50,152 nucleotides of DNA from Gemmatimonadota bacterium (GTDB taxonomy: Bacteria; Gemmatimonadota; Gemmatimonadetes; Longimicrobiales; Gaopeijiaceae), in NCBI GenBank assembly GCA_028873845.1, contig JAPPNO010000131.1, positions 1 through 50,152 on the forward strand, in the 5' to 3' direction. The notes under the pieces were generated by a model that saw only the letters and a list, made by a program, of their open reading frames with translations, had not been told where the DNA came from and did not search any database. The position numbers and the translations under genes were made by a program. This document shows positions 1 to 50,152 of the stretch, one piece after another; the stretch's first letter is position 1, and each line of letters opens with the position of its first letter.

Positions 1-2
1 AC

Positions 3-296
3 TGGGCCGATGGCGGCGAGACGAGCCTGGCCAACACGATCCTGCTCTGCCGCCGGCACCACCGCCTCGTCCACGAGGGGGGGATGCGGATGGCCCTGGA
101 CCGTGACGGCAAGGCCGCGTTCTTCACGCGGACGGGTCAGGTGCTCGGGGGCTCACCCCCGTTGCCGGAGGTCACCCGGCAACTGCCGGAGCCCCCGCCC
201 CCGCCCCCCGACCGCCTCTCCAACGGCGCCCCACGCTTCGTCGACTCGGCGGTCCCGCTGCCGCTGGAACTCGCAGCGCTGGAGGCGGTGCAGTGA
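3..296 (+). CDS. HNH endonuclease, C-terminal fragment (cut by window edge)
   Basis: The reading frame is open from the window edge and ends at a TGA at 294-296, so only the last 97 codons are visible. The segment LLCRRHHRLVHEGG at 39-80 is the typical C-terminal half of an HNH (DUF222-type) nuclease motif, with the HH pair and following H being metal-binding or catalytic positions. A proline-rich stretch (seven or more P around 190-215) and a poorly conserved tail follow. Such genes are common in high-GC genomes, often in several copies, and many have no known role. The N-terminal part lies outside the window, so the start and total length cannot be judged. Confidence 0.7.
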   Translation, partial: WADGGETSLANTILLCRRHHRLVHEGGMRMALDRDGKAAFFTRTGQVLGGSPPLPEVTRQLPEPPPPPPDRLSNGAPRFVDSAVPLPLELAALEAVQ

Positions 297-563
297 TCGG
301 GCGCCCACCCGTCGCCGCGGCAAAACCCGGGACGCGAGCATGTCGGAATGGGACGGGCCACCGGCGGGATTCGTGCCGCCCAAGTCAGGTGCGGCGTCTC
401 GCACGAGACGGTGCGGCGGGTGCCGTCAATCCGTGGCGGCGCGTCGGCCGGGTGATCCCGCCCCAGCGCAACGCCGAACTTCCGCCTGGCAGACGGCCGG
501 AGCCCGAATCCTGAGCCAGGGCCGACTGGCAATTCACCACGGACCACGCACCCGTCAAGCGCC

Positions 564-896
564 TCACATGTGAGGTGTGACATGACGCTGGGCAGGCGCG
601 CCCGGACGCCCCCGTTTCACGCGGATCGACCCGGGATACCGACCCACGGTCCTGTCCGCGGTCAGGAGGATTACCCCCTCGATGCGGGCCTGGGCTATCA
701 GAATCCGGTCGAACGGGTCCTGGTGGATCGGCGGTAACAGATCGACGGCGGCTACGTGGGTGCCGGTGACCGCGAGCTCCCTGTAGCCGTTCTCGAGCAG
801 GCCGCGCCGCAGGATCAGTGGATCGACATCGAAGGCTCGGCGATCCAGGCCGCTCTTGATGGCCACCTCCCACACCGAAGCGGCACTGTAGAGCAA
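564..896 (-). pseudogene. N-terminally truncated VapC-like PIN-domain toxin
   Basis: The 110 codons readable from a TTG at 896 match the C-terminal two thirds of a VapC PIN ribonuclease: AASVWEVAIK (second acidic site), DPFDRILIAQA (third acidic site) and LLTADRTVGRYPG. Complete members begin about 30-40 residues earlier with an LLDTH-type motif that carries the first metal-binding Asp. Here the frame continues upstream only as far as the TGA that ends the YdeI-family gene (945-947), and no DTH motif is present. No antitoxin gene lies next to it. The product, if made, would lack part of the active site, so I read this as the remnant of a toxin-antitoxin pair. The family is clear; that it is inactive is inference. 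Confidence 0.6.
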
Positions 897-944
897 CTCC
901 GTCTCCTCGAAGTCGTCGGAGACCGCAATCCTGCCGGCCAGACG

Positions 945-1532
945 TCACTTCCTCCTCGCCATCCCCCGCATCGCCGGAATCACGTCGCCCTGCGCACACG
1001 ACTCGATCAGGATTCCCAGCCGCCGCTGGCGCGTTTCTTCGCGCTTGGCGCTCACCACCCACCAGGTCACCTGCTTCCGGTACGAGGGCCGCTCATCCTC
1101 CCAGTACCGCCACGCCTCCGGCACGGCCTTCAACTCCCGCTCGTACTCTGGCGGCAGCGACACTTCGCCCTGCTCGTACGCCGCCCTCCTCTCGTTCGCG
1201 GGGTCGCGGGCGTGGTAGGCGGCCATCCCCGCCTCCGTCACCCGCCCCTCCCCGATCAGGTGCTTCATGCGGCCGAGGTTGCGCGCGCTCCAGTGGCTCA
1301 CTTGCCTCCGCGGCGTGAAGCGGATCCTGTAGCTCTTCTCGTCGATCGACTTGCGGATGCCGTCGATCCACCCGAAGCAGAGCGCTTCGTCCACCGATTG
1401 AGGCCAGTCGACGCTGGGGATGCCCGTCGCCTTCTTGTAGTAGCCGACCCAGAGTGCGTCGGCGCTGTCGTGGTGGGTCTCGAACCAGGCGCGCATGTCG
1501 GCGGGAGTGGGGAAGAAGACGGGGTCGCTCAT
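945..1532 (-). CDS. YdeI/OmpD-associated family protein
   Basis: This 195-residue protein has the features of the YdeI family: an N-terminal PTPADMRAWFETHH helix, then DALWVGYYKK and the segment SVDEALCFGWIDGIRKSID, followed by RFTPRR and a C-terminal basic tail. The family is poorly characterised; E. coli YdeI has been linked to envelope stress and peptide resistance, and no enzymatic activity is established. The ATG at 1530-1532 overlaps the TGA of the penicillin acylase gene upstream (ATGA), so the two are probably translationally coupled. A longer open frame upstream of this ATG is only the shadow of that gene. The end at 945 abuts the truncated VapC remnant in the same frame. Confidence 0.85.
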   Translation of the reverse strand: MSDPVFFPTPADMRAWFETHHDSADALWVGYYKKATGIPSVDWPQSVDEALCFGWIDGIRKSIDEKSYRIRFTPRRQVSHWSARNLGRMKHLIGEGRVTEAGMAAYHARDPANERRAAYEQGEVSLPPEYERELKAVPEAWRYWEDERPSYRKQVTWWVVSAKREETRQRRLGILIESCAQGDVIPAMRGMARRK

Positions 1533-4002
1533 CGCGGCGTCATTGTCCACCGCTCGGCCGCCACCGACTCCACCCGGTCGCGCGAGTAGAAGACCGGGAA
1601 GAAGCGGTCGTTGGCCCAGAGCTCGAAGAGGTTGTCGTAGAAGGGCGAATCGGGGTCGCCGGATTGGCCGGGGGTGTTGCTGCCGACCGTGCGGTCCCAG
1701 TCCCCCGTGTCGACGATGATGCGGAAGGACGCGCCCGAGGTCTGGTTGTCGCCGCCACCGGTGTTGTTCAGGGTGTAGCTGTAGCCCCCGCGCGGGAGCG
1801 GGCCGACGGTGAGACGGGCGGCGATCTCGGCCGGGGCGGCGCGGGAGAGCGGGTGGAAGATTGTGGCGTGCTTGTAGTCCGGCTGGCCGTACTGCCACCG
1901 GTCCATGTCGCCGCCGAGTTTTTCGCGCAGGGCGGCGACCGCCTCCTCGAGGCTGCGGAGCAGAACCGCGTCGCGTCCGGCGATGGGGTCGTCACCGAAC
2001 TCGCCGCCGGGCGCGGTCAGGTGGCCGATCACCTTGGTGAGGGCCATGCCGCGCAGATGGCGCCGCTCGGCCGCCGGGATGAAGAGGCCGTTGACGTTGC
2101 CGCGCAGGCGCCCCTCGAACGCCACGTAGATCGCTGCCGCGACGGACTCCGGGGCCAGCACGAATTCCCAGTCCAGGAGCAGCTGGCGGGCGCGTTCGAC
2201 ATCGTCGCCGGCGGGGTGGACGTGCCGCAGCATGGGGACGATCGTCCGCGCCGGGATCGAGTGGTAGTCGGTCTGCAGCGCCATCATGTCGGCCATGGAG
2301 TGGAGCCGTCCCGAGCCGAGGACCTCGACCGCCCGCGCCCAGCGGTAGGGGTCGGACCACTCGTAGCCGATCGCGTCCATGTGCGGGTAGTCGTCGGGGG
2401 TGAGGTGGTTGTTGGCGGTCGCGAAGAAGCCTTCGGGGGGGTTGTGGACACTGGGCTTGGCCTTGATGGGGAGGTAGCCGTCCCACTCGTAGCGGCCGTC
2501 CAGACCATGTTCTCGCCCGGGATGTTGGAGTAGTTGCACGCCTCGACGAACTCCTCCCAGGTCTTCGCCTGGTTCATGCGCAGGCTTGCCAGGTAGGGGG
2601 CGCCGCCCGGCTCCAGCCACGCGGCCCGAACCGCGTACGCGACACGGCTGCCGGGGTCCTCGAAGACGACCGGGCCGTGCCGCGTGTACTTGAACTCGGC
2701 CGTGTGGGGCGCCCGTCCCTTCACCGGGATCTCCTCGGTGATGACGGTCATCTCCTCCCAGCCGTCGCGGTAGCGGTAGCGGTTGGGGTCGTCCGGGTCG
2801 GTCTCGTAGACGTACAGGTCCTCGCCATCGGTGCGGAAAACGGTGAGTCCCCACGCGCCGTACCCGTTGTGCCCGATGCTCACGCCGGGGATCTCGGGCT
2901 CGCCGCCGCCGATCACGTTCCAGCCCGGGCCGACCAGGTGCACCCAGTAGCGCAGCGACGGCGCCGACTGGGCACGGTGGGGGTCGTTCGCCATGAGGGG
3001 GTAGCCGCTTTCGCTCAGACGCCCGCTCACGACCCAGTTGTTGGAGCCGAGGCTCTCGAGGTCCGGCCAGGTGAGGGCGCCCGGCAGCCCGAGGGCGTCT
3101 GCGGGCCTTCCCGCGACAACCGGGGTGGACTCCGACGCCGCGCCCGGGAAAGCCGTCGCGCCGCGCACGCCGCCTGCGGCCGCTTCCAGTCTCCCCAAAG
3201 CCTCTGAATCCCCCCGGTGATCCGGAACCAGGTGTTCGCGCCGGAACCGCACCCGTCCCCGGAAGGCATTGTAGAGCCCGAGGATGTCCTGGCTCAGAAG
3301 CGCACCGTCGATCGCCGGGTCGAGGGTGATGTCGGGATCGCCCGGATGGAAGTTCGCGGCGCGCTTCACCGCTTCGGCGCCCACCGCCACCACCGCACGG
3401 CCGTAGCCGAGCTCCGTGCCGATGTTCCCCAGCAGCCCCTGATGGCGCGAGATCACGACCTCCGGCGTCCAGCGCTTCGGACGGATGCCGAGCAGCTCGA
3501 ACTCGATCGGAAGGAGCTCCGGATTGGTTTCGGTCTCGGCGATGTAGGCGTTCACCCCGTCCACGTAGGCGGGGATGATCCGCGAGCCGCGGTCGTGGTA
3601 GTGGTTCATCTCCGCGGTCATGTCGCCGCGGTACCGGAAAAGGCGGAAACCGATGTCGCGCTGGAGTTCGTCCGGACCGAGCATCTCGGCGACCGTGCCG
3701 GTGGCCTGCGCGCGCCAGACCTCGAACTGGAAGAGCCGGTCGCGGGCGGCCGCGTAACCCTGCGCGAAGAAGAGGTCGTACTCGGTCTCGGCGTAGATGT
3801 GGTTGATCCCCCAGCGGTCACGGATGATCTCGACGGAGGCCTGGAGGCCGGGGAGGGTGAGGGTGGTGGGGGACTGGGTTAGTGCGGCGGTGCGCGGGGA
3901 GACGGCCGGTGCGGCGGGTTCCTGCGCCAGGGCGGGGGCGTGACCGTGGGCGAGGAGGGCTCCCGTGCCCAGAGCGGTCAGGAAGCGGATGGGGACGTAC
4001 AT
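1529..4002 (-). pseudogene. Penicillin acylase family protein, interrupted by a frameshift/deletion
   Basis: The gene encodes an Ntn-hydrolase of the penicillin acylase family (secreted amidases acting on N-acyl compounds). It starts at MYVPIRFLTALG with a signal peptide ending near ALAQE. The frame runs through IIRDRWGINHIYAET and FAQGYAAARDRLFQFE to the autoprocessing and nucleophile site LGSNNWVVSG (Ser about residue 320, codon 3043-3045). After NIPGENMVW (about 2500) the homology moves to another frame, which starts at DGRYEWDGYLPIK and runs to 1529. Homologues normally have a loop of roughly 30 residues (GNIGWQAVG type) between these motifs. The junction therefore looks like a small deletion of a length not divisible by three, not a single-base error. 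It could be a real pseudogene or an assembly fault. As drawn, the signal peptide and nucleophile remain but the C-terminal third is out of frame. Confidence 0.8.
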
Positions 4003-4193
4003 CTCGAGCGACCTTCCGGGAGGTTGGGTTGAAGGGAGGGTCCACAGGGAATCCAAGATACGGACTATCGGCCATTGGGGCCCCATCCCGTGGCGAACGA
4101 ACGACCTGCGCCGTACCCTCACCCTTTGGCCGATCGCATCCCCCCGCCAGCGATCCCGGAGTCCGTCGTGCCCGCCGCATGAGGTAGAGGACC

Positions 4194-4913
4194 ATGAAAA
4201 CGCACGCTGTCGCTTTCCTCGCATCCCTGGCCGCCTGCGTCGCGTGCGCGCCCGGTCCACGGCCGGCACAGGCCCAGACGGGATTCTTCATTCGCCTTGC
4301 CCCCGAGGTGAGCTCCGTCACCGTCGAGCACACGAAGACGGTCACGATCGGAGGCGGATCGAGTACGAGCACCTCGTCGGCCAACGGTTTCGGAGCGGCC
4401 GTCGTCCTGACTGGCGGGCTGCGCTCCTCTCCATCGGCCGGGTGGGTGTTCGGCGGCGAGCTGGAAGCCGTCCTCCCGTCACCGCGCCTGATCGAGGGCA
4501 TGATCGACCCGACCAATTCCGGCAATCCCCACGACGTGTGGCCGGGGCGCTGGGAGTTCAGCGACAAGTTCGCCATGGGAGGCACCGTTCTGGCGGGTCG
4601 CAGCGTCGGGGACGGGGGCAGCCGGGTCTACCTGCTCCTCGGATTGCGCCGGTCGCGGGGGGAATTCGCCACCGGCGGCACCAACCCCGAGACGGGCATC
4701 GCGGGCGAGGACCGCGAGCGGCTCGGCCACTGGCCCGTAAGCGGCGGGATCGGAATGACCGTGGACAGGAGGTGGCCGGTGGATCTTCGGGTCCGCTATT
4801 TCCGGTCGGTTGTGGACTGGGTCATCTCGCAGCCGGACCTGGGACTCGACTACGGGTACGTGGTGAGCGGCCTGTCCTTCTCGGTGGGGATCGGCAGGGG
4901 GTCGGATCGCTGA
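4194..4913 (+). CDS. Outer-membrane beta-barrel protein
   Basis: This 239-residue protein has a signal peptide (MKTHAVAFLASLAACVACA, cleavage near PAQAQTG). The rest alternates short amphipathic strands with Gly/Ser-rich turns: GFGAAVVLTGGLR, AGWVFGGELEAVL, KFAMGGTVLAGR, SRVYLLLGLRR, PVDLRVRYFR and GYVVSGLSFSVGIG. This is the pattern of a small outer-membrane barrel (porin or OmpA-like family) and not of a soluble enzyme. A Ser/Thr-rich segment near residues 53-63 is probably a surface loop. AGAGG lies shortly before the ATG. It is divergent from the penicillin acylase gene with 191 bp between them. No specific family or cargo can be named. Confidence 0.65.
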   Translation: MKTHAVAFLASLAACVACAPGPRPAQAQTGFFIRLAPEVSSVTVEHTKTVTIGGGSSTSTSSANGFGAAVVLTGGLRSSPSAGWVFGGELEAVLPSPRLIEGMIDPTNSGNPHDVWPGRWEFSDKFAMGGTVLAGRSVGDGGSRVYLLLGLRRSRGEFATGGTNPETGIAGEDRERLGHWPVSGGIGMTVDRRWPVDLRVRYFRSVVDWVISQPDLGLDYGYVVSGLSFSVGIGRGSDR

Positions 4914-5000
4914 AAACCACCTCGGAAGGCCGGACGAGACCGCCTGACCCGGGGACCGGGGAATCGGCGGGGCGCGGCGGGATTCGCAGGTCCCGGGTAC

Positions 5001-5843
5001 CTACTTCCCTCGCGGCGGGAATGGGATCAGCGGCGAGGTGGTCGCCTGGTAGTCGCTGTAGGCGGGGTACTTGGCAGCGGACAGTGCTTCGGTCATCCGC
5101 AGCGACGGGATGATCAGCAGGATCAATCCGATGCAGCCCAGGCCCGTCCAGTGCAGCCACTGTCCCGAGGCCGCAACCGAAAACAGGTAGAACACGCACC
5201 ACATCGCGATCTCGCAGAAGTAGTTCGGGTGCCGGCTGTAGCGAAAGAGTCTTGTGGTGAGGAACGGACGCTCGACCTCCTCGCCGGCCGCGATCCGCCG
5301 CTTCTTGTCCTCCTGGAAGTTCCACTGTTGATTGTCGGCGATGGCCTGACCGATGAGGAGCACGAAGAACAGCCCGGCAGCCAGATAGTCGAGCCCGCCC
5401 AGCGGTGCATCGCCGAACTCCCAGGCCCGGTGCACCGGCGAGACGAGCAGCCACAGAAGGACGAGCTGAACGGGGTAGATGAAGGTGATGCTCAGCACCT
5501 GGAACAGCGCCGGGCTCATCTTTTCGCGCAAATGCGCCCAGCGGTAGTCCTCGTCGCCCTTCCGGTAGCCCCCCTTGCGGGCGAAGTTGTGGGTCAGGCG
5601 CGCGCCCCACAGGACCACCAGCAGCGTCATGACGTTGACGCGCGCCCACTCGATGCCGGTCGCGAAGGCGACGATCAGGCAGAAGACCGGCGGACATATG
5701 GGCCAGAGGCGATCGATCCAGCCGGACTCGCGGTCGATCAGGGACAGGAGCCACCCCGCGAAGGCGATGATCAGGCTGACTTCGAGTGCGGTTCCGAAGG
5801 GGGCGCCTTCGAGGGGGTTCGGGATGAAGTCGAGTCCGAACAT
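5001..5843 (-). CDS. DUF1295 (steroid 5-alpha-reductase-like) integral membrane protein
   Basis: This 280-residue protein has about seven hydrophobic segments and the DUF1295 hallmarks RLTHNFARKGGY in the middle and the C-terminal motif LFRYSRHPNYFCEIAMW, in which the R-x-S-R-H-P-N-Y core is expected to bind NADPH. The family is related to steroid 5-alpha-reductases and isoprenylcysteine methyltransferases; most bacterial members have unknown substrates. The C-terminus (SDYQATTSPLIPFPPRGK) is also family-typical. The gene converges on the outer-membrane protein gene across an 87-bp gap and has no operon partner. The ATG at 5841-5843 is the first good start. Confidence 0.85.
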   Translation of the reverse strand: MFGLDFIPNPLEGAPFGTALEVSLIIAFAGWLLSLIDRESGWIDRLWPICPPVFCLIVAFATGIEWARVNVMTLLVVLWGARLTHNFARKGGYRKGDEDYRWAHLREKMSPALFQVLSITFIYPVQLVLLWLLVSPVHRAWEFGDAPLGGLDYLAAGLFFVLLIGQAIADNQQWNFQEDKKRRIAAGEEVERPFLTTRLFRYSRHPNYFCEIAMWCVFYLFSVAASGQWLHWTGLGCIGLILLIIPSLRMTEALSAAKYPAYSDYQATTSPLIPFPPRGK

Positions 5844-5982
5844 GGTGTGGGTGCCCTGAGTGGGGAGCGTCGACCGCTACGGTGGTGGTGGGCTGCTACG
5901 GTAGCGGTTGGCGGGTGGCTGGGACAGGCGGGGCAAGTCGGTTGTCCGCTGACGCGACGATTTCGTACCGCCTTTCCTATCG

Positions 5983-6402
5983 TCACTCTCCCAGCGAAGG
6001 CCTGGATCGCGTCTGGACCAGTCGCGTTGGCCCTCCAACGGCTGTCAGGTTATCGAAGTCGGAGTCGGCGGATTCGAGTCCGGCTCCGTGCCGGAGTGCG
6101 CACGCGGCAATGAGGACATCGGTTGCCGGAACGGTGACTCCCCGCTCTCGAGCTCCGGTTGCGAGCTCGTAGGCCCTGCTCCACACCTCCTGGTCGATCG
6201 GCAGCTCCGGCAGCACACGGGCGAAGTCCCGCAAGACCTTGCGTTCACGCTTCCCCCGGGCGCCGTTCCAGAGTTCGAGCTGAACCAGCGGACACCAGCA
6301 GGCTTCCCCGCTCCGCAGCGCCCTTTCGACGCGAGCGCGAACCCTGGAGTTGCCGTCCGGTCGCAGGAAGTGGATCCAGGAGGACGTATCGACGAGGATC
6401 AA
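5983..6402 (-). CDS. vapC: VapC-family PIN-domain ribonuclease toxin
   Basis: This is a complete 139-residue PIN domain. The acidic positions are in order: ILVDTSSWIHFL (first Asp), LVQLELWNGAR (Glu), VPATDVLIAACAL (Asp) and SADSDFDNL (Asp). VapC toxins are Mg2+-dependent RNases that cut tRNA or rRNA and are neutralised by the partner antitoxin. The start is a TTG at 6400-6402, 4 bp after the antitoxin stop, and no ATG or GTG fits the conserved N-terminus, which suggests weak initiation coupled to antitoxin translation. Start codon and spacing are seen in the sequence; activity is inferred from the intact residues. Confidence 0.9.
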   Translation of the reverse strand: MILVDTSSWIHFLRPDGNSRVRARVERALRSGEACWCPLVQLELWNGARGKRERKVLRDFARVLPELPIDQEVWSRAYELATGARERGVTVPATDVLIAACALRHGAGLESADSDFDNLTAVGGPTRLVQTRSRPSLGE

Positions 6403-6406
6403 CGGC

Positions 6407-6610
6407 TCAGCCCCTTCGGCGAATCGCTTGAATCTCTTCCGGCATGACCAGGTCGGGGCAGCTTCCGGCGTACCCGGTGAGCTCCGCCATTCTCATGCGC
6501 CGGTTGAAGTAGACGATGGCGCCGACGATGGCTTCGCGCTTGGTCCTCGCGTTGGTGAACCTGATCGCGTCCGCGAGCTCTTGATCTGGAATATCTACAG
6601 TGGTCTTCAT
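6407..6610 (-). CDS. vapB: VapB-type antitoxin
   Basis: This 67-residue protein begins MKTTVDIPDQELADAIRF, a short beta strand plus helix matching the ribbon-helix-helix DNA-binding end of VapB antitoxins (the DUF2191 type). It continues with NARTKREAIVGAIVYFNRRMRMAEL, the second half of the fold. The C-terminal part (LVMPEEIQAIRRRG) would wrap the toxin. It lies directly upstream of vapC in the expected order. The ATG lies only 6 bp downstream of a -10 hexamer (TATCAT), so the transcript probably starts at or very near the start codon and no Shine-Dalgarno site is available. The promoter carries an inverted repeat likely to be the autorepression operator. Confidence 0.85.
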   Translation of the reverse strand: MKTTVDIPDQELADAIRFTNARTKREAIVGAIVYFNRRMRMAELTGYAGSCPDLVMPEEIQAIRRRG

Positions 6611-6616
6611 GATTCC

Positions 6617-6645
6617 ATGATAAGCGTTTAGGGAATATGGATCAA
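6617..6645 (-). promoter_or_regulatory. Predicted sigma-70 promoter of vapBC, leaderless
   Basis: On the minus strand TTGATC (6640-6645) and TATCAT (6617-6622) are separated by exactly 17 bp. The vapB ATG follows the -10 box after only 6 bp, which predicts a leaderless mRNA. The segment is clearly more AT-rich than its surroundings. Confidence 0.6.
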
Positions 6646-6659
6646 CTATGGTGATATTC
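6633..6659. promoter_or_regulatory. Inverted repeat, putative VapBC operator
   Basis: GAATAT (6633-6638) and ATATTC (6654-6659) form arms 15 bp apart, overlapping the -35 box of the vapBC promoter. The position fits autorepression by the VapBC complex, as is known for this toxin-antitoxin class. Assignment rests on symmetry and position only. Confidence 0.4.
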
Positions 6660-6695
6660 TCAGAGCACGACCGAGTTCATTCGCGTCGGATGGAG

Positions 6696-6935
6696 TCACG
6701 GCGTGAGGCTGGCACGTCTACGTTGACGTCCTTGAGTTCGCGGACTCCGGCGCCCGCCGGGTTCGTCGTCCATGGTGTGGACGAGACGGCCGTGGGCGAT
6801 GAGGTCGGGGGCGCCGACGGGCTCGCCGCCGCTCCGCAGGACGATGCCCGGGGTGCCGTCGCATCCGGTTAGCAGGCCGACCCCGGCGGCACCCGCCGCG
6901 GCGCCCAGGAACCGGCCTCGAGTCAGTGACGTCAT
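6696..6935 (-). pseudogene. Amidohydrolase N-terminal remnant with a Tat/lipoprotein-type signal
   Basis: The open frame starts MTSLTRGRFLGAAAGAAGVGLLTGC, an R-containing n-region, hydrophobic core and lipobox-like LTGC. It then reads PDLIAHGRLVHTMDDEP, which resembles the first strands of metal-dependent amidohydrolases (imidazolonepropionase or cytosine-deaminase type). After this the frame becomes arginine-rich low-complexity sequence (RRSPRTQGRQRRR) and stops at 79 codons. No HxH metal site or barrel follows in any frame nearby, so the gene seems to be cut off a few codons into the catalytic domain. It lies between the vapBC promoter region and a lipoprotein gene. A real 79-aa secreted protein is possible but less likely. 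Confidence 0.45.
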
Positions 6936-7041
6936 GTCGCCTTCCTGTCACCCAGGCGGATGTCATGGCGGGTACTATGTCGGTGAACGACAGCGCCGTC
7001 GCGTTCGGGCGAGAAGGAGCGCGGAAAAATCACGGGAGCGA

Positions 7042-7071
7042 TTGACGGTGGATTCGGCGGACGTGTATCTT
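7042..7071 (+). promoter_or_regulatory. Predicted sigma-70 promoter of the lipoprotein gene
   Basis: TTGACG (7042-7047) and TATCTT (7066-7071) are separated by 18 bp. The ATG of the lipoprotein gene follows 29 bp after the -10 box, with AAGG as a weak ribosome site 7 bp before the ATG. Confidence 0.55.
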
Positions 7072-7100
7072 CCGGTCTCCCTAAACGATAAGGTAACCCC

Positions 7101-7595
7101 ATGAAGACGATGAAGACGATCACACTGGCATTGCTCGTAGGCCTGACGGGTTGTGGACTGACGGACCCGGAAGACGATTTCGTGGAAGTATGGTCCGGTA
7201 TCGCCATCCCGCTGGCGTCCAACGTCGCCGCCGGCGCCGATACGACGGCAGCCGATACGACGTGGGTCTTCGTCTTTCATGAACGCGACACCCAGTCCAA
7301 CATCGTTCACGCGACCATAACGATCTATGAGACGGAAACGGACCCGTGCGAGTTGTGGTGGCTGGACGATACGGGATCACCGTGCTACTACGTGACCAAG
7401 GGATCGGGCATTCAGGTTCCTTTCGATGATCCCGAAACCCGCGTAGTCGACTTCACGTTGCCGACCCTCGGCGAGTGCGAACTGGCCGGGCCGGTCACAG
7501 CCGAAGACGTATGGGCAACGCTGTTTCGGTGCGGCCCGTCGAAACGGTCCTACTACCGGATCGACTTCACGGAGGTGGTGGAGGAGGCCGGTTAG
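7101..7595 (+). CDS. Small lipoprotein of unknown function
   Basis: This 164-residue protein has a lipoprotein signal: MKTMKTITLALLVGLTGC, with LTGC as the lipobox. The mature part is rich in Thr and Asp and looks like a beta-sandwich, with alternating strands such as TTWVFVFHER and NIVHATITIYET. It has four cysteines, at DPCELWW, SPCYYV, GECELAG and FRCGPSK, which could form two disulfides outside the cytoplasm. I do not recognise a family. It has its own promoter and no operon partner; it converges on the symporter gene with only 18 bp between. The first ATG was kept; a second in-frame ATG lies 9 bp downstream. Confidence 0.7.
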   Translation: MKTMKTITLALLVGLTGCGLTDPEDDFVEVWSGIAIPLASNVAAGADTTAADTTWVFVFHERDTQSNIVHATITIYETETDPCELWWLDDTGSPCYYVTKGSGIQVPFDDPETRVVDFTLPTLGECELAGPVTAEDVWATLFRCGPSKRSYYRIDFTEVVEEAG

Positions 7596-7613
7596 GCCGG
7601 CCATGATCCGCTC

Positions 7614-9134
7614 CTAAACGGATTCCGGGTCCCCCTCCCCCGCAGAAAACGGCCCCCCGACCACGCGCTTCACGTCGTCCATCACCGTGCCCGCATCCTC
7701 CGGCGGCTCGGTGAACAGGCTCACGACAATCGTGACCGCGAACCCCACCGCGAAGCCGGGGATCATCTCGTAGAGATCGTAGAAGTGCTGCTTGACGGCC
7801 AGCGTCCAGATCACCGCCGTGAGGAATCCCGAGATCATCCCCGCGATCGCGCCGGCACGCGTCGTCCCCTTCCAGAATAGCGAGCACAGCACGACCGGCG
7901 TGAAGGCCGAGGCCAGTCCCGACCAGGCGAAGAGGATGAACCAGAAGAGCATGCGGCTCTCGGGCAGCGCCACCGCAAGTCCCCCGAGCCCGATCACGAT
8001 CGTCAGCACCCGTCCGATCAGCGACAGCTTCCGGTCCGGGTAGTCCGGCCGGTAGACCTTCTGCACCACGTCCCGCACCACCGCCGATGAGGCCAGGATC
8101 AGCAGGGAGTCCACCGTCGACATGATCGCCGCCAGCACCACCACCAGGATCACCCCCGCGACGATCGCCGGAAACAGCTCGGTGGACATGACCGGGAGGA
8201 TCGTCTCGTGGTCGGTCAGGCCCGGGAAGAGAGCGCGTCCCGCGATCCCCGTCAGCACCGCTCCGATGTCGAAGACGATCATGCACACGACCGCCATCAC
8301 CCCGCCCCCGAGGATCTCGCCCCGGCTGCGCGCCGACATGAAGCGCGTCAGCAGCTGTGGCGCTCCCAGGAACGCCAGCCCGATCCCGACGAAGCTCACC
8401 GCGCTCATCACCCCGGTCAGCGTCAGCCCGTGTTCGCCCATCGGCCTGAGCAGCGCGGGGTCCGCCGCCCCGATTGCGGCCATCAGTTCTCCCCAGCCCC
8501 CCGCGTGCACGATCCCCACGATCGGCAGCACCAGCAGGCACAGGAACATGAGCACGCCCTGAAGCACGTCGCTGTACGCCACCGCCTTGAACCCGCCGAT
8601 GCTGGTGTACAGGAAGATGACGGCCGCCCCGATCAGGACCCCGCCCTCGTAGCTCGTCCCCAGGAAGGACGAGAATGCCTTGCCCGACGCGGTCAGCTGC
8701 GCGGACGTGTACGCCCAGACCATGCTGAAGATGATGATCGCGCTTACGAAGCGGATGATGTGTGCACGGTCGGCGAAGCGGTCGGACAGGTAGTCGGGGA
8801 CCGTGATCGCGTCGTAGCGGTCGGTGTACTCCTTGTACGGGCGTGCAACCAGCGACCACGCGAGCGCCACCCCGATCACTTCGCCCAGGACCACCCAGAG
8901 CGCGTGGAAGCCGACCAGGTACCCCATCCCGGTCAGGCCCAGCAGGAGCCAACCGCTCTCTCCCGTGGTGTTCGATGAGAAGGCGATCACCCAGGAGGGA
9001 AGCTTCTTGCCCGCCACGTAGAAACCCTTGACCGAGCGGCTCTCGCGGCTGCCCCACCAGCCGATTCCGATGAGGATGAAGAAGTAGCCGATGAGGACCG
9101 CGATGATGGCGGTGTTGGCGCCGGCGTTACCCAT
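7614..9134 (-). CDS. Sodium:solute symporter (SSS/PutP family)
   Basis: This 506-residue membrane protein has about 13 hydrophobic segments and the SSS-family organisation. The N-terminus GANTAIIAVLIGYFFILIGI is followed by RSVKGFYVAGKKLPSW, SSNTTGESGWLLLGLTGMGY, the RYDAITVPDYLSDRF segment and YTSIGGFKAVAYSDVLQG. These match PutP-like Na+/proline symporters, in which Ser/Thr residues of TM2 and TM9 bind sodium. Substrate cannot be decided. The neighbouring aminotransferase suggests an amino acid or amine. The ATG at 9132-9134 overlaps the stop of the 46-codon gene by 8 bp, so the two are coupled. The C-terminus (FTEPPEDAGTVMDDVKRVV) is cytoplasmic. Confidence 0.9.
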   Translation of the reverse strand: MGNAGANTAIIAVLIGYFFILIGIGWWGSRESRSVKGFYVAGKKLPSWVIAFSSNTTGESGWLLLGLTGMGYLVGFHALWVVLGEVIGVALAWSLVARPYKEYTDRYDAITVPDYLSDRFADRAHIIRFVSAIIIFSMVWAYTSAQLTASGKAFSSFLGTSYEGGVLIGAAVIFLYTSIGGFKAVAYSDVLQGVLMFLCLLVLPIVGIVHAGGWGELMAAIGAADPALLRPMGEHGLTLTGVMSAVSFVGIGLAFLGAPQLLTRFMSARSRGEILGGGVMAVVCMIVFDIGAVLTGIAGRALFPGLTDHETILPVMSTELFPAIVAGVILVVVLAAIMSTVDSLLILASSAVVRDVVQKVYRPDYPDRKLSLIGRVLTIVIGLGGLAVALPESRMLFWFILFAWSGLASAFTPVVLCSLFWKGTTRAGAIAGMISGFLTAVIWTLAVKQHFYDLYEMIPGFAVGFAVTIVVSLFTEPPEDAGTVMDDVKRVVGGPFSAGEGDPESV

Positions 9135-9267
9135 CGGCCTTCTCCCCGCCGGCCTTGCGGATGTCGGCGTCGCGGTGGATCAGATAGGCGGCCACGACCA
9201 GGATGACGCCCGGCACGGTGCTCGCGGCCATGAGGAGCCAGGTGCCGAGCGAAAGTCCGGCGATCAT
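9127..9267 (-). CDS. 46-aa single-span membrane protein, putative symporter accessory subunit
   Basis: The protein has one hydrophobic span (LGTWLLMAASTVPGVILVVAAYLI) followed by a charged tail HRDADIRKAGGEKADG. Its ATG at 9265-9267 overlaps the aminotransferase stop (ATGA), and its TAA overlaps the start of the sodium symporter gene by 8 bp. Both overlaps make it very likely a real translated gene, although it is too short for most gene callers. Small single-span proteins are known next to some sodium symporters (DUF4212-type and others annotated as symporter small accessory proteins), where they are needed for transport or stability. Membership in one of those families is inference from size, topology and position. 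Confidence 0.7.
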   Translation of the reverse strand: MIAGLSLGTWLLMAASTVPGVILVVAAYLIHRDADIRKAGGEKADG

Positions 9268-10667
9268 CGTCGGGCCTCCACGGTCGCGCACGCCCGCTCC
9301 AGGCGAGCCGTCACCTCTTCCATCTCTTCCTCCTCGATGAGCAGCGAGGGCCCGAGCCGGATCACGTGTCCGTGCAGCCCTCCGATTCCGATGAGCAGGC
9401 CCTCGTCGCGGGCCGCGTGCAGCAGTTTCCCCGCCAGGCGCGGCGATGGTTCCTTCGTGGCGGGATCCTCGACCAGTTCGATCGCCTGCATGAGTCCCAT
9501 TCCGCGGACCTCGCCGATCCAGTTGTAGCGGGCGCCCAGGGCGTCGAGTGCGTTGCGCAGCTGTCCGCCCCGGTCGCGCGCCCGGGTCCTCACATCCTCT
9601 GCGTGCATGACCCCCAGCGTCGCCACCATGGCGGCCATGCACACCGGATTGCCGCCAAAGGTAGAAATGGTCTTGCCGCGCCAGCTCCCGGCGATCTCCG
9701 CCGTGGTGGTGACCGCCCCGACCGGCATCCCCCCCGCGATCCCCTTGGCCATGACCATGATGTCGGGGACGATATCCCAGTGCTCGATCCCGAACCAGTG
9801 CGTGCCGGTTCGCCCGAATCCGGCCTGCACTTCGTCGGCGATGAGGAGGCCGCCGTATGAACGGATGATCTCGGCCATGCGCTGGAAGTAGCCCCGTGGG
9901 GGGACGATGTAGCCTCCCACCCCCTGGATCGTCTCGGCGATGAAGGCGGCGGGATGGCCGTTGGTCGTGGTCTCGATGACCTCGATCAGGTCGCGGGCGT
10001 AGATCTCGACCAGTTCCTCGTCGGAGGCGTCGCCGAAGGGGGCGCGGTAGGGGTAGGGGGAGAGCGCGTGGGTGATTCCGGTCACGGTGCCAGGGAGGAC
10101 GCGCCACGGGGCGTGCGCGGTGAGCGCGGCGGCCATGCTGGTGCGGCCGTGGTACGCCTGGCGCAGCGCGATGATCTCGGTGCGGCCGGTGTGGAGTCGT
10201 GCTGTTGCGAGGGCGGTCTCGATCGCCTCCGTGCCGCTGTTAAGGAAGAAGGTGCGGTCGAGGTCGCCGGGTGAGATGTCGGCGAGGGCGCGGGCGGCTT
10301 CGACCTGGCGGTGGTTGACGTAGAGGGTCGACAGGTGGCCGACGCGGGCGGCTTGTTGCTGGACGGCGGCCACGATGGCCGGGTGGCAGTGGCCCAGCGA
10401 GGTGGTGAGGATGCCGGCGAAGGCGTCGAGGTATTCGCGGCCGTCGTAGTCCGTGACGCGGCAGCCGGAGCCTGCGGCGATGGCGAGGGGGTCATCGTAG
10501 AGGGGTCTGACGCAGTCGAAGAGGTGACGGCGTTGCTCGTTGAAGATGTCGGCGCTGCGGGAAGTGCGGTTGCCGGATGCCGTTGCCGGCTTCCGGCCCC
10601 GGCGGATATCGTCCTGTCGGCCATCGATCGCGGCCGGGTCTGTTGTACCTTGCAGCGAAGTGCTCAT
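9264..10667 (-). CDS. Class III aminotransferase (PLP-dependent), AGXT2-like
   Basis: This 467-residue fold-type I aminotransferase contains AGSGCRVTDYDGREYLDAFAG at the start of the fold, FLNSGTEAIETAL (phosphate-binding loop), RQAYHGRT, LLIADEVQAGFGRTG (Asp contacting the pyridine nitrogen) and MVMAKGIAGGMPVG, which holds the PLP lysine. The pattern is closest to alanine-glyoxylate and omega-amino-acid:pyruvate aminotransferases. Substrate is uncertain. The first 35-40 residues have no match to the fold and may mean that the true start is internal. It is the first gene of an overlapping operon with the 46-aa membrane protein and the sodium symporter, suggesting uptake and transamination of the same amino compound. 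Confidence 0.88.
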   Translation of the reverse strand: MSTSLQGTTDPAAIDGRQDDIRRGRKPATASGNRTSRSADIFNEQRRHLFDCVRPLYDDPLAIAAGSGCRVTDYDGREYLDAFAGILTTSLGHCHPAIVAAVQQQAARVGHLSTLYVNHRQVEAARALADISPGDLDRTFFLNSGTEAIETALATARLHTGRTEIIALRQAYHGRTSMAAALTAHAPWRVLPGTVTGITHALSPYPYRAPFGDASDEELVEIYARDLIEVIETTTNGHPAAFIAETIQGVGGYIVPPRGYFQRMAEIIRSYGGLLIADEVQAGFGRTGTHWFGIEHWDIVPDIMVMAKGIAGGMPVGAVTTTAEIAGSWRGKTISTFGGNPVCMAAMVATLGVMHAEDVRTRARDRGGQLRNALDALGARYNWIGEVRGMGLMQAIELVEDPATKEPSPRLAGKLLHAARDEGLLIGIGGLHGHVIRLGPSLLIEEEEMEEVTARLERACATVEARR

Positions 10668-10811
10668 GCGTGGATTCGTCGCTTGTCAGTCAGGTTCCTG
10701 CTGGAAAAGAGGCGAGTCATATTCGCGCTCCGGGCGCGTCCCGTCCAGTTTCGCGGACCCGTCGGCCAAACATCCCCCCGGCCTCATCCAAGGACTGCCG
10801 GGGTTGGGTGT

Positions 10812-11216
10812 TCAAAAGGGGTTGACCACCCGAATCCCACCGTAGTCCTGCTCCGCGCTCATGTCCTCGGAGTAGACGGCGTCGCAACCGAGCGTGCGGG
10901 CGGCGGCGAGAATGGCCGCATCCCAATACGAGAGACCGAAGCGCCGGCGTATCGAAAGCGCACTCCTGAACACGCCGAGCGTCACGGCCTGGACCCGCAT
11001 CTCCAGCACCGGCTCGAGGAAGCGCAACGCGTCGTCGTCGGAGAGTCGTCCGGGTCGGGTGGCGCGGGTCGCCTGGTGGTAGAACTCCTGGAGTACCTGC
11101 ACCGAAACGGCGAGATTCGGCTCGGCCAGGAGTTCCCGCGCACGACGACGCTTGGCCTCCTCTTCGGGGAGGATGCTTGCCGCGTAGAGCAGCACGTTCG
11201 TGTCGACGAAGCGCAC
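10812..11216 (-). CDS. PIN-domain toxin (VapC-like)
   Basis: This is a complete 134-residue PIN domain with MRFVDTNVLLYAAS (first Asp), VQVLQEFYHQATR (Glu), LSYWDAAILAAARTLG (Asp) and VYSEDMSAEQDY (last acidic site). The YWDA and QEFY motifs place it in the VapC subgroup that pairs with ribbon-helix-helix antitoxins. The start is a GTG at 11214-11216, 9 bp after the stop of the antitoxin gene upstream. The predicted role is an RNase toxin held inactive by that antitoxin. About 144 bp follow before the aminotransferase start; I see no gene or clear terminator there. Confidence 0.85.
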   Translation of the reverse strand: MRFVDTNVLLYAASILPEEEAKRRRARELLAEPNLAVSVQVLQEFYHQATRATRPGRLSDDDALRFLEPVLEMRVQAVTLGVFRSALSIRRRFGLSYWDAAILAAARTLGCDAVYSEDMSAEQDYGGIRVVNPF

Positions 11217-11225
11217 CCCGGTTTA

Positions 11226-11561
11226 TCAGCCGCCGGTGTCGGGGCGACGGGCCGGATCCGCTTCGGAACCGATCGCCGAACGGTCGTGGAGCGCCGCCCG
11301 CGGCAGGTTGTCGGCCATGTGCAGCCCAACCCCGCGTGCGTCGAAGTCGGTGAAGACCTCTTCGAACAGTCTGCGCCTGCGCTCAAGCGCGGACTCGAGG
11401 GGCGGCGACTCCAGTCTTCCTTGCCGCCGGTCGCCGGGCGCGAGACGCCGCAGGAACTCCCGCACAAGCGCCGACACCGACGTGTCCAATTCCGCCGCTC
11501 GGACCCGGGCGCGGCGATGGGTTTCCTCGTCAACGGACACGGTTATGTTTCGCATGGACAC
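11226..11561 (-). CDS. Ribbon-helix-helix antitoxin
   Basis: This protein of up to 111 residues begins with MRNITVSVDEETHRRARVRA, a beta strand and helix typical of ribbon-helix-helix DNA-binding antitoxins, followed by ELDTSVSALVREFLRRL, the second helix. The remainder is charged and probably flexible, as expected for the toxin-binding part. Two starts are possible: GTG at 11559-11561 or ATG at 11553-11555 (two codons shorter). It precedes the PIN toxin gene by 9 bp. An inverted repeat overlapping the start region and a good promoter just upstream support autoregulation of the pair. Confidence 0.8.
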   Translation of the reverse strand: MSMRNITVSVDEETHRRARVRAAELDTSVSALVREFLRRLAPGDRRQGRLESPPLESALERRRRLFEEVFTDFDARGVGLHMADNLPRAALHDRSAIGSEADPARRPDTGG

Positions 11562-11581
11562 AGCCTCACAGTTTCTGTGTC
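11557..11581. promoter_or_regulatory. Inverted repeat at the antitoxin start, putative operator
   Basis: GACACAG (11557-11563) and CTGTGTC (11575-11581) are perfect 7-bp arms 11 bp apart, between the -10 box and the start codon of the antitoxin gene. A complex bound here would block transcription. Assigned from symmetry and position. Confidence 0.5.
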
Positions 11582-11585
11582 ATAC

Positions 11586-11614
11586 AGTATAGCCGTCGCT
11601 TGGGGATGATCCAA
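11586..11614 (-). promoter_or_regulatory. Predicted promoter of the RHH antitoxin/PIN toxin operon
   Basis: On the minus strand TTGGAT (11609-11614) and TATACT (11586-11591) are 17 bp apart. The antitoxin start codon follows 24-30 bp further on. The putative operator lies between the -10 box and the start. Confidence 0.55.
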
Positions 11615-11624
11615 GACTTCATCA

Positions 11625-11662
11625 TGTCAACTGCGGTTCACATTCTGTCAACCGCGGTTTAC
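11625..11662. repeat. Double palindrome element, copy A
   Basis: This 38-bp stretch consists of two imperfect palindromes, GTCAACTGCGGTTCAC and GTCAACCGCGGTTTAC, with matching positions 22 bp apart (about two helical turns). It lies just upstream of the antitoxin promoter and overlaps the 3' end of the mmsA gene. A second copy at 19147-19184 matches at 30 of 38 positions by eye. The spacing suggests a binding site for a dimer-of-dimers regulator; on the minus strand each unit contains a TTGACA box. Confidence 0.55.
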
Positions 11663-13119
11663 CACCTCGAAATCACGACCCGCTGATCCGTGTAGAACGA
11701 CACCGCGTCCCGCCCTTGCGCCTTCAAGTCCCCGTAGAAGGAGTTCCGCGCCCCCCCGAACGGAAAGAAGGCCATCGGCGCGGCCACCCCGATGTTGACC
11801 CCGATCATCGAGATCCCCGCCCGGTACCGGAACTCCCGCGCCGCACGGCCCGAGTTGGTGAAGATCGACGCCGCGTTGCCGTACGGGCTCTTCCCCAAGA
11901 GCTCCAGCGCGGCCTCGAGGCTCGGCGCCCGCGCCAACCCCGCCACCGGACCGAACACCTCTTCGCGGCCGATCGGCATCTCCGGCGTCACGTCCTCGAA
12001 GACGGTGGGGCCGACCCAGTGGCCGCGCGGATAACCCGTCACCTCCGCCCGGCGGCCATCCATCACCAGCCGCGCACCATCCCTCTCGCCCTCGTCGATG
12101 AACCCGTTCACCCGGTCACGGTGCCCCCCCGAAATCACCGGTCCCATGTCCACCCCCTCGTCCAGCCCCCGCCCCATCCGCAACCCCGCCGCCCCATCCA
12201 GGATCCCATCCCGCATCGGCCCGTACGCGTCCCCCACCCCCACCACCACCGACCCCGCCAGGCAGCGCTGCCCCGCCGACCCGAACACCGATCCCACCAC
12301 AGCATCCGCCACCATCTCCGGATCCGCGTCCGGCAGCACGATCATGTGGTTTTTCGCGCCACCCAGCGCCTGCACCCGCTTCCCCGCCGCCCCCGCCCGC
12401 GCGTACACGATCTTCGCCACCCGGCTCGACCCCACGAACGACACGCCCGCCACATCCGGATGGTCGATCAGCGCCACGACCGCTTGATGGCGGCCGTGTA
12501 CCACGTTCAGCACGCCCGGCGGCAGCCCCGCCCGCGCGGCCAGCTCGACCACGCGCTGGTGCGTGAGCGGGTCCTGCTCGCTCGGCTTGAGCACCGCCGT
12601 GTTGCCCGCTGCCACCGCGTAGGGCCAGAACCAGAGCGGAATCATGACGGGGAAGTTGTACGGGGTGACCACCGCGAAGACGCCGATGGGCTGCCGCACC
12701 GTCTCGCAGTCGACGCCGCGCGCGACGTCCTCGAGGGTGTCGCCCATCATGAGGGTGGGCATCCCGGCCGCGTGCTCCACGTTCTCGATGCCGCGCTGCA
12801 CCTCGCCCCACGTCTCGGGGACGTTCTTGCCGTGTTCGCGCGAGAGGCTCACGGCGAGGTCGTCGTGGTGCTCGTCGAGGAGCGCCTTCAGGCGGAAGAG
12901 GACGCGGGCGCGCTCGACCACGGGGGTGCGGCGCCAGGCGGGGAAGGCGGCGCGGGCGGCCTGGACGGCGCGGTCCACCTCGGTCCGGCCCGAGAGGGGG
13001 ACCGAGCCAAGCGCCTCGGCGGTGGCCGGGTCGGTGACGGCGAGCCTCTCGCAGGCATCACCGGGTAGCCACTCACCGGCTATGTAGTTGCCGGCGTGGG
13101 GGCGTGGGGTGGTCGTCAT
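11659..13119 (-). CDS. mmsA: CoA-acylating methylmalonate-semialdehyde dehydrogenase
   Basis: This 486-residue aldehyde dehydrogenase is of the MmsA type. It converts methylmalonate or malonate semialdehyde with NAD+ and CoA to propionyl-CoA or acetyl-CoA in valine, beta-alanine and inositol breakdown. Visible motifs are GVFAVVTPYNFPVMIPLW (cofactor site), AGNTAVLKPSEQDPL, VSFVGSSRVAKIVY, QALGGAKNHMIVLPDAD (a subfamily hallmark) and SAGQRCLAGSVVVG, containing the catalytic Cys. The end GARNSFYGDLKAQGRDAVSFYT is also typical of MmsA. The ATG at 13117-13119 overlaps the stop of the propeller gene (ATGA); earlier start codons in the frame have no family match. It is the last gene of a three-gene overlapping operon. 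Confidence 0.92.
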   Translation of the reverse strand: MTTTPRPHAGNYIAGEWLPGDACERLAVTDPATAEALGSVPLSGRTEVDRAVQAARAAFPAWRRTPVVERARVLFRLKALLDEHHDDLAVSLSREHGKNVPETWGEVQRGIENVEHAAGMPTLMMGDTLEDVARGVDCETVRQPIGVFAVVTPYNFPVMIPLWFWPYAVAAGNTAVLKPSEQDPLTHQRVVELAARAGLPPGVLNVVHGRHQAVVALIDHPDVAGVSFVGSSRVAKIVYARAGAAGKRVQALGGAKNHMIVLPDADPEMVADAVVGSVFGSAGQRCLAGSVVVGVGDAYGPMRDGILDGAAGLRMGRGLDEGVDMGPVISGGHRDRVNGFIDEGERDGARLVMDGRRAEVTGYPRGHWVGPTVFEDVTPEMPIGREEVFGPVAGLARAPSLEAALELLGKSPYGNAASIFTNSGRAAREFRYRAGISMIGVNIGVAAPMAFFPFGGARNSFYGDLKAQGRDAVSFYTDQRVVISRW

Positions 13120-14369
13120 TCTTCCATCCCTCCCCGGGGACCCGTGCCGGGGTGCCGGATCACCCGGTAGCGAACCACGCTTGCGAGATCCAGCGGGTCG
13201 TATTCGGTCACCCACAGGTGCGTCATGCTGGCCTGCCGGATGCGCGACCGCACCGGCAGAAGCAGAGAGCCGATCGGGTCGCCCGTCTCGCTCAGCACAT
13301 GCACGGGCGTTCCGCGGTCGGTGCGGCGCAGCTCGACCCAGATCGTCCCGTCGAGGCCGAGGGTGACGGCAGCCGGGGGGTACACCAGGGGCGCGCGTTC
13401 GCGGGCAATGGCTCTGAAGCGGCGCGCGAGGTCGTTTTCAGGCACCATCTCGGCAATGCCCCGGTCCATTGCCGAATCGGGAATCGGCTCGCCAGGGTAC
13501 GGATAGGACCGCGAGAAGACCGTGTCATGGGTCGGGCGCACCAGCGTCAGGTTGTAGGCGGGGTCGAGGGTCGATTGATCGGCTGTCATGAACAGGAACC
13601 GGCTTCCATCCGGCGCGATTCCCGCCCGTACCCGGAAAGCGAACGGAACCGGGTTGTTGAGGCCGGATACGGTGACGCTCCAACGTTCATCGTCCGGCCG
13701 CGGCGGCGTGGCTACAACGCTCGGTTCCCCACCGCGCGACACCCGCAGAAACACTGCTCCCCCCACCACGTTCCCGCCGCCGGCCGGGACCATCAGATAG
13801 GCGTCCCCGAGCTTCGCACCCTCGGCATCCACGGCTGCGGGGATGAAGCGGATATAGGTGCTATCCGCTTCCGCAGCACGGAAGTCCCGGCCAAAGAACC
13901 GGCCGGCCTCCGTGCGGATCAGAGTCCCATCCGGCAGCAGGTACGTTCCGCGGTTGAGTTCCGCATCCCACACAACCAAGGTGTCCGCCGTCCAAAAGAC
14001 GGGACCCACGTACCGGAATTCTCCTGGTCCGTCCCCACTCCGTCCGATCATGGTCACCAGCGTTCCAGTCGAATCGTAGAGGCGCAACCGGCGATCCTGC
14101 GGCTCCGGCACGACAATCTCGCGCCGCGGTCCGACGTAGACCCGCGATACCACGGAAAAGTCCTCGGCGTTCCCGTCGAGCCGCAGATCCTCGACGAGCT
14201 CCCACTCCGTGTCCGCCGAATCGCCCTCCGCATCCTCCGCCTGGGGGGGATCGTCTCCCGCGCCCGTGCAGGCAAGGCAGATGGTCACGCCACCGATCAG
14301 GGCGAGCAGCCCCTGAATCAAGCCGGGGTCTTCTCCACGGCCTGCCGGCGAAGCACGCCGCGAGTTCAC
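13116..14369 (-). CDS. 6-bladed beta-propeller protein (secreted or lipoprotein)
   Basis: This 417-residue protein begins at a GTG (14367-14369) overlapping the EVE gene stop (GTGA). A hydrophobic segment (GLIQGLLALIGGVTICLACTG) near residues 15-36 looks like a lipoprotein signal, with LACT as a possible lipobox. The rest is repeated four-stranded blades: LVEDLRLDGNAEDFSVVSRVYV, RRLRLYDSTGTLVTMIGRSGDGPGEF, DTLVVWDAELNRGTYLLPDG and later WVELRRTDRGTPVHVLSETG. The GRSGDGPGEF turn is the hallmark shared with the two other propeller proteins in this window. Function is unknown; such propellers usually bind ligands or proteins at the cell surface. Its stop overlaps the mmsA start. Confidence 0.75.
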   Translation of the reverse strand: MNSRRASPAGRGEDPGLIQGLLALIGGVTICLACTGAGDDPPQAEDAEGDSADTEWELVEDLRLDGNAEDFSVVSRVYVGPRREIVVPEPQDRRLRLYDSTGTLVTMIGRSGDGPGEFRYVGPVFWTADTLVVWDAELNRGTYLLPDGTLIRTEAGRFFGRDFRAAEADSTYIRFIPAAVDAEGAKLGDAYLMVPAGGGNVVGGAVFLRVSRGGEPSVVATPPRPDDERWSVTVSGLNNPVPFAFRVRAGIAPDGSRFLFMTADQSTLDPAYNLTLVRPTHDTVFSRSYPYPGEPIPDSAMDRGIAEMVPENDLARRFRAIARERAPLVYPPAAVTLGLDGTIWVELRRTDRGTPVHVLSETGDPIGSLLLPVRSRIRQASMTHLWVTEYDPLDLASVVRYRVIRHPGTGPRGGMEE

Positions 14370-14833
14370 GACCGATTCTCCGCCATCGCGACGATGAACT
14401 CGAATTCGGCTTCCGTCACCGGCTGCACCGAGAGCCGGCTGCGGTTCACCAGCACCATGTCGGCCAGCTCCGGTGTGGCCCGGATCTCTGGCAGCGCCAC
14501 CTCGCGCTCGAACTTCTCCACGAAGCGGACATCCACCATGAACCAGCGGGGGTTCTCGTCGGTCGCCTTGGGGTCGAAGTACTTGTTCGACGCGTCGAAC
14601 TGGGTGAAGTCGGGGTACGACTCGCGGCACACCTCGGCGATGCCGGCGACGCCGGGCGGCTTGGCATTCGAGTGGTAGAAGAGGACGCGGTCGCCGATCC
14701 GCATCCTGTCGCGCATGAGATTGCGGGCGGCGTAGTTGCGGACTCCGTCCCAATGGGTGGTGCCGTCGCGTTCGAGGTCGTCGATCGAGTAGACGTAGGG
14801 CTCGCTCTTCATGAGCCAGTGCTGGCGGGGCAT
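14366..14833 (-). CDS. EVE domain-containing protein
   Basis: This 155-residue protein is a single EVE domain, the fold related to PUA and YTH that binds modified bases. Visible hallmarks are HWLMKSEPYVYSIDDL at the N-terminus, HWDGVRNYAARNLMRD, the basic RIGDRVLFYHSNAKPPGVAGIAEV and DPKATDENPRWFMVDVRF, followed by LVNRSRLSVQPVTEAEF near the end. Human thymocyte nuclear protein 1 is a related protein; bacterial members are proposed to recognise modified cytosine, often in restriction or RNA-modification settings. Here the gene heads an operon with a propeller protein and mmsA, which gives no clue to such a role. The ATG at 14831-14833 gives the usual family length. Confidence 0.92.
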   Translation of the reverse strand: MPRQHWLMKSEPYVYSIDDLERDGTTHWDGVRNYAARNLMRDRMRIGDRVLFYHSNAKPPGVAGIAEVCRESYPDFTQFDASNKYFDPKATDENPRWFMVDVRFVEKFEREVALPEIRATPELADMVLVNRSRLSVQPVTEAEFEFIVAMAENRS

Positions 14834-14907
14834 GGGGTTCTCCGGGGATGGGGACTCCGAAGATACAACCGGGGGGGCGGGTCTGCCCGGGGTTCGACGC
14901 GCGTCCG

Positions 14908-16164
14908 TCAGCTCCGCGCCAACGTGAGCAGGACGATGCGCTCGACATCCAGCTCGTCGCGAGTCAGCCCGAGGACGTAATCGGTCCCGATTTCGAGGAC
15001 CTCCACGCCCGCCGGCATCGTCACGCGGGCCCGCAACGGCCCTTCGGTGGCGTACACGTGATAGGATCGCGGCGCGGACGCTTCGGCCCGGTACGACCCC
15101 ACCCATACCATGCCCAGCTCGTCGACCACGAGATGACCGATGTTCGGTATCGAGTCGGGCGCGGGGAGGTGCTCCCGGATGTGCTCGGGTGACCCCACTC
15201 TCCGCGCGGAAACGGCCTCCCAAGCGGCCGTGAGCTCATCCGTGGTGGGAGGTCGGCGGGCATGTCTGACGGGGATGGTCGCGCCGGGGAGCACACTGTC
15301 GGCCGCAAGGTCGAAGGCGTGCACCACATCTCCCCACCCGTCCGCCACCACCAGCTTGCGCGGCCATCCGCCCACCGCGAAGACCCCCTTCCGCGCCATG
15401 GGCGGGGGAGCGTATCCCATCCCGCCGCTCAGCACGACCAGTTGTTCGGGGAGACGCGGGAGTCCTTCGAAGGGTACCGCCCAGCCCACCTCCTTCAGGA
15501 ACACGCCCAGACGGTCGATCGAGTCCAGGGTCCAGGGCAACACGGCCAGTTCGTCCTCGAGTCGCCACGGCCCGGCTTCGCGGGGCTTCCGGGCCGGGTC
15601 GAAGTCGCTGCCTGTGCACGCGAGCACGTGGTCCCCGACGAAGCTCGGGACCGAACACTCGGAGGCATAGTACCGGCCGAACTTCTGGAGGTCCCCTACC
15701 GCAAGCCGTACGTGGGCGATCAGCGCGCCGTCGGCGGCGTAGCGAATCCTGGAGAGACCGTCCTGCACCTGGAGGGTATCGCCGGGAAGGGTCTCGACGT
15801 GCGTCGGGTTGCGCATCTCGCCGGGGCCTTCACCGGGGCCGCCCGCCGTCCACAGGTGGGTGCCGTCGGGCGAGAAGGCGCGCAGTTGGCTGGAGGCGCC
15901 GTCCAGCACGACGACCGTCCCGGTGGAGAGACGGGTGGCACCGCGAATCTGGGAGAAGAGGTGTGCGTCCGGGCCTTCCAGCAGTCCGAGGAGCAGGGCG
16001 GGTTCCGGGGCCACCTGCCAGACGGGGTCGGTCGATCCCGGGTCCTGGCCGGCCTCTACGCCGTCGCGGGTTCCGGCGCTATCGCGGCCTCGCGGATCGG
16101 AGTCCCGGTCCTGCAAGCAGGAAATGGCCGGAAGAAGGGCCAAGAGGGAAATCCAACGCCTCAT
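14908..16164 (-). CDS. 6-bladed beta-propeller lipoprotein
   Basis: This 418-residue protein starts MRRWISLLALLPAISC, a short lipoprotein signal with Cys at residue 16. The mature region holds propeller blades with strand/turn pairs such as IRGATRLSTGTVVVLDG, SQLRAFSPDGTHLWTAGG and the signature GGPGEGPGEM, then DTLQVQDGLSRIRYAADG and later VVVLSGG-type strands. It resembles the protein encoded divergently at 16412-17584, including ELTAAWEAV and a C-terminal IGTDYVLGLTRDELDVERI element (compare VGDDYLLGARLDELDVPHI), so the two are paralogues. Function is unknown; these are a common cell-surface family in Gemmatimonadota and Bacteroidota. The end of the gene lies 74 bp from the EVE gene start. 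Confidence 0.78.
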   Translation of the reverse strand: MRRWISLLALLPAISCLQDRDSDPRGRDSAGTRDGVEAGQDPGSTDPVWQVAPEPALLLGLLEGPDAHLFSQIRGATRLSTGTVVVLDGASSQLRAFSPDGTHLWTAGGPGEGPGEMRNPTHVETLPGDTLQVQDGLSRIRYAADGALIAHVRLAVGDLQKFGRYYASECSVPSFVGDHVLACTGSDFDPARKPREAGPWRLEDELAVLPWTLDSIDRLGVFLKEVGWAVPFEGLPRLPEQLVVLSGGMGYAPPPMARKGVFAVGGWPRKLVVADGWGDVVHAFDLAADSVLPGATIPVRHARRPPTTDELTAAWEAVSARRVGSPEHIREHLPAPDSIPNIGHLVVDELGMVWVGSYRAEASAPRSYHVYATEGPLRARVTMPAGVEVLEIGTDYVLGLTRDELDVERIVLLTLARS

Positions 16165-16261
16165 GCAGCCTCGGTCCCTGTTGAGTAGTGAAGTCAGCCG
16201 CGAGCTGTCGCTCGCAGAGACGAAAGTTACGCGCACCTCCGTGAAGGCCGCCACGTCGGAC

Positions 16262-16290
16262 TTGTAGTATAAAGACTTGTGATATATAAT
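16262..16290 (+). promoter_or_regulatory. Predicted promoter in the divergent propeller intergenic region
   Basis: TTGTAG (16262-16267) and a perfect TATAAT (16285-16290) are 17 bp apart in a short AT-rich patch. The next gene on this strand starts at 16412, giving a leader of about 115 bp. The remaining part of the 247-bp divergent gap shows no other clear motif. Confidence 0.55.
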
Positions 16291-16411
16291 CGGATCCCCG
16301 AGCGCCCCTTGGGAACCGGTCGGCGCGGCGAGACGGGCCGTGCACGCGGTCGCCGGTACCAGTTCGGTACGACGGGCGTCTGTCGGCGGCACGGAGGGAG
16401 CAGAGAGGACC

Positions 16412-17584
16412 ATGAAGCGGAAACCCCACCTCACCGGGGCACTCGTCGCCACCTGGCTGACCGTCGTCACCGGTTGCCAGACCGAATCCGCCCCGGCGTC
16501 GGACCTCATCCACGAAACGCGGGATTCCGCCGGGATCCCCATCGCCGAGAACACCGGCTTCCCGTCCCCCGAGGACAGCTGGGTGGTGGACGCAGAGCCA
16601 TTCCTGTCGATCGGCGGGGCATCGGCCGACCCCCCGGCCATGTTCGACAACGTCATCCAGGCCACTCGATTGAGTGACGGGCACATCGCGATCCTGGAGA
16701 GTGAGGTTGCCGAACTGCGCTACTTCGACAGCGGGGGCCGACACCTGAGAACCGCCGGGGGCCGAGGTGAGGGGCCGGGAGAATTCGAGTACGCCGCGAC
16801 CTTCGTGCGTCTGCCGGGTGACACGCTGCTCGTGGACGCCGGCGATCGGCACCTTTACTTCGCCCCCAACGGAGACTACGCCGGCGAGAAGGCGATCGAC
16901 CTCGTGGGCCTGCTCGGCCGCGATCGTACCGCCTGTGGCCCGATCTCGCTTCTGGCGGATGGGTCATTACTCCTTTGCGAACCCGTCCAGCCCGATGTCC
17001 GTGGCCGCTGGGGGTCCCGCCGAGTCGCCCGGCTCGTGCGCATCGCCGGCGGCGGGACCGAGCAGCCCTTGGGGCTTTTCGTCAGCCCCAACGGGGGCGT
17101 GCTGTTCTCCTTCGGCACCTGGTTCGCTTCCGGAGGCTCTCCGATGAGCGTCGCGATCGTGAACAACCCGGAGTATTCGGTTGAAGTGTGGAGCCCCGAT
17201 GGGGAGTTGCGCCGCATCATCCATCGCCGGGACGGCCGGCGGCCCCCGACGGACCAGGAAGTCGATGCCGCACTGGAAATGGCGATGCGGCTTCCTCCCA
17301 TGGGACCGTCACCACCCACACCCGAAACACCCGATCTGGTTCCGGCCGCATTCGGACTGACCGTCGGCACGCACGGGGACGTGTGGGTCCGGCGAGCCCC
17401 CCTTCCCGGAATGCGGGACGCGACCGTGTTCGACGCCTTCGACCACGAGGGCCGGTTCCGCGGGCAAGTCCGGTTCGACGGGTATTTCTGGCTCTACGAG
17501 GTCGGGGACGACTACCTGCTCGGGGCGCGGCTGGACGAACTGGACGTTCCCCACATCCAGCTTCACCGGCTTCGGCGGGAATGA
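16412..17584 (+). CDS. 6-bladed beta-propeller lipoprotein
   Basis: This 390-residue protein has a lipoprotein signal, MKRKPHLTGALVATWLTVVTGC, with VTGC as the lipobox. Blades follow with repeated strand-turn elements: VIQATRLSDGHIAILES, ELRYFDSGGRHLRTAGG, the hallmark GRGEGPGEF, DTLLVDAGDRHLYFAPNG and ISLLADGSLLLCEP. The C-terminus (VGDDYLLGARLDELDVPHI) closely parallels that of the divergently encoded propeller protein, so the pair looks like a tandem inversion of paralogues. No enzyme motifs are seen. It has its own promoter and a GAGAGGA ribosome site before the ATG. The PadR-regulator gene follows 74 bp downstream on the same strand. Confidence 0.8.
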   Translation: MKRKPHLTGALVATWLTVVTGCQTESAPASDLIHETRDSAGIPIAENTGFPSPEDSWVVDAEPFLSIGGASADPPAMFDNVIQATRLSDGHIAILESEVAELRYFDSGGRHLRTAGGRGEGPGEFEYAATFVRLPGDTLLVDAGDRHLYFAPNGDYAGEKAIDLVGLLGRDRTACGPISLLADGSLLLCEPVQPDVRGRWGSRRVARLVRIAGGGTEQPLGLFVSPNGGVLFSFGTWFASGGSPMSVAIVNNPEYSVEVWSPDGELRRIIHRRDGRRPPTDQEVDAALEMAMRLPPMGPSPPTPETPDLVPAAFGLTVGTHGDVWVRRAPLPGMRDATVFDAFDHEGRFRGQVRFDGYFWLYEVGDDYLLGARLDELDVPHIQLHRLRRE

Positions 17585-17658
17585 GACGCGACCCGGTCCT
17601 GTTACGCGGCGGCCCTGCGGCGAGCCCGCGACCAACCTGCCAATGAGGCGACACCAAC

Positions 17659-17988
17659 GTGCAACAGATCACTCTCTCCAAGCGAATCAACGAGCTCCTC
17701 GTACTGGCGGTGCTCGACCACGGACCCGCGCACGGCTACCAGATCGCGCTCTCCGTCGAGGAACGGACCGGCGGGGCCTTCTCCTTCCAGCACGGCACCC
17801 TCTACCCGATCCTGCACAGGCTTGAAGCGGAGGGCCGATTGCAGAGCGAATGGCACGGAGAGCGTCGGCGGCGCAAGACGTATCATCTGACGGCTGCGGG
17901 GCGCGCGGAACTGGCAGCCGGAGCGGAGGAGCTCGAGCGGCAGTTTCAAGCGCTCTTCGGTCTGATCCGGGGCACTCATGTCGCGTGA
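17659..17988 (+). CDS. PadR-family transcriptional regulator
   Basis: This 109-residue winged-helix protein of the PadR type has INELLVLAVLDHGPAHGYQIAL, then GTLYPILHRLEAEGRLQSEW, which is the recognition helix and wing, and RKTYHLTAAGRAELAAGAEE. The C-terminal helix would dimerise the protein. PadR regulators of this kind are very often encoded directly upstream of a membrane protein with an N-terminal permease-prefix domain, as here. The start is a GTG at 17659-17661; no ATG fits. The stop overlaps the start of the next gene by 11 bp, so the two are translationally coupled. The ligand is unknown. Confidence 0.9.
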   Translation: MQQITLSKRINELLVLAVLDHGPAHGYQIALSVEERTGGAFSFQHGTLYPILHRLEAEGRLQSEWHGERRRRKTYHLTAAGRAELAAGAEELERQFQALFGLIRGTHVA

Positions 17989-18787
17989 ACACCCGCTGAA
18001 GCGCGTCGAACGCGGCCTGAAGGTCCCGCCGCGGCGCCGCCTGGACCTGATCGAGGAGGTCGACGCCGACGTGCGGGCGCTACAGGCGGAACTTGAGCGG
18101 CGTGGCCGGACTCCGGGCCAGGCCCGCCGCGCCGCGCTGCGGCAAGCCGTACCCGACGACCGGGCGCTCGCGGACCTTGAGGCCCGTCACGCTCCCCCGC
18201 TGGGGCGCTGGGCAGGCGCGACCGGGTGGATCGACAGGGCGGTCGTGCTGGGGGTGGCCCTGGCGGCGACCCTGGCCGGCTTCATCGCTGTGATTGCGAT
18301 GTATGGATCCGGGGTTCCCCTTGTCCCGGCTTTCGTGATCTGGCCGCTGGCGGTCGTGATCGCCGCGCTCGCCGCGAACCTGTCCTGGGCCGTGATTCAG
18401 CTTTTGGTCCACGGGGACCTTCGGCCCCGGCAACGTCGGTTGCTGTGGACCCGGCAGGCCGGTCTGGTGGTCGCCGCGGTCGCGCTCGGAGCGCTGGGCG
18501 CCGCCTGGGTGGGACGCGTGACTCTCGCGCCGCTCGAACCCCAAATGTGGGCGGAGCCGATGTGGGAGCCGCCGGTGTTGGAGGCCGTCGCCCGGATGGC
18601 GACGGTTGCCGGCACCGGTCTCGCCGCGGCGGTGTTCGGCCTCTTCGGGTGGCTCGCGCTTACGCCTCGCCTGCTGACCGATGAAGAAGCCGAACGCCGG
18701 ATCGCCCGCTTCTTCGCACAGGCGCGGCCGCACCTGGCGCTTGCTTCCGACCCTTCAGTCGACAACGAACACAGAGGAGAATCCTGA
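17978..18787 (+). CDS. Membrane protein with N-terminal permease-prefix domain
   Basis: This 269-residue protein begins with an acidic/basic helical domain (DLIEEVDADVRALQAELERRG then TPGQARRAALRQAV) like the permease-prefix domain found before ABC permeases and in PadR partners. Four or so hydrophobic segments follow: AVVLGVALAATLAGFIAVIAM, VIWPLAVVIAALAANLSWAV, GLVVAAVALGALGAAWV and AGTGLAAAVFGLFGWLALT. The C-terminus is cytoplasmic. It lacks the FtsX and MacB permease domains, so it is a short stand-alone version. It overlaps the PadR gene by 11 bp and the next gene by 1 bp (TGATG). The likely role is a membrane complex under PadR control; the substrate is unknown. Confidence 0.7.
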   Translation: MSREHPLKRVERGLKVPPRRRLDLIEEVDADVRALQAELERRGRTPGQARRAALRQAVPDDRALADLEARHAPPLGRWAGATGWIDRAVVLGVALAATLAGFIAVIAMYGSGVPLVPAFVIWPLAVVIAALAANLSWAVIQLLVHGDLRPRQRRLLWTRQAGLVVAAVALGALGAAWVGRVTLAPLEPQMWAEPMWEPPVLEAVARMATVAGTGLAAAVFGLFGWLALTPRLLTDEEAERRIARFFAQARPHLALASDPSVDNEHRGES

Positions 18788-19149
18788 TGGCCTTCATCGA
18801 ATCCCTGGGACTCATCCAGTACCCCCTCTGGATCGTAGTCCTTCTCATGCTCGTGCAGATCGCGCGCAGCATCGCCGAACTGATTCGCTCGGATGGTCCC
18901 GGGAGTCCGTTGCGGACGCACTCGATTCTCGTCCTCGGGGTCCTTGGTGCCTGCGTGGGCGTGCTCGGGAGCCTGATCGGTGTCCGCGTTGTGGCGAACG
19001 CCATGGCAAGGGCGGGCACGCCGACCGCACCCACTGCCTGGAGCGGGGTCGGGGTAGCTCTGGGTCCGTCCGTCGCCGGGTTCTTCCTGCTGGGTGTGGC
19101 CGCGGTGGTGTGGCTCGGGCTGCAGTATCTGTCTGGGCGCAGATCGTGA
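18787..19149 (+). CDS. Small three-span membrane protein, MotA/TolQ/ExbB-like
   Basis: This 120-residue protein has three hydrophobic segments: IQYPLWIVVLLMLVQIA, HSILVLGVLGACVGVLGSLIG and GVALGPSVAGFFLLGVAAVV. The Gly-rich pattern GVLGACVGVLGSLIG followed after a variable loop by SGVGVALGPSVAGFFLLG resembles the two conserved core helices of MotA/TolQ/ExbB channel subunits, without the long cytoplasmic domain. The identification is a weak pattern match. The ATG shares one base with the preceding stop (TGATG), so this is the third gene of the PadR operon. Copy B of the double palindrome begins 2 bp before its stop is complete. Confidence 0.6.
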   Translation: MAFIESLGLIQYPLWIVVLLMLVQIARSIAELIRSDGPGSPLRTHSILVLGVLGACVGVLGSLIGVRVVANAMARAGTPTAPTAWSGVGVALGPSVAGFFLLGVAAVVWLGLQYLSGRRS

Positions 19150-19184
19150 CAACTGTGCTTTACATTTTGTCAACCACAGTTCAC
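19147..19184. repeat. Double palindrome element, copy B
   Basis: The sequence matches copy A (11625-11662) at 30 of 38 positions, in the same orientation and with the same two-unit architecture: TGACAACTGTGCTTTACA then TTTGTCAACCACAGTTCAC. It begins at the stop codon of the small membrane protein gene and lies just before the end of the convergent M23 gene. No toxin-antitoxin gene lies next to it, unlike copy A. Confidence 0.5.
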
Positions 19185-19199
19185 TAATCCATCCTCCGC

Positions 19200-20390
19200 C
19201 TACCCCCGCCCACCCCCCTCCGCCGTCACCTCCACCTCGATCCTCTCCATCAGCCGCGCCGCCACGAACCCGTCCGACCCGTCGGGCAGCCGCACCCGGA
19301 ACCAGTCGCCCGACGCCCCGAGCACCCGAAGCCGCACCCCCGGATCCAGCTCCCGCACGATCTCACCCCGCCTCCCCGGTGACGCACGCAGCCGGATCCC
19401 ATCGTTCGCCGGCCGCACACGGACTCCCAGCAACTCCAGGTCGGCCGTCAGCTCGGGAAGCTCCGTGCGCGGCGGATCCAGAAACGGCCACGGGTCGATC
19501 GGCCCCCGCCGGTACAGCCCGAAGTGCAGGTGGGGCGGCGTGGTACGAGCGTTCCCCGTGTTCCCCACGAAGCCCACGGTGTCTCCGCGCTCGACCATCT
19601 GGCCGTTGCTCACGTGCTGGCTGTCCAGGTGGGCGTAGTACAGGCTGGCCTCGTGCACGGGCTCGCGGACCCACACGACCTTGCCGCCCATCGGCGTCTC
19701 GCGGACACGCCTCACCCGGCCATCGGTGGCGGCCAGCACCGGCGTCCCGCGCGGTGCGAAGATGTCGACGCCGTGATGCTCGCGGCGCCCCCCGTCCCGC
19801 TCGGCCCCGAAGACGCTCTGGATCGACCCCATGCCGCGCCCCTCAACCGGGAACCCCAGCTGGGCCTCCTCGCGCAGCGTCACTCGGTAATTCCCGCCCC
19901 TCAGCAACTCCGGCTGGACGCGCAGGATGAAATCGCCCCCCCGCCACGGTTCGTGCGTGAAGGTGCGTGACACCGAGTCGGACGAAAACACGGGCCGGAA
20001 TGCGTCTTCCTCGTTCGCGGGCACCCGGAAGAGATCGATGAAGAGGCGGGTGTCTTCTCCGGAATCGAGAGATACCTCGAAGGTGAGCTTGCGACCGCGC
20101 GGTATGTTGATCCGGTAGCCCACCGCCGACGGCCGCTCCGGCGTGATGTGGCCCGTCTCCTGGAAGGGGAGGGCGATGGTGGTCGCGTCCTCCAGGGCAC
20201 TCTCACCCGCGCGCGCCCAGTCCTTCCCGAGCGCCGTCTCGGCCAGTCCGGCTTCGGCCAACTGAGCCTGGTAGGTCTCGTGCGGGGTCAGGTCGCGGAA
20301 CCGGTCCTGCAGCTTCTCCGCCTGCTCGCAGGCAGCGAGCACCACAAGCACCGCGACCGGCCAGAACCGCCAGAATCGTGGTCGACCCAT
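19200..20390 (-). CDS. M23-family endopeptidase lipoprotein with a C-terminal SH3 domain
   Basis: This 396-residue protein has a lipoprotein signal (MGRPRFWRFWPVAVLVVLAAC). The middle region has a beta-sandwich segment (LTFEVSLDSGEDTRLFIDLF). It is followed by the LytM/M23 fold: REHHGVDIFAPRGTPVLA carrying the first zinc His and Asp, YYAHLDSQHV, VGFVGNTGNA and PPHLHFGLY with the last zinc His. The C-terminus GIRLRASPGRRGEIVRELDPG to FVAARLM is a bacterial SH3 domain. It probably hydrolyses peptidoglycan cross-links or acts as a regulator anchored in the outer membrane. All zinc ligands appear present. The gene lies 43 bp after pckA on the same strand. Confidence 0.88.
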   Translation of the reverse strand: MGRPRFWRFWPVAVLVVLAACEQAEKLQDRFRDLTPHETYQAQLAEAGLAETALGKDWARAGESALEDATTIALPFQETGHITPERPSAVGYRINIPRGRKLTFEVSLDSGEDTRLFIDLFRVPANEEDAFRPVFSSDSVSRTFTHEPWRGGDFILRVQPELLRGGNYRVTLREEAQLGFPVEGRGMGSIQSVFGAERDGGRREHHGVDIFAPRGTPVLAATDGRVRRVRETPMGGKVVWVREPVHEASLYYAHLDSQHVSNGQMVERGDTVGFVGNTGNARTTPPHLHFGLYRRGPIDPWPFLDPPRTELPELTADLELLGVRVRPANDGIRLRASPGRRGEIVRELDPGVRLRVLGASGDWFRVRLPDGSDGFVAARLMERIEVEVTAEGGGRG

Positions 20391-20433
20391 GGTCCTCCCT
20401 GTGAAGCCTGTGGCAGAAACCCGTGCTGTCCCC

Positions 20434-22002
<1,569 letters not shown>

Positions 22003-22157
22003 CTTCTAAAGCCTCCGAATTGGCCTGTTTTTTTCGGTCAGCGAGTGTCGGGCCCGGAGCGCCGGGCGAGACGGGGCAACCCGATAATGTGTCCGCCTCG
22101 CACGCGGGCGTCCACCGATGGGGCGCCGGGCTCCCGACTTCCACCCCACCGGGGGGG

Positions 22158-24410
22158 TCATGTCCGCGCGTCCACCGACGCGATCCCGATCAGGTGCACG
22201 ACATCGAGGACGCTGCATCCCCGCTGCAGAATGTGCACCGGCTTCTTCATCCCTAGCAGCACGGGGCCGATCACTTCGGCGTTTCCCAGCTGCGCCAACA
22301 GCTTGTAGGAGGCGTTGGAGGCGCTCAGGGTGGGGAAGACGAGGACGTTCGCGGGCCCGGTCAGATCGCTGAACGGGTACTTCGTCGCGATGATGTGCGG
22401 GTCGACCGCCACGTCGGCCTGCATCTCTCCGTCCACGAGCACTTCGGGCGCCAGGCGCTTGATCCAGTCCACCGCTTCGCGCACCTTCGCCGCCTCCGGA
22501 TGGCGGACCGAACCGAAGTTCGAGAACGACAGCATGCCGATGCGCGGTTCGATACCCAGGTCGCGCACGAAGCGGGCGGCCGAGACGGCGATCTCGGCAA
22601 GCGTCTCCGGGTCCGGGTCGATGTTGACGGTGGTGTCGGCGAAGAAAAGGGGATCCCGGTCCCGGAACGCCACCATGTGGAGCCCCGAGATCTTCCGCAC
22701 CGACTCGGAGGTGCCGATCACTCCAAGCACGGGGCGCAGGATCTGCGGATAGTTCGAATCGATTCCCGCCACCATGGCATCGGCGTCACCCGCGGCAACC
22801 ATCATGGCCGCGAAGTACACCGGCTGGTACGCGCGCGCCCTGGCCTCGGCGAGGGTGAGTCCTTTGCGCTCGCGCCGCCGGTGGAAGGCCTCGGCGTACT
22901 CGTAGCGCATCGATTCGACCGCGGGCGGATGAATGCACTCCACCCCGCGCAGGTCGATCCCCAGCTCGTCGGCGAAGCGGTGGATCTTCTCGGTCTTGCC
23001 GATCAGCACGATGCGGGCCGTCCCCTCCTCCATGACCTGCGCGGCCGCTCGGAGCACGCGTTCGTTGTAGCCGTCGGCCAGCACGATGCGCGCGGGCTCC
23101 TTCCTGGCGCGGCCGAGGATCCTGCGCATCGCCTCCCGGCCCGGTCCGAGGCTGGCTTCGAGACGGTCCCTGTACTCCTCCAGGTCGACGTCGGTGCGCG
23201 CTGCACCCGAATCCATCGCCGCCTTCGCGACCGCGGGCGACACATGCAGCAGCACCCGCGGATCGAACGGCTTGGGGATCAGGTACTCGGGGCCGAACTC
23301 GAAGCCGTCGTCGCCGTAGGCCTTCACCACCGACTCGGGCACCTCGTCGCGGGCCAGCTCGGCGAGGGCGCGGGTGGCGGCGAGCATCATCCCCTGGTCG
23401 ATCCTGCGCGCTCGCACATCCAGTGCGCCCCGGAAGAGGAAGGGGAAGCCGAGCACGTTGTTCACCTGGTTCGGGTAGTCCGACCTGCCCGTGGCCATGA
23501 TCGCGTCGTCGCGCACGCGGGCCACCTCTTCCGGGGTGATCTCGGGATCGGGGTTGGCCAGGGCGAAGATGATCGGCGCGGGCGCCATCGACTCGACCAT
23601 CGCGCAGTCGATCAGCCCCTTGGCCGACAGCCCGATGACCACATCGGCCCCCACCATCGCCTCGGCGAGGGTGCGCACCGGCCGCTCGGTGGCGAACTGC
23701 GCCTTGTACGCGTTCATCCCCTCCTTGCGGCCCTCGTGGATCACGCCCACCCGGTCGGTCATGACCAGGTTTTCGGGCCGGACCCCGAGCCGCAGGCAAT
23801 GCCGTGCCGTCGCAACCGACGACGCCCCCGCACCCACAAACACCAACCTGGCCTCACCGATGTCCCGTCCGGTGATCTCGAGCGCGTTGACCAGCGCCGC
23901 CCCCCCGATGATGGCGGTGCCGTGCTGGTCGTCGTGAAAGACCGGGATGCGCATCGTCTCGCGGAGCGTCTCCTCGATCAGGAAGCACTCCGGCGCGCGG
24001 ATGTCCTCGAGGTTGATGCCGCCGACCGTCGGCTCCAGCATCTGGCAGAAACGGATGACTTCGTGCGGATCCTCCGTGTCGATCTCGATATCGAAGACGT
24101 CGATCCCCGCGAACTTCTTGAAGAGGACACCCTTGCCCTCCATGACCGGCTTGGCCGCCATAGCGCCGATGTTGCCCAGCCCGAGGACCGCCGTCCCGTT
24201 CGAGACCACCGCGACCAGGTTGCCGCGCGCAGTGTAGCGAAAGACCTCTTCCGGGTTGTCGTGGATGGCCATGCAGGGTTCGGCCACGCCCGGGCTGTAC
24301 GCCAGGGTCAGGTCCCTTTGCGTGGCGACCGCCTTGGTGGGAACCACCTCGATCTTCCCCGGGCGGCCCTCCGCGTGATAGACCAGCGCGTCGCTCTCGA
24401 ATGTCGACAA
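22158..24410 (-). CDS. maeB: NADP-dependent malic enzyme with C-terminal phosphotransacetylase domain
   Basis: The 750-residue protein has the MaeB architecture. Residues about 1-420 are malic enzyme: [73 protein letters not shown] and the Rossmann motif [16 protein letters not shown]. Residues about 420-750 form a phosphate-acetyltransferase-like domain ([20 protein letters not shown] and [17 protein letters not shown]). It oxidatively decarboxylates malate to pyruvate with NADP+; the PTA-like domain is thought to sense acetyl-CoA. The start is a TTG at 24408-24410 with GGAGA upstream, which gives the standard length. A good promoter lies 67-96 bp before the start. It precedes pckA. Confidence 0.95.
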
Positions 24411-24476
24411 CGAATCGTCTCCAGTGCTGTGCGGGGCCGGCTATCGCAGAGGCCATGCCGGCTTTTCCGGGTTGGA

Positions 24477-24506
24477 ATCCTATCCGTAGCGGCGAAGCCC
24501 CGTCAA
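24477..24506 (-). promoter_or_regulatory. Predicted promoter of maeB
   Basis: On the minus strand TTGACG (24501-24506) and TAGGAT (24477-24482) are 18 bp apart. The TTG start of maeB lies about 66 bp downstream of the -10 box. Confidence 0.5.
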
Positions 24507-24653
24507 CGGGCGAACCCTTTGACGCCCTTCGCGCTCTAACCATCTTGACAGGTGACCACTCCCACACCCCCGGGTACCGAACACCGAATACCGCATGAAG
24601 ACCATGACCGGAGCCCGCGGCGCGTGGCCACCCCGGCGCGAGTGCCGAGAGCG

Positions 24654-26519
24654 GTGAGGAATGCCCCGAGGGTTCCTCGGCGAGCCGCCATCCTCCGCCG
24701 CACCGCCGGCGCGGTCCTCGCGTCGGCGTGCGCGGGGTTTCCGGTCACCGCCTCCGCGCAGGAAGCGAGCGTCGCCGCGGGCGACAGCGCCTGTGACGGT
24801 CCCGTCATCGGCGAGATCTTCGTCGACAACCACACCATCTATCCGCCGGTGCCCGATTCCGGCCAGGGCGCAAACCGGGTCGGCCGTTTCGCCCACTGGG
24901 TCGCCAGCAGGCTCCACCGCCGCACCCGGCCGGGCCTGATCCGTAATGAACTGCTGTTCAAGGAAGGCGACTGCTTCGACCCGTTCCTGATCGAGGAGTC
25001 CGCGCGCATCCTGAGGGGCCTTTCCTTCATCGCGGATGCCGATGTCTATCCCGTGGCGGTCTCGGAAACCGAGGTCCATGTCGTCGTCGACACCCGGGAC
25101 AAGTGGACGCTCAAGCTCGACATCCGTGCCGATTTCGACGAACGCCTCCGGCTCACGCACGTTTCGGTCACCGAGGAGAACCTGATGGGCACCGGTACCC
25201 TGCTCGGCGCCTACCTCATCGAGCGGGACGAAAGGCGGGACCTGGGGCTGGAACTGCGAACGCCGCGCCTGGCCGGGACGCGAATGGACGGCAGGATCGG
25301 CGGCGGGACAACCCGCACGGGGAGGTTCTTTCACGAATCGCTTACGTACCCGTTCGTCGGAGAGGTGGGTCATTGGGCGTTCGTAGAGTTCCTTTCGTAC
25401 CGGGAAGACCTGTTCCGCTATTCGGTTCCGGCCGAATCGGACTTCACCCATGTGAATCTGCCCATGCAAGCCACCCGCGCGGCGACCATGCTTGCGCGGC
25501 GTTTCGGCACGCCCGGGGACCTGACGGTGGTGGGTGCCGGGGTCTCCTGGGAGGACATCTCCTTTGACGACTACCCCGGCGGGGTCACGGTGGTATCCGG
25601 GTTCGATTTTTCCAACCCCGATACCGCGGACGCCGCCACCGCGGAGGTGCTGCTTCCTCATGTTAACCGGCGGCGCGCCGCCCGCCTCGACTTCATGGCC
25701 GGCAAGCGGAACATCGGTTTCGTCACCAGGCGCGGGCTCGACGCTCTGCGCGCCAACCAGGACGTACCCGTGGGCACCCAGGCGCTCGTCACCATCGCCA
25801 CCACCCTGGGCGCGCCCACCTGGGCCGCGGACGACGACTACCACGAACTGCGCGGCTGGGTCTCGCTGTTCGGCGGAGCGGTCGGTGACAGCTGGGTCGT
25901 CAATTCCGAGCTGGCGATCGAAGCGGCCCGCCCTATCGGGGGCGGCGGCGGCCTGCGCGACGTGCTCGGCGAGGCCGGCGCCCACTTCTACTGGCAACCC
26001 GGCCGGCGGGCCGAAGGAAGCGCCGCCGCCGGGACGCCCCGGCACACGCTGGTGCTGGGTCTCACGGGGGTGGGAGGATGGAATACGTCGCTCCCGTTTC
26101 AACTCACGCTCGGCGGCACGGGCGGAGTGCGAGGCTACAGCAGGGAGGACTTGCCGGTGGGCCGCAGGGTCGTGGTCCAATTGGAGGACAGGGTCGTGCT
26201 CGGCACCATTCCGGGCCTCTTCGATGTCGGACTTACCCTCTTCGGCGATGTGGGCAGCGGCTGGCACGGAGGTGTTCCGTTCGGCGCGGATACGGGCCTC
26301 AAGGGGGCGGTGGGTGCCGGGCTGCGCATCGCCCTTCCGCCCGGGGCCAGGCAGGTCGTGAGAGTCGATCTGGCCGCGCCGCTACAGGCTGGCGGACTTC
26401 GCAATCTTCGGTTCAGGATCGGCTACGACGCCGTCAGTCTCCTGACCGCATTCGGCGATCTGCAGGCGCGCCGAAGCCGGAGCGCAAGCGCCGCCAGGGC
26501 CATCCTCGGCAACCGCTAG
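24654..26519 (+). CDS. BamA/TamA-type outer-membrane protein with one POTRA-like domain
   Basis: The protein has a signal peptide (basic n-region, then AGAVLASACAGFPVTASAQ), one POTRA-like module (GEIFVDNHTIYPP, then IRNELLFKEGDCFDPFLIEE, LRGLSFIADADVYPV and EVHVVVDTRDKWTLKLDI) and a C-terminal barrel of alternating strands. The segment GGTGGVRGYSREDLPVGRR holds the VRGY motif seen in loop 6 of Omp85 proteins, and LTLFGDVGSGW is the last-strand signature. At about 620 residues it is shorter than BamA (five POTRA domains) and fits TamA-like or uncharacterised Omp85 members. Start is uncertain: the frame is open from 24552, and GTG at 24654 was chosen for its fit to the signal peptide and a GAGAG upstream. 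Confidence 0.82.
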   Translation: MRNAPRVPRRAAILRRTAGAVLASACAGFPVTASAQEASVAAGDSACDGPVIGEIFVDNHTIYPPVPDSGQGANRVGRFAHWVASRLHRRTRPGLIRNELLFKEGDCFDPFLIEESARILRGLSFIADADVYPVAVSETEVHVVVDTRDKWTLKLDIRADFDERLRLTHVSVTEENLMGTGTLLGAYLIERDERRDLGLELRTPRLAGTRMDGRIGGGTTRTGRFFHESLTYPFVGEVGHWAFVEFLSYREDLFRYSVPAESDFTHVNLPMQATRAATMLARRFGTPGDLTVVGAGVSWEDISFDDYPGGVTVVSGFDFSNPDTADAATAEVLLPHVNRRRAARLDFMAGKRNIGFVTRRGLDALRANQDVPVGTQALVTIATTLGAPTWAADDDYHELRGWVSLFGGAVGDSWVVNSELAIEAARPIGGGGGLRDVLGEAGAHFYWQPGRRAEGSAAAGTPRHTLVLGLTGVGGWNTSLPFQLTLGGTGGVRGYSREDLPVGRRVVVQLEDRVVLGTIPGLFDVGLTLFGDVGSGWHGGVPFGADTGLKGAVGAGLRIALPPGARQVVRVDLAAPLQAGGLRNLRFRIGYDAVSLLTAFGDLQARRSRSASAARAILGNR

Positions 26520-26672
26520 CAGCCCGTGGACAAAATCCCCCCGGCATTCGACCGGCGATGCATCCGCGCTGGCCGCTCGCGGAGTGCTTTCGCCGCGGGC
26601 CGAGGGAGACGGAACCACGGAACCTTCTCGCTCCATGCGACCCCGAAATCCCGACATCCGGCCCGAAAACAT

Positions 26673-26701
26673 TTGACTTGAATCCCCGATCGCGGTACAA
26701 T
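26673..26701 (+). promoter_or_regulatory. Near-consensus sigma-70 promoter of the sigma-factor gene
   Basis: TTGACT (26673-26678) and TACAAT (26696-26701) are exactly 17 bp apart. Transcription would start near 26708, giving an untranslated leader of about 117 nt. Confidence 0.7.
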
Positions 26702-26812
26702 GGTTCCACTTTCCCCGGTATCCACAACCGTACACAAGCGGATTCCCGCCACCGCACGACAAGTTTCGGCACACCGGCTACCGGGGAACTGGCCAGGGCA
26801 AACCATCTTTCC

Positions 26813-26818
26813 AGGAGG
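26813..26818 (+). promoter_or_regulatory. Ribosome binding site that decides a TTG start
   Basis: A perfect AGGAGG ends 6 bp before a TTG codon at 26825 that opens the conserved sigma-factor sequence. No ATG or GTG stands at a useful distance, so this site fixes the start. Confidence 0.75.
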
Positions 26819-26824
26819 ACGGCA

Positions 26825-27685
26825 TTGTTCGGAGCTTCGCGAGGCCTCGATTCATTCGATCAGTATCTCCAAGACGTGGAGCGGTACCCACTCATTTCGG
26901 ACCCCGAAGAAGAAAGGGCTCTGGCCAGGCGAGCTCGAACAGGTGACAAGGAAGCGGCGGAACGTCTGGTCACCGCCAACCTCCGATTCGTCATCTCCTA
27001 TGTGAAGAAGTACCAGGGCCGCGGGCTCGGTCTCGCGGAGCTGGTGTGCATCGGGAACGAGGGCCTCCTCAAGGCGGTCAAGAAGTTCGATCCCGACAAG
27101 GGCGTGAAGTTCATCTCGTACGCCGTCTGGTGGATCCGCCAGACCGTGCTCCAGGCGCTGGCCGAGCAGACCCGCTCCGTCCGCATTCCCCTGAACCAGA
27201 ACTCCAACCTGGCCCGTCTGGCGCGCACCAACACCGCGCTCACCCAGCAGCTGGGCCGCACCCCGACGGACCAGGAGCTTGCCCGCGAGATGGGCGAGCC
27301 CCTCGACACGGTGCGCGCGCTTCGCCGCGTGGCCGCCGCCGAACTCAGCCTGGACGCCCCCCTCGACCGGGGCGACCGGGACAGCGCCAGCTTCGGCGAG
27401 CGCTTCGCCGGGGCGGACGGCACGGAGATCGAGGAGGACGTGGAGGCGACGGCCCGCCGCCACTACCTCGAGACCATGTTCGACAGCTATCTCACCGAGC
27501 GCGAACGCAAGATCCTCTACCTCTACTACGGGCTGGACGACGGCGAGGAGCGCACTCTCGAGGAGATCGGTTCGCTCCTGGGCGTGACCCGCGAACGCAT
27601 CCGCCAGATACGCAACCGCGCCTTCGAAAAGCTCCGGGACAGCCCACAGGGCGATTCCCTTTCGGGGTTCTGGATCACGAACTGA
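26825..27685 (+). CDS. RNA polymerase sigma factor, RpoD/SigA-like, short form
   Basis: The 286-residue sigma-70 factor contains regions 1.2 to 4.2 but no region 1.1. Region 1.2 begins DSFDQYLQDVERYPLISDPEEE. Region 2 reads LVTANLRFVISYVKKYQGRG, then VKKFDPDKGVKFISYAVWWIRQ (region 2.3-2.4, -10 recognition). Region 3 holds RIPLNQNSNLARLA. Region 4.2 reads LEEIGSLLGVTRERIRQIRN (-35 recognition). The strong region 2.4 agreement points to a group 1 or 2 sigma factor, and many Gemmatimonadota carry such short primary-type factors. In region 2.2 the usual LIQEGN-type motif reads LVCIGNEGL, which is unusual. The start is a TTG with a perfect ribosome site. The gene has its own promoter; ssb converges downstream. 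Confidence 0.92.
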   Translation: MFGASRGLDSFDQYLQDVERYPLISDPEEERALARRARTGDKEAAERLVTANLRFVISYVKKYQGRGLGLAELVCIGNEGLLKAVKKFDPDKGVKFISYAVWWIRQTVLQALAEQTRSVRIPLNQNSNLARLARTNTALTQQLGRTPTDQELAREMGEPLDTVRALRRVAAAELSLDAPLDRGDRDSASFGERFAGADGTEIEEDVEATARRHYLETMFDSYLTERERKILYLYYGLDDGEERTLEEIGSLLGVTRERIRQIRNRAFEKLRDSPQGDSLSGFWITN

Positions 27686-27764
27686 CCCTTCCCAGGGCGG
27701 TTGAGGTTGAGCTCTCCCTGCCCGGGCGGGCTGGCAGCCTGTCCGTCACACCGGGCCCCGCCCG

Positions 27765-28100
27765 CTACTGCCCGTTGCGCGAAGTCAGCATGATCATCTC
27801 TCGTGCGCGTATCTCCGCCGTCGGAATCGTCACCCCGTCGCGCTCGTAGGAGTCGTACTGCAAGTAGCCTTCGACGTACAGCCGGTCCCCCTTCGACACG
27901 TAATCCTCGGCCACCTGGGCCAGCCTTCCCCACAGGTTCACCCTGTGCCAGTCGGTCCGCTCCTCCGGCTCCTCTCCGCCGGTCCGCCAGTTGGTGGCGA
28001 GCGAAACCCGGGCCACCTTGACCCCGGAGCTCGTGACACGGACATCGGGGTCGCTCCCCACGTTGCCCACCAGAATGATCTTGTTTACCGAACGGCTCAC
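27765..28100 (-). CDS. ssb: Single-stranded DNA-binding protein, tail-less
   Basis: The 111-residue OB-fold protein of the SSB family contains NKIILVGNVGSDPDVRVT at the N-terminus, VARVSLATNWRT, TDWHRVNLWGRLAQVAEDYV and KGDRLYVEGYLQYDSYERDG. These match the DNA-binding core, including the aromatic residues (W and F/Y) that stack on ssDNA. The protein ends directly after the OB fold (EMIMLTSRNGQ). It lacks the flexible linker and the acidic DDDIPF tail used by replicative SSBs to bind partner proteins. The start is a GTG (28098-28100) with GGAGGA 6-7 bp upstream. It converges on the sigma-factor gene across 79 bp. It may be an accessory SSB. Confidence 0.9.
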   Translation of the reverse strand: MSRSVNKIILVGNVGSDPDVRVTSSGVKVARVSLATNWRTGGEEPEERTDWHRVNLWGRLAQVAEDYVSKGDRLYVEGYLQYDSYERDGVTIPTAEIRAREMIMLTSRNGQ

Positions 28101-28353
28101 GGTCGATCCTCCGTCTGCGATTGCGGGTCCGGCCGCGCGACTCCCCGGTGCGGTTCCTGCCGGCTGGTCCCCGGTGACTGTTGTGGACGGGCAAGATCGG
28201 CCCTCAAACGGGGCGCCTACATAGCAATTCGGGACTGAGTTTCGACGGGAACCCCGTGGAGCCGCGGACCGAAGCCTCCGGCATTCGGGCCCCCTGTCCG
28301 CACGGCCCCCGACACCCATTTCCGGACCCCTGCATCGGCCCGGTCCCCTCACC

Positions 28354-31122
28354 TCACCCCTTGCAGTCGTACCAGGTCTTCCCGGACCCCGTGTCCACGC
28401 GCAACGGCACCTTCAGCTCCACGGCGGACTCCATCACCTCGACGACCGTTCCGGTAACCTCCTCCACGCGTCCCTCCTCGACCTCGAAGACCAGCTCGTC
28501 GTGCACCTGCAGCAGCATGCGCACGCCGGCCGCGTCCTCCAGAACGCGCGCCAGCCGGATCATCGCGACCTTGATGAGGTCGGCCGCCGTCCCCTGGATC
28601 GGCGTGTTCTGCGCAACCCGTTCCCCGAACTGGCGCACGTTCCAGGCCCGCGCCCGAAGTTCGGGCACGAAGCGCCGCCGCCCCATCAGGGTCTCCACGT
28701 AGCCCAGCCGTTTCGCCTGCGCCACCTGTTCGTCGAGGAAGTGCCGCACCCCGGCAAAGCGCTCGAAGTACTGCGAGATGAATCGCTTCGCCTCGTCCAT
28801 CGATATGCCGAGCTGCCGTGCGAGCGAGAACGGACCCTGGCCGTACAGGGTCGCGAAATTCACCGTCTTGGCCCGGTCGCGCATGCCGCCCGCAACCTCC
28901 TCCACGGGCACGTCGAAGATCACGGCCGCGGTCTCGCGGTGGACGTCCTTGCCCTCCCTGAAGGCACGCACGAAGACGTCGTCGCCCGAGAAGTGGGCCA
29001 GGATGCGGAGTTCGATCTGGGAGTAGTCGGCGGTCACCAGCAGCGTGCCCGGCGCGGCAACGAACCCGTGCCGGATCTCGCGGCCGATGTCGGTGCGAAT
29101 GGGGATGTTCTGCAGGTTGGGATCGGAGGACGAAAGACGGCCGGTCGCCGCGACCGTCTGGTTGAAGGTCGTGTGAATCCTCCTCGTCTCCGGGTTGACC
29201 AGCGCCGGAAGCGCGTCCACGTAGGTGTTTCTGAGCTTCTCCAGCTGCCGGTAGTCCATCATCAGCTGCGGCAGCCGGTGGCCGTCCACGGCCAGACGCT
29301 CAAGCACCGAGGAATCGGTGGAGGGGCCTGTCTTGGTGCGCTTGATGACCGGCAGCTTCAGCCGCTCGAAGAGCACTTCGCGCAGCTGCGGCGTCGAGTT
29401 GATGTTGAACTCGGTTCCCGCGACGCGGTGGATGTCCTCGCGGATCAGGCGCAGTTCCCGGGCCAGGCGCCGGCTCATCTCCGCGAAGAATGCGGCGTCG
29501 ATCCCCACGCCGTTCATTTCCATGCCGGCAAGGACGGGGATCAGCGGCGTCTCGAGTTCGTCGAAGAGTTCCTCCATGCCCTGCGCCGCCAGGTTGGCGG
29601 CAAACCGCTCCCACAGGGGCAGCGGCAACTCCACCTGTTCGCAGGCGAAGGCCAGGGCCTCCGCGGCCGGGACATCGGCGAAGGCACGGCGCTTCTTCCC
29701 CGTTCCCAGCACGCTCGCCGGGGGGGTAGCGTCGCGCCCGAGGAAATCGGTGGCGAGCGCGGCCAGGTCCTGGCGGCGGCGGCCGGGGTCGAGCACGTAC
29801 GATGCGACCATCACGTCCCGCAGCGGCCCCGCCAGCTCGACACCTGCGCGCCGGCATGCGATCAGCGACCGCTTGAGATCGTGCCCCACCTTGGTGATCG
29901 ACGGGTCGGCCAGCACGCCACGGAGCGGCGCGAGGGCTTTACTGCCCAGGCCGGGCAGGTTGGGGTTGCGTCCCGCGTCGAGGTCTCCCAACTCCAGGGC
30001 GACCGCCCCGCCGTGCGCCAGCGGCAGGTAGTACGCCGTTTCCGCTTCCGCGGCCACCGCGATCCCCGCCACCCTTCCCCGCACCGGCTGCAGATTGTCG
30101 TTCAGCACCGCCACGGCCATCGCTCCGGCCTCCCTGCATGCCCGTGCGATCCCCACCACCTCCTCCACATCCGTGACCAGCACGTATTCGGCCCTCGAGC
30201 AGGCCTCCTCCCCCGCCGGCCCGCCGCTCTCCCGGTCGAGCCGTTCCAGCAGCGTGCGAAACTCCAGGTCCACGTACAGCGCCCGCAGCCGCTCGTTGTC
30301 GGGCTCCGAGACCCGCAGATCCTCCAGGTCCGCATCGACCTCCACATCGGTCCGGATCGTGACGAGATCCTTCGACAGCACCACCTGCTCCCGGTTGGCC
30401 AGCAGCGACTCCCGCGGCCGCTTCGCCCTCACTTCGCCTGCGTGCTCCAGTATCTCCTCGACGCCGCCGTACGTCTCCAGCAGGGTGCGCGCCGTCTTGG
30501 GACCGATCCCCGGGGCGCCCGGCACGTTGTCCGAGCTGTCGCCCACCAGCGCCAGGTAGTCCACGACGCGGTCCGGCGCGACCCCGAACTTCTCCGCCGC
30601 GTTCCGTTCGTCCACCCAGTTGGCCGCCACCCCGTGCGGACCGCCCCGCCCCGGGTTGAGCAGATGCACCCCCGGCCGCACCAGCTGGAAGAAGTCCTTG
30701 TCCCCCGAAACGATCACCGCCTCCAGCCCCTCCTCGACCGCACGCGCGGCCAGCGTCCCTATGACGTCGTCGGCCTCCCACCCCTCCACCGCGATCACGC
30801 GGTCGCCGAATGCCTCGACCAGTTCACGGATGCGCGGCAGGCTCTCGCGCAGCTCCTGCGGCATCTTTTCGCGGGTGGCCTTGTACTCCGGAAACAGTTC
30901 GGTTCGATGACTGCGGCCCGAATCGAACACAACCGCGATGTAGTCCGGATCGTGCTCGTCGCGGATGCCGTACAGGAAGTTGGCGAACCCGAAGGGGGCG
31001 GACGTGTTCTCGCCGCGCGCGTTCGTGAGCGGGCGGTTCAGGAAGGCGAAGAACGACCTGTAGATCAGCGCGTAGGCGTCGATCAGGAAGAGTCGCGGGG
31101 CGGTCTTGGGAGGGATGTCCAT
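28354..31122 (-). CDS. polA: DNA polymerase I
   Basis: The 922-residue enzyme has three domains. Residues 1-~290 are the 5'-3' exonuclease (PRLFLIDAYALIYRSFFAF, VAVEGWEADDVIGTLA, ALVGDSSDNVPGAPGIGPKT). The middle 3'-5' exonuclease fold is degenerate: the expected DxE pair reads AVAVLNDNLQPV, and the later catalytic Asp positions read Ser and Gln, so proofreading is predicted to be absent. The C-terminal polymerase has all motifs: TADYSQIELRILAHFSGD (A), DRAKTVNFATLYGQG (B, O helix) and LLQVHDELVFEVEEG (C, catalytic Asp). It acts in Okazaki processing and repair. The ATG (31120-31122) gives the family length. The next gene upstream is the divergent MscS gene. Confidence 0.95.
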   Translation of the reverse strand: MDIPPKTAPRLFLIDAYALIYRSFFAFLNRPLTNARGENTSAPFGFANFLYGIRDEHDPDYIAVVFDSGRSHRTELFPEYKATREKMPQELRESLPRIRELVEAFGDRVIAVEGWEADDVIGTLAARAVEEGLEAVIVSGDKDFFQLVRPGVHLLNPGRGGPHGVAANWVDERNAAEKFGVAPDRVVDYLALVGDSSDNVPGAPGIGPKTARTLLETYGGVEEILEHAGEVRAKRPRESLLANREQVVLSKDLVTIRTDVEVDADLEDLRVSEPDNERLRALYVDLEFRTLLERLDRESGGPAGEEACSRAEYVLVTDVEEVVGIARACREAGAMAVAVLNDNLQPVRGRVAGIAVAAEAETAYYLPLAHGGAVALELGDLDAGRNPNLPGLGSKALAPLRGVLADPSITKVGHDLKRSLIACRRAGVELAGPLRDVMVASYVLDPGRRRQDLAALATDFLGRDATPPASVLGTGKKRRAFADVPAAEALAFACEQVELPLPLWERFAANLAAQGMEELFDELETPLIPVLAGMEMNGVGIDAAFFAEMSRRLARELRLIREDIHRVAGTEFNINSTPQLREVLFERLKLPVIKRTKTGPSTDSSVLERLAVDGHRLPQLMMDYRQLEKLRNTYVDALPALVNPETRRIHTTFNQTVAATGRLSSSDPNLQNIPIRTDIGREIRHGFVAAPGTLLVTADYSQIELRILAHFSGDDVFVRAFREGKDVHRETAAVIFDVPVEEVAGGMRDRAKTVNFATLYGQGPFSLARQLGISMDEAKRFISQYFERFAGVRHFLDEQVAQAKRLGYVETLMGRRRFVPELRARAWNVRQFGERVAQNTPIQGTAADLIKVAMIRLARVLEDAAGVRMLLQVHDELVFEVEEGRVEEVTGTVVEVMESAVELKVPLRVDTGSGKTWYDCKG

Positions 31123-31180
31123 GGGCTGGCTGGCGCCTCGGGTGCCCGCAGGATCCGGGGACGGCGGGGTTCCCGGGGAC

Positions 31181-31210
31181 TTGCGTACCGAGCCGGCGGG
31201 GCAATATAAC
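31181..31210 (+). promoter_or_regulatory. Predicted promoter of the MscS/NTPase operon
   Basis: TTGCGT (31181-31186) and TATAAC (31205-31210) are 18 bp apart, 41 bp before the MscS start codon. The -35 match is weak, but the -10 lies in the only AT-rich patch of this divergent region. Confidence 0.45.
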
Positions 31211-31251
31211 GAGTCCCCCACGGTGACGACGCAACCCGAAGCGAGCGAACC

Positions 31252-32583
31252 ATGCACACACGCCGGCCCCGCACGAGACGTGGCGGCACGCGGCCGATTT
31301 CCCGCGAGCGCCCGGAGCGGCGTGGCGCGCAACAGGCACGAGGCTCCGCGTGGACGCCGCGGCTGGCCTGGCTCGTCGGCGCCCTGTTGCTGGCCGGCTG
31401 CCAGCGGGACTCCGACTCCGGCGAAAACCGGGAGTCCGCGGCCGGGCAACCGGCGGTGCAGGATTCGGGAGCCCCGGCGTCATCCGGTCCGGCTTCCCCC
31501 ACCGGCCCCGCGGCCCCGACCCCGGAAGACTCCATCACGGCCGCGGGGGTACAGCTCTCGCCACCGGCCGCGACCCCACAACAACCCGGCACCCCTCCCG
31601 CAACCGCCCAGGACTCGCTGGCCGTGACGCTGACCGGCATCATGTCGGCCCAGGAGCGCATCCTTGCCCGCCTGGACTCGATGGAGGCCGCGCGGCCGGC
31701 CGCCGGGACCGAGGGTGCCGCGCCCACCGAGACGGGCGGGATCGACCTGGAGGAAGCCCGCGACGAAGTCACGAACCTCGGTCTCGCGATCTTCTGGTCG
31801 ATCCTGGTGCTGATCCTCTTCCGCTTCCTCATCCGTGGCCTGATCTGGATCCTGGAGACGCTGGCGGAACGGAGCGTGAGAAGGCGCCTCACCTTCAAGT
31901 GGCTGATCCCCATCACGCGCATGCTGCTCTGGGGCGTCGCGGCGTATCTGATCGTCCGCCAGATCTTCAGGGTCGACGCGCAGGGGATTCTAGCGGCGAG
32001 CGCGGCGCTGGGCGTGGCGCTGGGGTTCGCCGCGCAGGACCTCCTCAAGAACGTCTTCGGCGGCCTCATCGTCGTCTTCGACCAGCCGTTCCAGGTGGGC
32101 GACAAGATCTCCGTCGGCGGCACCTACGGCGAGGTGGTCTCGATCGGCCTGCGCTCGACCCGCATCGTGACGGCCGACGACGACTTCGTGTCCGTGCCGA
32201 ATTCGCAGGTCGTCGAGGAGCAGGTGGCCAACGCGAACGCGGGAGAACTCAACTGCCAGGTGTTGACGAACCTCTACCTGCCGGGACGGGTCGACGAGCG
32301 CGCGGCGAAGGAGATCGCCTTCGAGGCCGCGGTGAACTCCAAGTACGTCTTCCTCGAGAAGCCCATCCAGGTGTTCATCGAGGACGAGTTCCACACCACC
32401 TTCGTCACCCGGGTCAAGGTGCGGGCCTATGTTCTGGACCCCCGCTTCGAGTTCCTGCTGAGGAGCGACATCACCGAACGGGCGCGCGACGGCTTCCGCG
32501 CGGCCGGGCTGGCTCCCGAGCACGACTGGTATCCGCTGGCGGTGTCGGGCACGCCCGGGGCGGGTGACACGGTGGCGTCGTGA
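31252..32583 (+). CDS. MscS-type mechanosensitive channel with a lipoprotein-like N-terminus
   Basis: The 443-residue protein contains the MscS core: a pore helix QGILAASAALGVALGFAAQD with the small-residue pattern, then LLKNVFGGLIVVFDQPFQVGDKI, GTYGEVVSIGLRSTRIVTAD (beta domain) and VSVPNSQVVEEQVAN. TM helices precede it (VTNLGLAIFWSILVLILFRFL and WLIPITRMLLWGVAAYLIV). Unusually, the N-terminus has a hydrophobic stretch ending in LLLAGC, a perfect lipobox, and then about 100 residues of Pro/Ala/Ser/Thr-rich linker with a helical patch (MSAQERILARLDSME). MscS channels open under membrane tension. The stop overlaps the start of the large NTPase gene by 4 bp (GTGA), implying one operon and coupled translation. 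No Shine-Dalgarno site is evident. Confidence 0.9.
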   Translation: MHTRRPRTRRGGTRPISRERPERRGAQQARGSAWTPRLAWLVGALLLAGCQRDSDSGENRESAAGQPAVQDSGAPASSGPASPTGPAAPTPEDSITAAGVQLSPPAATPQQPGTPPATAQDSLAVTLTGIMSAQERILARLDSMEAARPAAGTEGAAPTETGGIDLEEARDEVTNLGLAIFWSILVLILFRFLIRGLIWILETLAERSVRRRLTFKWLIPITRMLLWGVAAYLIVRQIFRVDAQGILAASAALGVALGFAAQDLLKNVFGGLIVVFDQPFQVGDKISVGGTYGEVVSIGLRSTRIVTADDDFVSVPNSQVVEEQVANANAGELNCQVLTNLYLPGRVDERAAKEIAFEAAVNSKYVFLEKPIQVFIEDEFHTTFVTRVKVRAYVLDPRFEFLLRSDITERARDGFRAAGLAPEHDWYPLAVSGTPGAGDTVAS

Positions 32584-35500
32584 GCGACGGCGACAAGGGG
32601 CGGACGGGCCCGGCCGGGACCACCCGAATGACCGACGCGGAGATCGTCGCGCGCATCGCCGAGGCGGTTCACGAGCCGTTTGCCGCCGCGTGGCGCCGTT
32701 ACGAGGAGCGGGACTGGGGCAGGATTCGCCGCACTCTGGAGCAGGTGCTCGCCGCCCACGAGCGGGCCCTGGCCGCATTTGCCGGGGCGGAGGAGGACGG
32801 GGACGGGACGGGCCCCGGGTCCGGCGGGGGTGCGCTCGCCGAGTACCGCCGCGATGTGTCGCGCAACGTGCTGAAACCCCTCCACCTCGTGCTTCGCCAC
32901 GGAAGTATCGCGGTGTCGCTGCACCGGTCCCTGGCCGCGGCCGGCCGCGAGGCGCGCGAGGCTCTGCGGGAACTGCCGGAGGCGGCCGAGTCGCCGGTGT
33001 CGCCGGACGCGCTCGCCACCGCCGCCGGGCTGGGGCCGGGGACGGACGTGAAACGGCTCTGGGCGCGCCTGCTGCGCCCCGTCGTGTGGAAGATCGAAAC
33101 CCGCGAGGTGCCGGTGCGGTCGCTTGCGCGCCGGCACCTCGATTGCGAAGTGCTCCCGCGCCAGCTTCGTTCGTTCCGGGCCGGCCAGCGCGGCCGCGCG
33201 GGGTGGCTGGGACGGGTGGAGCGGGCCTGGGCGGTGTGGACCAGGGCGGTGCTCCTGCCACCGAGGGGACGGGGCGGGGGGGAGGTGGAGGCGGAGGGGG
33301 AGGACGCAAGTGCGGGACTGGCCGCCGGCGAAGCGCTGCAAGGGGAACTGGAGGCGCTTCGGGACGGGTGGGGGGGGACAGGGGGGGACCTGGCGCGGTC
33401 GTCCGGGGTTCTCGCGGCAACGGTGGCCGTGGCGGGGACCTTCGTGGCTCCGGGACCGGCACCGGCGCCGCCCGCTCGGGACGATGAGGGACCGGCCGGC
33501 CGCTGGGACGAGTGGGCCAGGCAGTCGGCGGCGAGGCTGGAGCTGCACCGGGGTCTCCTGGCCATGCAGGCCGCGGCCCATGCCATCGGCGCCCGGCTGG
33601 CCGGTCACTGGCGGGAGACGAACCGGAGCGTCGATGCCGTCCTCGACCGGATTGGGGCGACTCTGGACGACGGCATGGCCCGCACGGAGACGTTGCCGGA
33701 GGACGACGACGGACTGCGCCGCGCCCTGGCGTCGCAGCGGGAGCGGACCGCCGCCGGGCTGAGCGGACCCACCGCCACTCTCAACGACCCCGCGCCTTTC
33801 CTGCGGGACGTTGCCAGGCACGCCGAGGAGGCAGTGGAAGACCTGGTTGTGATGTGTCGCCAGCTGCCGGAAGTCACCCTCCACGATCTGCCGGACTCCG
33901 ACGAAGTCATTCGGCGCCCGGCCGACGATGCCCGCCTGGTCCAGACCCGGGAACTCGCCGTGCAGGCCTTCGACACCCTGCGCATGGAGAGGATCCGGAC
34001 CGCCCCGTCCGCGATCGAGGAGGCGTGGAGTGGCGTCGGCAAGGCCGTCAGGGAGCTCGGGGTCGTCTCGGACTATGGGTACGAAGCCGCGCTCGCCGAG
34101 CTGGCTGACGGGGCAGCCGGCGACCCGGGCGCCGCCCGCGTGCTCGTCACCGACGGTCTCTCCCGCGCCGGCGACAGGCTCGAGTCCGCCAGGGCCGGGC
34201 TGCGGACCGGACAGGAGGCGGCGGCACACCGCGTTCGCGCCGAAATAGGGGAAGGCGCGGTGCGCCTGATCCGGCGGGTGACCGCGGACCGGCTGCGCGC
34301 CGGCTACCTCGACGCGCGCACCTACCTGGCGACCGAAGTCGCGCAGGACTGGAAGCAGTGGCGCGGACGTGCCGGGGAGAGTGCGCGCCGGACATGGGAC
34401 GCCATTCGGGCCCTGGCCGGTCGTTTCGGGCGCGTGCTGAGCGCGCTGGGCATCCGTCCCCAGCCGGGGCGGACCCTGGAGCGGACCGGGGACACGCTTG
34501 CCTCGGCGGCGGAGTTCGTGCGGACCCTCCCGGTCGTCTACCAGCGCCTCTTCGCCTTCGAGCCGCTGACCGACCCCCAGTTCCTGGCCGGGCGCGACGA
34601 CGAGTTGGCGGAGGTCGAGGCTTCATGGGAGCGCTGGAAGGCGGGCGGACCCGGCTGCCTGATCGTCATCGACCGGCCCGGAACGGGGGTCACCAGCTTC
34701 CTGAACGTCGTCTCGGCACGTCTGTCATACGAATCGCAGCAAAGCGTACGACGCATTCTGCATGACCGCTGCCGCGACGAGGCGGCCCTCGCGGCCCGGA
34801 TCGCGCCGTGGCTCGGGCTCGACGGCGCCGAAACCCTGGACGATCTGGCAACGAGGGTGACGGCTGGAACGGACGAATCGGTCCCCCGGCTGGTGATCCT
34901 GGAAGGCATCGAGCACCTTCACATGCGCGCGCCCCGGGGCGGAAGGCTCTTCCGGCGCTTCATGACCTTCGTCTCGCGCACCGAATCCAGCATCTTCTGG
35001 GTCCTCTCCATGACCGCGTCCGCATGGCAGCTGGTTCGCACGCGCGCGCCGGAAATGGCGGGCGAAACGAGACAACTGGCCCTGGAGCCCCTCACCCCCG
35101 ACGAACTGCGGCAGGCCATCACCTCCCGTCACCTGCGAAGCGGGCTGCCGCTGCAGTACGTCGAGCCACGGGCCGGAGCGGACGCCCTGCGCACCCGGGC
35201 GCGCCGCCTGCATGCGACGGACCGGCAACAGCAGCTGATCGAGAAGAACTACTTCGAACGCCTCCACCGGGCAGCGCTGGGGTCGATTCGCCTGGCGCTC
35301 TTCCACTGGCTGCGCTCCGCGGACTTCACGACGGTCGAAGGCAGCCTCCTCGTGCGCCCGCTGGAGCCGCTGAGCCCCCCGACCGATATGTTCGACCTGA
35401 CGCGGAGCTTCGCCCTCAAGGCCATCCTCGATCATGGGACGCTGAGCGCGGGCGAGTACTGCGAGGTCCTGCGGGCTTCGGCCGAGGAGTGCGCGCACAC

Positions 35501-35663
35501 GCTCGGGTCCCTCGAGGAGAATCACTTCATCGAGGCATCCCGGCCCCCGAACGCGGAACCGCGAGATCCCGCCGGCCCCGCCTGCGAGGTTCGCTACCGG
35601 CTACGGCCCCTGATGACGGGAGCGGTGATCGCGCACCTTCGATCCCGCAATATCCTGCACTGA
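32580..35663 (+). CDS. Large helical protein with a C-terminal STAND-like NTPase domain
   Basis: The 1027-residue protein is of unknown function. Residues 1-~640 are helical and rich in Ala, Arg and Glu, with one mildly hydrophobic segment near residue 285. Residues ~650-940 form an NTPase module: it opens with FAFEPLTDPQFLAGRDDELAE, a typical STAND entry motif. A P-loop LIVIDRPGTGVTSFLNVVS follows near residue 698, where the conserved Lys is Val704. A Walker B LVILEGIEHLHM follows at about 771-782 (Glu in place of the usual Asp). A sensor-like SIFWVLSMTASAWQL comes next. The last 110 residues look like a winged helix (LKAILDHGTLSAGEYCEVL). The gene overlaps the MscS gene by 4 bp; an ATG at codon 17 is an alternative start. 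No close family is recognised. Confidence 0.75.
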   Translation: MSDGDKGRTGPAGTTRMTDAEIVARIAEAVHEPFAAAWRRYEERDWGRIRRTLEQVLAAHERALAAFAGAEEDGDGTGPGSGGGALAEYRRDVSRNVLKPLHLVLRHGSIAVSLHRSLAAAGREAREALRELPEAAESPVSPDALATAAGLGPGTDVKRLWARLLRPVVWKIETREVPVRSLARRHLDCEVLPRQLRSFRAGQRGRAGWLGRVERAWAVWTRAVLLPPRGRGGGEVEAEGEDASAGLAAGEALQGELEALRDGWGGTGGDLARSSGVLAATVAVAGTFVAPGPAPAPPARDDEGPAGRWDEWARQSAARLELHRGLLAMQAAAHAIGARLAGHWRETNRSVDAVLDRIGATLDDGMARTETLPEDDDGLRRALASQRERTAAGLSGPTATLNDPAPFLRDVARHAEEAVEDLVVMCRQLPEVTLHDLPDSDEVIRRPADDARLVQTRELAVQAFDTLRMERIRTAPSAIEEAWSGVGKAVRELGVVSDYGYEAALAELADGAAGDPGAARVLVTDGLSRAGDRLESARAGLRTGQEAAAHRVRAEIGEGAVRLIRRVTADRLRAGYLDARTYLATEVAQDWKQWRGRAGESARRTWDAIRALAGRFGRVLSALGIRPQPGRTLERTGDTLASAAEFVRTLPVVYQRLFAFEPLTDPQFLAGRDDELAEVEASWERWKAGGPGCLIVIDRPGTGVTSFLNVVSARLSYESQQSVRRILHDRCRDEAALAARIAPWLGLDGAETLDDLATRVTAGTDESVPRLVILEGIEHLHMRAPRGGRLFRRFMTFVSRTESSIFWVLSMTASAWQLVRTRAPEMAGETRQLALEPLTPDELRQAITSRHLRSGLPLQYVEPRAGADALRTRARRLHATDRQQQLIEKNYFERLHRAALGSIRLALFHWLRSADFTTVEGSLLVRPLEPLSPPTDMFDLTRSFALKAILDHGTLSAGEYCEVLRASAEECAHTLGSLEENHFIEASRPPNAEPRDPAGPACEVRYRLRPLMTGAVIAHLRSRNILH

Positions 35664-35684
35664 CCCCCGCGGCCGGACGGGGTC
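35662..35684. terminator. Hairpin between two convergent genes, possible terminator
   Basis: GACCCC (35662-35667) and GGGGTC (35679-35684) are arms of a 6-bp stem between the NTPase gene end and the cold-shock gene end. There is no T-tract on either side, so it would be a weak or factor-assisted terminator. Confidence 0.3.
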
Positions 35685-35716
35685 GTCAAGCCGCCCCGGC
35701 CATGGCCCGCGACCGG

Positions 35717-35917
35717 TCAGCCGCGGGTCACATTCGCCGCCTGCAGGCCGCGCTCCGTCTCCCGGAGCTCGAACTCCACCTCTTCCCCCTCCGCAAGGGT
35801 GCGAAACCCATCACCCTGAATTGAACTGAAGTGTACGAACACATCGTCACCCGTCGAGCGGGAGATGAATCCGTAACCCTTGGCGTCGTTGAACCACTTG
35901 ACCGTTCCTTTGGCCAT
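35717..35917 (-). CDS. Cold-shock protein (CspA family)
   Basis: The 66-residue cold-shock domain binds single-stranded RNA or DNA. Both RNA-binding motifs are intact: KGYGFIS (RNP1) and VFVHFSSI (RNP2), preceded by [12 protein letters not shown]. The C-terminal half ([20 protein letters not shown]) is standard. Length and composition agree with CspA-type chaperones. GGAGG lies 8 bp before the ATG. It is monocistronic; it converges on the NTPase gene. Its upstream region holds a perfect 10-bp palindrome, CCCGATCGGG, of unknown meaning. Confidence 0.97.
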
Positions 35918-36022
35918 TCAGCCATCCTCCGGAAACTGAATTGATACTGCGGTGGACGACCCGATCGGGCCGTGCCAAACTGACGGCTCCATGATGGGGG
36001 GAAGTGCAGGAGGCGTCAAGCG

Positions 36023-37642
36023 TCACCCCGTGAACTCCAGCCGCTCGACGCGCCCACGGATCTGTCGCACAACGATCCGCGGCACCAGCACGGCCGCGCC
36101 CACCAGCACGAAGATCGCCGCCGCGGTCCATGTCGCCTGCCCGTACACCCACAGGAGGAGCGGCAGGAGGGCAAGGGCGAGAATGGCAAGGAGCACGGCC
36201 CCCATGAAAGCGCCGATCCGGGCGCCCTTGCGAACCGGTTCCGAGAAGGGCAGGCGGGGCGCCACGAGCAGCAGCATCTGCAATGCCAGGTGGGCGAGGA
36301 GCCCCAGCACGGCGGCGTGGATCACCGCGTGCCAGAAGTTGCCGAAGCTCCACAGGAAGACACCTGCCAACATGGCCAGGTAGGGAAGCAGGAAGAAGAT
36401 CGCCACGCTGTTCCCCACGTTGCCGATCAGCCTGGCGCGGTCCACCGGCGTCGAGAAGAAGATCCACGCGGCCCTGTAGGATTCGCTCCTGAAGAGGTTC
36501 TCCATGAGGATCAACGGCATTCCCAGCACCGCGAAGTGGATCAGCCCCAGGCCACGGGCTTCGTAGCCCAGGTGGAGGAAGGGATCGGGAAGGCCTCCGT
36601 CGTCCAGGGACATGAAGACGTAGAGGAGCGTGATCGGCAGCATGCTGAGCACGGCCAGGCGGAAGTTCATGTCATTGCGGAACTGCCCGCGGACGAGCGT
36701 GGAGACGACGCGCAGCTCGGACGAGAACCAGCGTGTCACCAGGACACTCCGTCCGGTTCGGCTCCGCTCCGGCCGGCTGTCGGCCAGCATCACGCCGAGC
36801 CGCTCGGCGTACGACAGCGAGAGCCTGTGACCCACGAAGTCGAAGAGCGCCACAATGCTCCCGAAGCCCACAATCACGGCCAGAACACCGGTGACGCTCC
36901 ACCTTCCCCCGGCAAGGGGAAGGACGCTGGCGAACCAGGTTGAGGGGAGCGCCAGCATCGCCGCCGGGGGTTCGCCCAAGTTCATCACCAAGCCCTCCAG
37001 CGTGTCGTCGAGCATGATCGGCAGGAAGATGGCCATCGTCATGACCAGCTGCAGGTAGCCGAGCACGCGGCGCAGACGGGCCGGGCTGACGACGCGCAGG
37101 ACCAGGGCGTACACGAACACCATGGCCAGCGAGGTCCAGACCACCGTTCCCGCCAGCGCCACGAGCCATCCCAGCGCGACCGGCAGGCCGAACTTCCACA
37201 GAAACACGATCGTCGCGAAGCCGCCCATCAGCGTCCCGATGATGCCGGTGTACAGGAGGATGCTGGTCAGCTTGACGAGAAAGTAGGTGCGCGACGAGAC
37301 CGGCTGGTGTGCCAGGATCTCATAGTCGTTCGGCGAGATCACCACGGACTGGAAGTCGATGAGGATCGCCATCGCGACCATGAGCGAGACCATGAGGAGC
37401 ACGATCGACGCGGACAGGTAGCCCCCCGGGACGGCGGCCGCCACCAGCGCCAGGAACATGCCGTAGACCGCATACATGAGCAGGATGGGCCAGGGGACCT
37501 TCGCGCGCGACTTCTCGGGCGACCCCGCCAACTGCATCGCCGACGAGGAACGCAGGTCCGTCTTGAGCATCACCCGGCTGAGCACGCGCCACTGCGCGTA
37601 GTCCGCGCCCAGCGCCTCGACCGCCCACCGCACCGGCTTCAC
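36023..37642 (-). CDS. ABC-2-type exporter permease, large
   Basis: The 539-residue protein has about 12 hydrophobic segments, for example PILLMYAVYGMFLALVAAAV, GILIVLLMVSL-like stretches near 35% of its length and WTSLAMVFVYALVLRVV. No catalytic motifs are seen. It is probably the membrane half of an exporter with the ATPase encoded upstream, whose stop it overlaps by 4 bp (GTGA; GTG start at 37640-37642). The substrate is unknown. The family resembles large ABC-2 permeases in which two homologous halves are fused: the first half holds SVVISPNDYEILAHQPVSS and a similar RSESYRAAWIFFSTPVDRAR appears in the second half. Confidence 0.8.
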   Translation of the reverse strand: MKPVRWAVEALGADYAQWRVLSRVMLKTDLRSSSAMQLAGSPEKSRAKVPWPILLMYAVYGMFLALVAAAVPGGYLSASIVLLMVSLMVAMAILIDFQSVVISPNDYEILAHQPVSSRTYFLVKLTSILLYTGIIGTLMGGFATIVFLWKFGLPVALGWLVALAGTVVWTSLAMVFVYALVLRVVSPARLRRVLGYLQLVMTMAIFLPIMLDDTLEGLVMNLGEPPAAMLALPSTWFASVLPLAGGRWSVTGVLAVIVGFGSIVALFDFVGHRLSLSYAERLGVMLADSRPERSRTGRSVLVTRWFSSELRVVSTLVRGQFRNDMNFRLAVLSMLPITLLYVFMSLDDGGLPDPFLHLGYEARGLGLIHFAVLGMPLILMENLFRSESYRAAWIFFSTPVDRARLIGNVGNSVAIFFLLPYLAMLAGVFLWSFGNFWHAVIHAAVLGLLAHLALQMLLLVAPRLPFSEPVRKGARIGAFMGAVLLAILALALLPLLLWVYGQATWTAAAIFVLVGAAVLVPRIVVRQIRGRVERLEFTG

Positions 37643-38448
37643 GCCCGGCGGTCCGTCCGCTGTCCGCCCTCGTCCGCGCGTTCGGGGGCACCCAGCGCCG
37701 ACAGTAGCCCGCGCGTGACCTCGGCCGTGTCACGAACGCCTGTCAACTGCGCGAACGCCTGTTCCAGCGATTCGGTGCCGGTCTCGGCCGCGATGTCCCC
37801 GGCGGTCCCTTCGGTGACCTTGCGCCCCTGGTCGATGATCACGATCCGGGTGCAGATGCGCTCCACCACCTCGAGGATGTGGGAGCAGAAGAGGATCGTG
37901 CGTCCCTGCGAGGCCAGCTCGCGCAGCAGTTCCTTGACCACCAGCGCGGCGTTGGCGTCGATCCCGTTCAGGGGTTCGTCGAGGAAGAGGACCTCGGGAT
38001 TGCCGATCAGGGCCGCGCTGATCAGCACCTTCTGCTTCATCCCCTTCGAGTGCGCCGACAACGGCTTGTCGAGCGCGTCGAGCATGTCGAAGAGGCCCAG
38101 CAGTTCGCTGACCTTCCTCTCGGCGTACCCACCCTCGATGCCGCGCAGGTTCGCCACCATGGTCAGGTATTCGCGGGCGGTCAGGGCTTCGTACAGCGCT
38201 CCCGCCTCGGGCACGTACCCGAGACGCCGCTTCACCTCCATGGGATCGTGCTCGACGTCGAAGCCTGCAACCCACGCTGAACCGCGCGTGGGTTTGATCA
38301 TGCACGTCAGGATCTTGACCGTGGTGCTCTTGCCGGCGCCGTTCGGTCCCAGGAAGCCCAGAATCTCGCCCGGTTCCACATGCAGGTCGAGGTTCTCGAC
38401 GGCGGCCTTGTCGCCGAAGTGGCGGGTGAGGGACTGGGTGTCGATCAT
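37639..38448 (-). CDS. ABC transporter ATP-binding protein
   Basis: The 269-residue ATPase has Walker A GFLGPNGAGKST, Q-loop-adjacent LGYVPEAGALYEALTAREYL, signature HSKGMKQKVLIS (an MKQ-type ABC signature), Walker B EVLFLDEPLNGID, and an H-loop CSHILEVVERIC. The signature and short length fit exporters of the DrrA/NatA type. The ATG at 38446-38448 overlaps the stop of the lytic transglycosylase gene by 4 bp (ATGA), and its own stop overlaps the permease start (GTGA). All three genes therefore are translated from one mRNA. The substrate is unknown. Confidence 0.95.
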   Translation of the reverse strand: MIDTQSLTRHFGDKAAVENLDLHVEPGEILGFLGPNGAGKSTTVKILTCMIKPTRGSAWVAGFDVEHDPMEVKRRLGYVPEAGALYEALTAREYLTMVANLRGIEGGYAERKVSELLGLFDMLDALDKPLSAHSKGMKQKVLISAALIGNPEVLFLDEPLNGIDANAALVVKELLRELASQGRTILFCSHILEVVERICTRIVIIDQGRKVTEGTAGDIAAETGTESLEQAFAQLTGVRDTAEVTRGLLSALGAPERADEGGQRTDRRA

Positions 38449-40877
38449 TCGCCGCCTCCGTAGAGCCACCGGTACAGCGCCCAATTCCGGGTCACGCTCT
38501 TGACGTACCCTCGCGTCTCCGCGAAGGGGATGCGCTCGGTGAAGCGGTGGGGGTCCTCGGCTTCCGGAAGGCGGCGCCAGCGGTTGGCCCTGGTCGGACC
38601 CGCGTTGTACGCCGACAGGACCAGGGGTATGACCCCGTCGTAGCGGCGGAAGAGTTCCGAGAGGAAGTGCGTGCCCAGATGGACGTTGAGTTCCGGAGTC
38701 TCCAGCATCTCGGTGCGGAAGCCCCTGGGCCCGATCGCGCCCGCGACCTGTCTCCCCGTGGCCGGCATGACCTGGGTGAGGCCGATCGCCCCGGCCGGCG
38801 ACACGATGTCCGGCACGAAGGTGCTCTCCTGGCGGATCAGACCGGCCAGCAGGAAGGGGTCGAGCCCCAGCTCGCGGGCACGCGAGGTCACGAGTTCCCG
38901 GAAGGGGAAGGGGTAGACGACGCGCACCAGGGTGAGGTCCCAGGGGCGGCCGCCCCGGCGGAGCTCCAGCCCGAGCCGGATCGCGTCCAGGGTGCGCCCG
39001 GCTTCGTTGAGGGCGACGGCCAGTCGCAGGAGAAGCTCATCGGAGCCCGCGGCCGCGTCCTTCATCGCGGCGACGTGCGCGTCCGCTGCTTCCTCCAGGC
39101 CGGCTTCCTCGAAGAGGGCGAGTGTCTCCAGGTCGCGCGACAGCCACTCCGGATCGGGCAGCGGCGGGCCTGCGGGCAGGTCGGGTGCGAAGGCGGCCCC
39201 TTCGGTCCGGGCGGACAGAAAGGCGTAGTAAGACAAGGGACTTACCCGCTGGATCCGGGTCCGCAGCCTGCGCGCCTCGGCGGTGTCTCCCAGCGCCGCG
39301 GCCGCCTGCGCCCCCCAGTAGCTGGCCTCCTCCCAGCGCCTGCCGCCGGGAAACTCCTCCAGGTAGCCCTGGAAGACCCCCAGAGCGGCGCCCAGCTCCC
39401 CCCGCCGCAGGTGGAGCTGCCCCCACCTCATGCGCGCGAGCCCCGCGCGGTTCGCCGACGCCGACATGGAGACGACCTGCCTGTAGTGGTCGATGGCCTG
39501 GTCGACGCGGCCGGCGTCGTGGTGATCGTCGCCCCGGAAGAAGATCACGTCCAGCGCCTCCGCACTCGACGGGAAGCGCTCCACGAGCCTGTCCTGCAAG
39601 GTGCGCGCGTCGCCGTGCCGGCCCTGGCGGGTGCGAATGGCAGCCCACGCCCGGAGCGCGGCGGCGGCAACGGCGGGGTCTCCGGACGCGGCCAGCTCGC
39701 GGTACACGCGAACCGCGCCGTCGCGGTCACCGCTGCCGTTGTAGGCCCGGGCCAGTGCGGCGCGGTCGCGCTCTGTCAAGGCCCCTCCCCGCCGCTCCAC
39801 CAGCCTCCATGCGCGCACCGCGGTGCCGAATTCGCCTCCGTTGCCCAGCGCCCCGGCCACCGTACGGAGCACCTCCGGCCCGGAGTTCGAGGCCACCCTC
39901 CAATGGGCCATGGCCGCTTCCAGGGCCGCCGCCCCCCGCGTGGTGCGGCGCAGCAGCCCCTCCATCGCGGCAACCGCCCCCGCCGAGTCCCCTCCCGCCA
40001 GCCTGTAGCGCCACTCGAGCGCCAGCGTTTCCGTGCGGGACGCACCGCTCTCCCTTCCCCGCGCCAGTACGTCCATCAGCGCCTCCAGGGCCCGCGCCGT
40101 ATCCCCCGCCTGGGCCCACGCGTCCGTCTCGAGCCGCCACCCCCGCCTGCTCACCGCGGGCTCGGCGACCGACGCGAGCAACTGCCGCACCGCGGCCCCC
40201 CCGCCGCTGCGGGCCAGCCTCCCCGCCACGGCGAGCGCCGTCCAGTCCCCCAACCGCGACGACAGCCCGCGCAGCGCTTCCACCGCCTCCACGGACTCGC
40301 CCGCCGCCTCCGTCTCCGCCAGCCCCCGTGCAATGCGCGACCGGGCGGCCACTCCTTCCGGAGCATCGGCGGGCACCACCGCGACGAAGCGGGTCAGTGC
40401 CCGGACGGCCCCCGCATGGTCCCCCGTTCGCGCGCGCGACGTTCCCAGCAGGTACCAGAAGCGCGGGGGCGCACCCTCGGTATCGCTCCCGTCCCCGACC
40501 AGCGCGGCGACCGCCCCCTCCCAGTTCCTCCACCCGGCTTCGGCCTCCGCCAGCACCATCCGGTCCTCGACCGCGGCCGAGGCGAGCGGGGCCAGGTGGA
40601 CGTGCAGGGCCCGGCTGGCCTTCCAGTACCTCCCGTCGGCAAGGTCACGCCGTATCGAATCGGGAATCGTGGACGCGCCATCGGAAGCCCGGCCAACCTG
40701 TGCCGCCACACCTCCGCCGGGCACCGGGCTCACCCCCGCAACCACCAGAAAAGCCAGCCCGGCTAAACCTCTGAACGCACCGGCAGCCCGCGGCGGATCA
40801 CTCCGTTGTGGAGCGCCGGCGCGGGCTGCCCGATGGGGGCGGCGAGGCCCTCTGCCCGATATGCGCGGGCGGGGCAT
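38445..40877 (-). CDS. Slt-type lytic transglycosylase with TPR-like repeats
   Basis: The 810-residue protein has a signal-like hydrophobic stretch (GLAGLAFLVVAGVSPVPGGG). It then has about 550 residues of helical TPR-like repeats (for example AIDHYRQVVSMSASANRAGLAR), and a C-terminal SLT domain: LLAGLIRQESTFVPDIVSPAG with the catalytic Glu, GAIGLTQVMPATG, LNVHLGTHFLSELFRRYDG and LSAYNAGPTRANRWR. It cleaves the beta-1,4 bond of peptidoglycan to form anhydromuropeptides, like Slt70. The ATG at 40875-40877 was chosen; two GTG codons directly precede it. The stop overlaps the ABC ATPase start by 4 bp, and a MotA/TolQ-type gene precedes it by 25 bp. Confidence 0.9.
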   Translation of the reverse strand: MPRPRISGRGPRRPHRAARAGAPQRSDPPRAAGAFRGLAGLAFLVVAGVSPVPGGGVAAQVGRASDGASTIPDSIRRDLADGRYWKASRALHVHLAPLASAAVEDRMVLAEAEAGWRNWEGAVAALVGDGSDTEGAPPRFWYLLGTSRARTGDHAGAVRALTRFVAVVPADAPEGVAARSRIARGLAETEAAGESVEAVEALRGLSSRLGDWTALAVAGRLARSGGGAAVRQLLASVAEPAVSRRGWRLETDAWAQAGDTARALEALMDVLARGRESGASRTETLALEWRYRLAGGDSAGAVAAMEGLLRRTTRGAAALEAAMAHWRVASNSGPEVLRTVAGALGNGGEFGTAVRAWRLVERRGGALTERDRAALARAYNGSGDRDGAVRVYRELAASGDPAVAAAALRAWAAIRTRQGRHGDARTLQDRLVERFPSSAEALDVIFFRGDDHHDAGRVDQAIDHYRQVVSMSASANRAGLARMRWGQLHLRRGELGAALGVFQGYLEEFPGGRRWEEASYWGAQAAAALGDTAEARRLRTRIQRVSPLSYYAFLSARTEGAAFAPDLPAGPPLPDPEWLSRDLETLALFEEAGLEEAADAHVAAMKDAAAGSDELLLRLAVALNEAGRTLDAIRLGLELRRGGRPWDLTLVRVVYPFPFRELVTSRARELGLDPFLLAGLIRQESTFVPDIVSPAGAIGLTQVMPATGRQVAGAIGPRGFRTEMLETPELNVHLGTHFLSELFRRYDGVIPLVLSAYNAGPTRANRWRRLPEAEDPHRFTERIPFAETRGYVKSVTRNWALYRWLYGGGE

Positions 40878-40902
40878 CACCACCGTCTGGCTTTGTGGAC
40901 GC

Positions 40903-41610
40903 TCAGTCCCCGGCTTCCTGCCCCGCCCGCATGACGAACAGCGCGTCGATCATCTTCTGCGCGGACTCCTCCATGTCGATGACCAGGTGGTCGATCCTGG
41001 ACACGAAGTAGTTGTGGACGATGCTGATCGGAATCGCGATGGCCAGTCCCGCCGCCGTCGTGTAGAGCGCCACCTTGATGCCGCGGGCCACCGTCTGCGC
41101 GTCCACCTCGCCCGCGAACTCGATCGCCTGGAAGGCCTCGATCATGCCCATCACCGTGCCGAGGAAGCCCATGAGCGGCGCGATGTTGGTGAGCGTCGCG
41201 AGCACCACGAGGCCTCTCTCCAGCTTGGAGAGCTCGATCAGCCCCTGGTTCTCGATCGCCTTCATGACCCGCTCGGTTCCCTCGTCGCGGCGCTCCAGAC
41301 CCGCGTACAGGATGTTGGCGGCGGGCGAGTTGGATTCGCGGGTGAGCTCGAGCGCCTCCTTGATCTGCTGCTGGGCGAGCAACTCGTCCACCTCGCGCAG
41401 GATCTTCCTGGTCGCACCGGCCTTCATCAGGATGTCGAAGAACTTCCAGATGATCACCGCGACACCGACCACGATGCAGGTGACGAGCGGATACCGCATG
41501 ATTCCGGAGCCGGCCCAGGCCTCGGCCAGCTGTTCGGTGTAGGTGCGCTCCGGAGCGTCCACTCCCGGAAGCTGAGGCAGTATGCTGTGGATGTTCATCA
41601 TGCTGGCCAA
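40903..41610 (-). CDS. MotA/TolQ/ExbB proton-channel family protein
   Basis: The 235-residue protein of the MotA/TolQ/ExbB family starts with MASMMNIHSILPQLP. A TM helix (GIMRYPLVTCIVVGVAVIIW) is followed by a cytoplasmic helical domain, then two TM helices: VVLATLTNIAPLMGFLGTVMGMIEAFQAI (the core APLMGFLGTVMGM motif) and VALYTTAAGLAIAIPISIVHNYF. These proteins form pentameric proton-driven stators with ExbD, TolR or MotB partners, but no partner gene is seen here. The start is a TTG (41608-41610) with GGAGG 5 bp before; an ATG pair three codons later is the alternative. It is the first gene of the operon with the lytic transglycosylase and the exporter. Confidence 0.9.
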   Translation of the reverse strand: MASMMNIHSILPQLPGVDAPERTYTEQLAEAWAGSGIMRYPLVTCIVVGVAVIIWKFFDILMKAGATRKILREVDELLAQQQIKEALELTRESNSPAANILYAGLERRDEGTERVMKAIENQGLIELSKLERGLVVLATLTNIAPLMGFLGTVMGMIEAFQAIEFAGEVDAQTVARGIKVALYTTAAGLAIAIPISIVHNYFVSRIDHLVIDMEESAQKMIDALFVMRAGQEAGD

Positions 41611-41706
41611 CCGTTCCTCCCGCTTTCAAGCCGTGTGAGTGTTCGTCACGCCCCCTGGCGCGACCATGGAGTCTGGGACCCTCGGGTCCGTTTTGCAAGG
41701 CTTGCC

Positions 41707-41735
41707 ATTATGTGCCCGGCAAGCGGGGCTGTCAA
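41707..41735 (-). promoter_or_regulatory. Near-consensus promoter of the MotA/Slt/ABC operon
   Basis: On the minus strand a perfect TTGACA (41730-41735) and CATAAT (41707-41712) are exactly 17 bp apart. The first gene of the operon starts about 97 bp downstream. The remaining part of this 193-bp gap shows nothing else. Confidence 0.75.
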
Positions 41736-41803
41736 ATCGTTGGGACGAAACGGCGAAAGACCGAATCCGGCAAGGGGCGGATTCCGTTCCGGGTCATGGC
41801 GCG

Positions 41804-42613
41804 CTATCGCCGCCACGTCCACTCACGCGAACCGTACCGCATTTCGAGCTTCGCCGCCAGTGTCGCCTCCCGTCGTGACATTTCGCCGTGGCTCCAGCTT
41901 CCCCCGAAGACCGCCTCGAACCCGCCGCACAGGGCCGCCGCGAGTCGATCCCAGGCGGGAACCTCGCCCAGAACCCCGGCCAGGGTGGTCGGCCGGAAGC
42001 GTCCGCGATTCATACCCCCGTGACCCCCGTTCAGGTCCGTCTTCGCGGGCGCGTCGGTGAAGAGCGCCCTCTGGTCCGCGACCAGGAGCAGCGACCCGTG
42101 CTGCAGAATGCTCCCCCCGATCCGCGCCTGGGCGCTCCCCACCAGCTTCCGCCCTCCCACCACGACCTCGCCGTCGGCCGCCTCCATGAAGCACGGCCCC
42201 GACTCCGGCGGCAGCGCACGCCCGCGGGCATGACCGGCGCCCACGCCGAGACCGCGCAGCCCCGCCACCAGCGCCTCGTTGATCCTGCGGTACGCCGCAC
42301 GCAGTCCCCCGCACGCACCCACCGGTAGCACGGCCGCGTAGGTGAGCTCCCGGTCGTGGATCACGGCGCGGCCTCCCGTGGGCCGCCGCACCGCCCCGAA
42401 CTCCGGGTGGCGCCGCAGCAGCTCCCTGTACCCGACGGTGACGGGTTCGTTGCGCCCGAACGAGAGCGTGGCCGGGCTCCAGCGGTAGAGGCGCAGCGTG
42501 CCGGTCCCGGGTCGGGCCAGTTCGGCCAGCGCATGGTCGCGCGCCATGTTGGCGGGCCCGGGGAGCGGTTCGTCGACGAGGACGCGCCAGGCGAGGGGGG
42601 TGGAGCCGTTCAC
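41804..42613 (-). CDS. Lipoate-protein ligase A family
   Basis: The 269-residue protein has the lipoate/biotin ligase fold: GTLRLYRWSPATLSFGRNEP, then VRRPTGGRAVIHDRELTYAAV (the RRxxGG-x-HD substrate motif), GPCFMEAADGEVVVGGRKLVG and SAQARIGGSILQHGSLLL; the Lys in GGRKLVG is the likely catalytic residue. It attaches lipoate or octanoate to GcvH and to 2-oxoacid dehydrogenase E2 subunits. LplA and LipM activities cannot be told apart by eye, so no gene symbol is given. The start is a GTG (42611-42613). It lies downstream of gcvH, gcvP and the MBL gene on the same strand, fitting a lipoylation role for this cluster. Confidence 0.88.
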   Translation of the reverse strand: MNGSTPLAWRVLVDEPLPGPANMARDHALAELARPGTGTLRLYRWSPATLSFGRNEPVTVGYRELLRRHPEFGAVRRPTGGRAVIHDRELTYAAVLPVGACGGLRAAYRRINEALVAGLRGLGVGAGHARGRALPPESGPCFMEAADGEVVVGGRKLVGSAQARIGGSILQHGSLLLVADQRALFTDAPAKTDLNGGHGGMNRGRFRPTTLAGVLGEVPAWDRLAAALCGGFEAVFGGSWSHGEMSRREATLAAKLEMRYGSREWTWRR

Positions 42614-42657
42614 CGAAGGGTATGCGGACGAGGCGGGAGCGGGCGGGCAGGGCCGGG

Positions 42658-43344
42658 TCAGGTGGCGTACACGTCTCCCGGCGCCATGACGTGGACGCGG
42701 GCGCGGTCCCCCACGAGGGCGCGGAAGTGCTCCGGGTCCTGTTCGATCAGCGGCCAGGTGTCGTAGTGCATGGGGATCACCACCCCGGGCTCGATGAAAC
42801 CGACGGCCGTGGCGGCGTCCTCCGGTCCCATCGTGAAGTTGTCGCCGATGGGCAGGATCGCCACATCCACCTTGCCGCGCAGCAGCTGCATGTCGAGGGT
42901 GAGGGCCGTGTCGCCCGCGTGGTAGATGCGCTTGCCGTCGATGTGCAGCAGGAAGCCGCCGGGGACTGTGGTGAACTGGCCCGTTGCATCGCCGTGGACC
43001 TGCCCCCCGTGGATCGCCGGGGTCATCTTCACGCGGCCGAAGGGGAAGTCGAAGCCGCCGCCGATGTGCAGCGGGTGGCCGTTGGCGATCCCCTGCGTTT
43101 CGGCGAAGGAGACGATCTCGAAGGTGGAGATCAGGGTGGCGCCGGTCTCGCGGGCCAGCGGGATCGCGTCGACGAAGTGGTCGAAGTGGCCGTGGGTGCA
43201 CAGGATGTAGTCCACCGCGCCCACCTCCGACCGCTTGATGTCCGAGACCGGGCTGTCGTCGAAGAACGGGTCGATGACCAGCCGCGTGCCGTCGTCGGTC
43301 TCGATGGTGAATGTGGACTGGCCGTGGAATGTCAGTCTGGCCAA
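42658..43344 (-). CDS. MBL-fold metal-dependent hydrolase (UPF0173 type)
   Basis: The 228-residue metallo-beta-lactamase fold protein of the UPF0173 family has the metal motif ILCTHGHFDHFVDA (HxHxDH), a later His at NHG-like MTPAIHGGQVHGD, YHAGDTALTLDMQLL (Asp) and VVIPMHYDTWPLIEQDPEHF (last His). The N-terminus MARLTFHGQSTFTIETDDG matches family members. Its cellular substrate is unknown; metal-dependent hydrolase activity is presumed. It sits between gcvP (27 bp upstream) and the lipoate ligase gene (44 bp downstream) on the same strand, which is an unusual position for this family. Confidence 0.92.
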   Translation of the reverse strand: MARLTFHGQSTFTIETDDGTRLVIDPFFDDSPVSDIKRSEVGAVDYILCTHGHFDHFVDAIPLARETGATLISTFEIVSFAETQGIANGHPLHIGGGFDFPFGRVKMTPAIHGGQVHGDATGQFTTVPGGFLLHIDGKRIYHAGDTALTLDMQLLRGKVDVAILPIGDNFTMGPEDAATAVGFIEPGVVIPMHYDTWPLIEQDPEHFRALVGDRARVHVMAPGDVYAT

Positions 43345-43371
43345 GGGGACTCCTCCGTTTTTGGGGGTGTT

Positions 43372-46257
<2,886 letters not shown>

Positions 46258-46351
46258 TGGGTTTCTCCCGCAGTCCGCGGACGGAGCCGGCCGGCCACCG
46301 GAAGCGGCGATGCGCCGGTTTGTTCCACGGGCTGTCTGGACTGGGCCGTTG

Positions 46352-46741
46352 TTATTCGCCGATGTGCGCCCCGTAGCCGTCAGCGTCCAGCAGCTCGTCC
46401 AACTCGTCGGGATCGTCGATGCGCAGCAGGATCATCCACCCCTCCCCGTAGGGATCGGTGTTCACCAGGGCGGGATCCGCGTCGAGCGCCTCGTTGACCC
46501 CCACGACTTCGCCGGCCAGCGGGCAGTAGAGGTCGCTCACGGCCTTGACCGCCTCGATCGTCCCGAAGCTCTCCATGGGAGCGAATACGTCTCCCGGTTC
46601 GGGCAACTCGACGTACACCACGTCGCCAAGTTCACCCTGGGCGTAATCGGTAATCCCGACATGGAAGACATCGGGTTCGTCGGAGCTTCTCAGGTATTCG
46701 TGCTCGTTGGTGTACTTGAGCCCTTCCGGGATCTCGGACAT
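46352..46741 (-). CDS. gcvH: Glycine cleavage system H protein
   Basis: The 129-residue lipoyl-carrier protein starts [16 protein letters not shown] (typical GcvH start). It contains [20 protein letters not shown] and the lipoylation site [20 protein letters not shown], where the Lys in EAVKA carries lipoate, and ends with [19 protein letters not shown]. It shuttles the aminomethyl group between P, T and L proteins. It heads the gcvP cluster; no gcvT or lpd lies in this window, so those subunits must be encoded elsewhere. GGAG lies shortly upstream of the ATG. Its leader holds a hairpin with a run of seven T, but no glycine riboswitch. Confidence 0.97.
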
Positions 46742-46797
46742 CGCCGTCTCCGCTGGGTTTCGTTCAATTCCGCCGGACTTTCAGCCTGGAGCGACAG

Positions 46798-46836
46798 AAA
46801 AAAAGCCGCAGGAGGCGAGGGCGTCAAGCGGGCGGC
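46798..46836 (-). terminator. Hairpin followed by seven T, in the gcvH leader
   Basis: On the minus strand GCCGC (46832-46836) and GCGGC (46805-46809) can pair across a 22-nt loop and are followed directly by TTTTTTT (46798-46804). It sits about 60 bp before the gcvH start. It could be a weak attenuator or a terminator for upstream transcription; the loop is large and the stem short. Confidence 0.3.
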
Positions 46837-47004
46837 CGCACCGCGCTGCCGCACCTCGCTGCCGCGACCGGGCGGGCTGCCGCCGTGTGGAACCTCCGGG
46901 CGACGATTAGATTATCATCCCCTTAACGTGAAGGTTCCGTACATTTGGACCAGGCTGCCGGGCATGCGGCCAAACCACGGGGAGGCTCCCGCCATGGAGA
47001 GGGT

Positions 47005-48168
47005 ATGACCACGCTGACCCACTCTCCCGCGCTCACGACGCTGAACGAGGACGAGGCCGCATTCCGCGACGCGGTTCGCGAGTTCGCCGAATCCGAAGTC
47101 GCGCCGAGGGTGCCACGAATGGACGCGGGGCACCGGCTCGACTCCGATCTCATCTCCCTGCTCTTCGAACTCGGCTTCATGGGGATCGAGATTCCGGAAC
47201 ACCACGGCGGCATCGGCGGTTCCTTCTTCACCGCGGTCCTCGTGGTCGAGGAACTCTCCCGGATCGACCCCTCGGTGGGGGTGCTGGTCGACGTTCAGAA
47301 CACCCTCGTCAACAACGCCCTCGTCAAGTGGGGCACGGAGGAACAACTGAACCGGCACCTTTCCCGGCTGGCCACGGGCACGGTGGGCGCCTATGCCCTG
47401 TCGGAGGCCGGAAGCGGTTCCGACGCCTTCGCGCTGGCCACCCGGGCCGTCCGCGACGGCGACGACTGGGTCCTCAACGGCAGGAAGATGTGGATCACCA
47501 ACGGGGCCGAGGCCGGTCTGTTCATCGTCTTCGCCAACGTGAAGCCGGAACTGGGATACAAGGGGATCACCGCGTTCATCGTCGAACGGGACATGCCGGG
47601 CCTGTCGGTCGGCAAGAGAGAGGAGAAGCTCGGCATCCGCGCGTCGTCCACCACGGAGCTGGTACTCGACGACGTGCGGGTACCCGCCGGGTACGTGCTG
47701 GGGGAACCGGGGCGCGGCTACAAGGTGGCGATCGAGACGCTGAACGAAGGGCGCATCGGGATCGGGGCGCAGATGCTGGGCCTCGGGCAGGGGGCGCTCG
47801 ACCACACGGTCAGGTACGTGCAGCAGCGCGAGCAGTTCGGGCGCCCCGTGGCTGAATTCCAGGCGGTGCAGTTCCAGCTGGCCGAGATGGCCACCGACAT
47901 CGAGGCGGCCCGGCTGCTGGTCTACAACACGGCCCGCCTGAAGGGGCAGGGTGAGCCCTTCCTGCGCGAGGCGGCGATGGCCAAGATGTTCGCGTCCCGC
48001 ATGGCTCAGAGGGTCGCTTCCCGGTGCATCGATCTTCACGGCGGCTACGGGTTCACCCGGGAATACCCGGTCGAGAAGCTCTACCGGGACGCGAAGATCG
48101 GCACGATCTACGAGGGAACCGACAACATGCAGCTGCAGACGATCGCGAAGGATCTGCTGCGTGGGTAG
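47005..48168 (+). CDS. Acyl-CoA dehydrogenase
   Basis: The 387-residue flavoprotein oxidises acyl-CoA thioesters in beta-oxidation or branched-chain amino acid degradation. The N-terminal helical domain holds LLFELGFMGIEIPEHHGGIG; the middle has GAYALSEAGSGSDAFAL and WVLNGRKMWITNGAEAGLFIV (FAD-binding beta domain); the C-terminus has YVQQREQFGRPVAEFQAVQF, RCIDLHGGYGFTREYPVEKL and IYEGTDNMQLQTIAKDLL, where the Glu of EGT is the catalytic base. This pattern is nearest short-chain or glutaryl/isovaleryl types; chain-length specificity cannot be read by eye. ATG 47005 was chosen over an upstream open frame because GGAGAGGG precedes it. It diverges from gcvH. Confidence 0.93.
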   Translation: MTTLTHSPALTTLNEDEAAFRDAVREFAESEVAPRVPRMDAGHRLDSDLISLLFELGFMGIEIPEHHGGIGGSFFTAVLVVEELSRIDPSVGVLVDVQNTLVNNALVKWGTEEQLNRHLSRLATGTVGAYALSEAGSGSDAFALATRAVRDGDDWVLNGRKMWITNGAEAGLFIVFANVKPELGYKGITAFIVERDMPGLSVGKREEKLGIRASSTTELVLDDVRVPAGYVLGEPGRGYKVAIETLNEGRIGIGAQMLGLGQGALDHTVRYVQQREQFGRPVAEFQAVQFQLAEMATDIEAARLLVYNTARLKGQGEPFLREAAMAKMFASRMAQRVASRCIDLHGGYGFTREYPVEKLYRDAKIGTIYEGTDNMQLQTIAKDLLRG

Positions 48169-48280
48169 CCGGGCGTGCGCCGCGCCCGGTCCGGGGGAGC
48201 GGCGCCCTCGATGCTCGCAGGTGCTGCACGTCTGGCGGAGATCCCGGTGGCGGTCGCATGTCTCCGCCGCCACACCCTGA

Positions 48281-49249
48281 TCAGTCCGGTCCCGCTCCCC
48301 TGCGCGCCAACTCCTCGATCAGGTCGGCGTGCCCGCTCGCGGCGTAGATGATCGTTCCCTTTGCGTCCAGCAGGTAGACGAGCGCGGGGTGCACGATGTC
48401 GCCTGTGTCCGCGACTCGCTCCCGCGCCACCTGGAGGGCGTCGAGCGCGGCGTTGACCTTCTCGACCGGGCCGGAAAGCAGGTACGAGTCGATACGCGCT
48501 TCGGCTCCCTCCCCGCCCGGGCTCAGATGGAACTGTGTCGCCAGCGCCGGAAGCCGCGCCGGAGTGTCCCGCCACGGATCCAGCGTGATCACGACGAGAG
48601 CCATTTCGCGCCCCTCGGCGTGAAACCGGCTCTGGACCTCGCGCGCGTTCATGACCGTCATGGGGCATACCGTTGCGCAGTGTCCGAAACCGAAGGTGAG
48701 GAGTGCCGGGCTTCCCGCGACACGCTGCCAGTTGAACGTGTCGCCGCGCTGGTCGACCAGGCCCGCGACCTCCGGAAGCGGACGGTCCAGGCGCGGATAG
48801 GAGGCAGGCACCCGCGCGTTGGCCGCGGCCAGCCACTCGGCGTCGCGGGGCGCATCCGCAACCCGTAAGGCCGCCAGCACCACCCCCGCCAGCAGCACGC
48901 CGACCACGCCCGCAACCCCAAGCAGCCCCGCCGACGAGGCGAACGCCCGCCGCACCCCGGCCCGCACGGCGTCGCCCGCGATCACCATCAGCACCGCGAG
49001 CATCCCGATCGGCTGTCCGATCAGCAACAGCCATCCGGATGCATCGGGAAGCCCCGACGGGCCCGTGTTGAAACACACCGCGCGGGCCCGTTCCAGCCAC
49101 GCCGGAGGAACTCCGCCGACAGGCCACAGCGCCAGGGCCCACCAGCCGATGGTGATCGCCAGTAGCCCCAGAACCCCGATCATGGCGCCACGCACCGCGT
49201 TCGGCGAGGGGAGTTGCATGCCTTCGCGCGCCGGCGTTTTCGCCCTCAT
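48281..49249 (-). CDS. SCO1/SenC-like copper chaperone with N-terminal membrane spans
   Basis: The 322-residue protein has three hydrophobic segments (for example AMIGVLGLLAITIGWWALAL and LLGVAGVVGVLLAGVVLAAL) and then a thioredoxin-like SCO domain. It has LLTFGFGHCATVCPMTVMNAR, containing the copper-binding CxxxC, and the His in GDIVHPALVYLLDAKG. SCO proteins deliver copper to the CuA or CuB sites of heme-copper oxidases. The length is above the family average because of the extra membrane segments. The ATG at 49247-49249 overlaps the stop of the oxidase subunit I gene (ATGA), so the pair is co-translated. The role is assembly of that oxidase. Confidence 0.88.
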   Translation of the reverse strand: MRAKTPAREGMQLPSPNAVRGAMIGVLGLLAITIGWWALALWPVGGVPPAWLERARAVCFNTGPSGLPDASGWLLLIGQPIGMLAVLMVIAGDAVRAGVRRAFASSAGLLGVAGVVGVLLAGVVLAALRVADAPRDAEWLAAANARVPASYPRLDRPLPEVAGLVDQRGDTFNWQRVAGSPALLTFGFGHCATVCPMTVMNAREVQSRFHAEGREMALVVITLDPWRDTPARLPALATQFHLSPGGEGAEARIDSYLLSGPVEKVNAALDALQVARERVADTGDIVHPALVYLLDAKGTIIYAASGHADLIEELARRGAGPD

Positions 49250-50152
49250 CCGACCTCCCACAGGAACGACAGCAACTTCCAATTCACGAAGTAGTAGGTG
49301 ATGAACGCGGCCAGGAAAATCAGCACGAGCACCATGGTTCCCGGAACCGGACCCAGGCGGCCCGACGGCTTCAGTGCCTCCTTGTCCTCCGGCTTGAGCG
49401 CCCGGGGCGGACTCGTGATTCCCGGCGGCAGACCGCGGCCGGTCGCCCCGAGCCCGGAATCGTCGGCTGCCATCCTTTTTCCGAAGAAGACCGAGACCAC
49501 CGTGACCACGATGTAGAGTGCGCCGCCCACGATCGCGATCAGCCCGCCCACCGCCATCACCCCGATGATCAGGTTGACGGCCGGCGAGAACCCGGGCTGG
49601 AAAAGTGCCTGGTTGAATCCGATGTCCCAGTGCCTGCGCGGCACCCCGAAGGTGCCGGCGAAGGTCATCGCCATCGAGAAGATGAGCATGCCGACGGCGA
49701 ACAGGTAGGGCTGGATCTTCGCGAGCCGGTAGAAGGCGATCTCGCGCCGGAAGATGAGCGGGATCACGTAGTAGGTGATACCCATGAAGGCCATCGCGGT
49801 GCCGGACACGACCGTGGCGTGGAAGTGCCCCGGAATTCGCAGTGTGTTGTGGGCGATGATGTTGATCTGCTCGGTGCCGAAGGTGACCCCCGTGATCCCG
49901 CCCACGAAGCCGAATACGACGATCGAGAACGCCAGCGAACTGAACCCGGGGTCACCCCAGGGTGCCCGCTTGAGCCATCCGAAGAGCCCCTGGGTGGCCC
50001 CCCGCAGGCGCATCCCCAGTTCCGTTCCGGCCGGTACGGTGAAGCCGTGGATCATGGTGGCCAGCACCGCCATGTACATGAAGTAGCTGGTGTTCCAGAC
50101 CTTCCACGACGGACCCATGCCGGGGTCCACCAGCAGGTGGTGCGCCGACGCC
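49246..50152 (-). CDS. Heme-copper oxidase subunit I, C-terminal part (cut by window edge)
   Basis: The frame is open to the window edge and ends at 49246; about 301 codons are visible. The first residues, ASAHHLLVDPGMG, carry the two CuB His ligands. Then come VFGFVGGITGVTFGTEQIN and the segment HNTLRIPGHFHATVVSGTAM, with the heme-a and heme-a3 His ligands (HFH). Several TM helices follow to the C-terminus (VPGTMVLVLIFLAAFITYYF). The pattern is that of an alternative (B-type) oxidase subunit I or a cbb3-like relative; deciding needs the N-terminus. The stop overlaps the SCO gene start by 4 bp, so they form an operon. Confidence 0.9.
   Translation of the reverse strand, partial: ASAHHLLVDPGMGPSWKVWNTSYFMYMAVLATMIHGFTVPAGTELGMRLRGATQGLFGWLKRAPWGDPGFSSLAFSIVVFGFVGGITGVTFGTEQINIIAHNTLRIPGHFHATVVSGTAMAFMGITYYVIPLIFRREIAFYRLAKIQPYLFAVGMLIFSMAMTFAGTFGVPRRHWDIGFNQALFQPGFSPAVNLIIGVMAVGGLIAIVGGALYIVVTVVSVFFGKRMAADDSGLGATGRGLPPGITSPPRALKPEDKEALKPSGRLGPVPGTMVLVLIFLAAFITYYFVNWKLLSFLWEVG

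Follow-up and report, generated by a model that had tools for sequence, protein, structure and literature searches.

The window analysed here, a stretch of 50,152 nucleotides from a Gemmatimonadota assembly of 137 contigs, contains a gene for an MscS-family mechanosensitive channel followed on the same strand by a gene for a large partner protein (Table 1). An earlier note, made from the sequence alone, had described an MscS ORF overlapping a 1027-aa ORF by 4 bp (GTGA), and both ORFs are present as it described them. The two reading frames are under purifying selection (dN/dS about 0.27–0.33), and the 4-bp overlap is seen in most fetched relatives, down to 22–24% identity; the pair is therefore not a product of chance. 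All complete members of the genus that were examined have the 4-bp overlap except one (L058, with an 8-bp shift). Beyond the genus it is found in most loci, the remainder overlapping by 8–14 bp and one having a 19-bp gap. The close relatives are recorded as Longimicrobiales/Gemmatimonadetes metagenome-assembled genomes, and the alignments and most of the data rest on such genomes.

Nine genomes have an identical block of 12 bases, GGCAATATAACG, between polA and mscS (alignment A6). Given its fit to the consensus and its conservation, this block probably represents the -10 element of a sigma70-like promoter reading into the pair. No Rfam RNA was found in positions 28000–38500.

Table 1. Features of the mscS–partner locus, in positions of the window
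Feature	Position	Strand	Details and basis
Putative sigma70-type promoter of the pair: TTGCGT (31181–31186), 18-bp spacer, TATAAC (31205–31210)	31181–31210	+	Sequence and alignment
MscS-family channel ORF	31252–32583	+	443 aa, ATG start
Codon of lipobox Cys 50 (LLLAGC), predicted lipid-attachment site	31399–31401	+	Sequence and alignment
GTGA overlap (mscS TGA stop and partner GTG start)	32580–32583	+	Sequence; also in most fetched architecture 1 relatives
Partner protein ORF	32580–35663	+	1027 aa, GTG start
Helical region, about residues 19–622 (~620 helical residues)	32634–34445	+	Model and profile alignment
AAA+ module, ORC/Cdc6-like fold, about residues 648–931	34521–35372	+	Structural matches
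Degenerate Walker A, about residues 699–707 (DRPGTGVTS), Lys replaced by Val; G701, G703, T705 and S706 conserved	34674–34700	+	Alignment
Winged-helix-like C-terminal domain, about residues 935–1027	35382–35660	+	Secondary structure of the model; ORC-type AAA+ and winged-helix alignments reach residue 1025

Structure of the channel and its partner

The β domain of the channel is recognized by Pfam (PF00924, MS_channel_2nd; E = 3.1e-20, residues 263–329), and the channel family profile matches solved MscM, MscS and MscK structures with E values down to 2.5e-19. A standard MscS fold is predicted, with a disordered linker ahead of it. In the model, three membrane helices (residues 166–207, 212–238, and 243–277), in agreement with hydropathy, are followed by the β domain and a C-terminal α/β domain, the arrangement that characterizes MscS, and a further helix (119–147) is placed between the linker and the three transmembrane helices (166–277). 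The Pro/Ser/Ala-rich linker spans about residues 51–117, and with pLDDT values below 50 for most of residues 50–117 it is predicted to be disordered. It is preceded by a lipoprotein signal with a lipobox whose Cys is at least 90% conserved in a 31-row family alignment. Both the lipobox and the long linker ascribed to the channel in the earlier note are thus borne out, and the channel is predicted to be lipid-anchored via Cys 50. A lipid anchor and flexible tether before an MscS channel are unusual; the MscS proteins of the two other gene architectures described below have no lipobox. Several lineages have another MscS gene, of a more ordinary kind, no more than a few kb away from the pair (L102, L107, L109, L113, L115, and L117).

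The partner could not be assigned to any Pfam, NCBIfam, or PADLOC family at a significant level. Searches of PDB sequences gave no relatives with the single sequence, and with profiles gave only coiled-coil and weak AAA+ matches. The predicted model (mean pLDDT 83.9) is more informative: residues 648–1025 match ORC/Cdc6-type AAA+ proteins, TnsC, and the archaeal Walker-type ATPase 2qen with Z scores of 13.8–15.9, the top matches including 7jgr_G, a Drosophila ORC-Cdc6 entry (Z = 15.9, RMSD 3.4 over 247 residues), and 2qen itself (Z = 13.8). As in STAND proteins, an AAA+ core is followed by a winged helix. A C-terminal repeat sensor (TPR, LRR, or WD) is absent, as the partner ends after the winged helix and its helical region is N-terminal. 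The helical part has few invariant residues. A cationic amphipathic stretch near residues 585–630, for which contact with the membrane is suggested, recurs among relatives with the gene order of the window, and the winged-helix segment is acidic, not basic (SAEECAHTLGSLEENHF).

Conservation and gene order in Gemmatimonadota

Of the Gemmatimonadota loci fetched, 46 have an intact flank, and each of these, from four families, has an adjoining MscS gene. The partner was found in 22 of the 22 other genomes of the genus that were searched and in 11 of 61 genera of the order. Outside the order it occurs in two families of the same class (f4 and f7), and a wider sample of the phylum, searched with a broader profile, yielded no further lineage. 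The neighbors vary by lineage and the pair is constant: polA and an ABC/transglycosylase block flank it in part of the genus, and genes for CN-hydrolase, SRAP, glutathione synthetase, Hsp20, argininosuccinate synthase, or aconitase in other lineages.

The possibility that the two genes are incidental neighbors was considered, and none of the fetched loci with intact flanks contradicts the pairing. Where MscS is missing (L036, L046, L059, L105, and L116), the locus stops at a contig border, as does L117, which lacks the upstream side, and in the split-contig cases G013 and G127 the missing half is on another contig. An order-wide search with a single channel protein gave a bimodal distribution, of close orthologs (E < 1e-40) versus general MscS proteins (about 1e-22), and no close ortholog without a partner was found in the order. 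One apparent orphan MscS (G034) was rejected, the N-terminus of a partner lying directly downstream at the contig end. The earlier note had proposed that the two genes belong together, and that partner homologs away from MscS genes or MscS orthologs standing alone would speak against this; within Gemmatimonadota, both tests came out in favor of the pairing, which is a real conserved unit.

Evolutionary distances of channel and partner are correlated (r = 0.94, with 0 of 2000 permutations as high). This correlation reflects co-inheritance, mostly through shared descent, and not contact. The patchy distribution among genera shows that the unit can be dispensed with at that larger scale, at which it may also have moved horizontally. 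At one locus (L096, G190:C89), a contig of 6.7 kb, the pair clusters within genus g12 of another family and the genome belongs to family f7; this is either a misbinned contig or a recent transfer. Another (L120:16029–16394, G064) carries a second fragment of the partner C-terminal module, 122 aa long and ~5 kb downstream of the intact copy, which is either a partial duplication or a decaying paralog.

Three architectures can be distinguished. In architecture 1, that of the window, MscS precedes the partner, mostly with the 4-bp overlap. In architecture 2, found at two loci (L056 in G053 and L103 in G301), the partner precedes MscS. In architecture 3 (L057 in G043 and L119 in G137), a cation-chloride cotransporter is fused to the helical and AAA+ module, and MscS follows. 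Each fusion is encoded in one ORF, about 1,700 aa long, whose Walker A is intact (L057:4125–9392 and L119:1794–6854). A third case (L118 in G129) is cut by a contig end, with the cotransporter part probably on another contig, giving three fusions, two of them complete, all in a side clade. G129 and G137 each carry architectures 1 and 3. The fused N-terminus belongs to the SLC12/CCC family, as identified by the K-Cl cotransporter model TIGR00930 (E = 1e-118) and Pfam AA_permease, and matches animal SLC12 structures (NKCC1/KCC) with E = 6e-66. The profile of architecture 1 can be aligned to both the helical region and the AAA+ domain of the fused module, with weak similarity in the helical part; as the alignment spans the helical region too, homology to the fused form extends beyond the P-loop domain. 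Most cotransporters of this family in the order stand alone, unfused, and the window pair has none. At L119 a zinc-protease-like gene follows MscS, and another, oppositely oriented MscS gene is located upstream.

The degenerate P-loop of the partner

None of the 46 aligned architecture 1 members has the Walker-A Lys, and V (17), I (15), L (5), T (3), R (3), H (2), or A (1) stands in its place; the adjoining Gly, Gly, and Thr/Ser residues of the P-loop are nearly unchanged. The Lys is kept in all five members of architectures 2 and 3. The STAND form of Walker A, GxxxxGK[ST], is found neither in the window partner nor in its architecture. Walker B (hhhhD[DE]) is likewise not retained: the window sequence reads LVILEGIEHL, and across architecture 1 the second acidic residue is mostly replaced by G, N, S, or A. 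On the tree, a single event accounts for loss of the Lys (support 99/90; recovered in 98% of bootstrap trees), a placement to be read with caution in view of the long outer branches. For the partner as a whole dN/dS is about 0.33, and for its AAA+ part about 0.24; R672 and R850/H851 are conserved, the latter two invariantly.

Since the Lys is lost in all aligned members of this architecture while purifying selection persists, the window partner is probably a conserved pseudo-ATPase. It may still bind nucleotide, or even hydrolyze it in an unusual manner, because conservation extends to R672, R850/H851, and what is left of the P-loop (G-x-G-x-T/S). The layout first proposed for the partner, a helical region, an NTPase module, and a winged-helix-like tail, is therefore present in the model in all its parts, but with the catalytic Lys missing from every aligned architecture 1 member, NTPase activity is not to be assumed and the description as an active STAND-like NTPase is not supported.

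Proposed function of the pair and relation to described systems

The cotransporter fusion and the constant link to MscS argue for a role in ion or osmotic homeostasis, and the fusion in the sister form strengthens the idea of an osmotic response voiced in the earlier note. We give about an even chance to the pair being a vertically inherited homeostasis unit of this kind, made up of an MscS channel with a lipid anchor and an AAA+ protein that has lost catalysis and serves as its regulator or scaffold. The partner, as a cytoplasmic AAA+ protein presumed unable to hydrolyze ATP, would bind the channel physically, contact the membrane through its cationic amphipathic segment, and set either the site at which the channel assembles or the membrane tension at which it opens. 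Older, ATP-competent forms would couple nucleotide state to ion uptake through the cotransporter and to release through MscS. In the simplest mechanism, the helical and AAA+ protein would bind the transport protein in the membrane and adjust its activity. Such control would be ATP-dependent in the sister forms and only allosteric or scaffolding in the window form, which would have kept the binding role.

A more specific version is possible and is offered tentatively. Here the helical and AAA+ protein would control MscS directly, from an ancestral state that was ATP-competent and fused to the cotransporter, with uptake and release both coupled to nucleotide state. The window partner would be a pseudo-ATPase gating partner, and its channel would have a lipid tether, with a disordered linker in the periplasm that might extend as far as the outer membrane; such a bacterial module would be so far undescribed. 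Co-inheritance and adjacency also fit two proteins that serve one process without contact.

It is doubtful that the partner is instead an assembly, localization, or cytoskeleton-like factor, a helical scaffold that places or inserts the channel and has no control over gating. The large helical part with its few invariant residues, the amphipathic segment, and the dead P-loop would suit such a factor, as would the translational overlap, which is typical of complexes assembled during translation. However, an AAA+ fold, GR and RH motifs, and a winged helix under purifying selection exceed what a passive scaffold needs, and the active sister forms carry a fused transporter. Conservation of G701, G703, T705, S706, R672, and R850/H851 could alternatively indicate an ATP-driven switch with a non-canonical P-loop, making the unit an ATP-gated channel controller; this is unlikely, as no one residue consistently takes the place of the Lys, and Walker B mostly has G, N, S, or A at its second acidic position. 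Somewhat harder still to sustain is a transcription regulator of channel or osmotic genes, membrane-tethered when fused. The C-terminal winged-helix-like domain and the ORC/Cdc6 DNA-binding proteins among the fold matches are in keeping with this, but the winged-helix segment has the wrong charge, the partner is encoded downstream of the channel and co-translated with it, and ORC-type winged helices also occur in STAND proteins that do not bind DNA.

AAA+/STAND-type proteins are common defense sensors and membrane pores common effectors, and phage defense had been considered in the earlier note. PADLOC gave no family for channel or partner at E ≤ 1. A defense scan of ten proteins, comprising neighbors and sister proteins, gave one strong match, a neighbor in L044; here a putative OLD/HEC-01A-like AAA_21 gene (L044:11056–12342) lies right after the pair on the opposite strand, and in L047 a similar position is held by an unannotated ORF. 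Clustering with known defense genes, which had been suggested as a check, is limited to this match among the proteins scanned, and the neighbors are mostly housekeeping genes. No relative of the partner was found in viral contigs or in phage and plasmid collections, and the plasmid matches of the fused form, among the matches listed, cover the cotransporter part only. Nor was a mobile, patchy, defense-island context encountered, presence being patchy only between genera. Despite the commonplace sensor and effector types and the gene in L044, a defense or cell-suicide unit, in which the partner would sense infection and open the MscS pore to cause depolarization or lysis, is thus very improbable, given the absence of PADLOC matches and of phage or plasmid relatives, the mostly housekeeping context, presence with co-inheritance in all 22 other genomes of the genus that were searched, loss of the switch Lys in the whole clade, and fusion of the sister form to a salt cotransporter.

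The window channel shares with MscS, MscK, MscM/YjeP, and YnaI the β domain, the TM3-type pore helix, and the predicted fold, but differs from them in having a lipobox, a long disordered linker ahead of its first membrane helix, and an obligatory gene partner. We know of no described MscS protein with a lipobox and linker of this kind or with an obligatory gene partner. The partner resembles ORC1/Cdc6-like AAA+ proteins and STAND NTPases (including PABY2304, PDB 2qen) in the succession of AAA+ module and winged helix. Unlike these, it lacks the Walker-A Lys and most of Walker B, and has a 620-residue N-terminal helical region, a C-terminal module, and a link to a channel. The inactive STAND (iSTAND) proteins of vWA-MoxR ternary conflict systems are conserved, catalytically dead STAND/AAA+ proteins within a multi-gene unit (PMC7159879). 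The window partner is similarly conserved, probably dead, and part of a multi-gene unit, but the pair has no adjoining vWA or MoxR partner; mechanosensitive channels are not mentioned in the main text of that paper. Keyword searches of open-access text found no paper linking MscS to a STAND/AAA+ partner and no description of a system of this make-up, in agreement with the earlier note, whose author knew of none.

Taken together, the pairing and the cotransporter fusion point to an unrecognized control of salt and water balance. MscS channels are generally seen as tension valves that work on their own, and to our knowledge there is no earlier genetic evidence for dedicated protein control of MscS gating, or for coupling of uptake and release, in bacteria. 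If the proposed control is real, the pair would, so far as we know, provide the first genetic evidence of dedicated protein control of MscS gating, and likewise the first for bacterial ion uptake coupled to mechanosensitive release. As forms that keep the Lys and forms that lack it both occur naturally, the role of ATP in this family is directly testable.
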